Source of the DNA: an uncultured Lachnospiraceae bacterium
GTDB taxonomy: Bacteria > Bacillota > Clostridia > Lachnospirales > Lachnospiraceae
NCBI GenBank assembly: GCA_946414825.1
Contig: CAMKQB010000010.1
Span: forward strand, 1-42,317
DNA: 42,317 bases
Direction: 5' to 3'
Part shown: positions 1-42,317 of the stretch, one piece after another
Layout: every line of letters begins with the position of its first letter
Position numbering within the stretch: position 1 is the stretch's first letter
The notes under the pieces: generated by a model
The model's input: only the letters and a program-made list of their open reading frames with translations
The model's database searches: none
What the model was told of the DNA's origin: nothing
Translations under genes and position numbers: made by a program

Positions 1-952
1 CCTTATCCTTATCGAGGAATGTCAGAAGTGTTTTTCCACCATGAATCTCCATGGTGTTTTCCTTGGAAATCCATAAATACCTTGCATTATCACCCCAGGT
101 TCCCGGAACTCGAGTCTTAACTGCGTTAGGATTTTCCTCAACTATGAGAGTCTTACTGATAGTGATATCAATCATGCTGGCATTCTTGGATAACGATACC
201 GCCTTCATTCTGTCAGCTATACCACGATAACTGCGAATACGATTATTGAAAGAATCTTTATCCATCAATACCTTATGATTTCCATCTCTGTCAGCCTGAT
301 CAAGAAGCCCCATTATAGAAAGCTTATTAATTACACTCTCAGCCTGGTCCTGAGATACTGAAAAGTTCTCCTTTACTGAATCCACACTGACACTCTGTTT
401 TTCTGTTGCGAAATTGCCAACTTTCTCAAGCAGATTGTCTATAGCATTATCAACTATCTCCTCCTGTGCAGTGTGGCCTGTCAGGTTTCCCTTCTGCTTC
501 TCCTTCTCAAGGAACTGCGTAAGCTTATCCATCTGTTCTCCATTCCCTTCTTTAAGATACTCATCGAAGGTTGCCACCTTACCATTCTTCATCTTCTGAA
601 GCATCATATTTACTCTTGGTACTGCTTCTGAATGAAATACAATCTCTGAAAGTCCTTTTTCCTTATTGATATTAGGGAGAACCGAGTAAAGGATTCCATA
701 TTTCTTGGCAAGCTTTTCAACCTTCTTCATATCCTCAGACTTAAACTGAAGCACCTGAAGATCTCCACCCTTCATAAGCAGTTTCCTCATATTTACCTTA
801 CCGAGCGACTTCTCATAATCAAGCAGTCCTCTCAGCACTTCAAAGATTTTCTGCATAGCTTTGATACCGCCACTGCCGGCTTTCATTGCTATCTCTATTC
901 CATCATAAGCGACACGAATGATCTGTACCGCCTCCTGAATCTCTTCTGCCAT
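1..952 (-). CDS. PcfB-like (DUF3801) conjugation protein, 3' part cut by window edge
   Basis: The minus-strand frame from ATG at 952 stays open to position 1, giving 317 codons without a stop, so the C-terminus lies outside the window. A GGGAG ribosome binding site sits about 9 nt before the ATG. The first 140 residues (start MAEEIQEAVQIIRVAYDGIE; later KLLMKGGDLQVLQFKSEDM and AKKYGILYSVLPN) fit the DUF3801/PcfB family. That family is found beside the relaxase and coupling protein in Gram-positive conjugative elements (pCF10 PcfB and Tn1549-like ICEs). Residues 200-317 look like a separate helix-rich region with a winged-helix flavour. Its position after the relaxase supports a role as a relaxosome or coupling-protein accessory factor. 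A VirD4-type coupling gene would be expected just beyond the left edge (inference). Confidence 0.7.
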   Translation of the reverse strand, partial: MAEEIQEAVQIIRVAYDGIEIAMKAGSGGIKAMQKIFEVLRGLLDYEKSLGKVNMRKLLMKGGDLQVLQFKSEDMKKVEKLAKKYGILYSVLPNINKEKGLSEIVFHSEAVPRVNMMLQKMKNGKVATFDEYLKEGNGEQMDKLTQFLEKEKQKGNLTGHTAQEEIVDNAIDNLLEKVGNFATEKQSVSVDSVKENFSVSQDQAESVINKLSIMGLLDQADRDGNHKVLMDKDSFNNRIRSYRGIADRMKAVSLSKNASMIDITISKTLIVEENPNAVKTRVPGTWGDNARYLWISKENTMEIHGGKTLLTFLDKDK

Positions 953-967
953 AGTTCCATCTCCCTT

Positions 968-2431
968 CTAGTATGCATAGCCCATGCTCTTTTCAAGTAG
1001 CGCTATCTCTATAATCTCCGGCATTTTTTCAGCAGGGACCTTACTCTCGATAAGATCCGTAAGCTGCCCCTCACTGAGTCCTTTCTTCATAGCCCCAACT
1101 ATATGACTAAGCTGCGCCTTATTAAGTTCTCCGGATATAACCATTCGAACCAGACTTTGCTGAGACTTCTTCTTAAAACCGAGAAGCCCAAAGAGTCCAC
1201 CTAAACCATTGGATTTTCTTCTTTCAATCTCTACCGGCATTGTTCCTACAATATTTCCATTGGAATCTTTTAGCGGAACCATATAGCCGCTGGTTGATAG
1301 CTTGGAGTTCTGTTCCTCAGAAGTCTCAACCTTATCCTCTTCTGGGTTTGCCTTAAGATTTCTAAACATCTCGTAATAATCCTTCATTCTATCAGCCGTC
1401 TCCTTACTCTTTTCTTCCAGCTCATTTCTAAGTGCATTCTCGGTTTTCTTATTCTCATCGGCCTCGCGTCTCAGCTCACTGATTTCCTTACGGATATCAT
1501 CTATATTGATATCCGCCGATTTACTCTCGGCCTTAACAGTTTTATCAACATCTAAAGTACGTTGTTTACTGATTTCTTCCAGCGTCTGCTTCTTAGCCTC
1601 TTCTATTGTCTGCTTCATTGCAGCAGCCACAATAGCCTGAATTTTATCTTCAGATACTGGTTTTTCACTCTCATTCGGAACAGTATCGTGCTTTTTCTGA
1701 GCATTGCTATTTGCATTACTATTCATATAAGAAAACAGCTCCATCATCTGTTCAAATGTAAAGCCGTTGATTACTGTATTCTGAGAAACAGCAGCTTCAG
1801 GTTTTATACTGGCATCACTCTTAGGATCGTTCTTCTCTTCATCCTCCACTTCCATCACAGCTTCTTCAGTAATCACTTCAGCCTCGGCGTCATCATCAGA
1901 GTCATCTTTTGTGGATTCATCCTCTTTCTCGTTCACCACAGTCTCCACAATTTCATCAGATTTATCCTCTACAGGTGCTTCGGTCTCTTCAGCTCTAATT
2001 AAACCATCAGGAGTTATCTTATTTTCTGCCTCTTCCTTTTCTTTCTTCATTTTGAGCAGATTCTGCTCATATAACCAGTACTCACTAAGCCTGGGAAACA
2101 AGGAATCATTAAAATGAAGATCAACATACTGCGCTGGCACACCTTCAGTTATATATCTCACAGCCTGGCTAATCTTCTCATCCTTTATCTTCTTATCAAG
2201 ATATTTATCTATCACTGATTCAGGTGCACCTGCCCTAAGCAGAAAAGATATTATTTTCTTGCGTGTCTGACTTACATTCCTTTTGTAATACTTCCTAAGA
2301 AGCAAACGATCAATTCCAGCAATCAGATCGCATCTTGCCATCTTCTTATCATCTTTAGTGAGACCATTAACATTATCTAAATATTCAAGATCTTCTTTTA
2401 TTTTCGCTTCATTTATCACAAATTCTTCCAT
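968..2431 (-). CDS. Acidic coiled-coil protein of the mobilisation region, function unknown
   Basis: This 487-residue protein has a GGAGG site 7 nt before ATG 2431 and ends 16 nt before the PcfB-like gene, so the two are probably cotranscribed. Residues 1-130 are a basic, helical domain (KKMARCDLIAGIDRLLLRKYY; then IIDKYLDKKI-type helices). Residues 130-215 are an extremely Glu/Asp-rich low-complexity linker, and residues 260-375 are predicted coiled coil with Glu/Lys heptads. The last 90 residues carry a short basic patch (GLGGLFGLLGFKKKSQQ) followed by helices ending EKSMGYAY. I see no catalytic motif, signal peptide or membrane span. I do not recognise the family. The placement between relaxase and PcfB-like protein suggests a relaxosome or transfer accessory protein, which is inference only. 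Confidence 0.75.
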   Translation of the reverse strand: MEEFVINEAKIKEDLEYLDNVNGLTKDDKKMARCDLIAGIDRLLLRKYYKRNVSQTRKKIISFLLRAGAPESVIDKYLDKKIKDEKISQAVRYITEGVPAQYVDLHFNDSLFPRLSEYWLYEQNLLKMKKEKEEAENKITPDGLIRAEETEAPVEDKSDEIVETVVNEKEDESTKDDSDDDAEAEVITEEAVMEVEDEEKNDPKSDASIKPEAAVSQNTVINGFTFEQMMELFSYMNSNANSNAQKKHDTVPNESEKPVSEDKIQAIVAAAMKQTIEEAKKQTLEEISKQRTLDVDKTVKAESKSADINIDDIRKEISELRREADENKKTENALRNELEEKSKETADRMKDYYEMFRNLKANPEEDKVETSEEQNSKLSTSGYMVPLKDSNGNIVGTMPVEIERRKSNGLGGLFGLLGFKKKSQQSLVRMVISGELNKAQLSHIVGAMKKGLSEGQLTDLIESKVPAEKMPEIIEIALLEKSMGYAY

Positions 2432-2458
2432 TCAACTACCTCCATAAAAAAAACAGCC

Positions 2459-3928
2459 CTATCTTATCTTTGGCTGTCTGATCAATTTCTTTTCTTCAAT
2501 TTTCTTCTCTGGTTCTTTTTCCGGTGTATCCTTATCAACTTCTGGATTTCTGATCATTTCCTCTTCGAGTTCTTTTATTATAGATACAGCTATTCTTACA
2601 TCTCTCGACGTTTTCTTGGACATCTCCTTAAGGAAAAGTTCTTCACTATGATAATGCTCCTTGAGTCTCATTATCTCTTCATATGTATATCCTTCTTTCT
2701 TAAGCACATCATTAAGTTCAGAATACTTTCTATGCTCCGTTTCAAATTCTTTATCTCCCGACTGAAATAGTCTTTCGCCAGGAAGAAGATCACTCATTTC
2801 AGAAGCAACCTGATAAAGCTCTCTCAGTTTTTTACCAGTTCTATAATTCTTGCTCTTAGCTCCGGAAACTTTCCGTCTTTCTGAATCAAGATCACTCTTA
2901 ACTTCCTTAAGATGGTCAAGCGAGGTTATATCATGTTCTACCAGAAACAGATATTGTTCCTCCAACTTATGCATCTTCTTTATCTCATCCCTAAACTGCC
3001 ATGCTTTACTATAAGGTCTTCTTTGAATAAGTTTTAATCTATAGAGCCTTGCAAAGTATTTCTTCTGCACCGGACTAAGTTTGGCTCTCTTACCTCTTGG
3101 TATCTTCGAATAAACTATTTTCTGAGCTTCCTCTTCAGTTTCAGCTCTGAAGGTATTAAGGGATTCATATGGAATTCTGTTTCTGATTGCTTCCTCAGTA
3201 TAATCAATTCCAAGAGTCTCTTTCTTACATCTTCGGAATCTGGACATTTCCTTTCCTCGAAATGCCAGATACTTCCCTTCCTTTATTTCATATCCTCTGT
3301 CCTTCATTATCTGAAGAAACTCATCATAGCTATAAGCTTCAGCAATCGCCACATCAATATCACGCTTTATCATATCCGAGAAGTTATCAGCACCATCACG
3401 ATAGGTATTATGATCCTTATATCGATCATGCTTTTCATTAGGATCAAGCTCGACTATGCTAAGTCCTTCCTTACTTGTAAGACGATTAACTATCGGCTGT
3501 ATTATTTTTGCCCAGTCATTATTAGCATAATGGTATTTATAACCATCTACAAAACTGACACTATTGAAAGCTATATGAATATGTATATGCTCCTTATCAT
3601 CGTGGACTGCAAACACTGTCTCGTACTTATCAGCCAGATATTCTGATATAAATTCTTCAGCTATCTTATATGCTGTATCTGCATCAGTCTCACCCGGCTT
3701 GAAGGATATAACAAAATGATATCCCTGCCTCCCAGTTACCTTTCCGAAGCTATCCTTAGTCTGCTGCATAGTTATCGAAGCTGATTCCGGAATACAGTTC
3801 ACAGCTCCAACCTTAGCCTCCTCCTGAGTTTTTTCAGGATTCATCATATAAGTAAGAAGTCTGTTTAAGTGTCCTGCATGATCAGAAGTACCGGTATCCT
3901 TGATATTCATCAACTTAGTTATTGCCAA
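2459..3928 (-). CDS. MOBP-type relaxase / mobilisation nuclease
   Basis: The N-terminal 220 residues form a relaxase/mobilisation nuclease domain. The HEHIHIHIAFNSV stretch near residue 115 is the metal-binding three-His motif III of MOBP (MobA/VirD2-like) relaxases, and YHFVISFKPGE lies before it. The nucleophile Tyr should be among the N-terminal tyrosines (for example in LLTYMMNPEKT), but I cannot assign it. Residues 250-489 are basic and helical and end in a Lys/Glu-rich tail, a likely accessory DNA-binding part. The best start is a TTG at 3928. It gives the family-typical MAITK N-terminus, has GGTGG 9 nt upstream, and overlaps the mobC stop by 14 bp; an ATG six codons in is the alternative. 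The protein would nick oriT and lead single-strand DNA into the recipient. Confidence 0.9.
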   Translation of the reverse strand: MAITKLMNIKDTGTSDHAGHLNRLLTYMMNPEKTQEEAKVGAVNCIPESASITMQQTKDSFGKVTGRQGYHFVISFKPGETDADTAYKIAEEFISEYLADKYETVFAVHDDKEHIHIHIAFNSVSFVDGYKYHYANNDWAKIIQPIVNRLTSKEGLSIVELDPNEKHDRYKDHNTYRDGADNFSDMIKRDIDVAIAEAYSYDEFLQIMKDRGYEIKEGKYLAFRGKEMSRFRRCKKETLGIDYTEEAIRNRIPYESLNTFRAETEEEAQKIVYSKIPRGKRAKLSPVQKKYFARLYRLKLIQRRPYSKAWQFRDEIKKMHKLEEQYLFLVEHDITSLDHLKEVKSDLDSERRKVSGAKSKNYRTGKKLRELYQVASEMSDLLPGERLFQSGDKEFETEHRKYSELNDVLKKEGYTYEEIMRLKEHYHSEELFLKEMSKKTSRDVRIAVSIIKELEEEMIRNPEVDKDTPEKEPEKKIEEKKLIRQPKIR

Positions 3929-4244
3929 GTCGCTTCACCACCTCTGCCATACTTAAGCTAAGACGCTGCATATAAGCAAGAAGCCTATCCTTATCGGAAG
4001 GAAGATATAAGCCGGAGTTATTATTCTTTACCACCTGATTGATATTTATACCAATATGATTAATCTCAGTTAGCATATCATGAAGAATAATTCTTATTTC
4101 TTTATGATCCATCGGTCCCTTAGAAATGCACAGCCTTATATAATCGCTTTCCTTCATCCCTGACTCCAAGGCCCTCGCTGATAAGAGTTCAGCATCCTTT
4201 TCTGAAATTCTAAAGCCTTTAACAATCGATTTCCCTCTCGCCAT
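3915..4244 (-). CDS. mobC: MobC-like relaxosome accessory protein
   Basis: This 109-residue basic protein sits directly upstream of, and overlaps, the relaxase. It has a ribbon-helix-helix-like N-terminus (GFRISEKDAELLSARALESG then KESDYIRLCI) and the helical MobC core INHIGININQVVKNNN, which is the most recognisable signature of the family. MobC proteins bind oriT next to the nick and help the relaxase open the strands. I chose ATG 4244 because GGAGG lies 7 nt upstream; the ATG two codons earlier overlaps that site. The candidate oriT begins about 100 bp upstream, so this protein could also autoregulate the mob operon, as in other MOBP systems (inference). Confidence 0.88.
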   Translation of the reverse strand: MARGKSIVKGFRISEKDAELLSARALESGMKESDYIRLCISKGPMDHKEIRIILHDMLTEINHIGININQVVKNNNSGLYLPSDKDRLLAYMQRLSLSMAEVVKRLGNN

Positions 4245-4340
4245 AAGCATTCCTCCCTTCTTTTATCTGTATGAAATCTCTGGTCACATCACCTTCATGT
4301 TTTGATGTTTTGAAATCATTTGAATATAGTGGCAAGATAC

Positions 4341-4420
4341 GCAAAATGTTTAACATTTCCATTTTGCATCTTGTTAGGGAGCACCCTAAGACCCCTGATA
4401 TATACGAATCCTGATAAATC
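4341..4420 (+). other. Candidate origin of transfer (oriT) with nested inverted repeats and nic-like ATCCTG
   Basis: Just upstream of mobC lie three compact structures. An 8-bp inverted repeat GCAAAATG/CATTTTGC (4341-4348/4360-4367) encloses AAATGTT-T-AACATTT (4344-4358). Next is the hairpin TTAGGG-AGCA-CCCTAA (4374-4389). Then comes ACGAATCCTGATAAAT, in which ATCCTG (4408-4413) matches the YATCCTG nick core known for RP4-type MOBP origins. If cleavage is after G4413 on the plus strand, the mob genes would enter the recipient last, as is usual. The location, structures and nick core agree, but the exact nick site is inference. Confidence 0.55.
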
Positions 4421-4439
4421 CCTACAAAATTCATAAGTT

Positions 4440-4627
4440 CCAACAATTTGTTGGCAAAAACCCATGAGTTCCAACAATTTGTTACACAAAAGTGGCTTCT
4501 GCCAACAATCTGTTACACAGGCATTTTTCGTGTTACACAATTTGTTGGCAGAAACTCCCTAGTTCCAACAATTTGTTACACAAATCATCCATCTGCCAAC
4601 AATATGTTACACATTCATTTTGGGATA
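4440..4627. repeat. 94-bp tandem duplication carrying six CCAACAA-n-TGTT sites on a 31-32 bp period
   Basis: Sites start at 4440, 4471, 4502, 4534 (left half degenerate), 4565 and 4596, so spacing is 31, 31, 32, 31 and 31 bp. The first is a perfect palindrome, CCAACAA-T-TTGTTGG. Four others read CCAACAATnTGTTACAC. Blocks 4440-4533 and 4534-4627 align over their whole length (the TTGTTGGC, AGTTCCAACAATTTG, CTGCCAACAAT and CATTTT parts all recur exactly 94 bp apart), so the array arose by duplicating a three-site unit. The second block runs into the stop codon of the Toprim gene. Three-helical-turn phasing suggests repeated binding of one protein on one face of the DNA: iterons, a relaxosome/MobC platform or operators. 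It is not a CRISPR, because gaps are only about 14 bp. Confidence 0.85.
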
Positions 4628-5613
4628 CCCGACTTAAGGTATTCATACTTTCTTTCAGCTACAGAGTCTGATGATAATTTCAGTCTTGTAGCCACCAGCC
4701 ATTCATTTATATCTTTATACATGACTGGAGCCGAGGCATCCTTTACCTCGTAGCCTTTATCTCTATACTTCTGAATCAGTTTTTCAGCAGCTAACCTTCC
4801 AGGTTCATCGTTATCAAGAGCAAACTCAATTTTACTAATACCCGGATGATCACATAAAAATGTTTCAAGAGGAAGATCTGCTGTCATTCCCAGTGCAATC
4901 ATATTGCTGTCAAAATCCTGAAAGATATCTACATAGCTCATCATGTCTATAGCTGCTTCAAACACTACTATCCGATTACTATTATCATTTGTAATATTGA
5001 AACCGTACCTCTTATCATTTCCTGCCACATCACATTTAAAAGCTTTCCCATCTCTATCATAGATTCCTCTCTGGCTTGCAAATCTTGTGACACCACTCTT
5101 ATCATTTCCGAGGAATACCACATTATGATATTCCTGGCTCTCATATATAATGCCCTTACGGATAAAATAATCTATTGTACTTATGCTAAGCCCTCTATCC
5201 TGATTAAGATATCTGATGATCCTATCATTATTCGAAGCAGGTACCGGAAGGATAAATTCCTTCTTTTCAGATACTGGTTTATCATTATGAATGATACAAT
5301 CTCCCGAAACAGTTTCCCCTATGCTGTCATGTCTGACTCCTGCAAAATCCAGAAGCCAGAACACAGCATCTTTAACATCCAGTCCTGCGAACTCTCTTAA
5401 GAAATCTATTTGAGAACCACCGTTCCTTCCACTCTCACATTTACCGGAAAAACGGAACCAATTTCTATGGTCATAGATTCTCATAGAATCCATCTCCTTC
5501 AAAGTATAGAACCGTCCTATTTTCTTAGGTGTATATCCAAGACTTCTGGCTACTTCAACAAGATCAACTGACTTCGCTATACTTAGTTCTTCTTCAGTGA
5601 ATCTATCGCTCAT
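4615..5613 (-). CDS. DUF3991 / Toprim domain protein (primase-like)
   Basis: The N-terminal 100 residues match the DUF3991 pattern found with Toprim domains in mobile elements (SLGYTPKKIGRFYTLKEMDS, GGSQIDFLREFAG, DAVFWLLDFAG). Residues about 205-300 are a Toprim fold. IVVFEAAIDMMSYVDI supplies the conserved Glu, and FALDNDEPGRLAAEKLI supplies the DxD metal-binding pair. No full primase catalytic core or helicase is visible at 332 residues. Such proteins are usual in Gram-positive ICEs and plasmids and are thought to help replicate the transferred single strand; that role is inference here. The ATG at 5613 overlaps the RadC-like stop (ATGA), so the two are translationally coupled. Confidence 0.85.
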   Translation of the reverse strand: MSDRFTEEELSIAKSVDLVEVARSLGYTPKKIGRFYTLKEMDSMRIYDHRNWFRFSGKCESGRNGGSQIDFLREFAGLDVKDAVFWLLDFAGVRHDSIGETVSGDCIIHNDKPVSEKKEFILPVPASNNDRIIRYLNQDRGLSISTIDYFIRKGIIYESQEYHNVVFLGNDKSGVTRFASQRGIYDRDGKAFKCDVAGNDKRYGFNITNDNSNRIVVFEAAIDMMSYVDIFQDFDSNMIALGMTADLPLETFLCDHPGISKIEFALDNDEPGRLAAEKLIQKYRDKGYEVKDASAPVMYKDINEWLVATRLKLSSDSVAERKYEYLKSGIPK

Positions 5614-6209
5614 CTCTTGGTCCTCCTTCCCGTTTTATTATTTTCAGCAATAGTGCTTACATCACCCTTATTACTATTTACTTCTGCTGCCATTGGTACT
5701 GAGAATTCAATATCCTTATAGTCTGTCTTAAGACTGTATCTCAGGTTGGAAGCTGGTAGCCTGTCCTTTTCCTTAAAGCTGAAGTAATCTGAATTATCGC
5801 CTCCAACTATTATGTGATCTACAAGCGGCACACCTACCAGATCACAAATCTTAATCATCCTGTCGGTAAGTATTGAGTCTTCAATTGAAGGGTCAAGATT
5901 TCCAGATGGATGGTTATGAATCATAATCATGGTCGATGCATTGGATAGTATAGTTGCCTTTAATAACTCTCTTGGATGCGCTACTGATCTATCCAGTGCA
6001 CCCATACTTGCAAAGGTACAATTAATAGGTGTCCCATCAGACTTTAGGTTAATGATGCAGACAACCTCTCTATCCATCTCGCATAATTCCTGACCTATTA
6101 GCTTTACCGCATCCTCAGGAGACTTAACCGGATGCCCCGACATAAGCGGAGCATCCTTATTTAAGCGAATAGACACCACATCCAACTTAAACGGATTCTT
6201 CTTCGGCAT
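5610..6209 (-). CDS. RadC-like JAB/MPN domain protein
   Basis: This 199-residue protein carries the full JAMM signature of the RadC family. MIMIHNHPSGNLDPSIED holds the His-x-His and the Ser/Asp, and GVPLVDHIIVGG follows it. It lacks the N-terminal helix-hairpin-helix part of chromosomal RadC, so it is the short form common on plasmids and ICEs. The tail (60 residues, ending GRRTKR) is unrelated low-complexity sequence. The start is ATG 6209: GGAGGTG lies 7 nt before it, and the longer frame starting at 6224 would place that site inside the gene. The molecular function of RadC JAB proteins is unsettled. Here it belongs to the element's DNA-processing operon with the Toprim protein. Confidence 0.88.
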   Translation of the reverse strand: MPKKNPFKLDVVSIRLNKDAPLMSGHPVKSPEDAVKLIGQELCEMDREVVCIINLKSDGTPINCTFASMGALDRSVAHPRELLKATILSNASTMIMIHNHPSGNLDPSIEDSILTDRMIKICDLVGVPLVDHIIVGGDNSDYFSFKEKDRLPASNLRYSLKTDYKDIEFSVPMAAEVNSNKGDVSTIAENNKTGRRTKR

Positions 6210-6312
6210 CCTCATCACCTCCATCCAGACCTTCGACCGTTATGATAAAATCCTCAGGACTTTCATTCATGATTTTAATTAAATCTTTTATATCAACAGT
6301 CTGTAATTCCAT
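6187..6312 (-). CDS. Small acidic protein, 41 aa
   Basis: The ATG at 6312 follows AGGAGGCCTCCT, an excellent ribosome binding site (itself palindromic), 10 nt after the DUF5688 stop. The product starts MELQTVDIKDLIKIMNESPE, has a beta-like stretch DFIITVEGLDGG and ends in an Asp/Glu-rich tail. The last 23 nt overlap the RadC-like gene in another frame, which suggests translational coupling. A longer in-frame ORF reaches back to 6471, but it would overlap DUF5688 by about 150 bp and has no ribosome binding site. The function is unknown. The position inside a tight operon and the strong site make it a likely real gene. Confidence 0.6.
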   Translation of the reverse strand: MELQTVDIKDLIKIMNESPEDFIITVEGLDGGDEDAEEESV

Positions 6313-6322
6313 AGGAGGCCTC

Positions 6323-7330
6323 CTATCTTTTAGGTCCTTTATTTGCTTCATATACAAGCTGCTGCTCAGACACCTCTCCATCAAGTCTTTTGTTCGGTGT
6401 ATCAGTGGCAAGCTTAAGTGTACGTGCGTTTCTGTCATAGTGATAAACCTGATTTGATAATCTATCCTCAAGATTTACTGTTGCCATATTTATGGTATGA
6501 ACCATTTCAGCAAGCTCTTCAGGAGACTGTGTGCTGGCAGGAACTGCAAGCACCTCATGAATCGAACTTGGAAGAATATATAGATCATCAGAAATTACTT
6601 CCGAAAGTTTATGGAGCTCATCCTCATAAATCATAGAAATAGCTCCATGCATATTTCTCTCATTTGTGATTACGTACATCATTTCCTCTTCAGGCTGATA
6701 AGGCATCATCATATCTAATTCCTCTTCATCAGCTCCAATATCAAATAAAGTTCCTCTGAGCATTTCACTCATACCTATAATTTTTACAGGATTTATCCTC
6801 TTAGTATTTTCAGCAGCAAGCTCAAAAAGCTCTGCTTCTTTCATACCAATAGCATCAGCAACCTTATTAGTTATGATTGAAGATGCAAGAACCCCTTCAC
6901 GATCCTCGACTACAACTCTGTAGATAATAGCTAGATCCTGGAATGGTCTATAAGGAACGTCAGCAAGAAGTCCTTTATTCTGTTCTGAATTAATAAGCTG
7001 GAATATGATTCTGTCCTTGCAGTTAGGAAGATCAATCTTTTTAATCACTTCCTCACTTCTTTCCATGCTCTGAAGATATGCTGCCGCAAACTCACTCATA
7101 ACATCAGGAAGATTCTCAGTAGCCTCATATCTTTCATACATATCCTGAAGATAAAGAGTAGGGCAGATATTTCTCTTCTCCCCCTCAAGCTCTATAGTCA
7201 CAGCATCCAGTTCTCTGTTTACCTTTGGAACCTTTTCAAATACTACCTTTCCATTCTTCATAGAATCTGGAAAGAAGTTCAAAAGTTCTGTCTCTACTAC
7301 GCCTTTAAATGTCTCAAAATTCATTCTCAT
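6323..7330 (-). CDS. DUF5688 family protein
   Basis: The 335-residue product starts MRMNFETFKGVVETELLNFF, contains IELEGEKRNICPTLYLQDMYERY, and has the central NRINPVKIIGMSEMLRGTLF-type region and ISDDLYILPSSIHEVLAVPA. This is the layout I associate with DUF5688 proteins of Lachnospiraceae and Ruminococcaceae mobile elements. There is no signal peptide, membrane span or catalytic motif. The C-terminal 30 residues are polar and disordered. GAGG lies 9 nt before ATG 7330. The gene opens the operon with the 41-aa protein, RadC-like and Toprim genes, and is preceded by a terminator-like hairpin (7389-7427). The function is unknown. Confidence 0.78.
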   Translation of the reverse strand: MRMNFETFKGVVETELLNFFPDSMKNGKVVFEKVPKVNRELDAVTIELEGEKRNICPTLYLQDMYERYEATENLPDVMSEFAAAYLQSMERSEEVIKKIDLPNCKDRIIFQLINSEQNKGLLADVPYRPFQDLAIIYRVVVEDREGVLASSIITNKVADAIGMKEAELFELAAENTKRINPVKIIGMSEMLRGTLFDIGADEEELDMMMPYQPEEEMMYVITNERNMHGAISMIYEDELHKLSEVISDDLYILPSSIHEVLAVPASTQSPEELAEMVHTINMATVNLEDRLSNQVYHYDRNARTLKLATDTPNKRLDGEVSEQQLVYEANKGPKR

Positions 7331-7388
7331 ATATTTTTACCTCTTATTCTTTCTCCCAATCACTTGGGTTTTCTCCTAAAATTGATAC

Positions 7389-7427
7389 AAAAATAGGAGA
7401 TACAAACCTTATGGCTCATATCTCCTA
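7389..7427 (-). terminator. Terminator-like hairpin between the zinc-ribbon gene and DUF5688
   Basis: On the minus strand TAGGAGATA (7427-7419) pairs perfectly with TATCTCCTA (7402-7394) across a 16-nt loop TGAGCCATAAGGTTTG, and TTTTTG follows. This has the form of an intrinsic terminator, so it may end the zinc-ribbon transcript or act as an attenuator ahead of DUF5688. Its loop resembles that of the hairpin at 13921-13955. Confidence 0.65.
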
Positions 7428-7452
7428 AAACTCTTGATATTATTTTGTTTTA

Positions 7453-7611
7453 TTATTTCTTTGTCGGTTCAATCCTTAAATGACCAGTTTCTTTATTACA
7501 CTTTGGACACTGAGCTATGATAATCTCTCCGACCTCCGGATATGGTGGTTGTTTAACAATAACTCTATGTTTATCACCACACTCCTGGCACTCACATTGA
7601 TATTGTCTCAT
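7453..7611 (-). CDS. Small zinc-ribbon protein, 52 aa
   Basis: The frame from ATG 7611 to TAA 7453 has GAGG about 8 nt upstream and encodes two metal-binding knuckles: CECQEC near residue 6 and CPKC near residue 35, separated by a basic strand (KHRVIVKQPPYPEVGEI). This is a classic rubredoxin/zinc-ribbon layout in a stand-alone protein with a basic C-terminus (HLRIEPTKK). It could be a nucleic-acid-binding accessory factor or a folding unit of a larger complex; nothing in the sequence decides. It lies between the nuclease-like gene and the hairpin before DUF5688. Confidence 0.7.
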   Translation of the reverse strand: MRQYQCECQECGDKHRVIVKQPPYPEVGEIIIAQCPKCNKETGHLRIEPTKK

Positions 7612-7650
7612 CGGCCATTACCTCGCTGTCATAAATTATTGTATAGATTC

Positions 7651-8298
7651 TCAGAACTTCTCACGTCTATCAAGATGATTCTTCTTCTTTTTATATTTGC
7701 TTCTATATTCTTGGATAAGCTTATCATATCCTTTGTCATTACTTATAACAAAAATATCATCATATTGACCATTTTTTACAGCATTTCCAAAAACACTTTT
7801 GATCTGATTATCTACCGCCTGCTCACCTGGTTTTACTTTAATTACGGTTACATGAGGATGTCTTTTATTAATAAGCCTGTTATATAATCCGTCTTGTGAA
7901 ACATAAATTCTTACATCATCCGTTTCATCAGCTAAATCAATTCTTTCAATAGCTTCATATATATGATTATCTCCATCAATTAAATATAAATTATGAATAG
8001 ATGAGTCCTTATAAGAAGTATTATCATTATTATCTTCAGAATAATCATAATCATCCATCATCTCATAATCCTCATCATCCCATTCCCAAGAATATTTATA
8101 CGGATCATATGAATGTTGAACACTAGCTTTATCTTGATAAATACTTCTATCACTTACGAAAACATTACTAATTGACCTCTTAGGAACATCTTCATCAGTA
8201 ATTCTTAAAATCTTCAATTTACGATTATACAATTCAAGATTTTTTTGTTTTAGCTTATTTAGATATATAATATCCTCTTCCGATAGATTACGCTTCAC
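7651..8298 (-). CDS. PIN/NYN-like ribonuclease domain protein
   Basis: Residues about 103-200 carry the acidic pattern of NYN/PIN RNases. NLYLIDGDNHIYEAIERIDL has the first Asp residues after a hydrophobic strand, VDNQIKSVFG comes in the middle, and DIFVISNDKGYDKLIQEY has the late Asp pair. This is the LabA/NYN arrangement of catalytic acids. The first 100 residues are helical, then very acidic (WEWDDEDYEMMDDYDYSEDNN). The C-terminus is strongly basic (SKYKKKKNHLDRREKF), a possible RNA-binding tail. The start is a GTG at 8298, with GGAGG 11 nt upstream and no ATG nearby. As cargo of a conjugative element it could be a regulator, a defence nuclease or part of a toxin system. No antitoxin-like partner is adjacent. 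Confidence 0.6.
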   Translation of the reverse strand: MKRNLSEEDIIYLNKLKQKNLELYNRKLKILRITDEDVPKRSISNVFVSDRSIYQDKASVQHSYDPYKYSWEWDDEDYEMMDDYDYSEDNNDNTSYKDSSIHNLYLIDGDNHIYEAIERIDLADETDDVRIYVSQDGLYNRLINKRHPHVTVIKVKPGEQAVDNQIKSVFGNAVKNGQYDDIFVISNDKGYDKLIQEYRSKYKKKKNHLDRREKF

Positions 8299-8364
8299 CG
8301 AATTATACTCCTCCAGACGAACATCACATTTTCAAGAAGTATATCATAGTATTAATTATTATAA

Positions 8365-8398
8365 CAGATGGAAGATATCATCCAGAATCTTCCATCTG
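8365..8398 (-). terminator. Intrinsic terminator of the Cna-B surface protein gene
   Basis: A perfect 12-bp inverted repeat CAGATGGAAGAT/ATCTTCCATCTG encloses a 10-nt loop, 9 bp past the stop at 8408. On the minus strand it is followed by a T-rich stretch (TTATAATAATT). Confidence 0.85.
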
Positions 8399-8407
8399 CA
8401 TATACGC

Positions 8408-11400
8408 TTACTCAGACACATCTTCATCTGAATCATTACTTATCTCGTCATCTATCATTGAAGTCTTCTTACTGAAGAAAATGTATGATGCAGCAAAGAG
8501 AATAAATGCAAGTCCGATAGCACCACAGACAAATGGATTATAGTTGTCACCTGTCTGAGGAAGCTTTGGCTGCGTAGGCTTATTAGTGAGATCAAGTGTA
8601 TATTCAACTACCTCAGGAGCCTTAGCATCATCCGTTAGTTTTCCGTTCTCGTCTCTTCCATAGGTGAACGTCACCTCATGAGGAGTACTATCAAGAATAT
8701 AATCTTCCTTAGCCTTTGTTTCGACTACAGTATAGATTATATCCTTATCATAGCTGTCATCCTTGCCAAAGGTGCAGATAGGAAGCAGATCACTCTCCGC
8801 ACATCCGTCCTTCCCAGTAACAAGTGTCTGAAGCACCTTACCATCCTTATCTCTGATTTCAAACTCAACACCTTCAATCATTGTATTAAGCTCTGAATCT
8901 CTCTTTTTAAGGAGTATTTTTCCATATACATAATCATCCTTCATCTGACACTTCTGGATATCGCCTGAATCCTTAACCTCAAACTCTATATCATTCGCTA
9001 TGGTATAACCATAAGGTGAAGTCTCCTCTCTGAGAGTGTACTTACCTGCCGGTATCTTTTCAACCATATGAGGTTCTTTAGTACTTGTCCAGCTTTCTAC
9101 TGTCTTCCCTTCAGAATCAATTATAGTAAGCTTTGCACCCTCAAGTTCCTTTTCTCCAGTCACATCAGTTTTACTGAATTCAACCTTAATAGGAACATCT
9201 TTGAATTCTGCTTCAAACTTAAGTACTTTTTCTCCTTCAGGATTATATGATGCATAAATCTCCACTTTTTCTTTATTGGAAGCATAACCCTTAGGAGGTT
9301 CAATCTCCTGGATATAATACTTTCCAAGCGGAAGATCTGATACAAAATGAATCTTTCCTTCGGAATCTGTAACAGCCTTTTCAATCAAACTGTCTGTTGG
9401 AAGCTTTGCATCAGTTTCAGTGCAAATTATTTCCTCAGCAGAATACAGTCCAAACATAGCACCTTCAAGAGCTTTACCGGTTTCTGAATCCTTCTTTATA
9501 ACAGAGATTTCTACCTTCTGTCTTTCGTTAAAGATATGATCTCCAGCATAAACGATAGGAGTATCCTGATCCATATATGAAAGGTCAGCATCAATAGGTG
9601 TGCTATCCAGCATAAAGCCTTCAAGTGTAGCAGTCTCAACTAGATAATACTTACCAAGTGGCAGCTTATCTATAAATGCTACACCTTTATCGTTTGTTAC
9701 AAGAGTTGCAACAAGCTCGTCCTTCTCATAGTAGACAGTATCAAGACCATCAGGACTTACAATATCTTCCTTTGCATATACTTCAAAAGTTACGCCAGCC
9801 ATGGATTTCTTCTTCCAGCTGAACAGGAAGTCATACCACTTATCCTTGGTAGCCTCAATATCCTGAAGGAACTCTCCATCCTTATTGATGATTATTGTAC
9901 CTGTAGGCACCTCGTCCTTCATAGTTACCGACTGGATTTCTTCTGTATCAATTACAGTGAACTCCACATCTGTCGCTCTGAGATATCCATAAGGTGCGAA
10001 CTCCTCACGAAGGATATATGTTTCTCCAACCACAAGTCTCTTAAGCACATGCTTTTCACCTGCCTTAGATGTCCAAGTTTCTACCACATTACCATCCTTA
10101 TCGATTACTGAAAGTGTAGCTCCACTAAGCTCAGCACCACTTGTTATATCCTCCTTGGAGAATTCGAAACTTGTAGGAGTATTTATAAACTCACTACTGT
10201 ACTTTGCTACAGGAGTATTTTCATCAATATATCTGGCGTCGAACTCAATCACTTCATCAGATGAAACATATCCAGCCGGTGTTTTAATTTCCTTTGCTGT
10301 ATACTTACCAAAAGGATAATCCTTAGTGAACTTTATAAGTCCATCTGCATCTGAGGTTGCCTGTTCCAGAAGTGTTCCTGCCTCAACAACAACCTTACCA
10401 TCTCTGGTCTTAATATCTTCAGCAGCATATAGTCCGAAGACTGCACCTTCGATAGCTCTGTCATCTTCTGCATCTCGCTTTTCTACAACAAGCTCAAGTT
10501 TTTCTCGTTCATCTTTAAATGTCTTTGTGTCATAGATCACAGGAGTCTCATCATCAGCATAAACAAGTATACTGGTCTGTTCCTGAGGATCAAGCAGATA
10601 TCCAAATGGAGCCTTTGTCTCAACAACCTTGTACTGTCCAAGAGGAATATCCTTAAGCACTGCTTTTCCTTCTGCATCAGAAGTAAGCGATGCTACCAGG
10701 TCTCCCTCACTATAATACTTTGTTCTCTCTCCAGACTCATCCACCTGGTTATCAGCAGTATAAATATCCTCTGCTGCATATACCTCGAACTCTGCCCCCT
10801 CAAGACCGCCTTCAACATATACGAACTCTTTTTCGTCACTGTCAGCAAACCATCCACCTTCATAACCTTCAAGTACTTCACCACGCTTTTCTATGGTAAT
10901 CTCACCCTTTGTTGGATGATTCTCATATTCTACTGTGATAATAGCCTCGTAGGTGTCAGGATCTGTCTCATAGAAAGTATCAGTATCAACTGCAACCTCA
11001 ACATAGTTCTCATTCTTCACATAACCATAAGGTGCTGCTATTTCTTCTATTCGGTAATTTCCAAGATGAAGTACCTGAGGAAGTAAAAGATCACCATCAT
11101 CATCTGTCTTAAAAGTCTTATGTGTAACCTTTGAAGGATAAGTTGTGATCATCTCAACATATTCCTCTGTATCCATGTTATAGATACGGAACTCAGCATT
11201 TGGAAGAAGAACCGTTTTCTTTGTCTCATCATCCTTCTTTATGATGCGAAGCTTTGCACTGAACTCTCTATCTATGAAAACTCTCCATACAAGAGGTTCG
11301 TCCGGCTTATGCTCTGTGATTCTTACCTCAAATGGTTTTACTGTTTCCATGTTGTGAGGCGTAACTGACTCAACCACGATATAGGTTCCATATGGTATTG

Positions 11401-13888
11401 GAATAGATACTGCATGTCCCTTTTTATCTGTATAGATAGTGGTCTCTCCCTTACCTTCGGCTGCTTCCTTTCCGGTTACTTTGCCTCCGATAACTATAGG
11501 GGTAGCATTATCAAAATCATAGCTGCCGTCTTCCTTTACAGGAAGCTTTGACTTAAGGTAAGCTGTAAAGCCTGCTCCTTCAAGAAGCGGTGCCTCAGTA
11601 TCCTCGCCATTATCTGATACTTTGATCAGCTGGAATGGTTGCTTCTTAACCTGCTCCTCAGATGTTGACTCTCTCGCTACCTCTGCTACAAGATCACCCT
11701 CATAATCACATTTAAGGTCATGCTCCTCAGTGTCAATGTTATAACCTACCGGAGCCTCTATCTCTTTGATATAATAATCACCTAGATACAAGTTTTTAAT
11801 CTCAGCCTCTGCATTTGCATCTGTTTTAAGCTCTGCAACTTTTGTACCCTTCTTATAAAGAACTCCTGTCTTTCCGTCAGGATGAACTATATCATTACGA
11901 GCATAGAGCCCATATACTGCCCCCTCAAGTGAAGCATCGCCCTGTGGATAAGGCTTTCCAGTTTCCTTATCAACCTTATAAAGATGAATCTTGGCTGTTA
12001 CCCTGTCATTCTCAAATGTATGCTTAAACTCAGCTGTAGGAGTCTTCTCATCCATAATTTCAAAGCTGAAATTATATACATCTGTCTGATTACGGAGATA
12101 ACCATATGGCGCCTTAGTCTCCTTAATATAATATGAATTAGATATTGGAAGATCTACTGTATAAGCACCGTTTCCGTCATTTCCGGTTGTAGCCGTCTGT
12201 ATTACTGTATCCTTCTTCATGATGACTGTACCATCATAATTCTTGATATCATTTCCGGCATACATGGTATACTCTCCACCCTTAAGTGGATTCTTAGTAT
12301 CCTTGTCAATCTTGGATACAGTAACCTTTGCTTTCTGACGCTGATTCTCAATAGTCACACTTTCAAACTGTACTTCAACATTCTGATCCTTATATTCAAT
12401 TGTTACAGTCTTGGTTTCACCATTGATTGTATAACCACCGATACTTTTGGTTTCAGTAACATTGTAGGTTCCAAGATGAAGATTATTAAGTGTAACCTGA
12501 CCATCTTTACCACTCACAAGCCCTTCTGCTATGACAGCACCTTTGTTATAAACCTTAGCACCGTCAGCTCTGTAGATATCTGCCCCAGCTGTAACCTTAA
12601 ATGTTGCACCTGGAAGCTTTCTCTTCTCATAAGCAAAGTTGGTTCCATTCCATCCTACAAGTACCTCACCTTCCTTATAAATAGTAAGTGCTCCTACCTG
12701 TTCGGAATCTTTTGCAGTAAATGATGTTGTCTGACCAGCTTTTACTACAAGTGTGTGAACATCCTTATCAAGTACATATCCTTTTGGTGAAGATATTTCC
12801 TTAACATAGTAGGTTCCCGGTGTAAGAGGTCCTGACTTGCAACCACCGTCATCACCTGTGACCATCTGCTCTACAAGCGCAGTACATCCACTATCGGAAT
12901 AAATACCATAGGTTGCACCTGGAAGCTTAGTACCTGTCGCCTTATCTATCTTCTCCAGATATCCATAACCTATATCTTCAGTTTTCACTTTGATATAAGC
13001 ATAGATAGGATCCGCTGAAGGTCTTTCAGATACGAACTCTTGATAATTACTATTACCATTAAACCAGAATACACAGCTCGATGTTGGCTCAACCTTTCCA
13101 GTATTTGATGTAAATGTACCAGTAGTTGCCTCAGTCTGAACCTTTGTACTTGAAATGGTCAGCTTATTACCATCCACAGAAGTATCATAACCCTTGAGAC
13201 TAAGATCAAAGCCTTTAAGCTCCTTATTCTTATCTGTAAGTGTTATTTCATATCTCTGATTTGTCTCATTCCACTTCAGTTCTATGGTTTCTGCACCACT
13301 CTTAGTCTTGCTGGCAAAGCTTGGTATCTTCTGATCATAAGCTGCACCGATACTGTCTCTTAAAGTTTTATAATAACCATAACAAGTATCAGGATCCGGA
13401 GCACATCTTGAAAGAGTATAGGCAGCATTATCTGCACTATCTGTTCCAAAGAGTCCTTTTTCTATGATCCATACCTGACTCTGCGTTGCAATAAACTGAT
13501 CCTTCTTGTCATTTGATGGCTCATTCTGTGTATCTGCTGTATCCGCATAACCATAATACAGACAAAGCGCAAGCAGTTTTTCCTGCTTTGCAGAAAGACT
13601 TGTATTGTTCGGTTCATCATCACTCTTCATCAGTTCACCAGTTTCAGCCGTAAGACCAAAATTAAGGCAATAGCCTATCTTCCCGTCTATCATGGCATAT
13701 AGAATCTGACCTGTATGAGAAGAATTGAATTCCGACACAACGCCATGCTCACTTGCTGATGCATACCAGAAGCATATATTTGCTTCAGCACTTGCTGCGA
13801 ATGCTGTCATTGCAGATCCGGACACAGAAGAAACTACAATCAAAAGAGCCATTATAAATGACATAAATCGTTTTAGTTTCTGTCTCAT
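8408..13888 (-). CDS. Giant sortase-anchored thioester/Cna-B (SpaA-like) surface protein
   Basis: The product has 1826 residues. A signal peptide (MRQKLKRFMSFIMALLIVVS, then a TAFAAS cleavage region) leads into a thioester-type head. IGYCLNFG supplies the Cys and ATQSQVWIIEKG the Gln, the pair that forms the internal thioester in Gram-positive adhesins. About 13 Cna-B/SpaA prealbumin-like domains follow. Each starts with a Lys strand (YLEKIDKATG, KVTVSKIDKDT, IHLYKVDKETG) and ends with a Glu motif (YYVKEISSPKGY, YYIQEIEPPKGY), the residues used for isopeptide bonds. The C-terminus has LPQTGDN, a hydrophobic span and an unusually acidic tail. ATG 13888 follows AAGGAGG; an in-frame start 60 nt upstream would overlap the leader hairpin. 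It is probably an adhesin or mating-contact protein on the cell wall. A sortase is not in the window. Confidence 0.92.
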   Translation of the reverse strand: MRQKLKRFMSFIMALLIVVSSVSGSAMTAFAASAEANICFWYASASEHGVVSEFNSSHTGQILYAMIDGKIGYCLNFGLTAETGELMKSDDEPNNTSLSAKQEKLLALCLYYGYADTADTQNEPSNDKKDQFIATQSQVWIIEKGLFGTDSADNAAYTLSRCAPDPDTCYGYYKTLRDSIGAAYDQKIPSFASKTKSGAETIELKWNETNQRYEITLTDKNKELKGFDLSLKGYDTSVDGNKLTISSTKVQTEATTGTFTSNTGKVEPTSSCVFWFNGNSNYQEFVSERPSADPIYAYIKVKTEDIGYGYLEKIDKATGTKLPGATYGIYSDSGCTALVEQMVTGDDGGCKSGPLTPGTYYVKEISSPKGYVLDKDVHTLVVKAGQTTSFTAKDSEQVGALTIYKEGEVLVGWNGTNFAYEKRKLPGATFKVTAGADIYRADGAKVYNKGAVIAEGLVSGKDGQVTLNNLHLGTYNVTETKSIGGYTINGETKTVTIEYKDQNVEVQFESVTIENQRQKAKVTVSKIDKDTKNPLKGGEYTMYAGNDIKNYDGTVIMKKDTVIQTATTGNDGNGAYTVDLPISNSYYIKETKAPYGYLRNQTDVYNFSFEIMDEKTPTAEFKHTFENDRVTAKIHLYKVDKETGKPYPQGDASLEGAVYGLYARNDIVHPDGKTGVLYKKGTKVAELKTDANAEAEIKNLYLGDYYIKEIEAPVGYNIDTEEHDLKCDYEGDLVAEVARESTSEEQVKKQPFQLIKVSDNGEDTEAPLLEGAGFTAYLKSKLPVKEDGSYDFDNATPIVIGGKVTGKEAAEGKGETTIYTDKKGHAVSIPIPYGTYIVVESVTPHNMETVKPFEVRITEHKPDEPLVWRVFIDREFSAKLRIIKKDDETKKTVLLPNAEFRIYNMDTEEYVEMITTYPSKVTHKTFKTDDDGDLLLPQVLHLGNYRIEEIAAPYGYVKNENYVEVAVDTDTFYETDPDTYEAIITVEYENHPTKGEITIEKRGEVLEGYEGGWFADSDEKEFVYVEGGLEGAEFEVYAAEDIYTADNQVDESGERTKYYSEGDLVASLTSDAEGKAVLKDIPLGQYKVVETKAPFGYLLDPQEQTSILVYADDETPVIYDTKTFKDEREKLELVVEKRDAEDDRAIEGAVFGLYAAEDIKTRDGKVVVEAGTLLEQATSDADGLIKFTKDYPFGKYTAKEIKTPAGYVSSDEVIEFDARYIDENTPVAKYSSEFINTPTSFEFSKEDITSGAELSGATLSVIDKDGNVVETWTSKAGEKHVLKRLVVGETYILREEFAPYGYLRATDVEFTVIDTEEIQSVTMKDEVPTGTIIINKDGEFLQDIEATKDKWYDFLFSWKKKSMAGVTFEVYAKEDIVSPDGLDTVYYEKDELVATLVTNDKGVAFIDKLPLGKYYLVETATLEGFMLDSTPIDADLSYMDQDTPIVYAGDHIFNERQKVEISVIKKDSETGKALEGAMFGLYSAEEIICTETDAKLPTDSLIEKAVTDSEGKIHFVSDLPLGKYYIQEIEPPKGYASNKEKVEIYASYNPEGEKVLKFEAEFKDVPIKVEFSKTDVTGEKELEGAKLTIIDSEGKTVESWTSTKEPHMVEKIPAGKYTLREETSPYGYTIANDIEFEVKDSGDIQKCQMKDDYVYGKILLKKRDSELNTMIEGVEFEIRDKDGKVLQTLVTGKDGCAESDLLPICTFGKDDSYDKDIIYTVVETKAKEDYILDSTPHEVTFTYGRDENGKLTDDAKAPEVVEYTLDLTNKPTQPKLPQTGDNYNPFVCGAIGLAFILFAASYIFFSKKTSMIDDEISNDSDEDVSE

Positions 13889-13920
13889 TTTTCTTAATTC
13901 CTCCTTGTAAATTTGCAACA

Positions 13921-13955
13921 AAAAAGAGAGACCTAAGCTTTGGCTCAAATCTCTC
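13921..13955 (-). promoter_or_regulatory. Leader hairpin with terminator shape upstream of the surface protein gene
   Basis: On the minus strand GAGAGA (13955-13950) pairs with TCTCTC (13931-13926), followed by TTTTTG, about 35 nt before ATG 13888. The 18-nt loop TTTGAGCCAAAGCTTAGG shares TGAGCCA and a purine-rich end with the hairpin at 7389-7427. Terminator shape in a 5' leader suggests attenuation or processive antitermination control. Confidence 0.5.
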
Positions 13956-14002
13956 AGTTATATACCTTTCATTTCGGTATAAATATTTAGTTGTATATAT
14001 CC

Positions 14003-14803
14003 TTATCTATAGCAGCGGAACTCATAAAAGTCCTGACCACCTGAGTTTGTCACTCCTCCATACTCTATAAGAAAGTATGGATTTGATTCAAGAAGCAACA
14101 TGTCTGCTATATAAGTTGCTATAGCATCCTCACTTCCGAGAAGTCTTCCCGATGTAGTTGCTGCCTTGTTCAGATCCGTTTCTACGAACACGCTATAGTA
14201 TCCGAGACCATCATACGGATAATATTCATTATACTCATCTTCTGTAATCTGTCCCTGTGCCAAAAGATTGGCAAGATTATCCGTGGTTTTTATCATACCA
14301 CCTGCCTGACATTTGGATGTAGCTAGTGATACAACATTCCCTGGACTATAAGATACTTCAGCTGGTGCAGGAGCTTCTGTAGCCGCCTCTGTTGGAGCTT
14401 CTGTAGCCGCCTCTGTTTCTGCCTCAGTACAAGACTCTGTTGGGGCTTCCGTAGCTGTTTCTGTACGAGTCTCTGTTGGAACTTCTGTTACAGTTTCAGT
14501 AGCTTTTTCAGTTTTCACTTGAACTGAAGTTTCTGTTTTATTCTTATTCTCAGTAGTTGCCTCTGTTGATACTGACATCCTGCTATTCCGCTTCTTATCA
14601 TCGGAAGTATTCTTCTCTTCCCTGGCTTTCTCAGTTGTCTGCTCTTTGCATTCAGTAGTAGCTTCTGTCTTTATCTCAGTTGACTCTTCAGTCTGCTTGG
14701 CAACTACATCCTTGCTATTATTTATTGCATCCTTAACATCAGTTGTACAGCCGGTGAGTCCAAGTATTGCTATAGTTATAAGAATCATCATTAGTTTCTT
14801 CAT
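14003..14803 (-). CDS. Lipoprotein with Ala-Thr-Glu-Pro-rich linker
   Basis: The 266-residue product has a lipoprotein signal: MKKLMMILITIAILGLTGC with lipobox LTGC, so it is predicted to be lipid-anchored on the outer face of the membrane. Residues about 30-150 are a long Thr/Glu-rich linker with repeated TEAPTE and ATEAA units, likely a flexible wall-spanning stalk. The last 115 residues form a compact domain (YSPGNVVSLATSKCQAGGMI, GYYSVFVETDLNKAATTSG, then YFLIEYGGVTNSGGQDFYEF) with two Cys that could bridge. I do not recognise this domain. It sits 115 bp upstream of the Cna-B surface protein, so a joint surface role is plausible, for example in mating-pair contact or entry exclusion. ATG 14803 is chosen over an upstream GTG because AGGTGG lies 5-6 nt before it. 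Confidence 0.8.
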   Translation of the reverse strand: MKKLMMILITIAILGLTGCTTDVKDAINNSKDVVAKQTEESTEIKTEATTECKEQTTEKAREEKNTSDDKKRNSRMSVSTEATTENKNKTETSVQVKTEKATETVTEVPTETRTETATEAPTESCTEAETEAATEAPTEAATEAPAPAEVSYSPGNVVSLATSKCQAGGMIKTTDNLANLLAQGQITEDEYNEYYPYDGLGYYSVFVETDLNKAATTSGRLLGSEDAIATYIADMLLLESNPYFLIEYGGVTNSGGQDFYEFRCYR

Positions 14804-14809
14804 ATCTTC

Positions 14810-14834
14810 CACCTGTCCTTTCCGTGGACAGATG
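14810..14834 (-). promoter_or_regulatory. Hairpin that masks the lipoprotein gene ribosome binding site
   Basis: On the minus strand CATCTGTCC pairs over 9 bp (one G-U) with GGACAGGTG, with a 7-nt loop. The 3' arm contains most of the AGGTGG ribosome binding site of the lipoprotein gene, so folding should limit translation of the RNA. Confidence 0.5.
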
Positions 14835-14884
14835 AGATACGACTTTAACTGCCCACAAGTATTATTTAGTTGTGTCAGTTACTC

Positions 14885-14983
14885 TTATGCTTCTGCCATC
14901 TTGCTGATTCTGAAATAGTAGCAAAGTAGCCTACGCATTTTTCTGATAAACATGTAAAGTCTATATCTTGCTTCAATATTCAT
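14885..14983 (-). CDS. Small basic ORF, 32 aa
   Basis: ATG 14983 has GGAGAG 9 nt upstream. The product, MNIEARYRLYMFIRKMRRLL plus 12 residues, is rich in Arg and Tyr and looks like an amphipathic helix. It lies between the 56-aa membrane ORF (stop 15001, 17 nt away) and the lipoprotein. The function is unknown. The ribosome binding site and tight spacing support translation, but the length is short. Confidence 0.4.
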   Translation of the reverse strand: MNIEARYRLYMFIRKMRRLLCYYFRISKMAEA

Positions 14984-15000
14984 GATCACTCTCTCCTTCC

Positions 15001-15171
15001 TTATATAGATGCTCCGCCAAGAAAAGCAAAGAAGATTCTGAGGACTAGACTAAGCAACATCAGAAAACCTCTTAATGCTCCCAGGGCAAGCCACAGAACG
15101 GCCCCTGCTATTCTTACTAATATCCATAAAACATCCAGTATTCCTTTTCCTATTAAGCTTAGTATCCTCAT
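15001..15171 (-). CDS. Small hydrophobic membrane protein, 56 aa
   Basis: The frame runs from ATG 15171 (GGCAGGTAA upstream) to TAA 15001. After MRILSLIGKG the product is almost entirely hydrophobic, with periodic Arg (ILDVLWILVRIAGAVLWLAL, then GALRGFLMLLSLVLRIFFAF), giving one long or two short membrane helices. Similar tiny membrane peptides are common in partition and cargo regions of Gram-positive ICEs. A toxin-like or membrane-anchoring role is possible but not shown. It lies 15 nt downstream of the ParM partner gene. Confidence 0.6.
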   Translation of the reverse strand: MRILSLIGKGILDVLWILVRIAGAVLWLALGALRGFLMLLSLVLRIFFAFLGGASI

Positions 15172-15186
15172 AATTTACCTGCCTTT

Positions 15187-15624
15187 CTATGACCATAAAT
15201 CAGTCAATTCATCTAAAGCTTGTTCAGCTTCCTTTTTACCTTTTTCAGTAGGTGATTCATTTACCTGCGAACTAAAACCAATATTATTGAAGTTACCTCC
15301 ACCTGATTTTAGTGTAGTTATCACCATACTGAATAATTCTTGTCTTATCTCAGCCTCTAATTCTTTCTTTAATATTTCCCTTTGTTTATCCACATACTCC
15401 TTTGTTGCATATCCCCCTGGTTTTTTTATTTCCTTACTGCCCTCGCCAGTAAGAAGATCAATATCTGCATCAAGAAGCGTTTTCTTAAGAATATCTATTA
15501 TGAAATTGCTTTTGTTTCGATATATTTCAGGGTTTAGATCTCGAAGTATTTTGTGAATTGCTAAATGCTCTGGATTGTTTATATTTAACCTGAAACCATA
15601 ATGAATGCTTTCATCACTGGACAT
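15187..15624 (-). CDS. ParM partner (ParR-like adaptor), small DNA-binding candidate
   Basis: This 145-residue protein overlaps the 3' end of the ParM-like gene by 11 bp and has GGAG 7 nt before ATG 15624. The N-terminal 50 residues (FRLNINNPEHLAIHKILRDL, then RNKSNFIIDILKKTLLD) have the look of a ribbon-helix-helix DNA-binding domain. The middle is a Lys/Glu coiled coil, and the C-terminus is acidic and ends DELTDLWS, a likely contact tail for the actin. In type II partition systems the gene after parM encodes ParR, which binds the centromere and nucleates the filament. Gene order, overlap and domain plan support that role; sequence similarity alone is weak. Confidence 0.7.
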   Translation of the reverse strand: MSSDESIHYGFRLNINNPEHLAIHKILRDLNPEIYRNKSNFIIDILKKTLLDADIDLLTGEGSKEIKKPGGYATKEYVDKQREILKKELEAEIRQELFSMVITTLKSGGGNFNNIGFSSQVNESPTEKGKKEAEQALDELTDLWS

Positions 15625-16534
15625 TCATCTTCTCCTTTGACATCGTTATCTTAGCCAATGTTTCAAATCCTTTAGCATTTGAACAAATATCAGTATTAAA
15701 GGAAAAATTATTCTGATTGAAGCTTCCAAAGTTCTTCATTACTACAGCACCACCACCCACAAATACAAATGGGGTTGTTTTAAGGCTATATTTTTCTTCT
15801 CTGAGAGAATTTATTACCATTGAGATAAATGAACTTATTTCCTGATTCATTATCTGTATGTATTCATCAGGTAGTGAGCTTTTATGTGATATCATATATT
15901 CCTTTATAAGCTCTTCATCTATCTTCTCTCCAAGCTGCCTTACACATTGCTTATTGATATTTCTCATACATGTTATGATTCCCTGCTGGATTGAATCAGT
16001 TCCTGCCTCATCAGGCTTTTTATTCACTACCGGAATTATATCTATAGTCCAGCTTCCAATATCTACAACAACCACCTTTGGACCAAACATAGCAATACGA
16101 TCAACAACCGCTGCATAGCACTGGGGATAAACAAGAATTCTATCAATCCAGATATGATACTTAGTTTGTTCAAACTTGAAATATACTTCATCATTTTGTT
16201 TGAGATACTTAATGAATTCATTCTTTTCATCACCGTATCTCGAAGCCGGAAGACCTACTGAAAGTACCACTCTTGCTTCTGTCTTATTTCTTAACTTTAA
16301 TTCCTTTGCGATACCCGCAAGTGTCAGATAATAATAATCGGGTGTTTCTACCTTTGTAGCTTTTACCTCTAACCTATCAGTTCCAACCTTGAAGTATCTG
16401 CCTTTGTATTCCAGAATGTTATCAAAGTAGGCAGGCTCAGTAGTTATCTCACTCACGCCACTGATATAAATATCATTCGGAGTCTTGCACATAGACCAGC
16501 CGTGATCTATTGCAATAATCTCTAAATCCCTCAT
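15614..16534 (-). CDS. parM: ParM/StbA-like actin ATPase for plasmid-type segregation
   Basis: The 306-residue product has the actin-fold signatures: phosphate-1 loop AIDHGWSMCK at residue 8, phosphate-2 loop VVVVDIGSWTIDIIPV near residue 155, and adenosine motif FVFVGGGAVVMKN near residue 265. The length is right for ParM/StbA. It would polymerise with ATP and push apart copies of the element while it is excised or replicating. ATG 16534 overlaps the upstream Cys-rich gene by 4 bp (ATGA) and has GAGGAG upstream. Together with the ParR-like gene it forms a complete type II partition cassette, driven from the promoter at 17.55 kb. Confidence 0.87.
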   Translation of the reverse strand: MRDLEIIAIDHGWSMCKTPNDIYISGVSEITTEPAYFDNILEYKGRYFKVGTDRLEVKATKVETPDYYYLTLAGIAKELKLRNKTEARVVLSVGLPASRYGDEKNEFIKYLKQNDEVYFKFEQTKYHIWIDRILVYPQCYAAVVDRIAMFGPKVVVVDIGSWTIDIIPVVNKKPDEAGTDSIQQGIITCMRNINKQCVRQLGEKIDEELIKEYMISHKSSLPDEYIQIMNQEISSFISMVINSLREEKYSLKTTPFVFVGGGAVVMKNFGSFNQNNFSFNTDICSNAKGFETLAKITMSKEKMNVQ

Positions 16535-16944
16535 TGTCCATCACTCCTCTCTAAACCTTTTTGATCTGTAATTTTTTCAGAATTCATCTGCTTCTTATAA
16601 CAATATCCGAAGCATGTTCCAGATTCATTTGCATAACAGCAAGGTTCATTATTGTTATGTGGACATCCGTTGATTTTTGACTTGTGGCGTAAACGACGCT
16701 GCTTATCAAATCTGCAATAACATTCAGCCTTACAATCTTTGTCGTTAAATAAAAAGCATTCCTTACAGTTATGTTTCTTCCTAAAGCTGTCGATTTTATC
16801 CTTTGCTATCCTTTCCTTGATTTCGAAGAGAAGTCTCTCAGTATCTTTTTTATTATTGATTTTCTTCTCTTTACCATAGGCGTAAAGGATCATGTCATTT
16901 AAACTATTAAAGTTCACTGAATAAACCTTTTTTCTACGACCCAT
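16531..16944 (-). CDS. Cysteine-rich protein of the partition operon
   Basis: This 137-residue basic protein has no hydrophobic segment. Residues about 58-125 contain some 13 Cys and several His in closely spaced pairs (HNCKEC, DKDCKAECYCRFD, GCPHNNNEPCCY, CFGYCYKK), suggesting two or three zinc sites. The N-terminus (MGRRKKVYSVNFNSLNDMIL) is basic and could contact DNA. ATG 16944 has GGAGGTG upstream; a longer frame from 16971 has no site of its own and overlaps the 22-aa ORF. The gene is the first substantial one of the operon, directly before parM, so an accessory segregation or regulatory job is plausible. I do not recognise the family. Confidence 0.68.
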   Translation of the reverse strand: MGRRKKVYSVNFNSLNDMILYAYGKEKKINNKKDTERLLFEIKERIAKDKIDSFRKKHNCKECFLFNDKDCKAECYCRFDKQRRLRHKSKINGCPHNNNEPCCYANESGTCFGYCYKKQMNSEKITDQKGLERSDGQ

Positions 16945-17002
16945 CAAGCCCACCTCCACCGGAGGCTCCATATAATCTGCCAGTTTCTACATATATACTC
17001 AT
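16934..17002 (-). CDS. Gly-rich 22-aa ORF with strong ribosome binding site
   Basis: ATG 17002 follows AAGGAGGAGTAGAG, the best ribosome binding site in this region. The peptide is MSIYVETGRLYGASGGGGLD plus GS. Its stop lies 9 nt inside the Cys-rich gene, whose own ribosome binding site falls within this ORF, so a coupling role is more likely than a functional peptide. Confidence 0.4.
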   Translation of the reverse strand: MSIYVETGRLYGASGGGGLDGS

Positions 17003-17041
17003 CTCTACTCCTCCTTTTTTTCTGGCCGGATTTAGTAGCTT

Positions 17042-17215
17042 TCACAGAACAGTACTAATTATTCTGTAAAGTACTATGTAGGTGTACAACGGTCTCTCAA
17101 CCACCTCATCGCCCTGTACACTTGGGAACTGCAGTAAGCCGATCCAGATGAATTTATATTCACCCTTTCGCTCACGACGCTCTTTATAAAAAAGAACTAT
17201 CTCCTCTACTGCCAT
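17042..17215 (-). CDS. Candidate 57-aa ORF in the leader
   Basis: ATG 17215 to TGA 17042 encodes a soluble-looking peptide starting MAVEEIVLFYKERRERKGEY, then FIWIGLLQFPSVQGDEVVER and a hydrophobic end. There is no ribosome binding site before the ATG. It is in the same frame as the upstream 26-codon ORF, separated only by one TAG and seven sense codons. It may be the 3' part of a broken longer gene or a coupled small gene. The composition looks coding, but the evidence is thin. Confidence 0.35.
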   Translation of the reverse strand: MAVEEIVLFYKERRERKGEYKFIWIGLLQFPSVQGDEVVERPLYTYIVLYRIISTVL

Positions 17216-17236
17216 TTCGAGGATGAGGATATTCTT

Positions 17237-17317
17237 CTATATCCTCTGTGGTTCATTATCTCCAAGCAATGCTGTTATTCCCTTTATCAGTTGGCTGTCC
17301 TGTTCCTCACCCTTCAT
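17237..17317 (-). CDS. Candidate 26-aa ORF in the leader
   Basis: ATG 17317 to TAG 17237 encodes MKGEEQDSQLIKGITALLGD plus six residues, which is amphipathic and protein-like. The frame stays open upstream of the ATG. There is no clear ribosome binding site. The TAG stop lies in the loop of the perfect hairpin 17225-17246, and the same frame continues as the 57-aa ORF. Confidence 0.25.
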   Translation of the reverse strand: MKGEEQDSQLIKGITALLGDNEPQRI

Positions 17318-17523
17318 CTTTCGATCCGTCAGGCTACTAATGTGGTAACAGTGACTGCTTCCCCTCCAGGCAGCACCCCAAAGTTTTCACTTGAACTGCA
17401 GCTGTGTTATTAAATTGTGTGATAATGGTACATCAGATTTACTGATTCGAGAAGTCTGTCACACTGCCAAATTTCAGCCTGTTTTGGGTGTTTTTCTATC
17501 TGTGACACTGATAGTTATAATTT

Positions 17524-17615
17524 AGGTTCCTCTTTGTGAACCTTTGTGTATATTATAGGTTCCTTTTTGTGAACTGTCAAGCATATTCAGAAAAAAGTTT
17601 CTCTTTTGTGAACCT
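17524..17615. promoter_or_regulatory. Three palindromic operators, AGGTTC-n8-GAACCT
   Basis: Copies lie at 17524-17543 (perfect AGGTTC/GAACCT arms), 17557-17574 and 17596-17615, each with the core CTTTTTGTGAAC or close to it. They lie at the start, in the spacer and upstream of the leftward promoter, and 104 bp before the XRE gene. This is the usual arrangement for a Cro/CI-type repressor controlling its element and itself; the cognate protein is inferred to be the XRE regulator. Confidence 0.8.
17552..17580 (-). promoter_or_regulatory. Consensus sigma-A promoter for the leftward element operon
   Basis: On the minus strand TTGACA (17580-17575) and TATAAT (17557-17552) are separated by exactly 17 nt. 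Both hexamers are perfect consensus. The spacer is occupied by an operator palindrome (17557-17574) and another covers the start region (17524-17543), so the promoter should be strong but tightly repressed. Confidence 0.88.
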
Positions 17616-17718
17616 TGTGATAGAATTGATATGGACTTAAGCGATATGACCAACAGATTAAGTTATATATAGAAACAGTGAGAAAAATAAACGAGAATCC
17701 AAGAAAAGAGGGATTATT

Positions 17719-18168
17719 ATGGACGAAATAAAGGAAAAACAGATAAGTAATGTTGCAAGACTCATGAAATACTATAGACAGGCTAAAAATATGTCCCAGG
17801 GGGATCTGGGGAAGGCTTCCGGCATTAATCTATCAACGATAAAAAAATATGAGACAGGTGTTAGAAACCCGAAGTATGAACAGCTGGAAAAAATAGCAGA
17901 TGCACTCGGAATAAGTGTAGATAACTTTTACGAGTCAGAGATTACTACTGTAGGAGAACTAATAACAATAATAAAAACTCTTGATGAACAGCTTAATATG
18001 AAAATTACTGCTGAAAAAGATGAAAATGGTGAATATATCCCTGATACTGTCAAAATAGCTTTTAAGGGAAAAGGGATAAATAATGCCCTAATAGAATACC
18101 TGAAATTAGATAAAGAATCAGATGATGAACTATTAAACCTGCTCACATCAGATAAGAAAATCAAGTAA
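17719..18168 (+). CDS. XRE-family repressor of the element
   Basis: The 149-residue product has a helix-turn-helix at residues 10-68 (VARLMKYYRQAKNMSQGDLG, then SGINLSTIKKYETGVRNPKY and LEKIADALGISVDNFY), the standard Cro/CI fold. The C-terminal half (TTVGELITIIKTLDEQLNMK, then VKIAFKGKGINNALIEYLKL) is a small oligomerisation-type domain without the Ser/Lys protease of LexA/CI, so SOS self-cleavage is not expected. GAGGGAT precedes ATG 17719. It is the only confident plus-strand gene and diverges from the partition/mobilisation operon across the three operators, so it is the likely master repressor of the element. Confidence 0.9.
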   Translation: MDEIKEKQISNVARLMKYYRQAKNMSQGDLGKASGINLSTIKKYETGVRNPKYEQLEKIADALGISVDNFYESEITTVGELITIIKTLDEQLNMKITAEKDENGEYIPDTVKIAFKGKGINNALIEYLKLDKESDDELLNLLTSDKKIK

Positions 18169-18207
18169 AATAGCCAATTATATACAAACCAATAAATAAT
18201 CTTGCAG

Positions 18208-18238
18208 AAAATCCACCTCCTCGAAAGGTGGATTTTTC
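18208..18238 (+). terminator. Intrinsic terminator after the XRE gene
   Basis: AAAATCCACCT pairs with AGGTGGATTTT (18208-18218/18226-18236) around a 7-nt loop, followed by T residues, 40 bp past the stop of the regulator. Confidence 0.88.
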
Positions 18239-18243
18239 CTTTA

Positions 18244-18453
18244 TTTATGCGGGTTCCGAGACTTTTAATAATTCAAAATTGTCACACTTTGTATCAGTTA
18301 ACATAATATCACCACATCAAAAGGGTGTAGTTTTTGCAGAAAATTCTGCATCGATTGTATCAGTAATTGTATCAGTAGACATAATATTGACGTTTATGTA
18401 AACTATTTTCAAAGTCAAAAAAATAAGGCTAAAAGCCCGCAAACCCGCATAAA
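18244..18453. repeat. Repeat-rich, gene-free stretch; candidate element end (attachment region)
   Basis: A perfect 12-bp inverted repeat TTTATGCGGGTT (18244-18255)/AACCCGCATAAA (18442-18453) brackets three direct repeats of TTGTATCAGTwr. Copies at 18289-18309 and 18367-18387 extend into nACATAATAT; the third is at 18355-18366. A palindrome TGCAGAA-AA-TTCTGCA lies at 18335-18350. Clustered short direct and inverted repeats between mobile and chromosomal genes resemble recombinase arm sites. No integrase, tRNA or duplicated core site is visible, so the exact junction is unknown. Confidence 0.5.
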
Positions 18454-18470
18454 CACTGAAGAAAGTAAAA

Positions 18471-18498
18471 GAGCGTGTCGGGGTAGACACGCTCTTTT
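18471..18498. terminator. Bidirectional terminator near the element/chromosome junction
   Basis: GAGCGTGTC (18471-18479) pairs perfectly with GACACGCTC (18486-18494), a 9-bp stem. It has T residues after it on the plus strand and T residues (from AAAA at 18467) on the minus strand. It would stop leftward ftsH readthrough as well as rightward transcription from the element. Confidence 0.8.
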
Positions 18499-18740
18499 GG
18501 AGAAGGTATTTTGTTACTTATGGGGTGTAGCAAAAAACTATATAATGTATTGGGGGGTTACAAGTATTATTATACTCATGCAATGTAAAAAGTGTTCACA
18601 AAAAATGGATTTAAATATTTTCTTTTTTGTATATATTTACCATCCGTCCTCGTAGAAGAAGCACATTTTGTGTATTTTAGCGATTTGAAGCCCCACCGAT
18701 TGTATATTTTATCTAAATGTAGCTATTGATCCACACGCTA
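18499..18740. other. Gene-free 240 bp downstream of ftsH
   Basis: No ORF with a ribosome binding site, no tRNA and no clear hairpin is visible. It is AT-rich, with one G-run (GGGGGG near 18553). It could contain the left part of the chromosomal attachment site. Confidence 0.4.
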
Positions 18741-20573
18741 CTAAGCAGTTTCAAAAAGTGTCTCGAATTCTGCTCCGGTCACCTTTTCCTTTTCAAGAAG
18801 AAGTTCAGCAGATTTATGCAGAATTTCCATATTCTCTTTAAGAATACGCTCAGCCTCGCTGTAGCAGTAATCTATAATCTTCTTAACCTCAGCATCAATC
18901 TTCGCGCCAACTTCCTCACTATAAGGTCTCTGGTGTCCTATTTCCTTACCGATAAAGACTTCTTCACCCTCGCCAGCTTCGTAGTTGATGAAGCCCAGTT
19001 CGTCCGAGAAGCCGTACTTCAGCACCATACTTCTGGCAACAGAGGAAGCCTGTTTGATATCTTGTGATGCACCAGTTGTAACATCGTCGAATATAAGCGC
19101 CTCAGCTATTCTACCACCCATCGAAACCTGGATATTCTGAAGCATCTTCGTCTTAGTCCAGAACATTTCATCCTTCTCAGGAAGTGGCATAGTATAACCG
19201 CCTGCTCCAGAGCCATTTGGAATAATGGAAATGGTATACACCGACTCCATTTCACTAAGCAGGTGGAATAGTATCGCATGACCTGACTCGTGATAAGCCG
19301 CAATCTTGCGGTCCTTCTCAGAAACAACCTTGGATCTCTTTTCAGTTCCAATACCTATCTTAACGAAGGCATCGTCAACGTCCTTCTTAGTTACATATTT
19401 TCTCTCATCTCTAGCCGCCTTGATGGCCGCCTCATTCATCAGATTCTCCAGATCAGCGCCTGAGAATCCTGCTGTTGTTCTAGCAATCTCCTCAAGATTT
19501 ACGTCATCTCCAAGAGGCTTATTCTTCACATGTACCTTGAGAATCTCTTCTCGACCCTTAACATCAGGGCGTCCAACCATAACTCTTCTATCAAATCTAC
19601 CCGGTCTAAGTATCGCATTATCAAGTATATCCACGCGGTTTGTAGCCGCCATTACGATTATTCCCTCGTTCTCAGCGAAACCGTCCATCTCAACCAGCAG
19701 CTGGTTAAGTGTCTGCTCTCTCTCATCGTGTCCGCCACCAAGACCTGAACCTCTATGTCTAGCAACTGCATCGATCTCGTCGATAAATACTATACAAGGG
19801 CTGTTTGCCTTAGCCTCAGCGAAAAGATCTCTTACTCTGGCTGCACCAACACCAACGAACATTTCCACGAAATCAGAACCTGATATAGAGAAGAATGGAA
19901 CATCAGCCTCACCCGAAACCGCCTTAGCCAGAAGGGTTTTACCAGTTCCTGGAGGTCCCTCCAGAATGATACCCTTCGGTATACGCGCACCGATTTCTGT
20001 ATATTTAGCTGGATCCTTAAGGAAGTCAACCACTTCAGCAAGCTCTTCCTTCTCTTCTTCCAATCCTGCAACATCTGCAAATGATATACCAGTCTTCTTG
20101 TCGAGCTTAGCTCTGCTCTTTCCGAAGTTGGCCAGCCCGCCAGTTCCACCGACTCCACCTGCCGCTGAGACTCTCGCAGACATGATCATTATAAATACTG
20201 CAAAAAGCACTGTGATGTAAATGTATGGCGCAAGCCTCTCTATCAGGCCTGGTCTATCAACATCATGAAGGGAATAAACCAGATCCTTCCCCTTCACTAT
20301 TTTAAGTGTATCAGAAACATCTGGGGTGTAATACTTAACACGACCTTCCTTCAGTTCTACATCAACTGTACCTGTAGGAACCTCCGCATTCTGATATATT
20401 TCCACCGATTCAACTTGTCCCTGTCTGACATTCTCTTCCAGTGTAGCATCTGTGTAGCTCTCATTTACATTTGCCGGTCTATACATCATTACGTATATTC
20501 CTACAAATACAACCAGAACTATAAAATATACAAGCAGCAGCCCGCCTGGACCCACTTTTCTTTTATTCTCCAA
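18741..20573 (-). CDS. ftsH: ATP-dependent zinc metalloprotease FtsH
   Basis: The product has 610 residues, normal for FtsH. Two N-terminal membrane spans (residues 11-30 and 115-133) flank an extracytoplasmic domain. The AAA module has Walker A GPPGTGKT near 206, Walker [10 protein letters not shown] near 262 and the second region of homology with RPGRFDRR. The protease part has the zinc motif HESGH near residue 430 and the third ligand in the [10 protein letters not shown] region. It degrades misfolded and regulatory membrane and cytosolic proteins. The start is TTG 20573, with AAAGGAG 7 nt before it; the next Met lies inside the first membrane span. It begins one base after the tilS stop, so the two are cotranscribed. 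It is the last chromosomal gene before the mobile element. Confidence 0.97.
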
Positions 20574-20574
20574 T

Positions 20575-21972
20575 TTAATTCTCCTTTATATCTTCCGCGA
20601 CGTAGTCGATTCGCAGCACTCGCTTCGTTTCGCTAGTCACTTTATATCTCTCACTTAATCTAAAACCTACTATCCAGACTATTTCATCGCCGTCCGCAAC
20701 CACAGGAACGCTTCCTCTCTTGCTTCGCTCGACCTTTTCACCCGTAAAGTATCGGCTCAGCTTCTTCCTTCCGCCCTCAGAACTGATCACTATGTAGTCA
20801 TCCGGTTGAGGCAGTCGCAGACACAGCGCATTTTTTATTTTATCATAATCAATCATTTTAGTATATTCTTTTTTGGAGATAGAAATGTCATCATCGTAGT
20901 TAAACACTTCCGTCTCAATTTTGCCAACAACGCTGCGTTCTTCCTCTGAATCAGCATCCTTCTTCCGAATAACGATTCTATCATATACGCGTTCTGCCAC
21001 CATTTCATATGGAAGATCCACGCACTTTCCAGACTCCATATCTCCAAGGGATATGATCTGCTGCAAATGTTCCCTTGTTATATCTTTACGCCTTCCGCAA
21101 ACCTTTTCCATAACACCAAGGACAAGCTCACCCTGAGCCAGTGAGCTGAGAGTCTTCATAGCTTCTATATTAATCTCCTTATCATCTGATAAGTTTATCC
21201 TCTGGTAATAATCTCTTTCGACTTCCTTTTTGATATCACCCCCAAGTGAATTAGCATCCATCGCAACATTTACAAGATGCTCCGAAACCCCTTCATTTAT
21301 CTCCTTCAGCGCCGGGAGAATGGAAAGCCTGATCTTATTTCTGGCATATTCCGTTTCGAGGTTTGTTGAGTCTGTGATGTAGCCTTGACCTATTTCCTTA
21401 AGGTACTCCTCTATCTCATTTCTCGAGGTCATGAGAAGTGGTCTGATTATATGTCCACGCACCGGCTTGATTCCGGCAAGTCCCAGTAGCGAGCTTCCAC
21501 GCACCAAATTGTAAAGAACTGTTTCAGCGAGGTCATCCTTATTATGAGCCACAGCTATCCTTACCCCATCATCCTCTAACCTAACCTCTGATTTTACGAA
21601 AGCCTTAGCAACCTCTTCAAAACACTGGTATCTATAAATCCTACCGGCCTCTTCCTCCGTCAAATGCATCTCCGCCGCCATCTGTGGAATATCCTTCTTA
21701 TATACTCTAAATTCCACATTCAACTTCTCACACAGACTTTTAACGAATTTCTCGTCTCTATCTGCTTCTGCGCCTCTTATCATATGATTGATGTGAACCG
21801 CTTTTATAGTAAGTCCCTGATAGCCCGGGTAATTATCCCTGATACTTACGAGCACACAGAGAAGAGCAACAGAATCAGCCCCACCTGATACGCCAACTAC
21901 TACGGCATTTCCAGGACGGAGCATCGAATTCTCACGAACATATTCTATTATCTGTCTTTCGAACTTAACCAC
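20575..21972 (-). CDS. tilS: tRNA(Ile)-lysidine synthase TilS
   Basis: The 465-residue product has the PP-loop N-ATPase signature VVVGVSGGADSVALL near residue 25, the conserved HINHMIRGAEADRDEKFV and AHNKDDLAETVLYNLVRGSS motifs, and the C-terminal TilS domain (LRLPQPDDYIVISSEGGRKK, then RYFTGEKVERSKRGSVPVVA and IVWIVGFRLSERYKV). It converts the wobble C34 of tRNA-Ile(CAU) to lysidine and is essential. The start is probably GTG 21972, with only a weak purine stretch upstream; an internal start is possible. It is preceded by the divIC terminator at 22019-22052 and coupled to ftsH downstream. The hprT gene, usually between tilS and ftsH in Firmicutes, is missing here. Confidence 0.95.
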   Translation of the reverse strand: MVKFERQIIEYVRENSMLRPGNAVVVGVSGGADSVALLCVLVSIRDNYPGYQGLTIKAVHINHMIRGAEADRDEKFVKSLCEKLNVEFRVYKKDIPQMAAEMHLTEEEAGRIYRYQCFEEVAKAFVKSEVRLEDDGVRIAVAHNKDDLAETVLYNLVRGSSLLGLAGIKPVRGHIIRPLLMTSRNEIEEYLKEIGQGYITDSTNLETEYARNKIRLSILPALKEINEGVSEHLVNVAMDANSLGGDIKKEVERDYYQRINLSDDKEINIEAMKTLSSLAQGELVLGVMEKVCGRRKDITREHLQQIISLGDMESGKCVDLPYEMVAERVYDRIVIRKKDADSEEERSVVGKIETEVFNYDDDISISKKEYTKMIDYDKIKNALCLRLPQPDDYIVISSEGGRKKLSRYFTGEKVERSKRGSVPVVADGDEIVWIVGFRLSERYKVTSETKRVLRIDYVAEDIKEN

Positions 21973-22018
21973 TCTATTTTCTTATTCTTTCTATACTTAT
22001 CTAACCTATAAAATAATA

Positions 22019-22052
22019 GTAGCAGCTAATAGATATCTCCATCAACTGCTAC
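22019..22052 (-). terminator. Putative terminator after the divIC-like gene
   Basis: GTAGCAG (22052-22046 on the minus strand) pairs with CTGCTAC (22025-22019) across a long loop and is followed by TATTATTTT. It lies directly after the stop codon at 22054. Confidence 0.55.
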
Positions 22053-22053
22053 A

Positions 22054-22368
22054 CTAATCATCCTTTTCTTTGGGCTTTATAAGTATCTCGTCAGAATTTA
22101 CAAGTCCTAACTTATTCTTTGCCTCATCCTCGATATACTTCTTGGTCTTCATGTACTTCTCGCGTTCCTCGAGTTCCGCCGACTTGTTGGTCGCATCCTC
22201 TAGCTGTTGTTCTAGCTGAGCCTGTGTAACAGATAATTCCTTACTTCTCTGATGAAGCGATATACTTCTTACACTGCTGGCTATTATGATGGTAATTACA
22301 ACCAAGAAAACTAGAATAAGTCCAACGTTAGATTGTCTATTCGATTGTCTAACCCTTACTTCTTGCAT
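22054..22368 (-). CDS. divIC: DivIC/FtsB-like septum formation initiator
   Basis: This 104-residue protein has a basic N-terminus (MQEVRVRQSNRQSNVG), one membrane span (LILVFLVVITIIIASSV), a coiled coil of about 45 residues (ELSVTQAQLEQQLEDATNKS) and a short C-terminal part with YIEDEAKNKLGLVNSDEILI. That layout and the KLGLV motif are typical of DivIC/FtsB, which bridges FtsL and the divisome at the septum. ATG 22368 has GGAGAGG 8 nt before it; a frame from 22398 adds residues without a site. In spore formers yabP and yabQ lie between rqcP and divIC; here the 90-bp gap leaves no room for them. Confidence 0.9.
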   Translation of the reverse strand: MQEVRVRQSNRQSNVGLILVFLVVITIIIASSVRSISLHQRSKELSVTQAQLEQQLEDATNKSAELEEREKYMKTKKYIEDEAKNKLGLVNSDEILIKPKEKDD

Positions 22369-22461
22369 CCCATTATCCTCTCCGAGATATAAAACCACTT
22401 TTATAGTATAAATTATGTTAACATAATGTGCAAGTATTTTCTTTAAAAAAGAACGGAAATG

Positions 22462-22701
22462 CTATATTAATTCAAACATATCAGCCGCTTCGTCCTTCTT
22501 CACGGTCTCTGCAACCTTAAGAACCCTAGCCTTTACGTTCTTATTTCCAAATGTAATCTCAATCTCGTCGCCTGCCTTAACATCATATGATGCCCTGGCA
22601 ACCTTACCATTTACTGACACTCTGCCTGCGTCACATGCCTCATTGGCAACTGTACGTCTCTTTATCAGACGTGACACCTTCAAATATTTATCTAATCTCA
22701 C
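22462..22701 (-). CDS. rqcP: RqcP-like S4 domain RNA-binding protein
   Basis: The S4 domain fills most of this 79-residue protein: VRLDKYLKVSRLIKRRTVAN, then EACDAGRVSVNGKVARASYD and VKAGDEIEITFGNKNVKARV. This is the Hsp15/RqcP (YabO) pattern; RqcP stabilises P-site tRNA during alanine tailing in ribosome quality control. I place the start at GTG 22701, which gives the family-typical VRLDKYLK N-terminus. The longer frame to 22773 would include the hup terminator (22766-22790). The ribosome binding site is moderate (AAGGA about 11 nt upstream). Its place next to hup and divIC matches the conserved Firmicutes order. Confidence 0.88.
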   Translation of the reverse strand: MRLDKYLKVSRLIKRRTVANEACDAGRVSVNGKVARASYDVKAGDEIEITFGNKNVKARVLKVAETVKKDEAADMFELI

Positions 22702-22765
22702 CTGTCCTAGTATCCTTTTCCTATGATATTTCACTTTAACAAGCCAAAACTCTCTATAAAACGAA

Positions 22766-22790
22766 ACTGCCACGAACTAGTCGTGGCAGT
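22766..22790 (-). terminator. Intrinsic terminator of hup
   Basis: A perfect 10-bp inverted repeat ACTGCCACGA/TCGTGGCAGT with a 5-nt loop, followed on the minus strand by TTTCGTTTT, lies 24 bp past the hup stop. Confidence 0.88.
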
Positions 22791-22813
22791 AACATTATAT
22801 AAGTTATGACTAA

Positions 22814-23086
22814 TTAGTTAAGAGCATCCTTGAATGCCTTACCAGCCTTGAACTTAGGTGTCTTTGAAGCCTTAATCTTAAGCTTCTCACCTGTTCTTGG
22901 GTTATGACCTGTTCTAGCAGCTGTCTTCTTAACTTCGAAAGTACCGAATCCAACAAGCTGAACCTTGTCACCCTTCTTAAGTGCCTTCTCAACTGTCTCG
23001 ATGAAAGCCTTAAGTGCTCTCTCTGAATCAGCCTTTGAAAGATCTGTCTTCTCAGCAATTGCTGCTACAAGCTCTGTCTTGTTCAT
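22814..23086 (-). CDS. hup: HU-family DNA-binding protein
   Basis: The product is a complete 90-residue [22 protein letters not shown] at the N-terminus, the core [20 protein letters not shown], the DNA-binding arm [20 protein letters not shown] and the final helix [10 protein letters not shown]. It is a homodimeric nucleoid protein that bends DNA. The ribosome binding site TAGGAGGA precedes ATG 23086. The gene has its own promoter (23164-23191) and terminator, consistent with strong single-gene expression. The codon choice is strongly biased (repeated AAG, GCT and CTT), as expected for an abundant protein. Confidence 0.97.
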
Positions 23087-23163
23087 GTTAGAAATCCTCC
23101 TAAAATATAACTTATAATTTTGCTATTCTAGCCCCCTGATATCGAACTAAAACGCTCTATTAA

Positions 23164-23191
23164 ATTATACGTTTTCTGTATTAAAAGTCAA
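23164..23191 (-). promoter_or_regulatory. Promoter of hup
   Basis: The minus strand has TTGACT (23191-23186), a 16-nt spacer and TATAAT (23169-23164), about 75 bp before the hup start codon. The upstream stretch to 23235 is AT-rich, which could act as an UP element. Confidence 0.75.
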
Positions 23192-23275
23192 GGGAATAAT
23201 GGCATTTTTGTAATAATTTTGTCATATTTTTCGTTATGTAAAACGCATTCTGGAGTTATGTAAAACAAAAACTCC

Positions 23276-24163
23276 TTAATTCTCAATTTCAACGTAATAT
23301 TCGGCTGAAAAAGTCTCTCCTGGGGCCAGTGAATTGTTATATTCTCTGGCTGTAATATCCCCCTCAAAGGTCTCCTTATCGGCTCTTCCGAACCATGGCT
23401 CTATGCAAACGAATGGAGCTCCCTTTCCTGCTGGTGACCAGAGGCCAAAAAGAGGAGCATCAAAGCCAACGGAAATGTATGACATACCATCAGGAGTACA
23501 TAGAGTAACCTTATTAACCTGTGAATTCTCGAAGATAAGAGCATCCTTATCGAACATGTGTTCATCTATGGGAATGAGTCCACCATCGTTTTTTAAGACA
23601 TTTCCCTCTGACTCAACAAGTCCATTGGAGTTAAGTAGTGAATACACCAGGTCCTTATCTGTATCGAAGTTTAGGAAGTAATCCTTCTGGCTGCCGCCCT
23701 TCTTCTTAAGTGGACACATGAATGCCGGATGTCCGCCAATCTGGAAGTTGATAGTCTTGTCATCAGTATTGATCACGCGCCATATAGTCTTCAGCTTATA
23801 TCTATCCAGGATGTATTCTATCTCAAGTGCAAACTTGTAAGGATATCTGGAAAGTGTATCCTCATCACTCTCAAGTCTGAAAATAATTCTCTTGCCGTCG
23901 GCCTGCTTAACCATCTTGAAATCAAGATCTCTTGCAAAACCATGCTGTGACATATAATAGTCCTGTCCATCTACAGTAACTCTGCCATTCTTCAGACTTC
24001 CAACTATAGGAAAAAGCACTGGTGCGCTTCTCTTCCAATATCTCTCATCTGCATTCCAGAGATACTCATTTCCATTTTCTTTGGAAAAGATACTAGACAC
24101 TTCAGCGCCTAACTGGTTGATGGTTACTTTCAGGTTCATATTCTCAAGATAAAACTTCTGCAT
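23276..24163 (-). CDS. Aldose 1-epimerase family protein (LacX-like)
   Basis: The 295-residue product spans the whole galactose-mutarotase fold. Recognisable motifs are SAPVLFPIVGSLKNGRVTVD near residue 45, SQHGFARDLDF near 75 (substrate His), FQIGGHPAFMCPL near 145 (catalytic His region) and FVCIEPWFGRADKETFEGD near 255 (catalytic Glu). This is the LacX/YeaD-like branch rather than GalM. It should interconvert anomers of a sugar or sugar phosphate in the cytosol; the substrate is not evident. It lies 44 bp downstream of the alpha/beta hydrolase gene. A pair of GTTATGTAAAAC direct repeats (23233, 23255) follows its stop. Confidence 0.88.
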   Translation of the reverse strand: MQKFYLENMNLKVTINQLGAEVSSIFSKENGNEYLWNADERYWKRSAPVLFPIVGSLKNGRVTVDGQDYYMSQHGFARDLDFKMVKQADGKRIIFRLESDEDTLSRYPYKFALEIEYILDRYKLKTIWRVINTDDKTINFQIGGHPAFMCPLKKKGGSQKDYFLNFDTDKDLVYSLLNSNGLVESEGNVLKNDGGLIPIDEHMFDKDALIFENSQVNKVTLCTPDGMSYISVGFDAPLFGLWSPAGKGAPFVCIEPWFGRADKETFEGDITAREYNNSLAPGETFSAEYYVEIEN

Positions 24164-24207
24164 TTCTTTCTCCTTATATAGAATCCCTTTATAAATGGGA
24201 TAATAAA

Positions 24208-25113
24208 CTAAATCTCTTCAAAAAATCTCTTAACCTCGGCCCAGGCCTGCTTCGATTCGTCCATAATGGTTCCTGCCATCTGGAACACATGAAACATTCC
24301 ATTATATATAGACAGTCTAACCTTAACTCCAGCAGACTTTGCCTTCTCTGCGACTGAGATAGAGTCGCTCAGGAGCATTTCATCGGTGCCTACCTGAATA
24401 AGCATAGGTGGGAAACCATAGAAATCTCCGAAGAGAGGCGAAATTCTTGGATCTCTTGGGTCCGCGTCACCCACATATGGATTCTCAAAGACAAGCTCTG
24501 ATCTCTCATTTCCGAAAACAGGGTCTATCTCGAAATTATCCTTGTAGGAGTTTCCACTACAGGTCACGTCTGTCCATGGAGACATAGCAACTATTCCTGC
24601 AGGAAGCTTGCGCCAGCTTGCTTTTAGTGTGTGGACAAGTGCCATAGCCAGTCCGCCGCCTGCCGAGTCACCGGCAATTATTATCTGATCATGCGAGTAG
24701 CCCTGGTCTAGAATCCACTCGTAGGCTGCAAGTGCATCCTCGAGAGCCGCCGGAAATGTATGTTCAGGTGCAACTCTATAGTCGACTGTTACGACTGTTG
24801 CTCCGCCACCGACCTCACTGTAGAGTCCAGCCATCTGCTTGTAATGCTTTCGCATTGCGCCCACATAGCCGCCACCATGTAGATGAAGAACCACCCATCT
24901 GCTGGTGGAATCCTTCCAGGTCAGCTTCTCCATCTCAAAATTTTCCATATGTATTCTCTCAGCTTCGAGGTGGTCTGGATAGTGGTACTCCACATCCATA
25001 TCACTCTTGCCATAGGATTCTGTTGTGAACTTGTCTTGGAAACGCTTGTTGGAGTTGAACTCTGCGACTAAATATTTAATTAGTTTACTTCTACGGCTCA
25101 GCTCTTCTGCCAT
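24208..25113 (-). CDS. Alpha/beta hydrolase (HSL-type esterase/lipase)
   Basis: The 301-residue product has the hormone-sensitive-lipase signature: oxyanion HLHGGGYVGAM near residue 95, nucleophile IIAGDSAGGGLAMAL near 165, the Asp in LIQVGTDEMLLSDS near 255 and the His in MFHVFQMAG near 285. It should hydrolyse short-chain or acetyl esters in the cytosol; no signal peptide is present. ATG 25113 has AAAGGAGA directly upstream, so the ten-residue longer frame is rejected. The gene follows the DUF6320-like membrane protein and an acyltransferase, so the three may make and trim an acylated product (inference). Confidence 0.9.
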   Translation of the reverse strand: MAEELSRRSKLIKYLVAEFNSNKRFQDKFTTESYGKSDMDVEYHYPDHLEAERIHMENFEMEKLTWKDSTSRWVVLHLHGGGYVGAMRKHYKQMAGLYSEVGGGATVVTVDYRVAPEHTFPAALEDALAAYEWILDQGYSHDQIIIAGDSAGGGLAMALVHTLKASWRKLPAGIVAMSPWTDVTCSGNSYKDNFEIDPVFGNERSELVFENPYVGDADPRDPRISPLFGDFYGFPPMLIQVGTDEMLLSDSISVAEKAKSAGVKVRLSIYNGMFHVFQMAGTIMDESKQAWAEVKRFFEEI

Positions 25114-25156
25114 TTTCTCTCCTTTAAGATTTTTTAATGACATACTTTCGATTCCA

Positions 25157-25867
25157 TTAAATCATGAATCTACGTGTTATCTCATTAGTAATTTTCTTCG
25201 ATCCGAACATTACTGTTCCTAAAAGAATGAAACCTGTTAGGACCGCAGTTATAAGTGTAAAAATGGAACCGTTCACCTTATGTGCCAGGCCAAGTATCAA
25301 AAGAACTATACTAACTACGAAAACAACTATCTCAGTCATAATGTAGTTCTGCCATCCTCTTATACCAAGAACCATGAAAACTACCATCGCAACGTCTATT
25401 GCAACTAAAGTTATTGGGATAGCATATTCAAACGACCAGCCCTTATAGCCCAGCAGATGATCCAGGATAACAACAAATATCATACTCAGCCACATTTGCG
25501 CCTGGATGATTCTCTGCATACTCCTCCGAACCCTGACACAATAAAGCAGGGTGATAATGCAATACAGAAGACCAGCAATCACTATCAGGGACCAATAGAT
25601 TCCACTAAAGGTATAGTAGTTCACAATGCATACAGTAACCATAGCTACTATAGCAGCGAAAATGATTATCCTGATAAAAAGTCTGAGCAGACGCATTTTC
25701 TCTGATACATCCGGGTATGTCACAGACTCAGGAACCTCGTCCATTCTGTCAATATCGTCACCGTCTTCTGTCTCAACAACTCCATGACATAGAGGGCATT
25801 CAATTGTCTTGTCCACCAGCTTAAGGTTGCAGCGTGGACATCTTCTCAAAACTACTGAATCACTCAT
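25157..25867 (-). CDS. Zinc-ribbon polytopic membrane protein (DUF6320-like)
   Basis: The first 35 residues hold a zinc ribbon, CPRCNLKLVDKTIECPLC. After an acidic linker, six hydrophobic spans follow (residues about 63-82, 88-108, 118-138, 145-167, 175-195 and 203-220), with few polar residues inside. The combination matches the DUF6320 family, which I know only as an uncharacterised membrane protein. The start overlaps the acyltransferase 3' end by 8 bp, so the two are translationally coupled and probably act together, perhaps by placing the acyltransferase at the membrane. The function is unknown. Confidence 0.75.
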   Translation of the reverse strand: MSDSVVLRRCPRCNLKLVDKTIECPLCHGVVETEDGDDIDRMDEVPESVTYPDVSEKMRLLRLFIRIIIFAAIVAMVTVCIVNYYTFSGIYWSLIVIAGLLYCIITLLYCVRVRRSMQRIIQAQMWLSMIFVVILDHLLGYKGWSFEYAIPITLVAIDVAMVVFMVLGIRGWQNYIMTEIVVFVVSIVLLILGLAHKVNGSIFTLITAVLTGFILLGTVMFGSKKITNEITRRFMI

Positions 25868-27146
25868 AATTCACTCCATTGGTTTCAACAGTTACATCAA
25901 TTCCATCCTCAGTAAGTTTTCTGAAGAAGGTTTTCTGAATGCTATTATTCTTGATACATGCGCTGAAGGTAAGTGTCAGCGTATCTGCAAAAGAAAGAAC
26001 TGTCATCTTCATATTCTGCCCCTTAGACATGGACAAAATAGCTTGAAATCTTTCTATATAGTCCGTATATGGATCTGAGGTCTTGATAATACCAAGGTTT
26101 GTTACTGTAGTAGTGTTTGCCTTTGCAGATGCATTATAAACCTGCCTCATGGCAAACTCCTTAATGAAGAGCGGGATCGCTCTAAGCGCCACATTCACCT
26201 CATTCGAAACATTATAAGAGAAGAGCTTCTCCAGATTCTCCTTAGTGACCTGATTCTTCAGGCTCTTGCTAACTATTTCCAGGACCTCTTCAAATGTATA
26301 TTCATCCTTAGTTGGTTCAAATATCGCCGAAACAACTACGAAGAAATTCTTATTCGTATCTGATTCAAAGTAAGGTCTCAGATTGACAGGAACACATGTA
26401 GATATAGGGTGTTTCGAGGCACGACCCTTGAGATAGCTTCTGTAAATAGCCCAGGTATAAACTGCAACAAGATACTGATTAATGGTTACGCCATAGTCCT
26501 TTGCAACCTTCTTGATCTGGCTTACCGGAATCATGCCATGAGTTATGGCCAACTGATTCGATAGAAGCTTCTCCCCCTTAATGATTACAGCTCTTTTGGT
26601 TTCGTAGGTCTTCTTCTCCTTATGCTTGTAGTTGCTGAGGTAGCTGTCCTCAGCATCCAGAGATGTCTCTGATGCCAGGGAATTCTTGACCTTGCCCTTA
26701 AGCTCTGTATGTTTGATTCTTATATATTGATATGTTATTTCCTTAAGGAAATTGATAGCGCCATTTCCATCTGTCAGTGCATGGAACACCTCAAGATTTA
26801 TTCGATTCTTATAATAGGTCATTCTGAAGAGATAGTTGTTATTATCATAAGGATTAATAAACATACAAGGATAGTTTCTCTCCTCACGGACCTCTGGTAC
26901 AGGTCTATCATTCTCTTCAAAATAGTGCCAGAAGAGTCCCTTCTTCATAGTCATCTTAAAAATGTCAAAGTATGGCAATACCTTCTCGAGCGCAATCTGA
27001 AGCGCGGTCTGGTCCACATCCTCCTTCAGGAGAACGGAAACTCTATAGACATTACTCATACCCTCTCTGGCAATTACTGGAAATATCTGTGCGGTATTGT
27101 CGAGCTTATCCCATTTTATGTATTTTTCTCTACCACGTTTTGCCAT
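25860..27146 (-). CDS. Condensation-type acyltransferase (alcohol acetyltransferase / WS-DGAT-like fold)
   Basis: The 428-residue product has the BAHD/condensation catalytic motif HxxxDG in EVFHALTDGNGAINFLKEIT near residue 135, and the C-terminal half ends with a tunnel-type region (TVTNLGIIKTSDPYTDYIER). The N-terminus MAKRGREKYIKWDKLDNTAQ and PVIAREGMSNVYRVSVLLKE resemble alcohol acetyltransferase-like proteins of clostridia. It should move an acyl group from CoA or a carrier protein to an alcohol or amine; the substrate is unknown. ATG 27146 is preferred to a frame from 27233, because GGAGGAAA lies about 11 nt upstream and the longer form would overlap the TPR gene by over 100 bp. It overlaps that gene by 17 bp. 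Confidence 0.78.
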   Translation of the reverse strand: MAKRGREKYIKWDKLDNTAQIFPVIAREGMSNVYRVSVLLKEDVDQTALQIALEKVLPYFDIFKMTMKKGLFWHYFEENDRPVPEVREERNYPCMFINPYDNNNYLFRMTYYKNRINLEVFHALTDGNGAINFLKEITYQYIRIKHTELKGKVKNSLASETSLDAEDSYLSNYKHKEKKTYETKRAVIIKGEKLLSNQLAITHGMIPVSQIKKVAKDYGVTINQYLVAVYTWAIYRSYLKGRASKHPISTCVPVNLRPYFESDTNKNFFVVVSAIFEPTKDEYTFEEVLEIVSKSLKNQVTKENLEKLFSYNVSNEVNVALRAIPLFIKEFAMRQVYNASAKANTTTVTNLGIIKTSDPYTDYIERFQAILSMSKGQNMKMTVLSFADTLTLTFSACIKNNSIQKTFFRKLTEDGIDVTVETNGVNYE

Positions 27147-28005
27147 TAAAGTTATTTCCTCCGCCACCACCAGATTGTGAACCTGACTGCTGGTCTTTAG
27201 TATTCTGAGTCTGCGTTCTTTCTTCCATCGCATCCTGTTTCTGTTCTTCCAGCTCTTTCTCTAGCTGTTCTTCTCTATTAGACTTCTTCTTGTCTTCTTT
27301 TTGCTGTTGCTTCTTATTCTGGTCCTGATCCTCACTATCAGGTGGTTCTGGTTCTCCACCCAGCTCTTCAAGCATCTTATCTATATCCTGCTTGAGCTGT
27401 TCTGCCTCTGGATCATGTCCATTCGTTCCATATGGATCAGCACATCCTCTCTCACATAGAACATTTCTGGCAGCCTGTAGCTGTCTTATTGCATTTGCCT
27501 TCTGCTTCTCTGTTTCTATATGGTCAAAGTCCACCTTGTGGAGCATCGCAAGTGCAAGATTGACTCTGATATCACATTCCTTTTTCTCCGTCGGATGAGA
27601 CTCCAGTGCAGACTTATAACTGGAAATGGCATTGTCATAGTCGCCTAACATATAATAAGCATTTCCAGCATTATAATAAGGCAGATAGCCTTCCGGAATA
27701 TTTACCACCTGCAGAAACTTCTGAGTCTTATAGGAATAATTACCATGCTTATAGTTCAAAAGAAAAACGCCATTTATTATATAACGAGCGCCAAAAAAGA
27801 TGGCGGCAATCAGAAGAATCACGCTTATAATATTTACGATCTTCATAAATCCAAGAGGATCATCGTACATGAAGGAATGCTCCTTATCCTGTCTCTTCTC
27901 CTCTTCGATACGAGCGCGGTCCAGTGCCTTGGCTTTCTTCTTCTCCAGCTTCTTCTCAGCTCTCTGCTCTGCCTTATTCAGTTTTGAATCACTCTTATCA
28001 CTCAT
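27130..28005 (-). CDS. TPR membrane protein of the MoxR/VWA operon (BatC/E-like)
   Basis: Residues 1-50 are a highly charged Lys/Glu helix. One membrane span follows (IVNIISVILLIAAIFFGARY). Then come tetratricopeptide repeats (YLPYYNAGNAYYMLGDYDNA, then SSYKSALESHPTEKKECDIR and NLALAMLH), and a long Gln/Lys/Glu-rich tail ending GSQSGGGGGNNFNGKTW. TPR proteins with a single anchor close Bat-type operons behind two VWA genes, where they probably scaffold the complex. I use ATG 28005; an in-frame GTG at 28023 also exists and neither has a strong site. It starts about 30 bp after the upstream VWA gene and overlaps the acyltransferase gene. Confidence 0.78.
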   Translation of the reverse strand: MSDKSDSKLNKAEQRAEKKLEKKKAKALDRARIEEEKRQDKEHSFMYDDPLGFMKIVNIISVILLIAAIFFGARYIINGVFLLNYKHGNYSYKTQKFLQVVNIPEGYLPYYNAGNAYYMLGDYDNAISSYKSALESHPTEKKECDIRVNLALAMLHKVDFDHIETEKQKANAIRQLQAARNVLCERGCADPYGTNGHDPEAEQLKQDIDKMLEELGGEPEPPDSEDQDQNKKQQQKEDKKKSNREEQLEKELEEQKQDAMEERTQTQNTKDQQSGSQSGGGGGNNFNGKTW

Positions 28006-28034
28006 AGTTTCTACCGTTTTCACTAGATTCTTTA

Positions 28035-28994
28035 TTAGATTCTGCCTCTTCTAATAAATAGCACAAGCTCTATTCCAAGCATGATGATAAGCGGAATAAC
28101 ATATATAAAATATGTATCCTCATAGCTTACAGAGTCAGATTTTTCCATAGTAAGTGAGCTACCATTCTTGATGGAGTCCACCATATATTTAACATTCGCT
28201 GTACTTGACATATGAATGTAATCAAGATCGAGATCATTTGCAATACTCTTCAGATTACTTTCATCCATCTTGGATACAGCATCCTTACCCGTCTCAGGGT
28301 CCTTAACCTTCGCCCCCCATTCACCGGTCTTCATAGTGCCACCGCTCTTAGTTCCGTATCCGAGAACCGCTCCCGCGTCCACCAGATCACCCAGTTCCTT
28401 GAAGGACTGCAGCTCAGAACCATCTGTAATCTCACCATCAGTTATAAAGAACACAATCGTCAGTCTGTCCTTCTTCGTATTTGAAGACTCCAGAAGGCTC
28501 TTCATGTCGTCATAGCAGACGTTCATTGAGCTTCCTCTGGCATAATAGATATCAGGCTCCTTGATAGTCGAAAATGCATCCTTTACGGTCTCATGGTCCT
28601 GAGTAAATGGTGCAAGTATCTGAGATCTGTTGTCAAATCTAATCAGACCGAAGTTACTACCTGAAAGTTCGTCAATGATATACTCAGTATCATTTATAAC
28701 GCCTTCCATTCTGGTTTTACTCATTCCGTAGTCTTCTGCCCACATACTAATGGTAGTATCAACCACGAAGAGAACATCCAGATTCTTCATCTCAACCTTT
28801 GCATCATACTTCTTATCCATTATTCTCAGATTGATAAGAAATGCCAGAACTATCATAATGACTATTCTGCATATAGCAAATATCTTATATCCAGTTTTAG
28901 TTTTCCTTCGAACTACACTTATCACGAAACAGATCAGAACTACCAGAAGCAGTGGTATGATCACAATAAGTGGAATAATCGGTTTAGTTATCAT
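28035..28994 (-). CDS. VWA-domain membrane protein (BatB-like)
   Basis: Two N-terminal membrane spans (residues 4-26 and 36-58) precede a von Willebrand A domain that starts LDVLFVVDTTISMWAEDYG. The metal site reads DTTIS instead of the usual DxSxS, a conservative Ser-to-Thr change. IVFFITDGEITDGSELQSFK supplies the later Asp. A C-terminal span (FIYVIPLIIMLGIELVLFI) gives the Bat topology with the VWA domain outside or at the membrane face. ATG 28994 overlaps the stop of the preceding VWA gene (ATGA). Such proteins work with a MoxR AAA ATPase as chaperone-like or metal-insertion machinery; the client is unknown. Confidence 0.85.
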   Translation of the reverse strand: MITKPIIPLIVIIPLLLVVLICFVISVVRRKTKTGYKIFAICRIVIMIVLAFLINLRIMDKKYDAKVEMKNLDVLFVVDTTISMWAEDYGMSKTRMEGVINDTEYIIDELSGSNFGLIRFDNRSQILAPFTQDHETVKDAFSTIKEPDIYYARGSSMNVCYDDMKSLLESSNTKKDRLTIVFFITDGEITDGSELQSFKELGDLVDAGAVLGYGTKSGGTMKTGEWGAKVKDPETGKDAVSKMDESNLKSIANDLDLDYIHMSSTANVKYMVDSIKNGSSLTMEKSDSVSYEDTYFIYVIPLIIMLGIELVLFIRRGRI

Positions 28995-30094
28995 AGTCTA
29001 ATCACCAGTCCTATAGCTAACATAACAGATAGAGAAACAATAAGTACGATAACCCAACCCGTTGGCTTATCTACTATCTTGGTAATAGTAACCTCTTCAA
29101 CCTCCAGAGCCTCTTCATTCTCTATATCTGCAATTATCTCATCGACAGACAAGCTCTCACTTTGCTTGTAGAACTTTCCACCGGTCTTTTCTACACAGTC
29201 CTGCATTTCCCTCTCAACAGTATCGTAATCTGTTGTGTTCATTCCGCTCCAGTTATCTCTGTTAGGGAATATACCGAAGACCTTAATGTCATTTTTCTTA
29301 CAGAGGTCTGTCGCCTCATCCAGCTCTACGAGCGGCTTGGACATAGCCTCTTCGGCATTATCAGTAGACATGATAATGATTCTTGTTCTATCCTCATCGT
29401 CGAGTCTTGGGAAGCTGTACATACAGGATGCCAGTCCCTCTCCTATAAGGGAACTACCCTTCATATAGTTATTTACAAGAGTGCCTGCATCATAGTAATC
29501 CAGCTTCTCTTTGTAATCCATGAATTCCTCGTATTCATCCGGCTGGTACTGCATGTACCCAGTTGAAGGATTGTAGAACTTTTCCATATATTCCTTCTGG
29601 AGTCTGAAATATTCCTTCATATCTTCGAGACGAGTATTTACAAAATCGTAATCGTCTGTCATAGGAACATACAGAACAGTAGAGGTGTTGTAAATACAAA
29701 CTCCGAATCTATCTCCGTCCAGTCCCGCCACAACGTCCTGAAGGCTTTCAACCAGATCAGCATTCAGTTCGTAAATAGAATAGGACACATCCATACACAG
29801 GAATATATCTCTCTTCTTAGTACCATTGTTGACAGTCTCTTTCTTGGAAGGTCTGGCAACAAGGAAGAGTGAAGCAACAATTGTTGTTATCAGACACACT
29901 TCCATAACTACAGATACAGCAGCATACATATACTTCCTACTCTTATAAATACTCAGATTCTTAACGAACTTAGTATTAGCCGCTTTGATACCACCACGAT
30001 ATTTAATTTTACGTTTTAGTACATGAAGCAGAATAACTGCAATCGCAAGTACAGGTAATCCGATCTTCAGCACCATCGGGTGTATGTAGTGCAT
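28991..30094 (-). CDS. VWA-domain membrane protein (BatA-like)
   Basis: The 367-residue product has an N-terminal span (GLPVLAIAVILLHVLKR), a second at residues 57-80 (VSVVMEVCLITTIVASLFLV), a VWA domain with the intact metal site KRDIFLCMDVSYSIYELNAD near residue 100, RTRIIIMSTDNAEEA near 240, and a C-terminal span (GWVIVLIVSLSVMLAIGLVI). Residues 140-200 have an unusually Tyr-rich insert (YFRLQKEYMEKFYNPSTGYM). GGAGG lies 7 nt before ATG 30094, which is one base past the upstream stop. With the next gene it forms the pair of VWA proteins usual in MoxR/DUF58 operons. Confidence 0.85.
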   Translation of the reverse strand: MHYIHPMVLKIGLPVLAIAVILLHVLKRKIKYRGGIKAANTKFVKNLSIYKSRKYMYAAVSVVMEVCLITTIVASLFLVARPSKKETVNNGTKKRDIFLCMDVSYSIYELNADLVESLQDVVAGLDGDRFGVCIYNTSTVLYVPMTDDYDFVNTRLEDMKEYFRLQKEYMEKFYNPSTGYMQYQPDEYEEFMDYKEKLDYYDAGTLVNNYMKGSSLIGEGLASCMYSFPRLDDEDRTRIIIMSTDNAEEAMSKPLVELDEATDLCKKNDIKVFGIFPNRDNWSGMNTTDYDTVEREMQDCVEKTGGKFYKQSESLSVDEIIADIENEEALEVEEVTITKIVDKPTGWVIVLIVSLSVMLAIGLVIRL

Positions 30095-30095
30095 G

Positions 30096-30575
30096 TTATT
30101 TCCTCCAACTCTCTATGAGCATTCTGGTTCTATTTAGGGATGTCTTCACATCCGCTCTAGCCTCTCTGGCAAACTCCGGTTCATAGTACTCTCGCACCAG
30201 ATTCGTTAGCTGAGGTATGTTGACTCTACGTATCTCGGTCAGCGTATATTTCTGAACCTTAATACCAGTTACCTCGTAAACAAACATACGTATAGTCAAA
30301 CTGAGCTTCTGATACGCCTGTCTGACGCTTATCCTGTTATTCATCAGATCAGATTCGATATATACGATTTCTCCTATATACTTTCTCTTCAGGCCCTCAA
30401 GCGTCTTCTCTGCGATCTTCTTGATCTTAATCTTCTTCTCCTTCTTAAGGCGGTCCCCCAGCTTCTTTCTAAAATAGTACTGGCAGAAGATAACGCCCGC
30501 GATGAAGACAACAGCTAAAATGATCCAGATTACCATATATGAAAATGGGTCTTGTAACTCAACCGATGTTTTCAT
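30096..30575 (-). CDS. Single-span membrane protein of the MoxR/DUF58 operon
   Basis: The 159-residue product has one N-terminal membrane span (YMVIWIILAVVFIAGVIFCQ) followed by a very basic helix (RKKLGDRLKKEKKIKIKKIA) and a cytosolic helical domain (SVRQAYQKLSLTIRMFVYEV, then LTNLVREYYEPEFAREARAD). Its place between DUF58 and the first VWA gene equals that of DUF4381-type proteins in other Bat operons, but sequence similarity is not obvious. ATG 30575 has GAGAGG 7 nt upstream and overlaps the DUF58 gene by 17 bp; an upstream start at 30590 has no site. Confidence 0.75.
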   Translation of the reverse strand: MKTSVELQDPFSYMVIWIILAVVFIAGVIFCQYYFRKKLGDRLKKEKKIKIKKIAEKTLEGLKRKYIGEIVYIESDLMNNRISVRQAYQKLSLTIRMFVYEVTGIKVQKYTLTEIRRVNIPQLTNLVREYYEPEFAREARADVKTSLNRTRMLIESWRK

Positions 30576-31434
30576 TCTTATGCCTCTCAAATAATTCTAC
30601 GATTTTATCTACTACGTCACTCTCACGACTGACGTCTACTGAACTAATTCTGTGCTTCTTGAAGAGCTCCTCCGCCTTCTTCTTACGGTTATTACGGTCC
30701 GCAATCTCGGCCTGATGCAGCTTTCTGTCATGAAGCATATAGTCTCTCTCATAGGTCTTAGAGCTTAGGTCATACAGATTGTCTCCTGTGAGATAAGCAT
30801 CTTCTATATTAATAATCATTACATCATTCATAACCGTCAGCTTCTTGAGCAGATTGTCATTCAGGCTGGCTACGCCATCCATATCTGTAATGATGAAAAT
30901 GATCATTTTTCTACGAATGTTTTCAGCAACATAATCAAGGGTTTCTCCGAGGGGCTTAGCCTCTTCCTCATTTAGGCATTTATCATATCTGATGAGCAGG
31001 TTCTCGAGGTGCTGCTTTCCGGACTTGAAGAAGCTGAAGTCGTAACCCTTATCTGTGCTAGTAAGAAGTGCATAATCATCGCCATGGTCATTTACCAGAT
31101 AGCTGATCGTGCCCATTACATTTAGAGCAATAGCCTTCTTTGCCTCGCCCTTATCTGTGTCCCCCATGAACTTAGCGCCTGCATCTCCAATAAGAAGAAT
31201 GTTATGCTTCTTGTCAGCTATGAAACGGCGTATCAGAACACGGCCAGTTTTAGAAGAGGACTTCCAATCTATATCACGGACACTGTCTCCATATACGTAC
31301 TCTCTGAGGTCATCAAAATCAAAGCTCCGTCCTCTATAGATAGAACTGAACTCTCCGTCCAAGACATTTGATGTTTTCTTGTGAGTATATAACATGATAG
31401 ACGCTTTGATACGCGCCAGATAATCGTAATCCAT
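30559..31434 (-). CDS. DUF58 domain protein
   Basis: The 291-residue product carries the DUF58 signature YVYGDSVRDIDWKSSSKTGR followed by VLIRRFIADKKHNILLIGDA. It then continues as a VWA-like fold (MIIFIITDMDGVASLNDNLL). N-terminal helices such as LARIKASIMLYTHKKTSNVL precede it, and there is no membrane span. DUF58 proteins are constant partners of MoxR ATPases and VWA proteins and probably recognise clients in that machinery. AAGGA precedes ATG 31434. The gap to the moxR stop (93 bp) holds a REP-like repeat rather than a terminator. Confidence 0.9.
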   Translation of the reverse strand: MDYDYLARIKASIMLYTHKKTSNVLDGEFSSIYRGRSFDFDDLREYVYGDSVRDIDWKSSSKTGRVLIRRFIADKKHNILLIGDAGAKFMGDTDKGEAKKAIALNVMGTISYLVNDHGDDYALLTSTDKGYDFSFFKSGKQHLENLLIRYDKCLNEEEAKPLGETLDYVAENIRRKMIIFIITDMDGVASLNDNLLKKLTVMNDVMIINIEDAYLTGDNLYDLSSKTYERDYMLHDRKLHQAEIADRNNRKKKAEELFKKHRISSVDVSRESDVVDKIVELFERHKNENIG

Positions 31435-31452
31435 ATTCGTTTCCTTGTAGGA

Positions 31453-31508
31453 TCCTTCGTCCTTCAGACTCAGGATGACAGTGTTTTCAGTGGCTCAGGA
31501 TGACAGTG
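31453..31508. repeat. REP-like intergenic repeat inside the operon
   Basis: An exact 15-mer CTCAGGATGACAGTG occurs at 31469-31483 and again at 31494-31508. It is preceded by GGATCCTTCGTCCTTC. On the minus strand this reads TGTCATCCTGAG...GAAGGATCC, the form of a dispersed intergenic repeat seen in many bacteria. It lies between moxR and DUF58. Confidence 0.6.
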
Positions 31509-31527
31509 AATATATTTTCAGAATATA

Positions 31528-32532
31528 CTAAGGAGTTTGAATAGCTCCTACAATTCTGTCGATAATTGTCTCAACTGATACATCATCAGCTATAGCTGCA
31601 TAGTTAAGCTCAACTCTATGTCTAAGTACCTGATGACGCAGAAGCTTAACATCGTCCGGAATAACATAAGTTCTTCCATAGATCAGAGCAACTGCCTTTG
31701 CTATCTTCATAAATGCTATAGATGCTCTTGGGCTGGCACCCATCTTCACATATCTGCTCAGTTCACTTGGAAGAACCTTCTCACAGTGTCTTGTAGCATC
31801 TACAATATAAGAAATGTATTTCTTAATGGATGCATCCACGTAAACTCTTTCAGCTATATCCTGAACACGGTCTACATCCTGGATAGATAAAACTGCTGGA
31901 GTCTTCTTGATAACACCTGACTCAATACGATTGAGAATCTCTGACTCTTCTGCAGGAGTAGGATATGTTATCTTCTCCTTGATAATGAAACGGTCTGTCT
32001 GAGCCTCTGACAGGAGGTATGTTCCTTCCTGTTCGATAGGGTTCTGGGTTGCAATAACTATGAATACATCCCCTGGCATTTTGTAGGACGCACCACCGAT
32101 AGTAACCTGACGCTCCTGCATAGCCTCAAGCATGGCACTCTGAGTCTTGGCACTGGATCTGTTAATCTCATCCAGCAGGACAAAGTTTGCGAATACAGGT
32201 CCGAGTGTTGTATCGAACTGTCCTGTCGCCTGGTTATAAACCTGAGTTCCTATGATATCACTTGGAAGCAAATCAGGTGTACACTGTATTCTGGAGAACT
32301 TACCATCAACCGCATCAGATATAGTCTTTGCCGCAGTTGTCTTAGCAAGTCCAGGAACTGACTCAATCAGCACATGTCCATCTGCAATGATGGAAGCAAC
32401 CAGTGCGAACTTGAGATTCTGCTGACCAACTACCTTCGCATCATAGTAGTCTGATAGTCTCTTGATAACGTCCTGCGCGTACCTGAATTCCTCCTGTGAT
32501 ATTTTTGCCATGTTTTGTCTCATATCAGCCAT
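31528..32532 (-). CDS. MoxR-family AAA+ ATPase
   Basis: The 334-residue product is a complete MoxR protein: Walker A HVLIESVPGLAKTTAAKTIS near residue 55, NFVLLDEINRSSAKTQSAML (Walker B and the MoxR-specific SAKTQ) near 118, sensor 1 in VFIVIATQNPIEQEGTYLLS near 150, and sensor 2 GASPRASIAFMKIAKA near 270. It should form hexamers that remodel client proteins held by the DUF58/VWA proteins downstream. ATG 32532 has AGGAGAG upstream and overlaps the phosphate-transporter stop as TAATG, so translation is coupled to that gene. Confidence 0.95.
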   Translation of the reverse strand: MADMRQNMAKISQEEFRYAQDVIKRLSDYYDAKVVGQQNLKFALVASIIADGHVLIESVPGLAKTTAAKTISDAVDGKFSRIQCTPDLLPSDIIGTQVYNQATGQFDTTLGPVFANFVLLDEINRSSAKTQSAMLEAMQERQVTIGGASYKMPGDVFIVIATQNPIEQEGTYLLSEAQTDRFIIKEKITYPTPAEESEILNRIESGVIKKTPAVLSIQDVDRVQDIAERVYVDASIKKYISYIVDATRHCEKVLPSELSRYVKMGASPRASIAFMKIAKAVALIYGRTYVIPDDVKLLRHQVLRHRVELNYAAIADDVSVETIIDRIVGAIQTP

Positions 32533-34598
32533 TACTTCTCTCCTCTGTTATCCTTGTTATCTTTCGTTTCTTTATCTTTAGTTTCCTTTATATTTCCCTT
32601 GGTTGCCTTAGCTGTCTTTTCATTCTTAGATGATTTTGTTTCTTTGGCTTCCTTATTCTTCTTTATCTTCTCTTTAGCTTTTCTAACCTTCTTAGCGTTC
32701 TTTTCCTTCTGAGCTTTCTCGGCCTTTTCTTCCTTAGTTGGCTTAGCAGCCTTTTCAGTCTTTTCAACCTCTTGCGCCTTATCCTCAGTCGCACCAGCAA
32801 TTCTATCGCTGTGATCCTTCAAAATAGGATCAATGTATTGTGATTCATAATAATGATAAAGTGCCTTATATTCTTCACTATGCTCATCACTTGCATGGCC
32901 ATGCATCTCATCGAAATCATCATCTTTTCTGATTTTCTTAATAACATGGAGCGAAATATTCGCTGCGTGAGATGCTATACGCTCGAAGCTATTTACCAGA
33001 TCAAAAAGCGATACACCACCTGCTATACTACAGGTACCCTCTTGAAGTCTATCCACATGGTGCGACTTGATGATCTCCTTCATCTCATCTATGGCTGTCG
33101 AAAGTGGTTCGACCCTGATTGCCATGGACATGTCATCTTCCTTAAAGGCTGTAACTGTCGTATCAACAGTATACTTAACTGCTTCGATTATTGTTTCTAC
33201 TTCTTTATGTCCTGAAGGAGAGAAATGTATCTCCTGCTCATTTTTATCTCTAGCTACATAGGCGATATTCATACAATAGTCGCCCATTCGTTCGAAGTCT
33301 CCGATGGAGTTCAGTATCTCATAAACCGTCAGCTTGTCTTCAAGGGTCAGTCGCTTACGATTAATGCGGACTATGTAAGCGGAAAGCACGGTTTCACATT
33401 TATCAATAAACTCTTCGTTCTCTTCCATCTTAGGAATTAGCGTGTCGTCGTACTTATATATCATGTCCGTTGCCAGCTTGTAGTTCTCCTGAACTGTCTC
33501 ACTCATCTTACAGATCAGTGACCTACACTGTTCAAGCGCAATAGTTGGTGTATTCAGCAGCATATCATCAAGCTTGGCAAGTTCTCTGTCCTCCGGTCTT
33601 TCGCCGTCTCCTCCCACAACCTTCTCTGTAAATTCTGAAACCCTGTTGGAGAAAGGAAGGAGAATCATACTTGTCAGAAAGTTAAAGAGGAAGTGAAGTG
33701 TAGCTATACTACCTCTGTTAACTGAGTTATGCATGAATGGAAGTCCGACTGTATGATGCAGCATATAGATAAGCACTGTGAAGAGAACTGCTCCAAATAT
33801 ATTGAAGAAGAGGTAACCCACCACCAGTCTCTTCGCCTTCTTATTAGCACCGATTCCGCCAATTACAGTTGTGGAGCATTTTCCAAGATTCTCACCGATA
33901 ATAATTGGAATAGCCACACTGTAGGAGATAACACCCGTTGCGGACAGCGCCTGAAGAAGACCTACAGAAGCATTTGAACTCTGCAGAATCACAGTGATCA
34001 CCAGTCCAATAAGAATTCCGAGCAGCGGATTCTCAAAGGAAGTGAACAGCTCTTTGAAATTGCCATTTTCTTTGAATGGAGCAAAGACAGACTCCATAAG
34101 AGTCATTCCATAGAACAGCATGCCGAGACCTACAAATATTCCAGCAACGTTCTTAGCTTTCTTATTCTTGGAAAAAAGTATGATAAATGCGCCTATGCCC
34201 ACAAGGATAGGAGCAAAGGAAGATGGTTGAAGTATTTGAAGTATTAAGTTATCACTTCCAATATCTCCCAGACGCAGAATCTGTGATGTAACTGTACTAC
34301 CGACATTTGCACCGAAGACTACAGGCATAGCCTGAGCAACCTTCATAATTCCGGCATTTACGAAACCTATAAGCATTATAGTTGTGGCGGCAGAGTTCTG
34401 AATGATACCGGTAACTCCTACGCCAAAGCCCCAGCCCTTTACAACGCCGACGCCTTTTTTCTTACTAGTTGTAACTCTCTCAAGGATTCTCTCGAGACCT
34501 GATCCAGTCAGCTTCTCAAGAGAGGAACTCATCTGGCTCATACCAAAGAGAAATAGTCCTATTCCACCTAGCAATTGTAATATCGAAATTATATCCAT
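32532..34598 (-). CDS. Na/phosphate cotransporter with PhoU domain and Lys/Glu-rich tail
   Basis: The 688-residue product has two copies of the Na/Pi cotransporter repeat. The first holds GVTGIIQNSAATTIMLIGFV near residue 60. The second holds ILQSSNASVGLLQALSATGV near 205. Eight or nine membrane spans lie in residues 1-330. Residues about 350-570 are a PhoU-like helical domain (LICKMSETVQENYKLATDMI, and SFERIASHAANISLHVIKKI). The last 95 residues are very rich in Lys, Ala, Glu and Thr, a disordered cytosolic tail not typical of the family. It should import phosphate with Na+. Coupled translation with moxR is unusual. ATG 34598 has GGGAG about 11 nt upstream. Confidence 0.9.
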   Translation of the reverse strand: MDIISILQLLGGIGLFLFGMSQMSSSLEKLTGSGLERILERVTTSKKKGVGVVKGWGFGVGVTGIIQNSAATTIMLIGFVNAGIMKVAQAMPVVFGANVGSTVTSQILRLGDIGSDNLILQILQPSSFAPILVGIGAFIILFSKNKKAKNVAGIFVGLGMLFYGMTLMESVFAPFKENGNFKELFTSFENPLLGILIGLVITVILQSSNASVGLLQALSATGVISYSVAIPIIIGENLGKCSTTVIGGIGANKKAKRLVVGYLFFNIFGAVLFTVLIYMLHHTVGLPFMHNSVNRGSIATLHFLFNFLTSMILLPFSNRVSEFTEKVVGGDGERPEDRELAKLDDMLLNTPTIALEQCRSLICKMSETVQENYKLATDMIYKYDDTLIPKMEENEEFIDKCETVLSAYIVRINRKRLTLEDKLTVYEILNSIGDFERMGDYCMNIAYVARDKNEQEIHFSPSGHKEVETIIEAVKYTVDTTVTAFKEDDMSMAIRVEPLSTAIDEMKEIIKSHHVDRLQEGTCSIAGGVSLFDLVNSFERIASHAANISLHVIKKIRKDDDFDEMHGHASDEHSEEYKALYHYYESQYIDPILKDHSDRIAGATEDKAQEVEKTEKAAKPTKEEKAEKAQKEKNAKKVRKAKEKIKKNKEAKETKSSKNEKTAKATKGNIKETKDKETKDNKDNRGEK

Positions 34599-34697
34599 CA
34601 GATAATAAACTCCCGTTATTTGTCCTAGTAACTCAGTTTTTTATTGTACCACATTATCTGAGGATATAAAAGAAATATTAGTTTTTTCCAATATAAA

Positions 34698-34719
34698 AGG
34701 GAGAGGCTAACCTCTCCCT
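34698..34719 (-). terminator. Intrinsic terminator of the acyl-CoA ligase gene
   Basis: A 9-bp inverted repeat AGGGAGAGG/CCTCTCCCT with a CTAA loop, followed on the minus strand by TTTTATATT, lies 13 bp past the stop. Confidence 0.85.
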
Positions 34720-34731
34720 GTAAATCCGGCT

Positions 34732-36357
34732 TTATTTCTCTGCATCATTTGCAGGTGCAGCACCAGGTATATTCTTGTATCTTACTATCTTCATAGTAGC
34801 ATTTTTGATGAATTCCTCATTACGAAGCTTGACAGTAGCTATCTGTTTATACATAGGTCTTCCCTTGTTAACCTTGTTCTTCAACTTCTCGAAGTACTGA
34901 ACATCATCTCTATGATCCTCTGTAGGATAGATCTCAGCTACAATCTTACCATTCTCATCATATACAAGAGCCTCTTCAACTGCATTATCACGAAGGATAT
35001 TCTGTTCCAGTTCCTCTGGTGAGATATTCTCACCATTGCTGAGGATGATAAGATTCTTCTTTCTACCTGTAAGGAAAATGAAGTTATCCTCATCCACATA
35101 TCCGAGGTCTCCTGTATGATACCAGCCATCCTGAAGTGCCTCAGCTGTAGCCTCCTCATTCTTGTAATAGCCCTTCATGACTATCTCGCCCTTGAAGCAA
35201 AGCTCGCCATCCTCTGTTGCCTTAGCCTCAAGTCCCGGAACGAGATGTCCAACACTGCCATCCTTGCGGAAGTATGGTCTGTTAACTGCAGTAACAGGTG
35301 AGCACTCTGTAGCACCGTAACCATTTAGTATCTCGATACCCCATGTACGGAATTCCTTTACATACATTGGATCAAGTGCAGCACCACCGCAGATGATATA
35401 TTCAAGATTTCCACCGAATACCTTCTGGATAGAACCATAGGTCTTCTTTCTTACATCTACGCCTGTCTTGAGGAGAAGGTCTGTAGACTTCATGAGACCC
35501 TTAAAGGCCTGAGTAGCGCCTCTCTTAGCTATCTCAGCCCATATCTGCTTATGGAAGAACTCCACAAACATTGGAACAAGGAACATTGTCTGAGGACCGA
35601 ACTCAGCCATTTCCTTCTTAACATATTTAAGACTCTTATTGATATAGATTGGCTTTCCATAGTTTACAACCATGAGGATTCCAACCACCAGACCAAAGGC
35701 ATGATGGAATGGAAGTACAGCGAGTACGCCACCCTTTGGCTCGAAAAGCATACTTGTATGAACTATTTCATAAGCGATGTTGTGGTTTGTAAGCTCAACA
35801 CCCTTGCTAACTCCTGAAGTACCTGATGTAAAGAGAATAGTTGCTGTCTTCTCTGGAACTATCTCGTAGTTCAGGAAGTCAGTCTCTCCATCCTTGAGGA
35901 ACTGTCTACCCTCTGACATATAATCATCATATTCCTTGAGGTTATAGCATTTCTTAGCAGCCTTCTTATTAATCTTCTCAAAATATGTATTTGTTGCAAA
36001 AGCAACCTCTACATCTCCCATCTTGGCGAGATCTATAACTTCCTCTTCTGGAAGGTTCTTATCTATAGCTACTGCTACATTTCCACCAAGAACTGTTGCG
36101 AAGTAAGCAACCAGCCACTCGTAAGAATTCTCACCAATTATAGCGACATGCTTATCCTTAATCTTCTTGTGATACATCCAAGCACCAAGTGCATTTACAT
36201 CCTCCTGGAAATCCAGATAAGACTTCTTCATCTCACCTGTTTCACATGGATATACAAATGCTGTTTCATCTGGATGCTCAGTCGCCTGTCTATTTAATAA
36301 ATGCTTCAGATCATTCATTATTGGTGGCTCATAAAACGGATATGGTTTATTTTTCAT
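34732..36357 (-). CDS. AMP-dependent acyl-CoA/acyl-carrier ligase
   Basis: The 541-residue product has the ANL-family motifs: P-loop TATILFTSGTSGVSKGVELT near residue 175, ILNGYGATECSPVTAVNRPY near 350, the hinge YHTGDLGYVDEDNFIFLTGR near 420 and the C-terminal catalytic Lys region (FIKNATMKIVRYKN). It activates a carboxylic acid, most likely medium- to long-chain, through an acyl adenylate. No carrier domain is attached, and the partner (CoA or acyl carrier protein) is not decided by sequence. ATG 36357 has GGAGGAAT about 9 nt upstream; 21 codons of upstream frame are rejected. A possible promoter, TATGAT at 36426-36431, lies before it. It is a single-gene unit ended by the terminator at 34698. 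Confidence 0.92.
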   Translation of the reverse strand: MKNKPYPFYEPPIMNDLKHLLNRQATEHPDETAFVYPCETGEMKKSYLDFQEDVNALGAWMYHKKIKDKHVAIIGENSYEWLVAYFATVLGGNVAVAIDKNLPEEEVIDLAKMGDVEVAFATNTYFEKINKKAAKKCYNLKEYDDYMSEGRQFLKDGETDFLNYEIVPEKTATILFTSGTSGVSKGVELTNHNIAYEIVHTSMLFEPKGGVLAVLPFHHAFGLVVGILMVVNYGKPIYINKSLKYVKKEMAEFGPQTMFLVPMFVEFFHKQIWAEIAKRGATQAFKGLMKSTDLLLKTGVDVRKKTYGSIQKVFGGNLEYIICGGAALDPMYVKEFRTWGIEILNGYGATECSPVTAVNRPYFRKDGSVGHLVPGLEAKATEDGELCFKGEIVMKGYYKNEEATAEALQDGWYHTGDLGYVDEDNFIFLTGRKKNLIILSNGENISPEELEQNILRDNAVEEALVYDENGKIVAEIYPTEDHRDDVQYFEKLKNKVNKGRPMYKQIATVKLRNEEFIKNATMKIVRYKNIPGAAPANDAEK

Positions 36358-36475
36358 TTCGTAATTCCTCCAACATTTTGTCGAAAACCATTCTCTGAAA
36401 ACTCCCCGAATGGTCAGCAATGAGTATCATATCACAATAATTTTTTTTAGAAAAGCTAGTAATGAAAACTACGTG

Positions 36476-38110
36476 TTACATCGTGATGCCCGCTCCAGTA
36501 TTTGGCGAAATAACGGACCACACGAGGTCGGCAAGGAATAGAATAATAAGCACCGCACAAAGTATCTTCCTACTCTTCATTCCCATCTTCTGATATAGGT
36601 CATCCAGCATTGGAGAGAATACGTAGGTAAATGCCATTCCCGCCATTCCAAAGACCAGAAGTCCTTCGAAGCAGACTCTGCCGTGGATATTCAGGAAGTA
36701 TCCTGTATAGTCCCACCACTTCTTATGAAGGAAAGTCTCGAGCGCCCAAGCGGTAGTATATTCGACTACGCCGCAGACTGTAGTTGCACCTATGAAGAGC
36801 CAAACGGGTTTATCTCTGAGGGGCTTCAGCAGAAGTATGATCAGGATTCCGCCGCAACCGTAGATAGGAAGCCAAGGTCCATGCATAGTTCCGCGGTTAA
36901 CCACCATACCTGTTGATACGATGTAGTAGAATACTTCCCACAGCCAACCCACAAGGGAATAGGTGAAGAAAAGCTCTACCAGTGAAACGAAGGAATATTT
37001 TCTGTTATAGTCCTCAGCGATGCTTCTGATGTGAAGCTGAGGAATATCCAGCACCTCTTCTCCAGATGGGTGTTCTCTCTCTTCGATATGTTCTATTGCA
37101 AGCATGTCGTCATTTAGCCATTTACGGAGGCCAAGCGCGAGCTGCTCATGTTTTGCATTTCTTATTCTCATATAGAGTTCAGCCTTAACGCACTGAACAT
37201 ATGCATCTGAGAAGAAAAGTGAAGATAAATTATAGGTCACGGATGAAAGGATAGTCCACGGGAAGAGGGATACATCGAGCACGAAAGTTCTCCACTTCTC
37301 GCCCATCATCAGCTGTTTAGATATCTTGAAGGCATCCTTCCAGTTAGTCTGTGGATTCTCAGCAATGATATATGGAATGAGCAGATATTCATAATGCTTT
37401 ATGATTCCGCCCACGATAGTGAGATTCCATAGAAGCTGGAAGATATATCTAAGAAACATAACCAGCGAAATATTCTTCAGTCTTTTATTCTTATATGGGA
37501 ATAGTAATTCTCCAGGACCTGTCTCGTGATATCTTCTCTGTTCCAGGAAGTACCTATTGTTGCCTACCACGATTACATTTTTCACAAATACGAAAATGAA
37601 TATCGATATGATTGAAAAGATAAAAATGATAATAGAGTTCGCGATCTTGCCCTTGAATATCAATTGGTTCAGACCGTTGACTATACCAAAAATAAAGGAC
37701 TGGCTACCTGTCATCTCATTGACAAATATAGAGGCCACGCCTCCATAATAATCCGTAGAGGTGTATGACACCTCATCAGGATTAGGTACGTCCTTTATTC
37801 CGAATACGTTTCTAACAAACTGCTGAACGATCATCGCATTGGAACTATTGGTGGACTTACCACCGAATCCATTTATCAGGAAATAGTCCTCTGACTTCAG
37901 CACATTTGCAGTTGTAGTAAGTGTATTATCAGTGATGTCGCCCGCTCCCTTGATATCTATTTCAGATCCATTACTCTGAGTAGCGAACTGATAACCACCT
38001 GCGATTATGATTGAAACAATAAATGTTATCAGTATATTTAAATAATATTTTCTCTTGAGATTCTTCCACGCTTCGCGTCTTATCTCAGTACGAACAACCT
38101 TCGTCAACAT
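36476..38110 (-). CDS. DUF975-like / CmpB-type (PF06541-like) membrane fusion protein
   Basis: The 544-residue product joins two membrane modules. Residues 1-350 resemble DUF975: REAWKNLKRKYYLNILITFI, later NRYFLEQRRYHETGPGELLF and AFKISKQLMMGEKWRTFVLD, with about five spans. Residues 365-540 are the putative ABC-permease family: YSLVGWLWEVFYYIVSTGMV, RGTMHGPWLPIYGCGGILII, and GYFLNIHGRVCFEGLLVFGM, with five spans. Each module also occurs alone in Lachnospiraceae. The role is unknown. The name ABC permease is historical and no ATPase is nearby. The gene ends 118 bp before the ligase start. Confidence 0.82.
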   Translation of the reverse strand: MLTKVVRTEIRREAWKNLKRKYYLNILITFIVSIIIAGGYQFATQSNGSEIDIKGAGDITDNTLTTTANVLKSEDYFLINGFGGKSTNSSNAMIVQQFVRNVFGIKDVPNPDEVSYTSTDYYGGVASIFVNEMTGSQSFIFGIVNGLNQLIFKGKIANSIIIFIFSIISIFIFVFVKNVIVVGNNRYFLEQRRYHETGPGELLFPYKNKRLKNISLVMFLRYIFQLLWNLTIVGGIIKHYEYLLIPYIIAENPQTNWKDAFKISKQLMMGEKWRTFVLDVSLFPWTILSSVTYNLSSLFFSDAYVQCVKAELYMRIRNAKHEQLALGLRKWLNDDMLAIEHIEEREHPSGEEVLDIPQLHIRSIAEDYNRKYSFVSLVELFFTYSLVGWLWEVFYYIVSTGMVVNRGTMHGPWLPIYGCGGILIILLLKPLRDKPVWLFIGATTVCGVVEYTTAWALETFLHKKWWDYTGYFLNIHGRVCFEGLLVFGMAGMAFTYVFSPMLDDLYQKMGMKSRKILCAVLIILFLADLVWSVISPNTGAGITM

Positions 38111-38113
38111 AGC

Positions 38114-38659
38114 TTACAGTCTCTCTTTTACCTTCTCGCCTACGGCTTTTATCTTCTCGATTTTATCTACAACTACTTTTATATCATCGATCTTTTTACG
38201 AAGACTTCTGATATCATCGAGCTTATCCTCGCCAAAGCTTCTTACATCTGCAAGCTTGCTTTCCCCAAAGCTTCTTGCATCTGCTAGTTTATTTTCTCCA
38301 AGAACCTTGATATCTCCAAGCTTTTCTCCAAGCTCGCCGGTCTTAGCATCGATCACTATCTTGAGCGGTGTAAGTAAAACTGTTGCTATTCCAAGTGAAA
38401 TAGTTCCAATAACTATTCCAAGTATACCCCTTCTTATTTTTCTCTTTCTCTTCTTACGAGCCTTATGCTCCTTCAGGAGCTTAAACTTCTCATATTCCTC
38501 TTCGTCGTCTACAGACTCCTGCGCCTTCTTCTTCATTTTACGGGCAGATATCAGGCTGAATATACCGTATCCTATAAGTCCAGCCCCTGCTACAGCAGTG
38601 CCACCAATTAGTATGACATCGCTATCGATTTCTCTTTTTCCCACAAGTACTTTCGCCAT
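38114..38659 (-). CDS. Two-span membrane protein with GENKLADxRSFGE repeats
   Basis: The 181-residue product has a hydrophobic span at residues 15-36 (VILIGGTAVAGAGLIGYGIF), a basic loop (KEHKARKKRKRKIRRG), a second span at 79-97 (ILGIVIGTISLGIATVLL) and a helical tail. The tail contains three imperfect copies of a 13-residue unit (LGENKLADARSFG, GESKLADVRSFG, GEDKLDDIRSL). This is a small YtxH-like architecture, but I do not recognise the family. ATG 38659 has GGAGAGG upstream, and the stop lies 3 bp before the DUF975 fusion gene, so the two are one operon and may form a complex. Confidence 0.7.
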   Translation of the reverse strand: MAKVLVGKREIDSDVILIGGTAVAGAGLIGYGIFSLISARKMKKKAQESVDDEEEYEKFKLLKEHKARKKRKRKIRRGILGIVIGTISLGIATVLLTPLKIVIDAKTGELGEKLGDIKVLGENKLADARSFGESKLADVRSFGEDKLDDIRSLRKKIDDIKVVVDKIEKIKAVGEKVKERL

Positions 38660-38738
38660 AATAACCTCTCCTCTTCTTATAGTTTTAAACTCTTTCTATT
38701 GTAACACAAGTTCAAACGACTAAAAAGAGAAAAACTCA

Positions 38739-39647
38739 TTAAAAAAGTCCCTTGCTGATATATCTATCTCCGCGGTCCGGAAGGATTGCGACAATATTTC
38801 CTTCGTCCACTTCTTCTGCCAGCTTAAGAGCTGCATAGAGGGCCGCTCCCGAAGAAGAACCCGCAAGGATTCCTTCCTTTGCAGCAAGAAGTCTAGACGT
38901 AGTAAATGCATTATCGTCTGTTATCTTGATAACCTTATCAATGAGAGTTACATCCATAGTGTCAGCGATAAAGTCATTTCCGATTCCTTCAATGTCGTAG
39001 TCCGCGTGTTCGCCACCACCGATGATAGAACCAATTGGATCCGCAAGCACTCCCTGGATATTGGAGTTCTGTTCCTTGAGATACTTTACAACTCCTGAAA
39101 ATGTACCACCGCTTCCTGCGCCTGCCACCAGATAGTCTATCTGGCCGTCGAGCTGTCTATATATCTCAGGTCCTGTTGTCTCGTAGTGTGACTGTGGATT
39201 GGAAGGATTGTGGAACTGCTTCATAGAAACCGCACCTGGAATGGAGGCGATGATCTCATCCGCCTTTCTGTCTGCCCCCAGCATTCCTTCCTCTCTAGGG
39301 GTATGAACTATCTCTGCCCCGAGTGCAGCCATAACACGCTGCTTCTCAATAGAAAATTTCTCAGGAACTGCAAAGATTATCTTGTAGCCCTTATTAAGAG
39401 CCGCAACTGCAATTCCTATTCCGGTATTGCCGGCAGTTGCTTCAACAATAGTTCCGCCCGGCTTAAGGAGGCCTCTTCTCTCTGCATCCTCTATCATATA
39501 AATTCCAACTCTATCCTTTACACTTCCTGCAGGATTCATGAGTTCAAGCTTTGCATATACATTTACACCTGGCTTAACTCCGAGGTGATTAAGTTTTAAT
39601 ATCGGGGTATTTCCGATCATTTCCTGTACGTTATTATATACTTCCAT
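38739..39647 (-). CDS. Cysteine synthase family enzyme, probably OAS-dependent cystathionine beta-synthase (MccA-like)
   Basis: The 302-residue PLP enzyme has GNTPILKLNHL near residue 12, the PLP lysine in MNPAGSVKDRVG near 40, EATAGNTGIGIAVAALNKGY near 68, the phosphate-binding loop LVAGAGSGGTFSGVVKYLKE near 170, and the C-terminal SSSGAALYAALKLA. CysK usually reads EPTSGNTG here; EATAGNTG is closer to MccA/cystathionine beta-synthase forms. With the MccB-like gene 76 bp upstream it would make cystathionine from homocysteine and O-acetylserine, then cysteine. Plain cysteine synthase activity cannot be excluded. AAGGTG precedes ATG 39647. It is under the cysteine-codon attenuator at 41 kb. 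Confidence 0.88.
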   Translation of the reverse strand: MEVYNNVQEMIGNTPILKLNHLGVKPGVNVYAKLELMNPAGSVKDRVGIYMIEDAERRGLLKPGGTIVEATAGNTGIGIAVAALNKGYKIIFAVPEKFSIEKQRVMAALGAEIVHTPREEGMLGADRKADEIIASIPGAVSMKQFHNPSNPQSHYETTGPEIYRQLDGQIDYLVAGAGSGGTFSGVVKYLKEQNSNIQGVLADPIGSIIGGGEHADYDIEGIGNDFIADTMDVTLIDKVIKITDDNAFTTSRLLAAKEGILAGSSSGAALYAALKLAEEVDEGNIVAILPDRGDRYISKGLF

Positions 39648-39723
39648 TTCTGCACCTTCTTTTATTATTATTTCTAATCAATTTTAAACTTTTTCACTAC
39701 TATCTTATTCCAATCTCTTCTGC

Positions 39724-40896
39724 TTACTTATTTCGAGACTCTTCTATCGCCTGGGTGAGATCCGCGATGATGTCGTCCACATCTTCAATTCCAACGGAGA
39801 GTCGGATGAGCTCATCTGTGATTCCAACTGCTTCTCTGATATCCTTCGGAATAGCCGCGTGTGTCATAGAAGCCGGGTGGCATACAAGGGACTCCACTCC
39901 ACCGAGGCTCTCTGCGAGAGTAACAAGCTTGAGAGACTTGAAGAATCTCCTGTAGTCATACTTCTTCTTAAGAGTAAAGGAGATCATCGCGCCCGGACCA
40001 TCGGCCTGTTTCTTCTGAACCTCGTAGCCAGGGTCTGACTTAAGACCTGGGTAGTAAACCTTATCTACATAGCCGCTGGATACCAGCCACTCTGCAACCT
40101 TCTCTGCATTCTGAACGTGACGGTCCATTCTAACTCCGAGGGTCTTGATGCCTCTAATCATCAGGTAGCTGTCCCAAGGACCAAGTACGCCGCCGATAGC
40201 ATTTTGCAGATAATAGAGTCTATCTGCGATTTCCTTATCATTTACAACAACAAAGCCCGAAACCGTATCACTGTGTCCACCGAGGTATTTAGTTCCACTG
40301 TGGATAACGATGTCTGCACCGAGAGAAAGCGGTCTCTGAAGGTAAGGAGTCAGGAAGGTGTTGTCCACGATCACCTTCTTGTTATAGATCTTCGCAAGCT
40401 CCGAAACTTCCTCGATATCTGTGATTGTTAAAAGTGGGTTTGCAGGACTCTCAATATAAACTGCTTTTATATCATTTCCGCCTTCCGTATCCTCCTTCAG
40501 AACCCTCTCGATTTCATCAAGGTCAGAGGTGTTAACTATTGTGTAGGTGATTCCGAAGTTCTTGAATACATTATCAAGGATTCTAAATGTACCCCCGTAG
40601 ATGTTATCTGATACGATGAGTCTGTCGCCTTCCTTAAATAGAGACAGCACCGTGTTGATTGCAGATAATCCTGAAGCAAAGGCTAGTCCATATTCGCCGC
40701 CTTCGAGGTCTGCTACGAGCTTCTCCAGAGCTGCTCTGGTTGGATTTCCTGTTCTGGAATATTCCCAGCCTCTATTCTCTCCGAGGCCGTCCTGCTTATA
40801 TGTTGAAGTTTGGTAGATAGGTACATTTACAGCACCTGTTCTTTCGTCTCCATCTATACCACCGTGAATTACTAATGAATTAAGTTTGATTGACAT
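39724..40896 (-). CDS. Cystathionine gamma-lyase / gamma-synthase family PLP enzyme (MccB-like)
   Basis: The 390-residue product is a complete Cys/Met-metabolism PLP enzyme: N-terminal SLVIHGGIDGDERTGAVNVP, YSRTGNPTRAALEKLVADLE near residue 47, EGGEYGLAFASGLSAINTVL near 65, VIVDNTFLTPYLQRPLSLGA near 175, the PLP lysine in IHSGTKYLGGHSD near 197, and SLGGVESLVCHPASMTHAAI near 330. Gamma-lyase (MccB) and gamma-synthase (MetB/MetI) cannot be separated by eye. The pairing with an MccA-like gene and the cysteine-codon leader favour reverse transsulfuration to cysteine. TAGGAGA precedes ATG 40896. Confidence 0.9.
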   Translation of the reverse strand: MSIKLNSLVIHGGIDGDERTGAVNVPIYQTSTYKQDGLGENRGWEYSRTGNPTRAALEKLVADLEGGEYGLAFASGLSAINTVLSLFKEGDRLIVSDNIYGGTFRILDNVFKNFGITYTIVNTSDLDEIERVLKEDTEGGNDIKAVYIESPANPLLTITDIEEVSELAKIYNKKVIVDNTFLTPYLQRPLSLGADIVIHSGTKYLGGHSDTVSGFVVVNDKEIADRLYYLQNAIGGVLGPWDSYLMIRGIKTLGVRMDRHVQNAEKVAEWLVSSGYVDKVYYPGLKSDPGYEVQKKQADGPGAMISFTLKKKYDYRRFFKSLKLVTLAESLGGVESLVCHPASMTHAAIPKDIREAVGITDELIRLSVGIEDVDDIIADLTQAIEESRNK

Positions 40897-40951
40897 TTTC
40901 TTATCTCCTATCTTTTCGTGATTAATTGTTCTTTAATGCTTTGCAAAAATG

Positions 40952-40989
40952 CAAAAGAAAAACCCGGAAGCTTAAAATAAGCTCCCGGG
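40952..40989 (-). terminator. Attenuator terminator of the cysteine operon
   Basis: On the minus strand CCCGGGAGCTTA pairs over 12 positions (one G-U) with TAAGCTTCCGGG around a 3-nt loop, followed by TTTTTCTTTTG. It lies 28 nt after the leader-peptide stop and about 60 nt before ATG 40896, so it must be bypassed for the operon to be expressed. Confidence 0.9.
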
Positions 40990-41016
40990 TAAATGGTTGG
41001 TTCTAAAAATGTGTTA

Positions 41017-41127
41017 TTAGAGTGGACGACAACATCGACATACTAAAACACCAGCCATATTACATGTCCGGGAACTCAGTATGCGACAGCAACAGTTATT
41101 CATTTTTGTCACGAAAGACTTTGTCAT
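41017..41127 (-). CDS. Cysteine-rich leader peptide, 36 aa
   Basis: The ORF runs from ATG 41127 (AGAGGA 7 nt upstream) to TAA 41017. Of its 36 codons seven are Cys: codons 12-14 (three in a row), 22, 30, 32 and 33. The start reads MTKSFVTKMNNCCCRILSSR. It lies between a strong promoter and an intrinsic terminator ahead of cysteine-synthesis genes. The design is that of trp/his-type leader peptides: ribosomes short of charged Cys-tRNA stall at the Cys run and alter folding of the RNA. Codons 18-20 (41076-41068) can pair with the terminator 5' arm (40988-40980) over 9 bp. The regulatory reading is inference; the ORF and its codon content are seen directly. Confidence 0.85.
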   Translation of the reverse strand: MTKSFVTKMNNCCCRILSSRTCNMAGVLVCRCCRPL

Positions 41128-41156
41128 CTTTTTATCCTCTAACTTTCTTTTAAACG

Positions 41157-41175
41157 TAAGTGAGCATCTCACTTA
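41157..41175 (-). promoter_or_regulatory. Hairpin at the 5' end of the cysteine operon transcript
   Basis: A perfect 8-bp stem TAAGTGAG/CTCACTTA with a 3-nt loop lies a few nt after the expected transcription start. It probably stabilises the RNA 5' end or marks the pause that synchronises the first ribosome. Confidence 0.55.
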
Positions 41176-41184
41176 ACGATGGTC

Positions 41185-41213
41185 ATCTTAACATTTATTA
41201 CCTACCATGTCAA
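41185..41213 (-). promoter_or_regulatory. Promoter of the cysteine operon with overlapping palindrome
   Basis: The minus strand has TTGACA (41213-41208), a 17-nt spacer and TAAGAT (41190-41185). The -35 box lies inside the palindrome ACCTA-n9-TAGGT (41200-41218). That palindrome could be the site of a CymR/Rrf2-type sulfur repressor; the repressor identity is a guess. Confidence 0.8.
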
Positions 41214-41269
41214 TAGGTTTTTTAGTAATGCGACTGTCTACATACATCTACCTCGTGATATTTACTGAG

Positions 41270-41320
41270 AAAAAAGGCTCCCTCACTACCGATGACGGCA
41301 GTTTTGGAGCCTGATTTTTC
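41270..41320. terminator. Terminator after the Sir2-like gene
   Basis: AGGCTCC (41275-41281) pairs with GGAGCCT (41306-41312). The loop holds an inner stem (ACTACCG/CGGCAGT), and there are T-runs on both strands (TTTTTT on minus, TTTTTC on plus). It could serve both directions but mainly ends the leftward Sir2-like transcript. Confidence 0.8.
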
Positions 41321-41336
41321 TTTTAAATCCCTGTTA

Positions 41337-42305
41337 TTATTTTATTTTCGCAAACACATCACCAATATCCCCATCAATGCAGATACTCCTGTTTGCAATT
41401 TTGCCCGGGCAAAATGCTTCGCCATAATTGATACAAGCATACACTGACTTTTCATTTGCCAGTGTCATTTGCCAGAACGGATACTTCACAATGACAGGCG
41501 TATTGGCTCCCACGCCAAGCTCCAGGTAAAGCACATGAAGATTCTCGCACCTGCGAAAGAAGTCGGAATATGCCGCAGACGCTCTGTGCCAGCCTTCGTC
41601 CTCGACAAAGGAATCATCGGAGCGAAGGTTCATGGTAACATCTGAGCCGTCATCCGGACAGTTCGGGATAAGTTCTGTCGGAATACGCATGGTTATATTG
41701 CCGTCCTCCGGCACTTGGAACACATCGTCCGCATCCTTCACAAAGCCCTGCGCCGCCATTGCTTTCATTACCCACTCTTCATTGTCGTAGGTCTTGCCAT
41801 TCCTGCCGTCCACAGTCTGGAACAAGCCATAGTCACCCTGAGTATAGAAAAGCCGCTTTTTATCAAAGCCTGCTCTCTGGAACTGGTGATCTACATTCGT
41901 TGTAACAACAAAATAATCCTTATCTTTCACAAGTGAGAGCAGTTCCTGATAGACAGGTTTCGGAGCGTCAATATATCGGTTGAAATAGATATGCCTTGCC
42001 CACCATGCCCAGCGTGTTTCTTCATCGGGGAAGGGATAGAACCCGCCGGAATACATATCTTGGATGCCGTACTTCCTTGCAAAGTCAAAGAAGTACCTTT
42101 CAAATCGCTCTCCGCTATAGGTCAGTCCAGCAGAAGTGGAAAGTCCGGCGCCTGCTCCGATAACGACTGCATCTGTTGCTTCAAGCTCTTTCTTTAATCT
42201 GGCGATTCGTTCCTCCTCAGAGCCTGTTCCAAATGACATATTTCTGCTGAAATACCGCACCGCACCGAGTCCCTTCTGAATGCTTTCTTGATAGCCGTTC
42301 GGCAT
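41337..42305 (-). CDS. SirTM-like Sir2 family protein (ADP-ribosylation type), start uncertain
   Basis: This is a Sir2 fold: AVVIGAGAGLSTSAGLTYSG near residue 48 (NAD binding), DYFVVTTNVDHQFQRAGFDK near 130 (TxNxD), and LYLELGVGANTPVIVKYPFW near 255. Where ordinary sirtuins have the catalytic His-Gly, this protein has FYTQGDYG, a Gln, as described for SirTM (class M) enzymes. SirTM enzymes ADP-ribosylate a lipoylated GcvH-like protein. Zinc ligands are mostly gone: only one Cys remains in IPNCPDDGSD. SirTM genes normally sit beside a macrodomain, GcvH-L and lipoate ligase genes; those could lie beyond the right edge. The frame stays open past ATG 42305 to the window edge, so the N-terminus may be longer; MSFGTGSEEERIARL at residue 24 is another possible start. 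Confidence 0.82.
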   Translation of the reverse strand: MPNGYQESIQKGLGAVRYFSRNMSFGTGSEEERIARLKKELEATDAVVIGAGAGLSTSAGLTYSGERFERYFFDFARKYGIQDMYSGGFYPFPDEETRWAWWARHIYFNRYIDAPKPVYQELLSLVKDKDYFVVTTNVDHQFQRAGFDKKRLFYTQGDYGLFQTVDGRNGKTYDNEEWVMKAMAAQGFVKDADDVFQVPEDGNITMRIPTELIPNCPDDGSDVTMNLRSDDSFVEDEGWHRASAAYSDFFRRCENLHVLYLELGVGANTPVIVKYPFWQMTLANEKSVYACINYGEAFCPGKIANRSICIDGDIGDVFAKIK

Positions 42306-42317
42306 TTCATCGTATAA

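Follow-up and report, generated by a model that had tools for sequence, protein, structure and literature searches.

Cysteine genes of Firmicutes are taught as the territory of T-boxes and of CymR, with T-boxes and S-box riboswitches both being common for such genes. The Cys-run ORFs of mycobacteria, as described by Canestrari in 2020, are reportedly leaderless. For the Firmicutes, excerpts of two reports (PMC2965389, PMC9413887) document the use of T-boxes and, in some members, attenuators with a His leader. ORFs with Cys runs lie upstream of cys genes in Actinobacteria, and the excerpted account of them gives no conserved terminator hairpins and suggests Rho (PMC1262725). The uORFC-8-2 motif upstream of cysS in Rhodobacterales comprises a uORF with Cys codons and an intrinsic terminator and, in the excerpt of its description, is proposed to sense Cys-tRNA (PMC8632094).

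The stretch of DNA analysed here, henceforth the window, comprises 42,317 nucleotides from an uncultured Lachnospiraceae bacterium and carries a leader region ahead of an mccB-cysK type operon. The initial annotation had read this leader as an attenuator of the operon, and this core claim passed the comparative tests named with it: when leaders of relatives were aligned, the Cys run, the terminator and the pairing between leader ORF and terminator arm all recurred, with the paired strands changing together. We regard the leader as very probably being a ribosome-mediated four-segment transcription attenuator that senses charged tRNA-Cys. Sequence comparison supports the Cys-run ORF, a hairpin (P1) holding region 2, the complementarity of region 2 and the terminator 5' arm, and the terminator itself. 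The predicted features are the following.

41201..41218, minus strand: putative Rrf2-family operator, inverted repeat ACCTA-TTGACATGG-TAGG(T), overlapping the -35 box, with three exact sites in the genome
41185..41213, minus strand: promoter predicted from sequence, TTGACA (41213-41208), 17 nt, TAAGAT (41190-41185)
41155..41177, minus strand: 5' hairpin of the leader RNA
41135..41140, minus strand: AGAGGA, from its sequence the probable Shine-Dalgarno sequence of the leader ORF
41017..41127, minus strand: leader peptide ORF read from the letters, 36 codons plus stop, seven Cys
41086..41094, minus strand: Cys codons 12-14, the proposed stall site, the run recurring in relatives and the changes in L028 keeping Cys
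41039..41083, minus strand: P1, anti-antiterminator hairpin with CATACT/AGTATG at its base and CCGG/CTGG at its top, from pair counts, covariation and folding
41068..41078, minus strand: antiterminator strand (region 2), TGAGTTCCCGG, from pairing energy, swap test and the nine-sequence alignment
41055..41058, minus strand: 5' side of a second antiterminator helix, ATGG, pairing with CCAT at 40996-40993
40993..40996, minus strand: 3' side of this second helix, CCAT, from the nine-sequence alignment
40978..40988, minus strand: antiterminator partner (region 3), which is the terminator 5' arm, CCGGGAGCTTA, on the same three grounds as region 2
40953..40990, minus strand: intrinsic terminator hairpin (40990-40961, -20.8 kcal/mol, covariation in relatives) with its U-tract
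39724..40896, minus strand: mccB-like gene for a Cys/Met-metabolism PLP enzyme (PF01053, 501.6 bits)
38739..39647, minus strand: cysK, cysteine synthase A, passing the TIGR01139 cutoff (352.9 versus 350.95 bits)

Promoter, 5' hairpin, ORF with three consecutive Cys codons among seven, and terminator hairpin with U-tract between ORF and genes had all been described before, and all were found when the letters were checked. The promoter spacing is alike in the four loci L028-L031, as sequence comparison showed. The 5' hairpin is weaker in L028, the closest relative, was not seen in L029-L031, and is probably dispensable. Translation of the ORF (41127-41017) gives MTKSFVTKMNNCCCRILSSRTCNMAGVLVCRCCRPL*, with Cys at codons 12, 13, 14, 22, 30, 32 and 33. 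Since a triple Cys codon is common as a DNA word (TGYTGYTGY occurs 302 times on both strands of the own genome versus 64 times for the reversed control pattern), the weight of the three-Cys run lies in its position and conservation. The two downstream genes had been taken for cysteine genes; cysK passes its model cutoff, and the mccB product matches its Pfam family but stays under the cutoff of every one of the 25 best NCBIfam models listed, the candidates being cystathionine lyase, cystathionine synthase and sulfhydrylase. Upstream of the operon, an ORF at 41337-42317 (minus strand) looks SIR2-like by eye and had no Pfam or NCBIfam match at E 0.001.

Judged on this predicted anatomy, the element is a member of the trp/his-type class. 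Like trp/his-type attenuators and the His-leader attenuators of Firmicutes, as the excerpts describe them, it has a leader peptide in which the regulated amino acid occurs as a run, an antiterminator and a terminator that would exclude each other, and pathway genes downstream. It differs from the described His leaders in its amino acid, cysteine, in its sequence, in standing ahead of several unlinked gene types and in a usually shared operator. With uORFC-8-2 it has in common the Cys codons of a uORF followed by an intrinsic terminator and the proposed sensing of Cys-tRNA, but that motif, in its excerpted description, belongs to Alphaproteobacteria, has two tandem Cys codons and precedes cysS only, whereas the element described here occurs in Clostridia, has two to six Cys codons and precedes biosynthesis and transport genes. 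By its genes and its phylum it is not a member of that motif. Short Cys-run ORFs ahead of cys genes are likewise shared with the Actinobacteria, where the ORFs are without conserved terminator hairpins according to the excerpt (PMC1262725), in contrast to the SD-like sequence, terminator and antiterminator found here. The kind of attenuator is already known; none of the matches listed in the open-licence literature, a scope with subscription papers mostly outside it, is a cysteine leader attenuator in Firmicutes.

In the proposed mechanism, ample cysteine would allow the ribosome to run to the stop codon with P1 closing behind it, leaving region 3 free, so that the terminator would form and transcription would end near 40953. 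When Cys-tRNA is scarce, the ribosome would wait on the Cys run and cover the base of P1; region 2 would then be open, catch region 3 emerging from the polymerase, and permit read-through into mccB-cysK. The initial annotation had assumed that a ribosome which has passed covers codons 18-20 at termination, which fails because by then the ribosome would have reached the stop codon, some 50 nt further downstream. Region 2 would instead be protected by the re-formed P1, a component that was absent from that account and that is, by comparison of the sequences, an anti-antiterminator. Because the terminator, once complete, is more stable than the competing fold, the decision would have to be kinetic.

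The 9-bp pairing between codons 18-20 and the terminator arm that had been noted earlier is correct and extends to 11 bp in the window (41078-41068 with 40988-40978; -19.9 kcal/mol, z -4.9), and when the ORF stretch was shuffled 300 times with its dinucleotides preserved, 0 shuffles equalled it. The pairing statistics cover 36 of 40 leader rows; L045, L047 and L059 were left out for lack of a convincing terminator or for a wrong frame and L048 because its terminator was not accepted, the element of L059 being placed later by the covariance model (E = 0.31). The swap test and the folds of partial transcripts also included the second copy of the own genome and L019 (38 leaders). Taken singly, 20 of the 36 leaders pair better than their shuffles at p 0.05 or less, and L029 and L030, which are close to the window, showed no gain over shuffles at p 0.05. 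As the sequences are related, counts across them are not independent. Region 2 lies at a median of 13 nt past the end of the Cys run, and its sequence varies by branch together with that of the arm: TGAGTTCCCGG/CCGGGAGCTTA in the window, CATTCTTCGC/GCGAGGAATG in L035 and L036, CTTGTTTCGT/ACGAAGCAAG in L040, CAGCCTG/CAGGCTG in L060, and ACTCGGGC/GCCCGAGT in the second leader copy of the own genome. In the swap test, with one representative for each of 14 arm types, the summed energy was -222.9 kcal/mol versus a permuted mean of -163.7 (sd 10.3), and 0 of 20,000 permutations were as low as the real pairing. The own arm was the best partner in 6 of the 14 types and not the best in 8, L062 (rank 11) and L065 and L066 (rank 5) being poor cases.

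Within an alignment of nine close sequences (A3) the antiterminator is paired in 81.7% of cells versus at most 47.5% when slid, and it barely exceeds column shuffles, 63, 34 and 109 of 500 of which reach it, because this close set holds hardly any variation. An antiterminator excluding the terminator was thus found by pairing and swap test and is weak within the nine sequences. The second antiterminator helix (ATGG/CCAT) is paired in 94.4% of cells, nearly without variation. For the terminator the paired fraction was 87.8% (at most 64.4% when slid), and 1 of 500 shuffles equalled its covariation score; for P1 it was 87.5% (at most 45.0% when slid), its covariation score of 0.281 being attained by 5 of 500 shuffles, and the number of double-change pairs in P1 was ordinary (reached by 219 of 500). 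On the larger alignment of 25 sequences (A2) RNAalifold gave 0 pairs, since the terminator arms are out of register in the MAFFT alignment, and the model built from it (R1), being without base pairs, was left out of the analysis.

Among 80 loci of mccB homologues, 18 have a short ORF with at least three consecutive Cys codons within 700 nt upstream, one of them (L091, from an archaeal MAG, its ORF lying far upstream) being probably a chance case, and L076, L090 and L094, with 0-2 nt of upstream sequence, could not be judged. Many other mccB loci have CC plus further Cys codons, the longest runs are of six (L035, L036), and in eight loci (L037, L038, L039, L041, L042, L046, L070, L077) mccB stands behind another gene, ahead of which the model places the element. 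The closest relative, a rumen Eubacterium MAG (L028) with a 97% identical MccB, has unrelated DNA upstream of the operator and a kept leader. The leader ORF retains 105 of 111 nt, the 5' UTR 38 of 53 alignment columns and the terminator 33 of 38 positions, the five terminator changes all falling in the loop and its closing pair. Both changes inside the Cys run still give Cys, a third change adds one Cys, and L028 lacks one of the four Cys codons that follow the run. Many leader ORFs among L044-L100 close with Arg-Cys or Arg-Cys-Cys before the stop, almost always spelled CGATGT, and CGAATG frequently comes right after the Cys run. The Arg codon CGA is fixed at these places; in part, the terminal CGA excepted, this fits the P1 base (CGAA with TTCG).

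The short ORF could also be a small gene, for instance for a metal-binding or modified Cys-rich peptide, with the hairpin as its own terminator and mccB-cysK transcribed by leak-through or from another promoter. The peptide is indeed conserved in places, the motif MCC(C)RML.SRA..MAG recurring in many of the model matches, but the conserved residues include the codons of region 2, and other branches (e.g. L035, L036, L040) share the Cys run alone. Moreover, arm and region 2 change together and the element repeatedly stands ahead of genes for sulphur amino acids, so that we consider a small gene very improbable. Equally, the RNA could be a T-box or a metabolite riboswitch with an incidental Cys-rich frame, as would suit the frequency of such elements ahead of these genes in Firmicutes. 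Both were rejected: no Rfam family, the T-box model included, reaches its threshold on the leader, and at four loci searched at E up to 1 the sole overlap with a leader was PrrF (E = 1, 25.6 versus 90 bits). Cys runs also recur though the rest of the leader differs, and this reading is extremely improbable.

P1 stands directly behind the Cys run: its base (CATACT with AGTATG) begins 2 nt past the run, with region 2 of the window being part of the hairpin. We folded three transcript stages with assumed ribosome footprints: the full leader, the leader cut before the terminator 3' arm and the leader cut before the 5' arm. At equilibrium the full leader of the window has its terminator formed to 0.95-0.97 in every ribosome state, so that the folding check with masked codons proposed initially gave no switch for the window. 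Its relatives were mixed: L050 switches as expected, the terminator of L031 forms to 0.91 with the ribosome at the stop codon, 0.01 with the ribosome on the last Cys codon and 0.22 without a ribosome, L067 and L085 among the 36 leaders shift in the wrong direction, and L053 and L055 terminate in no masked state. With the transcript ending just ahead of the 3' arm, the antiterminator of the window forms in all four states, again without a switch, and a stalled ribosome gains at least 2 nt of antiterminator in 11 of 38 leaders, with the opposite in 3.

In the transcript cut before the 5' arm, the mean paired fraction of region 2 is 0.69 with the ribosome at the stop codon, 0.55 with the ribosome on the run's first Cys codon and 0.41 with the ribosome on the last. 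A fall of more than 0.2 from the stop-codon state to the last-Cys state occurs in 25 of 38 leaders, a comparable rise in none, and the mean drop is 0.28 versus 0.095 in shuffled flanks, the largest of 20 control sets giving 0.145. Taken by itself, the window shows a P1 effect of 0.55 versus 0.37 in shuffles, 1 of 20 being as large. Here the paired fraction of region 2 is 0.21 with a stall at codon 14, 0.73 with a stall at codon 12 and 0.76 with the ribosome at the stop codon. Of the proposal that a stall at codons 12-13 frees the antiterminator, the freeing by a stalled ribosome was retained and its position moved: under the assumed footprint P1 opens with a stall at codon 14 and stays closed with a stall at codon 12. 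That a stalled ribosome opens the protector hairpin thus comes from comparison and from folding with this footprint. The three stages fit a kinetic decision in which region 2 would be shielded by P1 as long as no ribosome is waiting at the Cys codons. We kept the attenuation reading because the early stage alone, with region 2 still waiting, responds, which is a weaker argument than a direct switch. Its three terminator states, its natural covariant pairs and the presence of two copies in one genome would make the element a compact test system.

A covariance model (R2) built on nine seeds and covering P1 and the terminator finds the element at 46 places in the family, in 36 of 397 genomes and 33 of 334 genera, both copies of the own genome included, and finds none in G160, the single other searched genome of the own genus. 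In the class (291 genomes) it finds the own genome and eight others, all from other families, the weakest match (G500, E about 0.01) looking like chance. Loci were available for 41 matches: all 10 class places outside the own genome, and 31 of the 46 places in the family, among which five are seeds of R2 or coincide with the element of a seed. A short ORF with CC is present at 36 of these 41 versus 28 of 562 control windows, an enrichment that is not independent because R2 contains the Cys codons. A search for poly-Cys words was uninformative: five consecutive TGY occur in 293 of the 397 genomes of the family, and other repeats also match in their reversed frames.

The genes downstream of the element serve cysteine and methionine supply. 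In 30 family loci the N-terminal sequence of the next gene is metY-like in 15, a substrate-binding lipoprotein in 7 and mccB-like in 5, the remaining 3 being another sulfhydrylase-like enzyme (1) and others (2). The metY of the own genome passes TIGR01326, the second sulfhydrylase-like enzyme type resembles this model below its cutoff, and two of the lipoproteins resemble MetQ below cutoff. One of the two other next genes, in L194, encodes a JAB-domain peptidase (PF14464). JAB-domain enzymes free cysteine from sulphur-carrier proteins in some bacteria, so that a cysteine route via sulphur carriers may share the switch.

An exact match to the 18-base palindromic pattern that overlaps the -35 box occurs three times in the own genome: in the window, at the second leader on contig C9, and on contig C51 (15001-18023, L206), where it lies between the divergent metY-cysK genes (a second cysK) and the Rrf2 gene, without a Cys leader. 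Allowing up to two mismatches, the pattern is not enriched in this genome (6 sites versus 13 for the reversed control), so that only the three exact sites are meaningful. The motif CCTA-N9-TAGG, which is outside the model, occurs within 260 nt upstream at 25 of the 41 R2 matches versus 10 of the 562 control windows, and in another genome (L026) the operator motif lies between an Rrf2 gene and a divergent gene, which we take to be nifS-like. One Rrf2-family gene was found in the own genome, which is 91.6% complete. Its protein matches PF02082 and TIGR00738, with solved chains of CymR and IscR among the PDB matches, and thus belongs to the same family as these two, but it scores below their NCBIfam equivalog cutoffs (CymR 81.5 versus 195, IscR 91.7 versus 207.55) and earns neither name. 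The palindrome is probably an operator bound by an Rrf2-family repressor, where we infer both the assignment of the regulator and its binding, and the start of transcription would probably also be under this CymR/IscR-like repressor. CymR had been mentioned initially as a regulator known for Firmicutes cysteine genes; control of the CymR type is probably not replaced here, with a likely Rrf2-family operator overlapping the -35 box.

Such a repressor could even control the operon alone, with terminator and ORF setting a fixed basal level. The presence of the operator, the metY operon that has the operator without a leader and the one Rrf2 gene found all agree with this, but it leaves the kept Cys runs, the covarying pairing and P1 unexplained and is very improbable. 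As metY on C51 has an operator without a leader, the layers of operator and attenuator are separable, and their near-constant pairing would allow one to ask what two-layer control buys the cell.

Taken across genomes, the element is likely to represent an undescribed family of cysteine-specific attenuators, a shared RNA switch of the sulphur amino acid regulon (metY, mccB-cysK, a second sulfhydrylase-like gene and MetNIQ-type uptake) in Lachnospiraceae and other Clostridia. It would act in series with the Rrf2-family repressor on the -35 palindrome, so that tRNA-Cys and protein-sensed signals combine at one promoter-leader unit, which in the own genome also heads an opine-dehydrogenase-like operon. 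A cysteine switch that senses translation and recurs ahead of many genes in Clostridia of the rumen and gut would stand as a third mode beside T-box and CymR, and would make the cysteine regulon of uncultured Lachnospiraceae readable from sequence.

The second leader copy (contig C9, 28975-22000; L027, L205) heads an operon that begins with a leucine-carboxyl-methyltransferase-like gene (PF04072, TIGR00027) and further comprises genes for a MetQ-like lipoprotein, an octopine/nopaline-dehydrogenase-like enzyme (PF02317), an aminotransferase, and MetN- and MetI-like transporter parts. An opine-type product is possibly made under cysteine control there, which, if true, would put a small molecule under this switch. 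Elsewhere in the window, at 17077-17339 (minus strand), lies a Clostridiales-3 sRNA of Rfam (179.1 bits versus a cutoff of 103.4).
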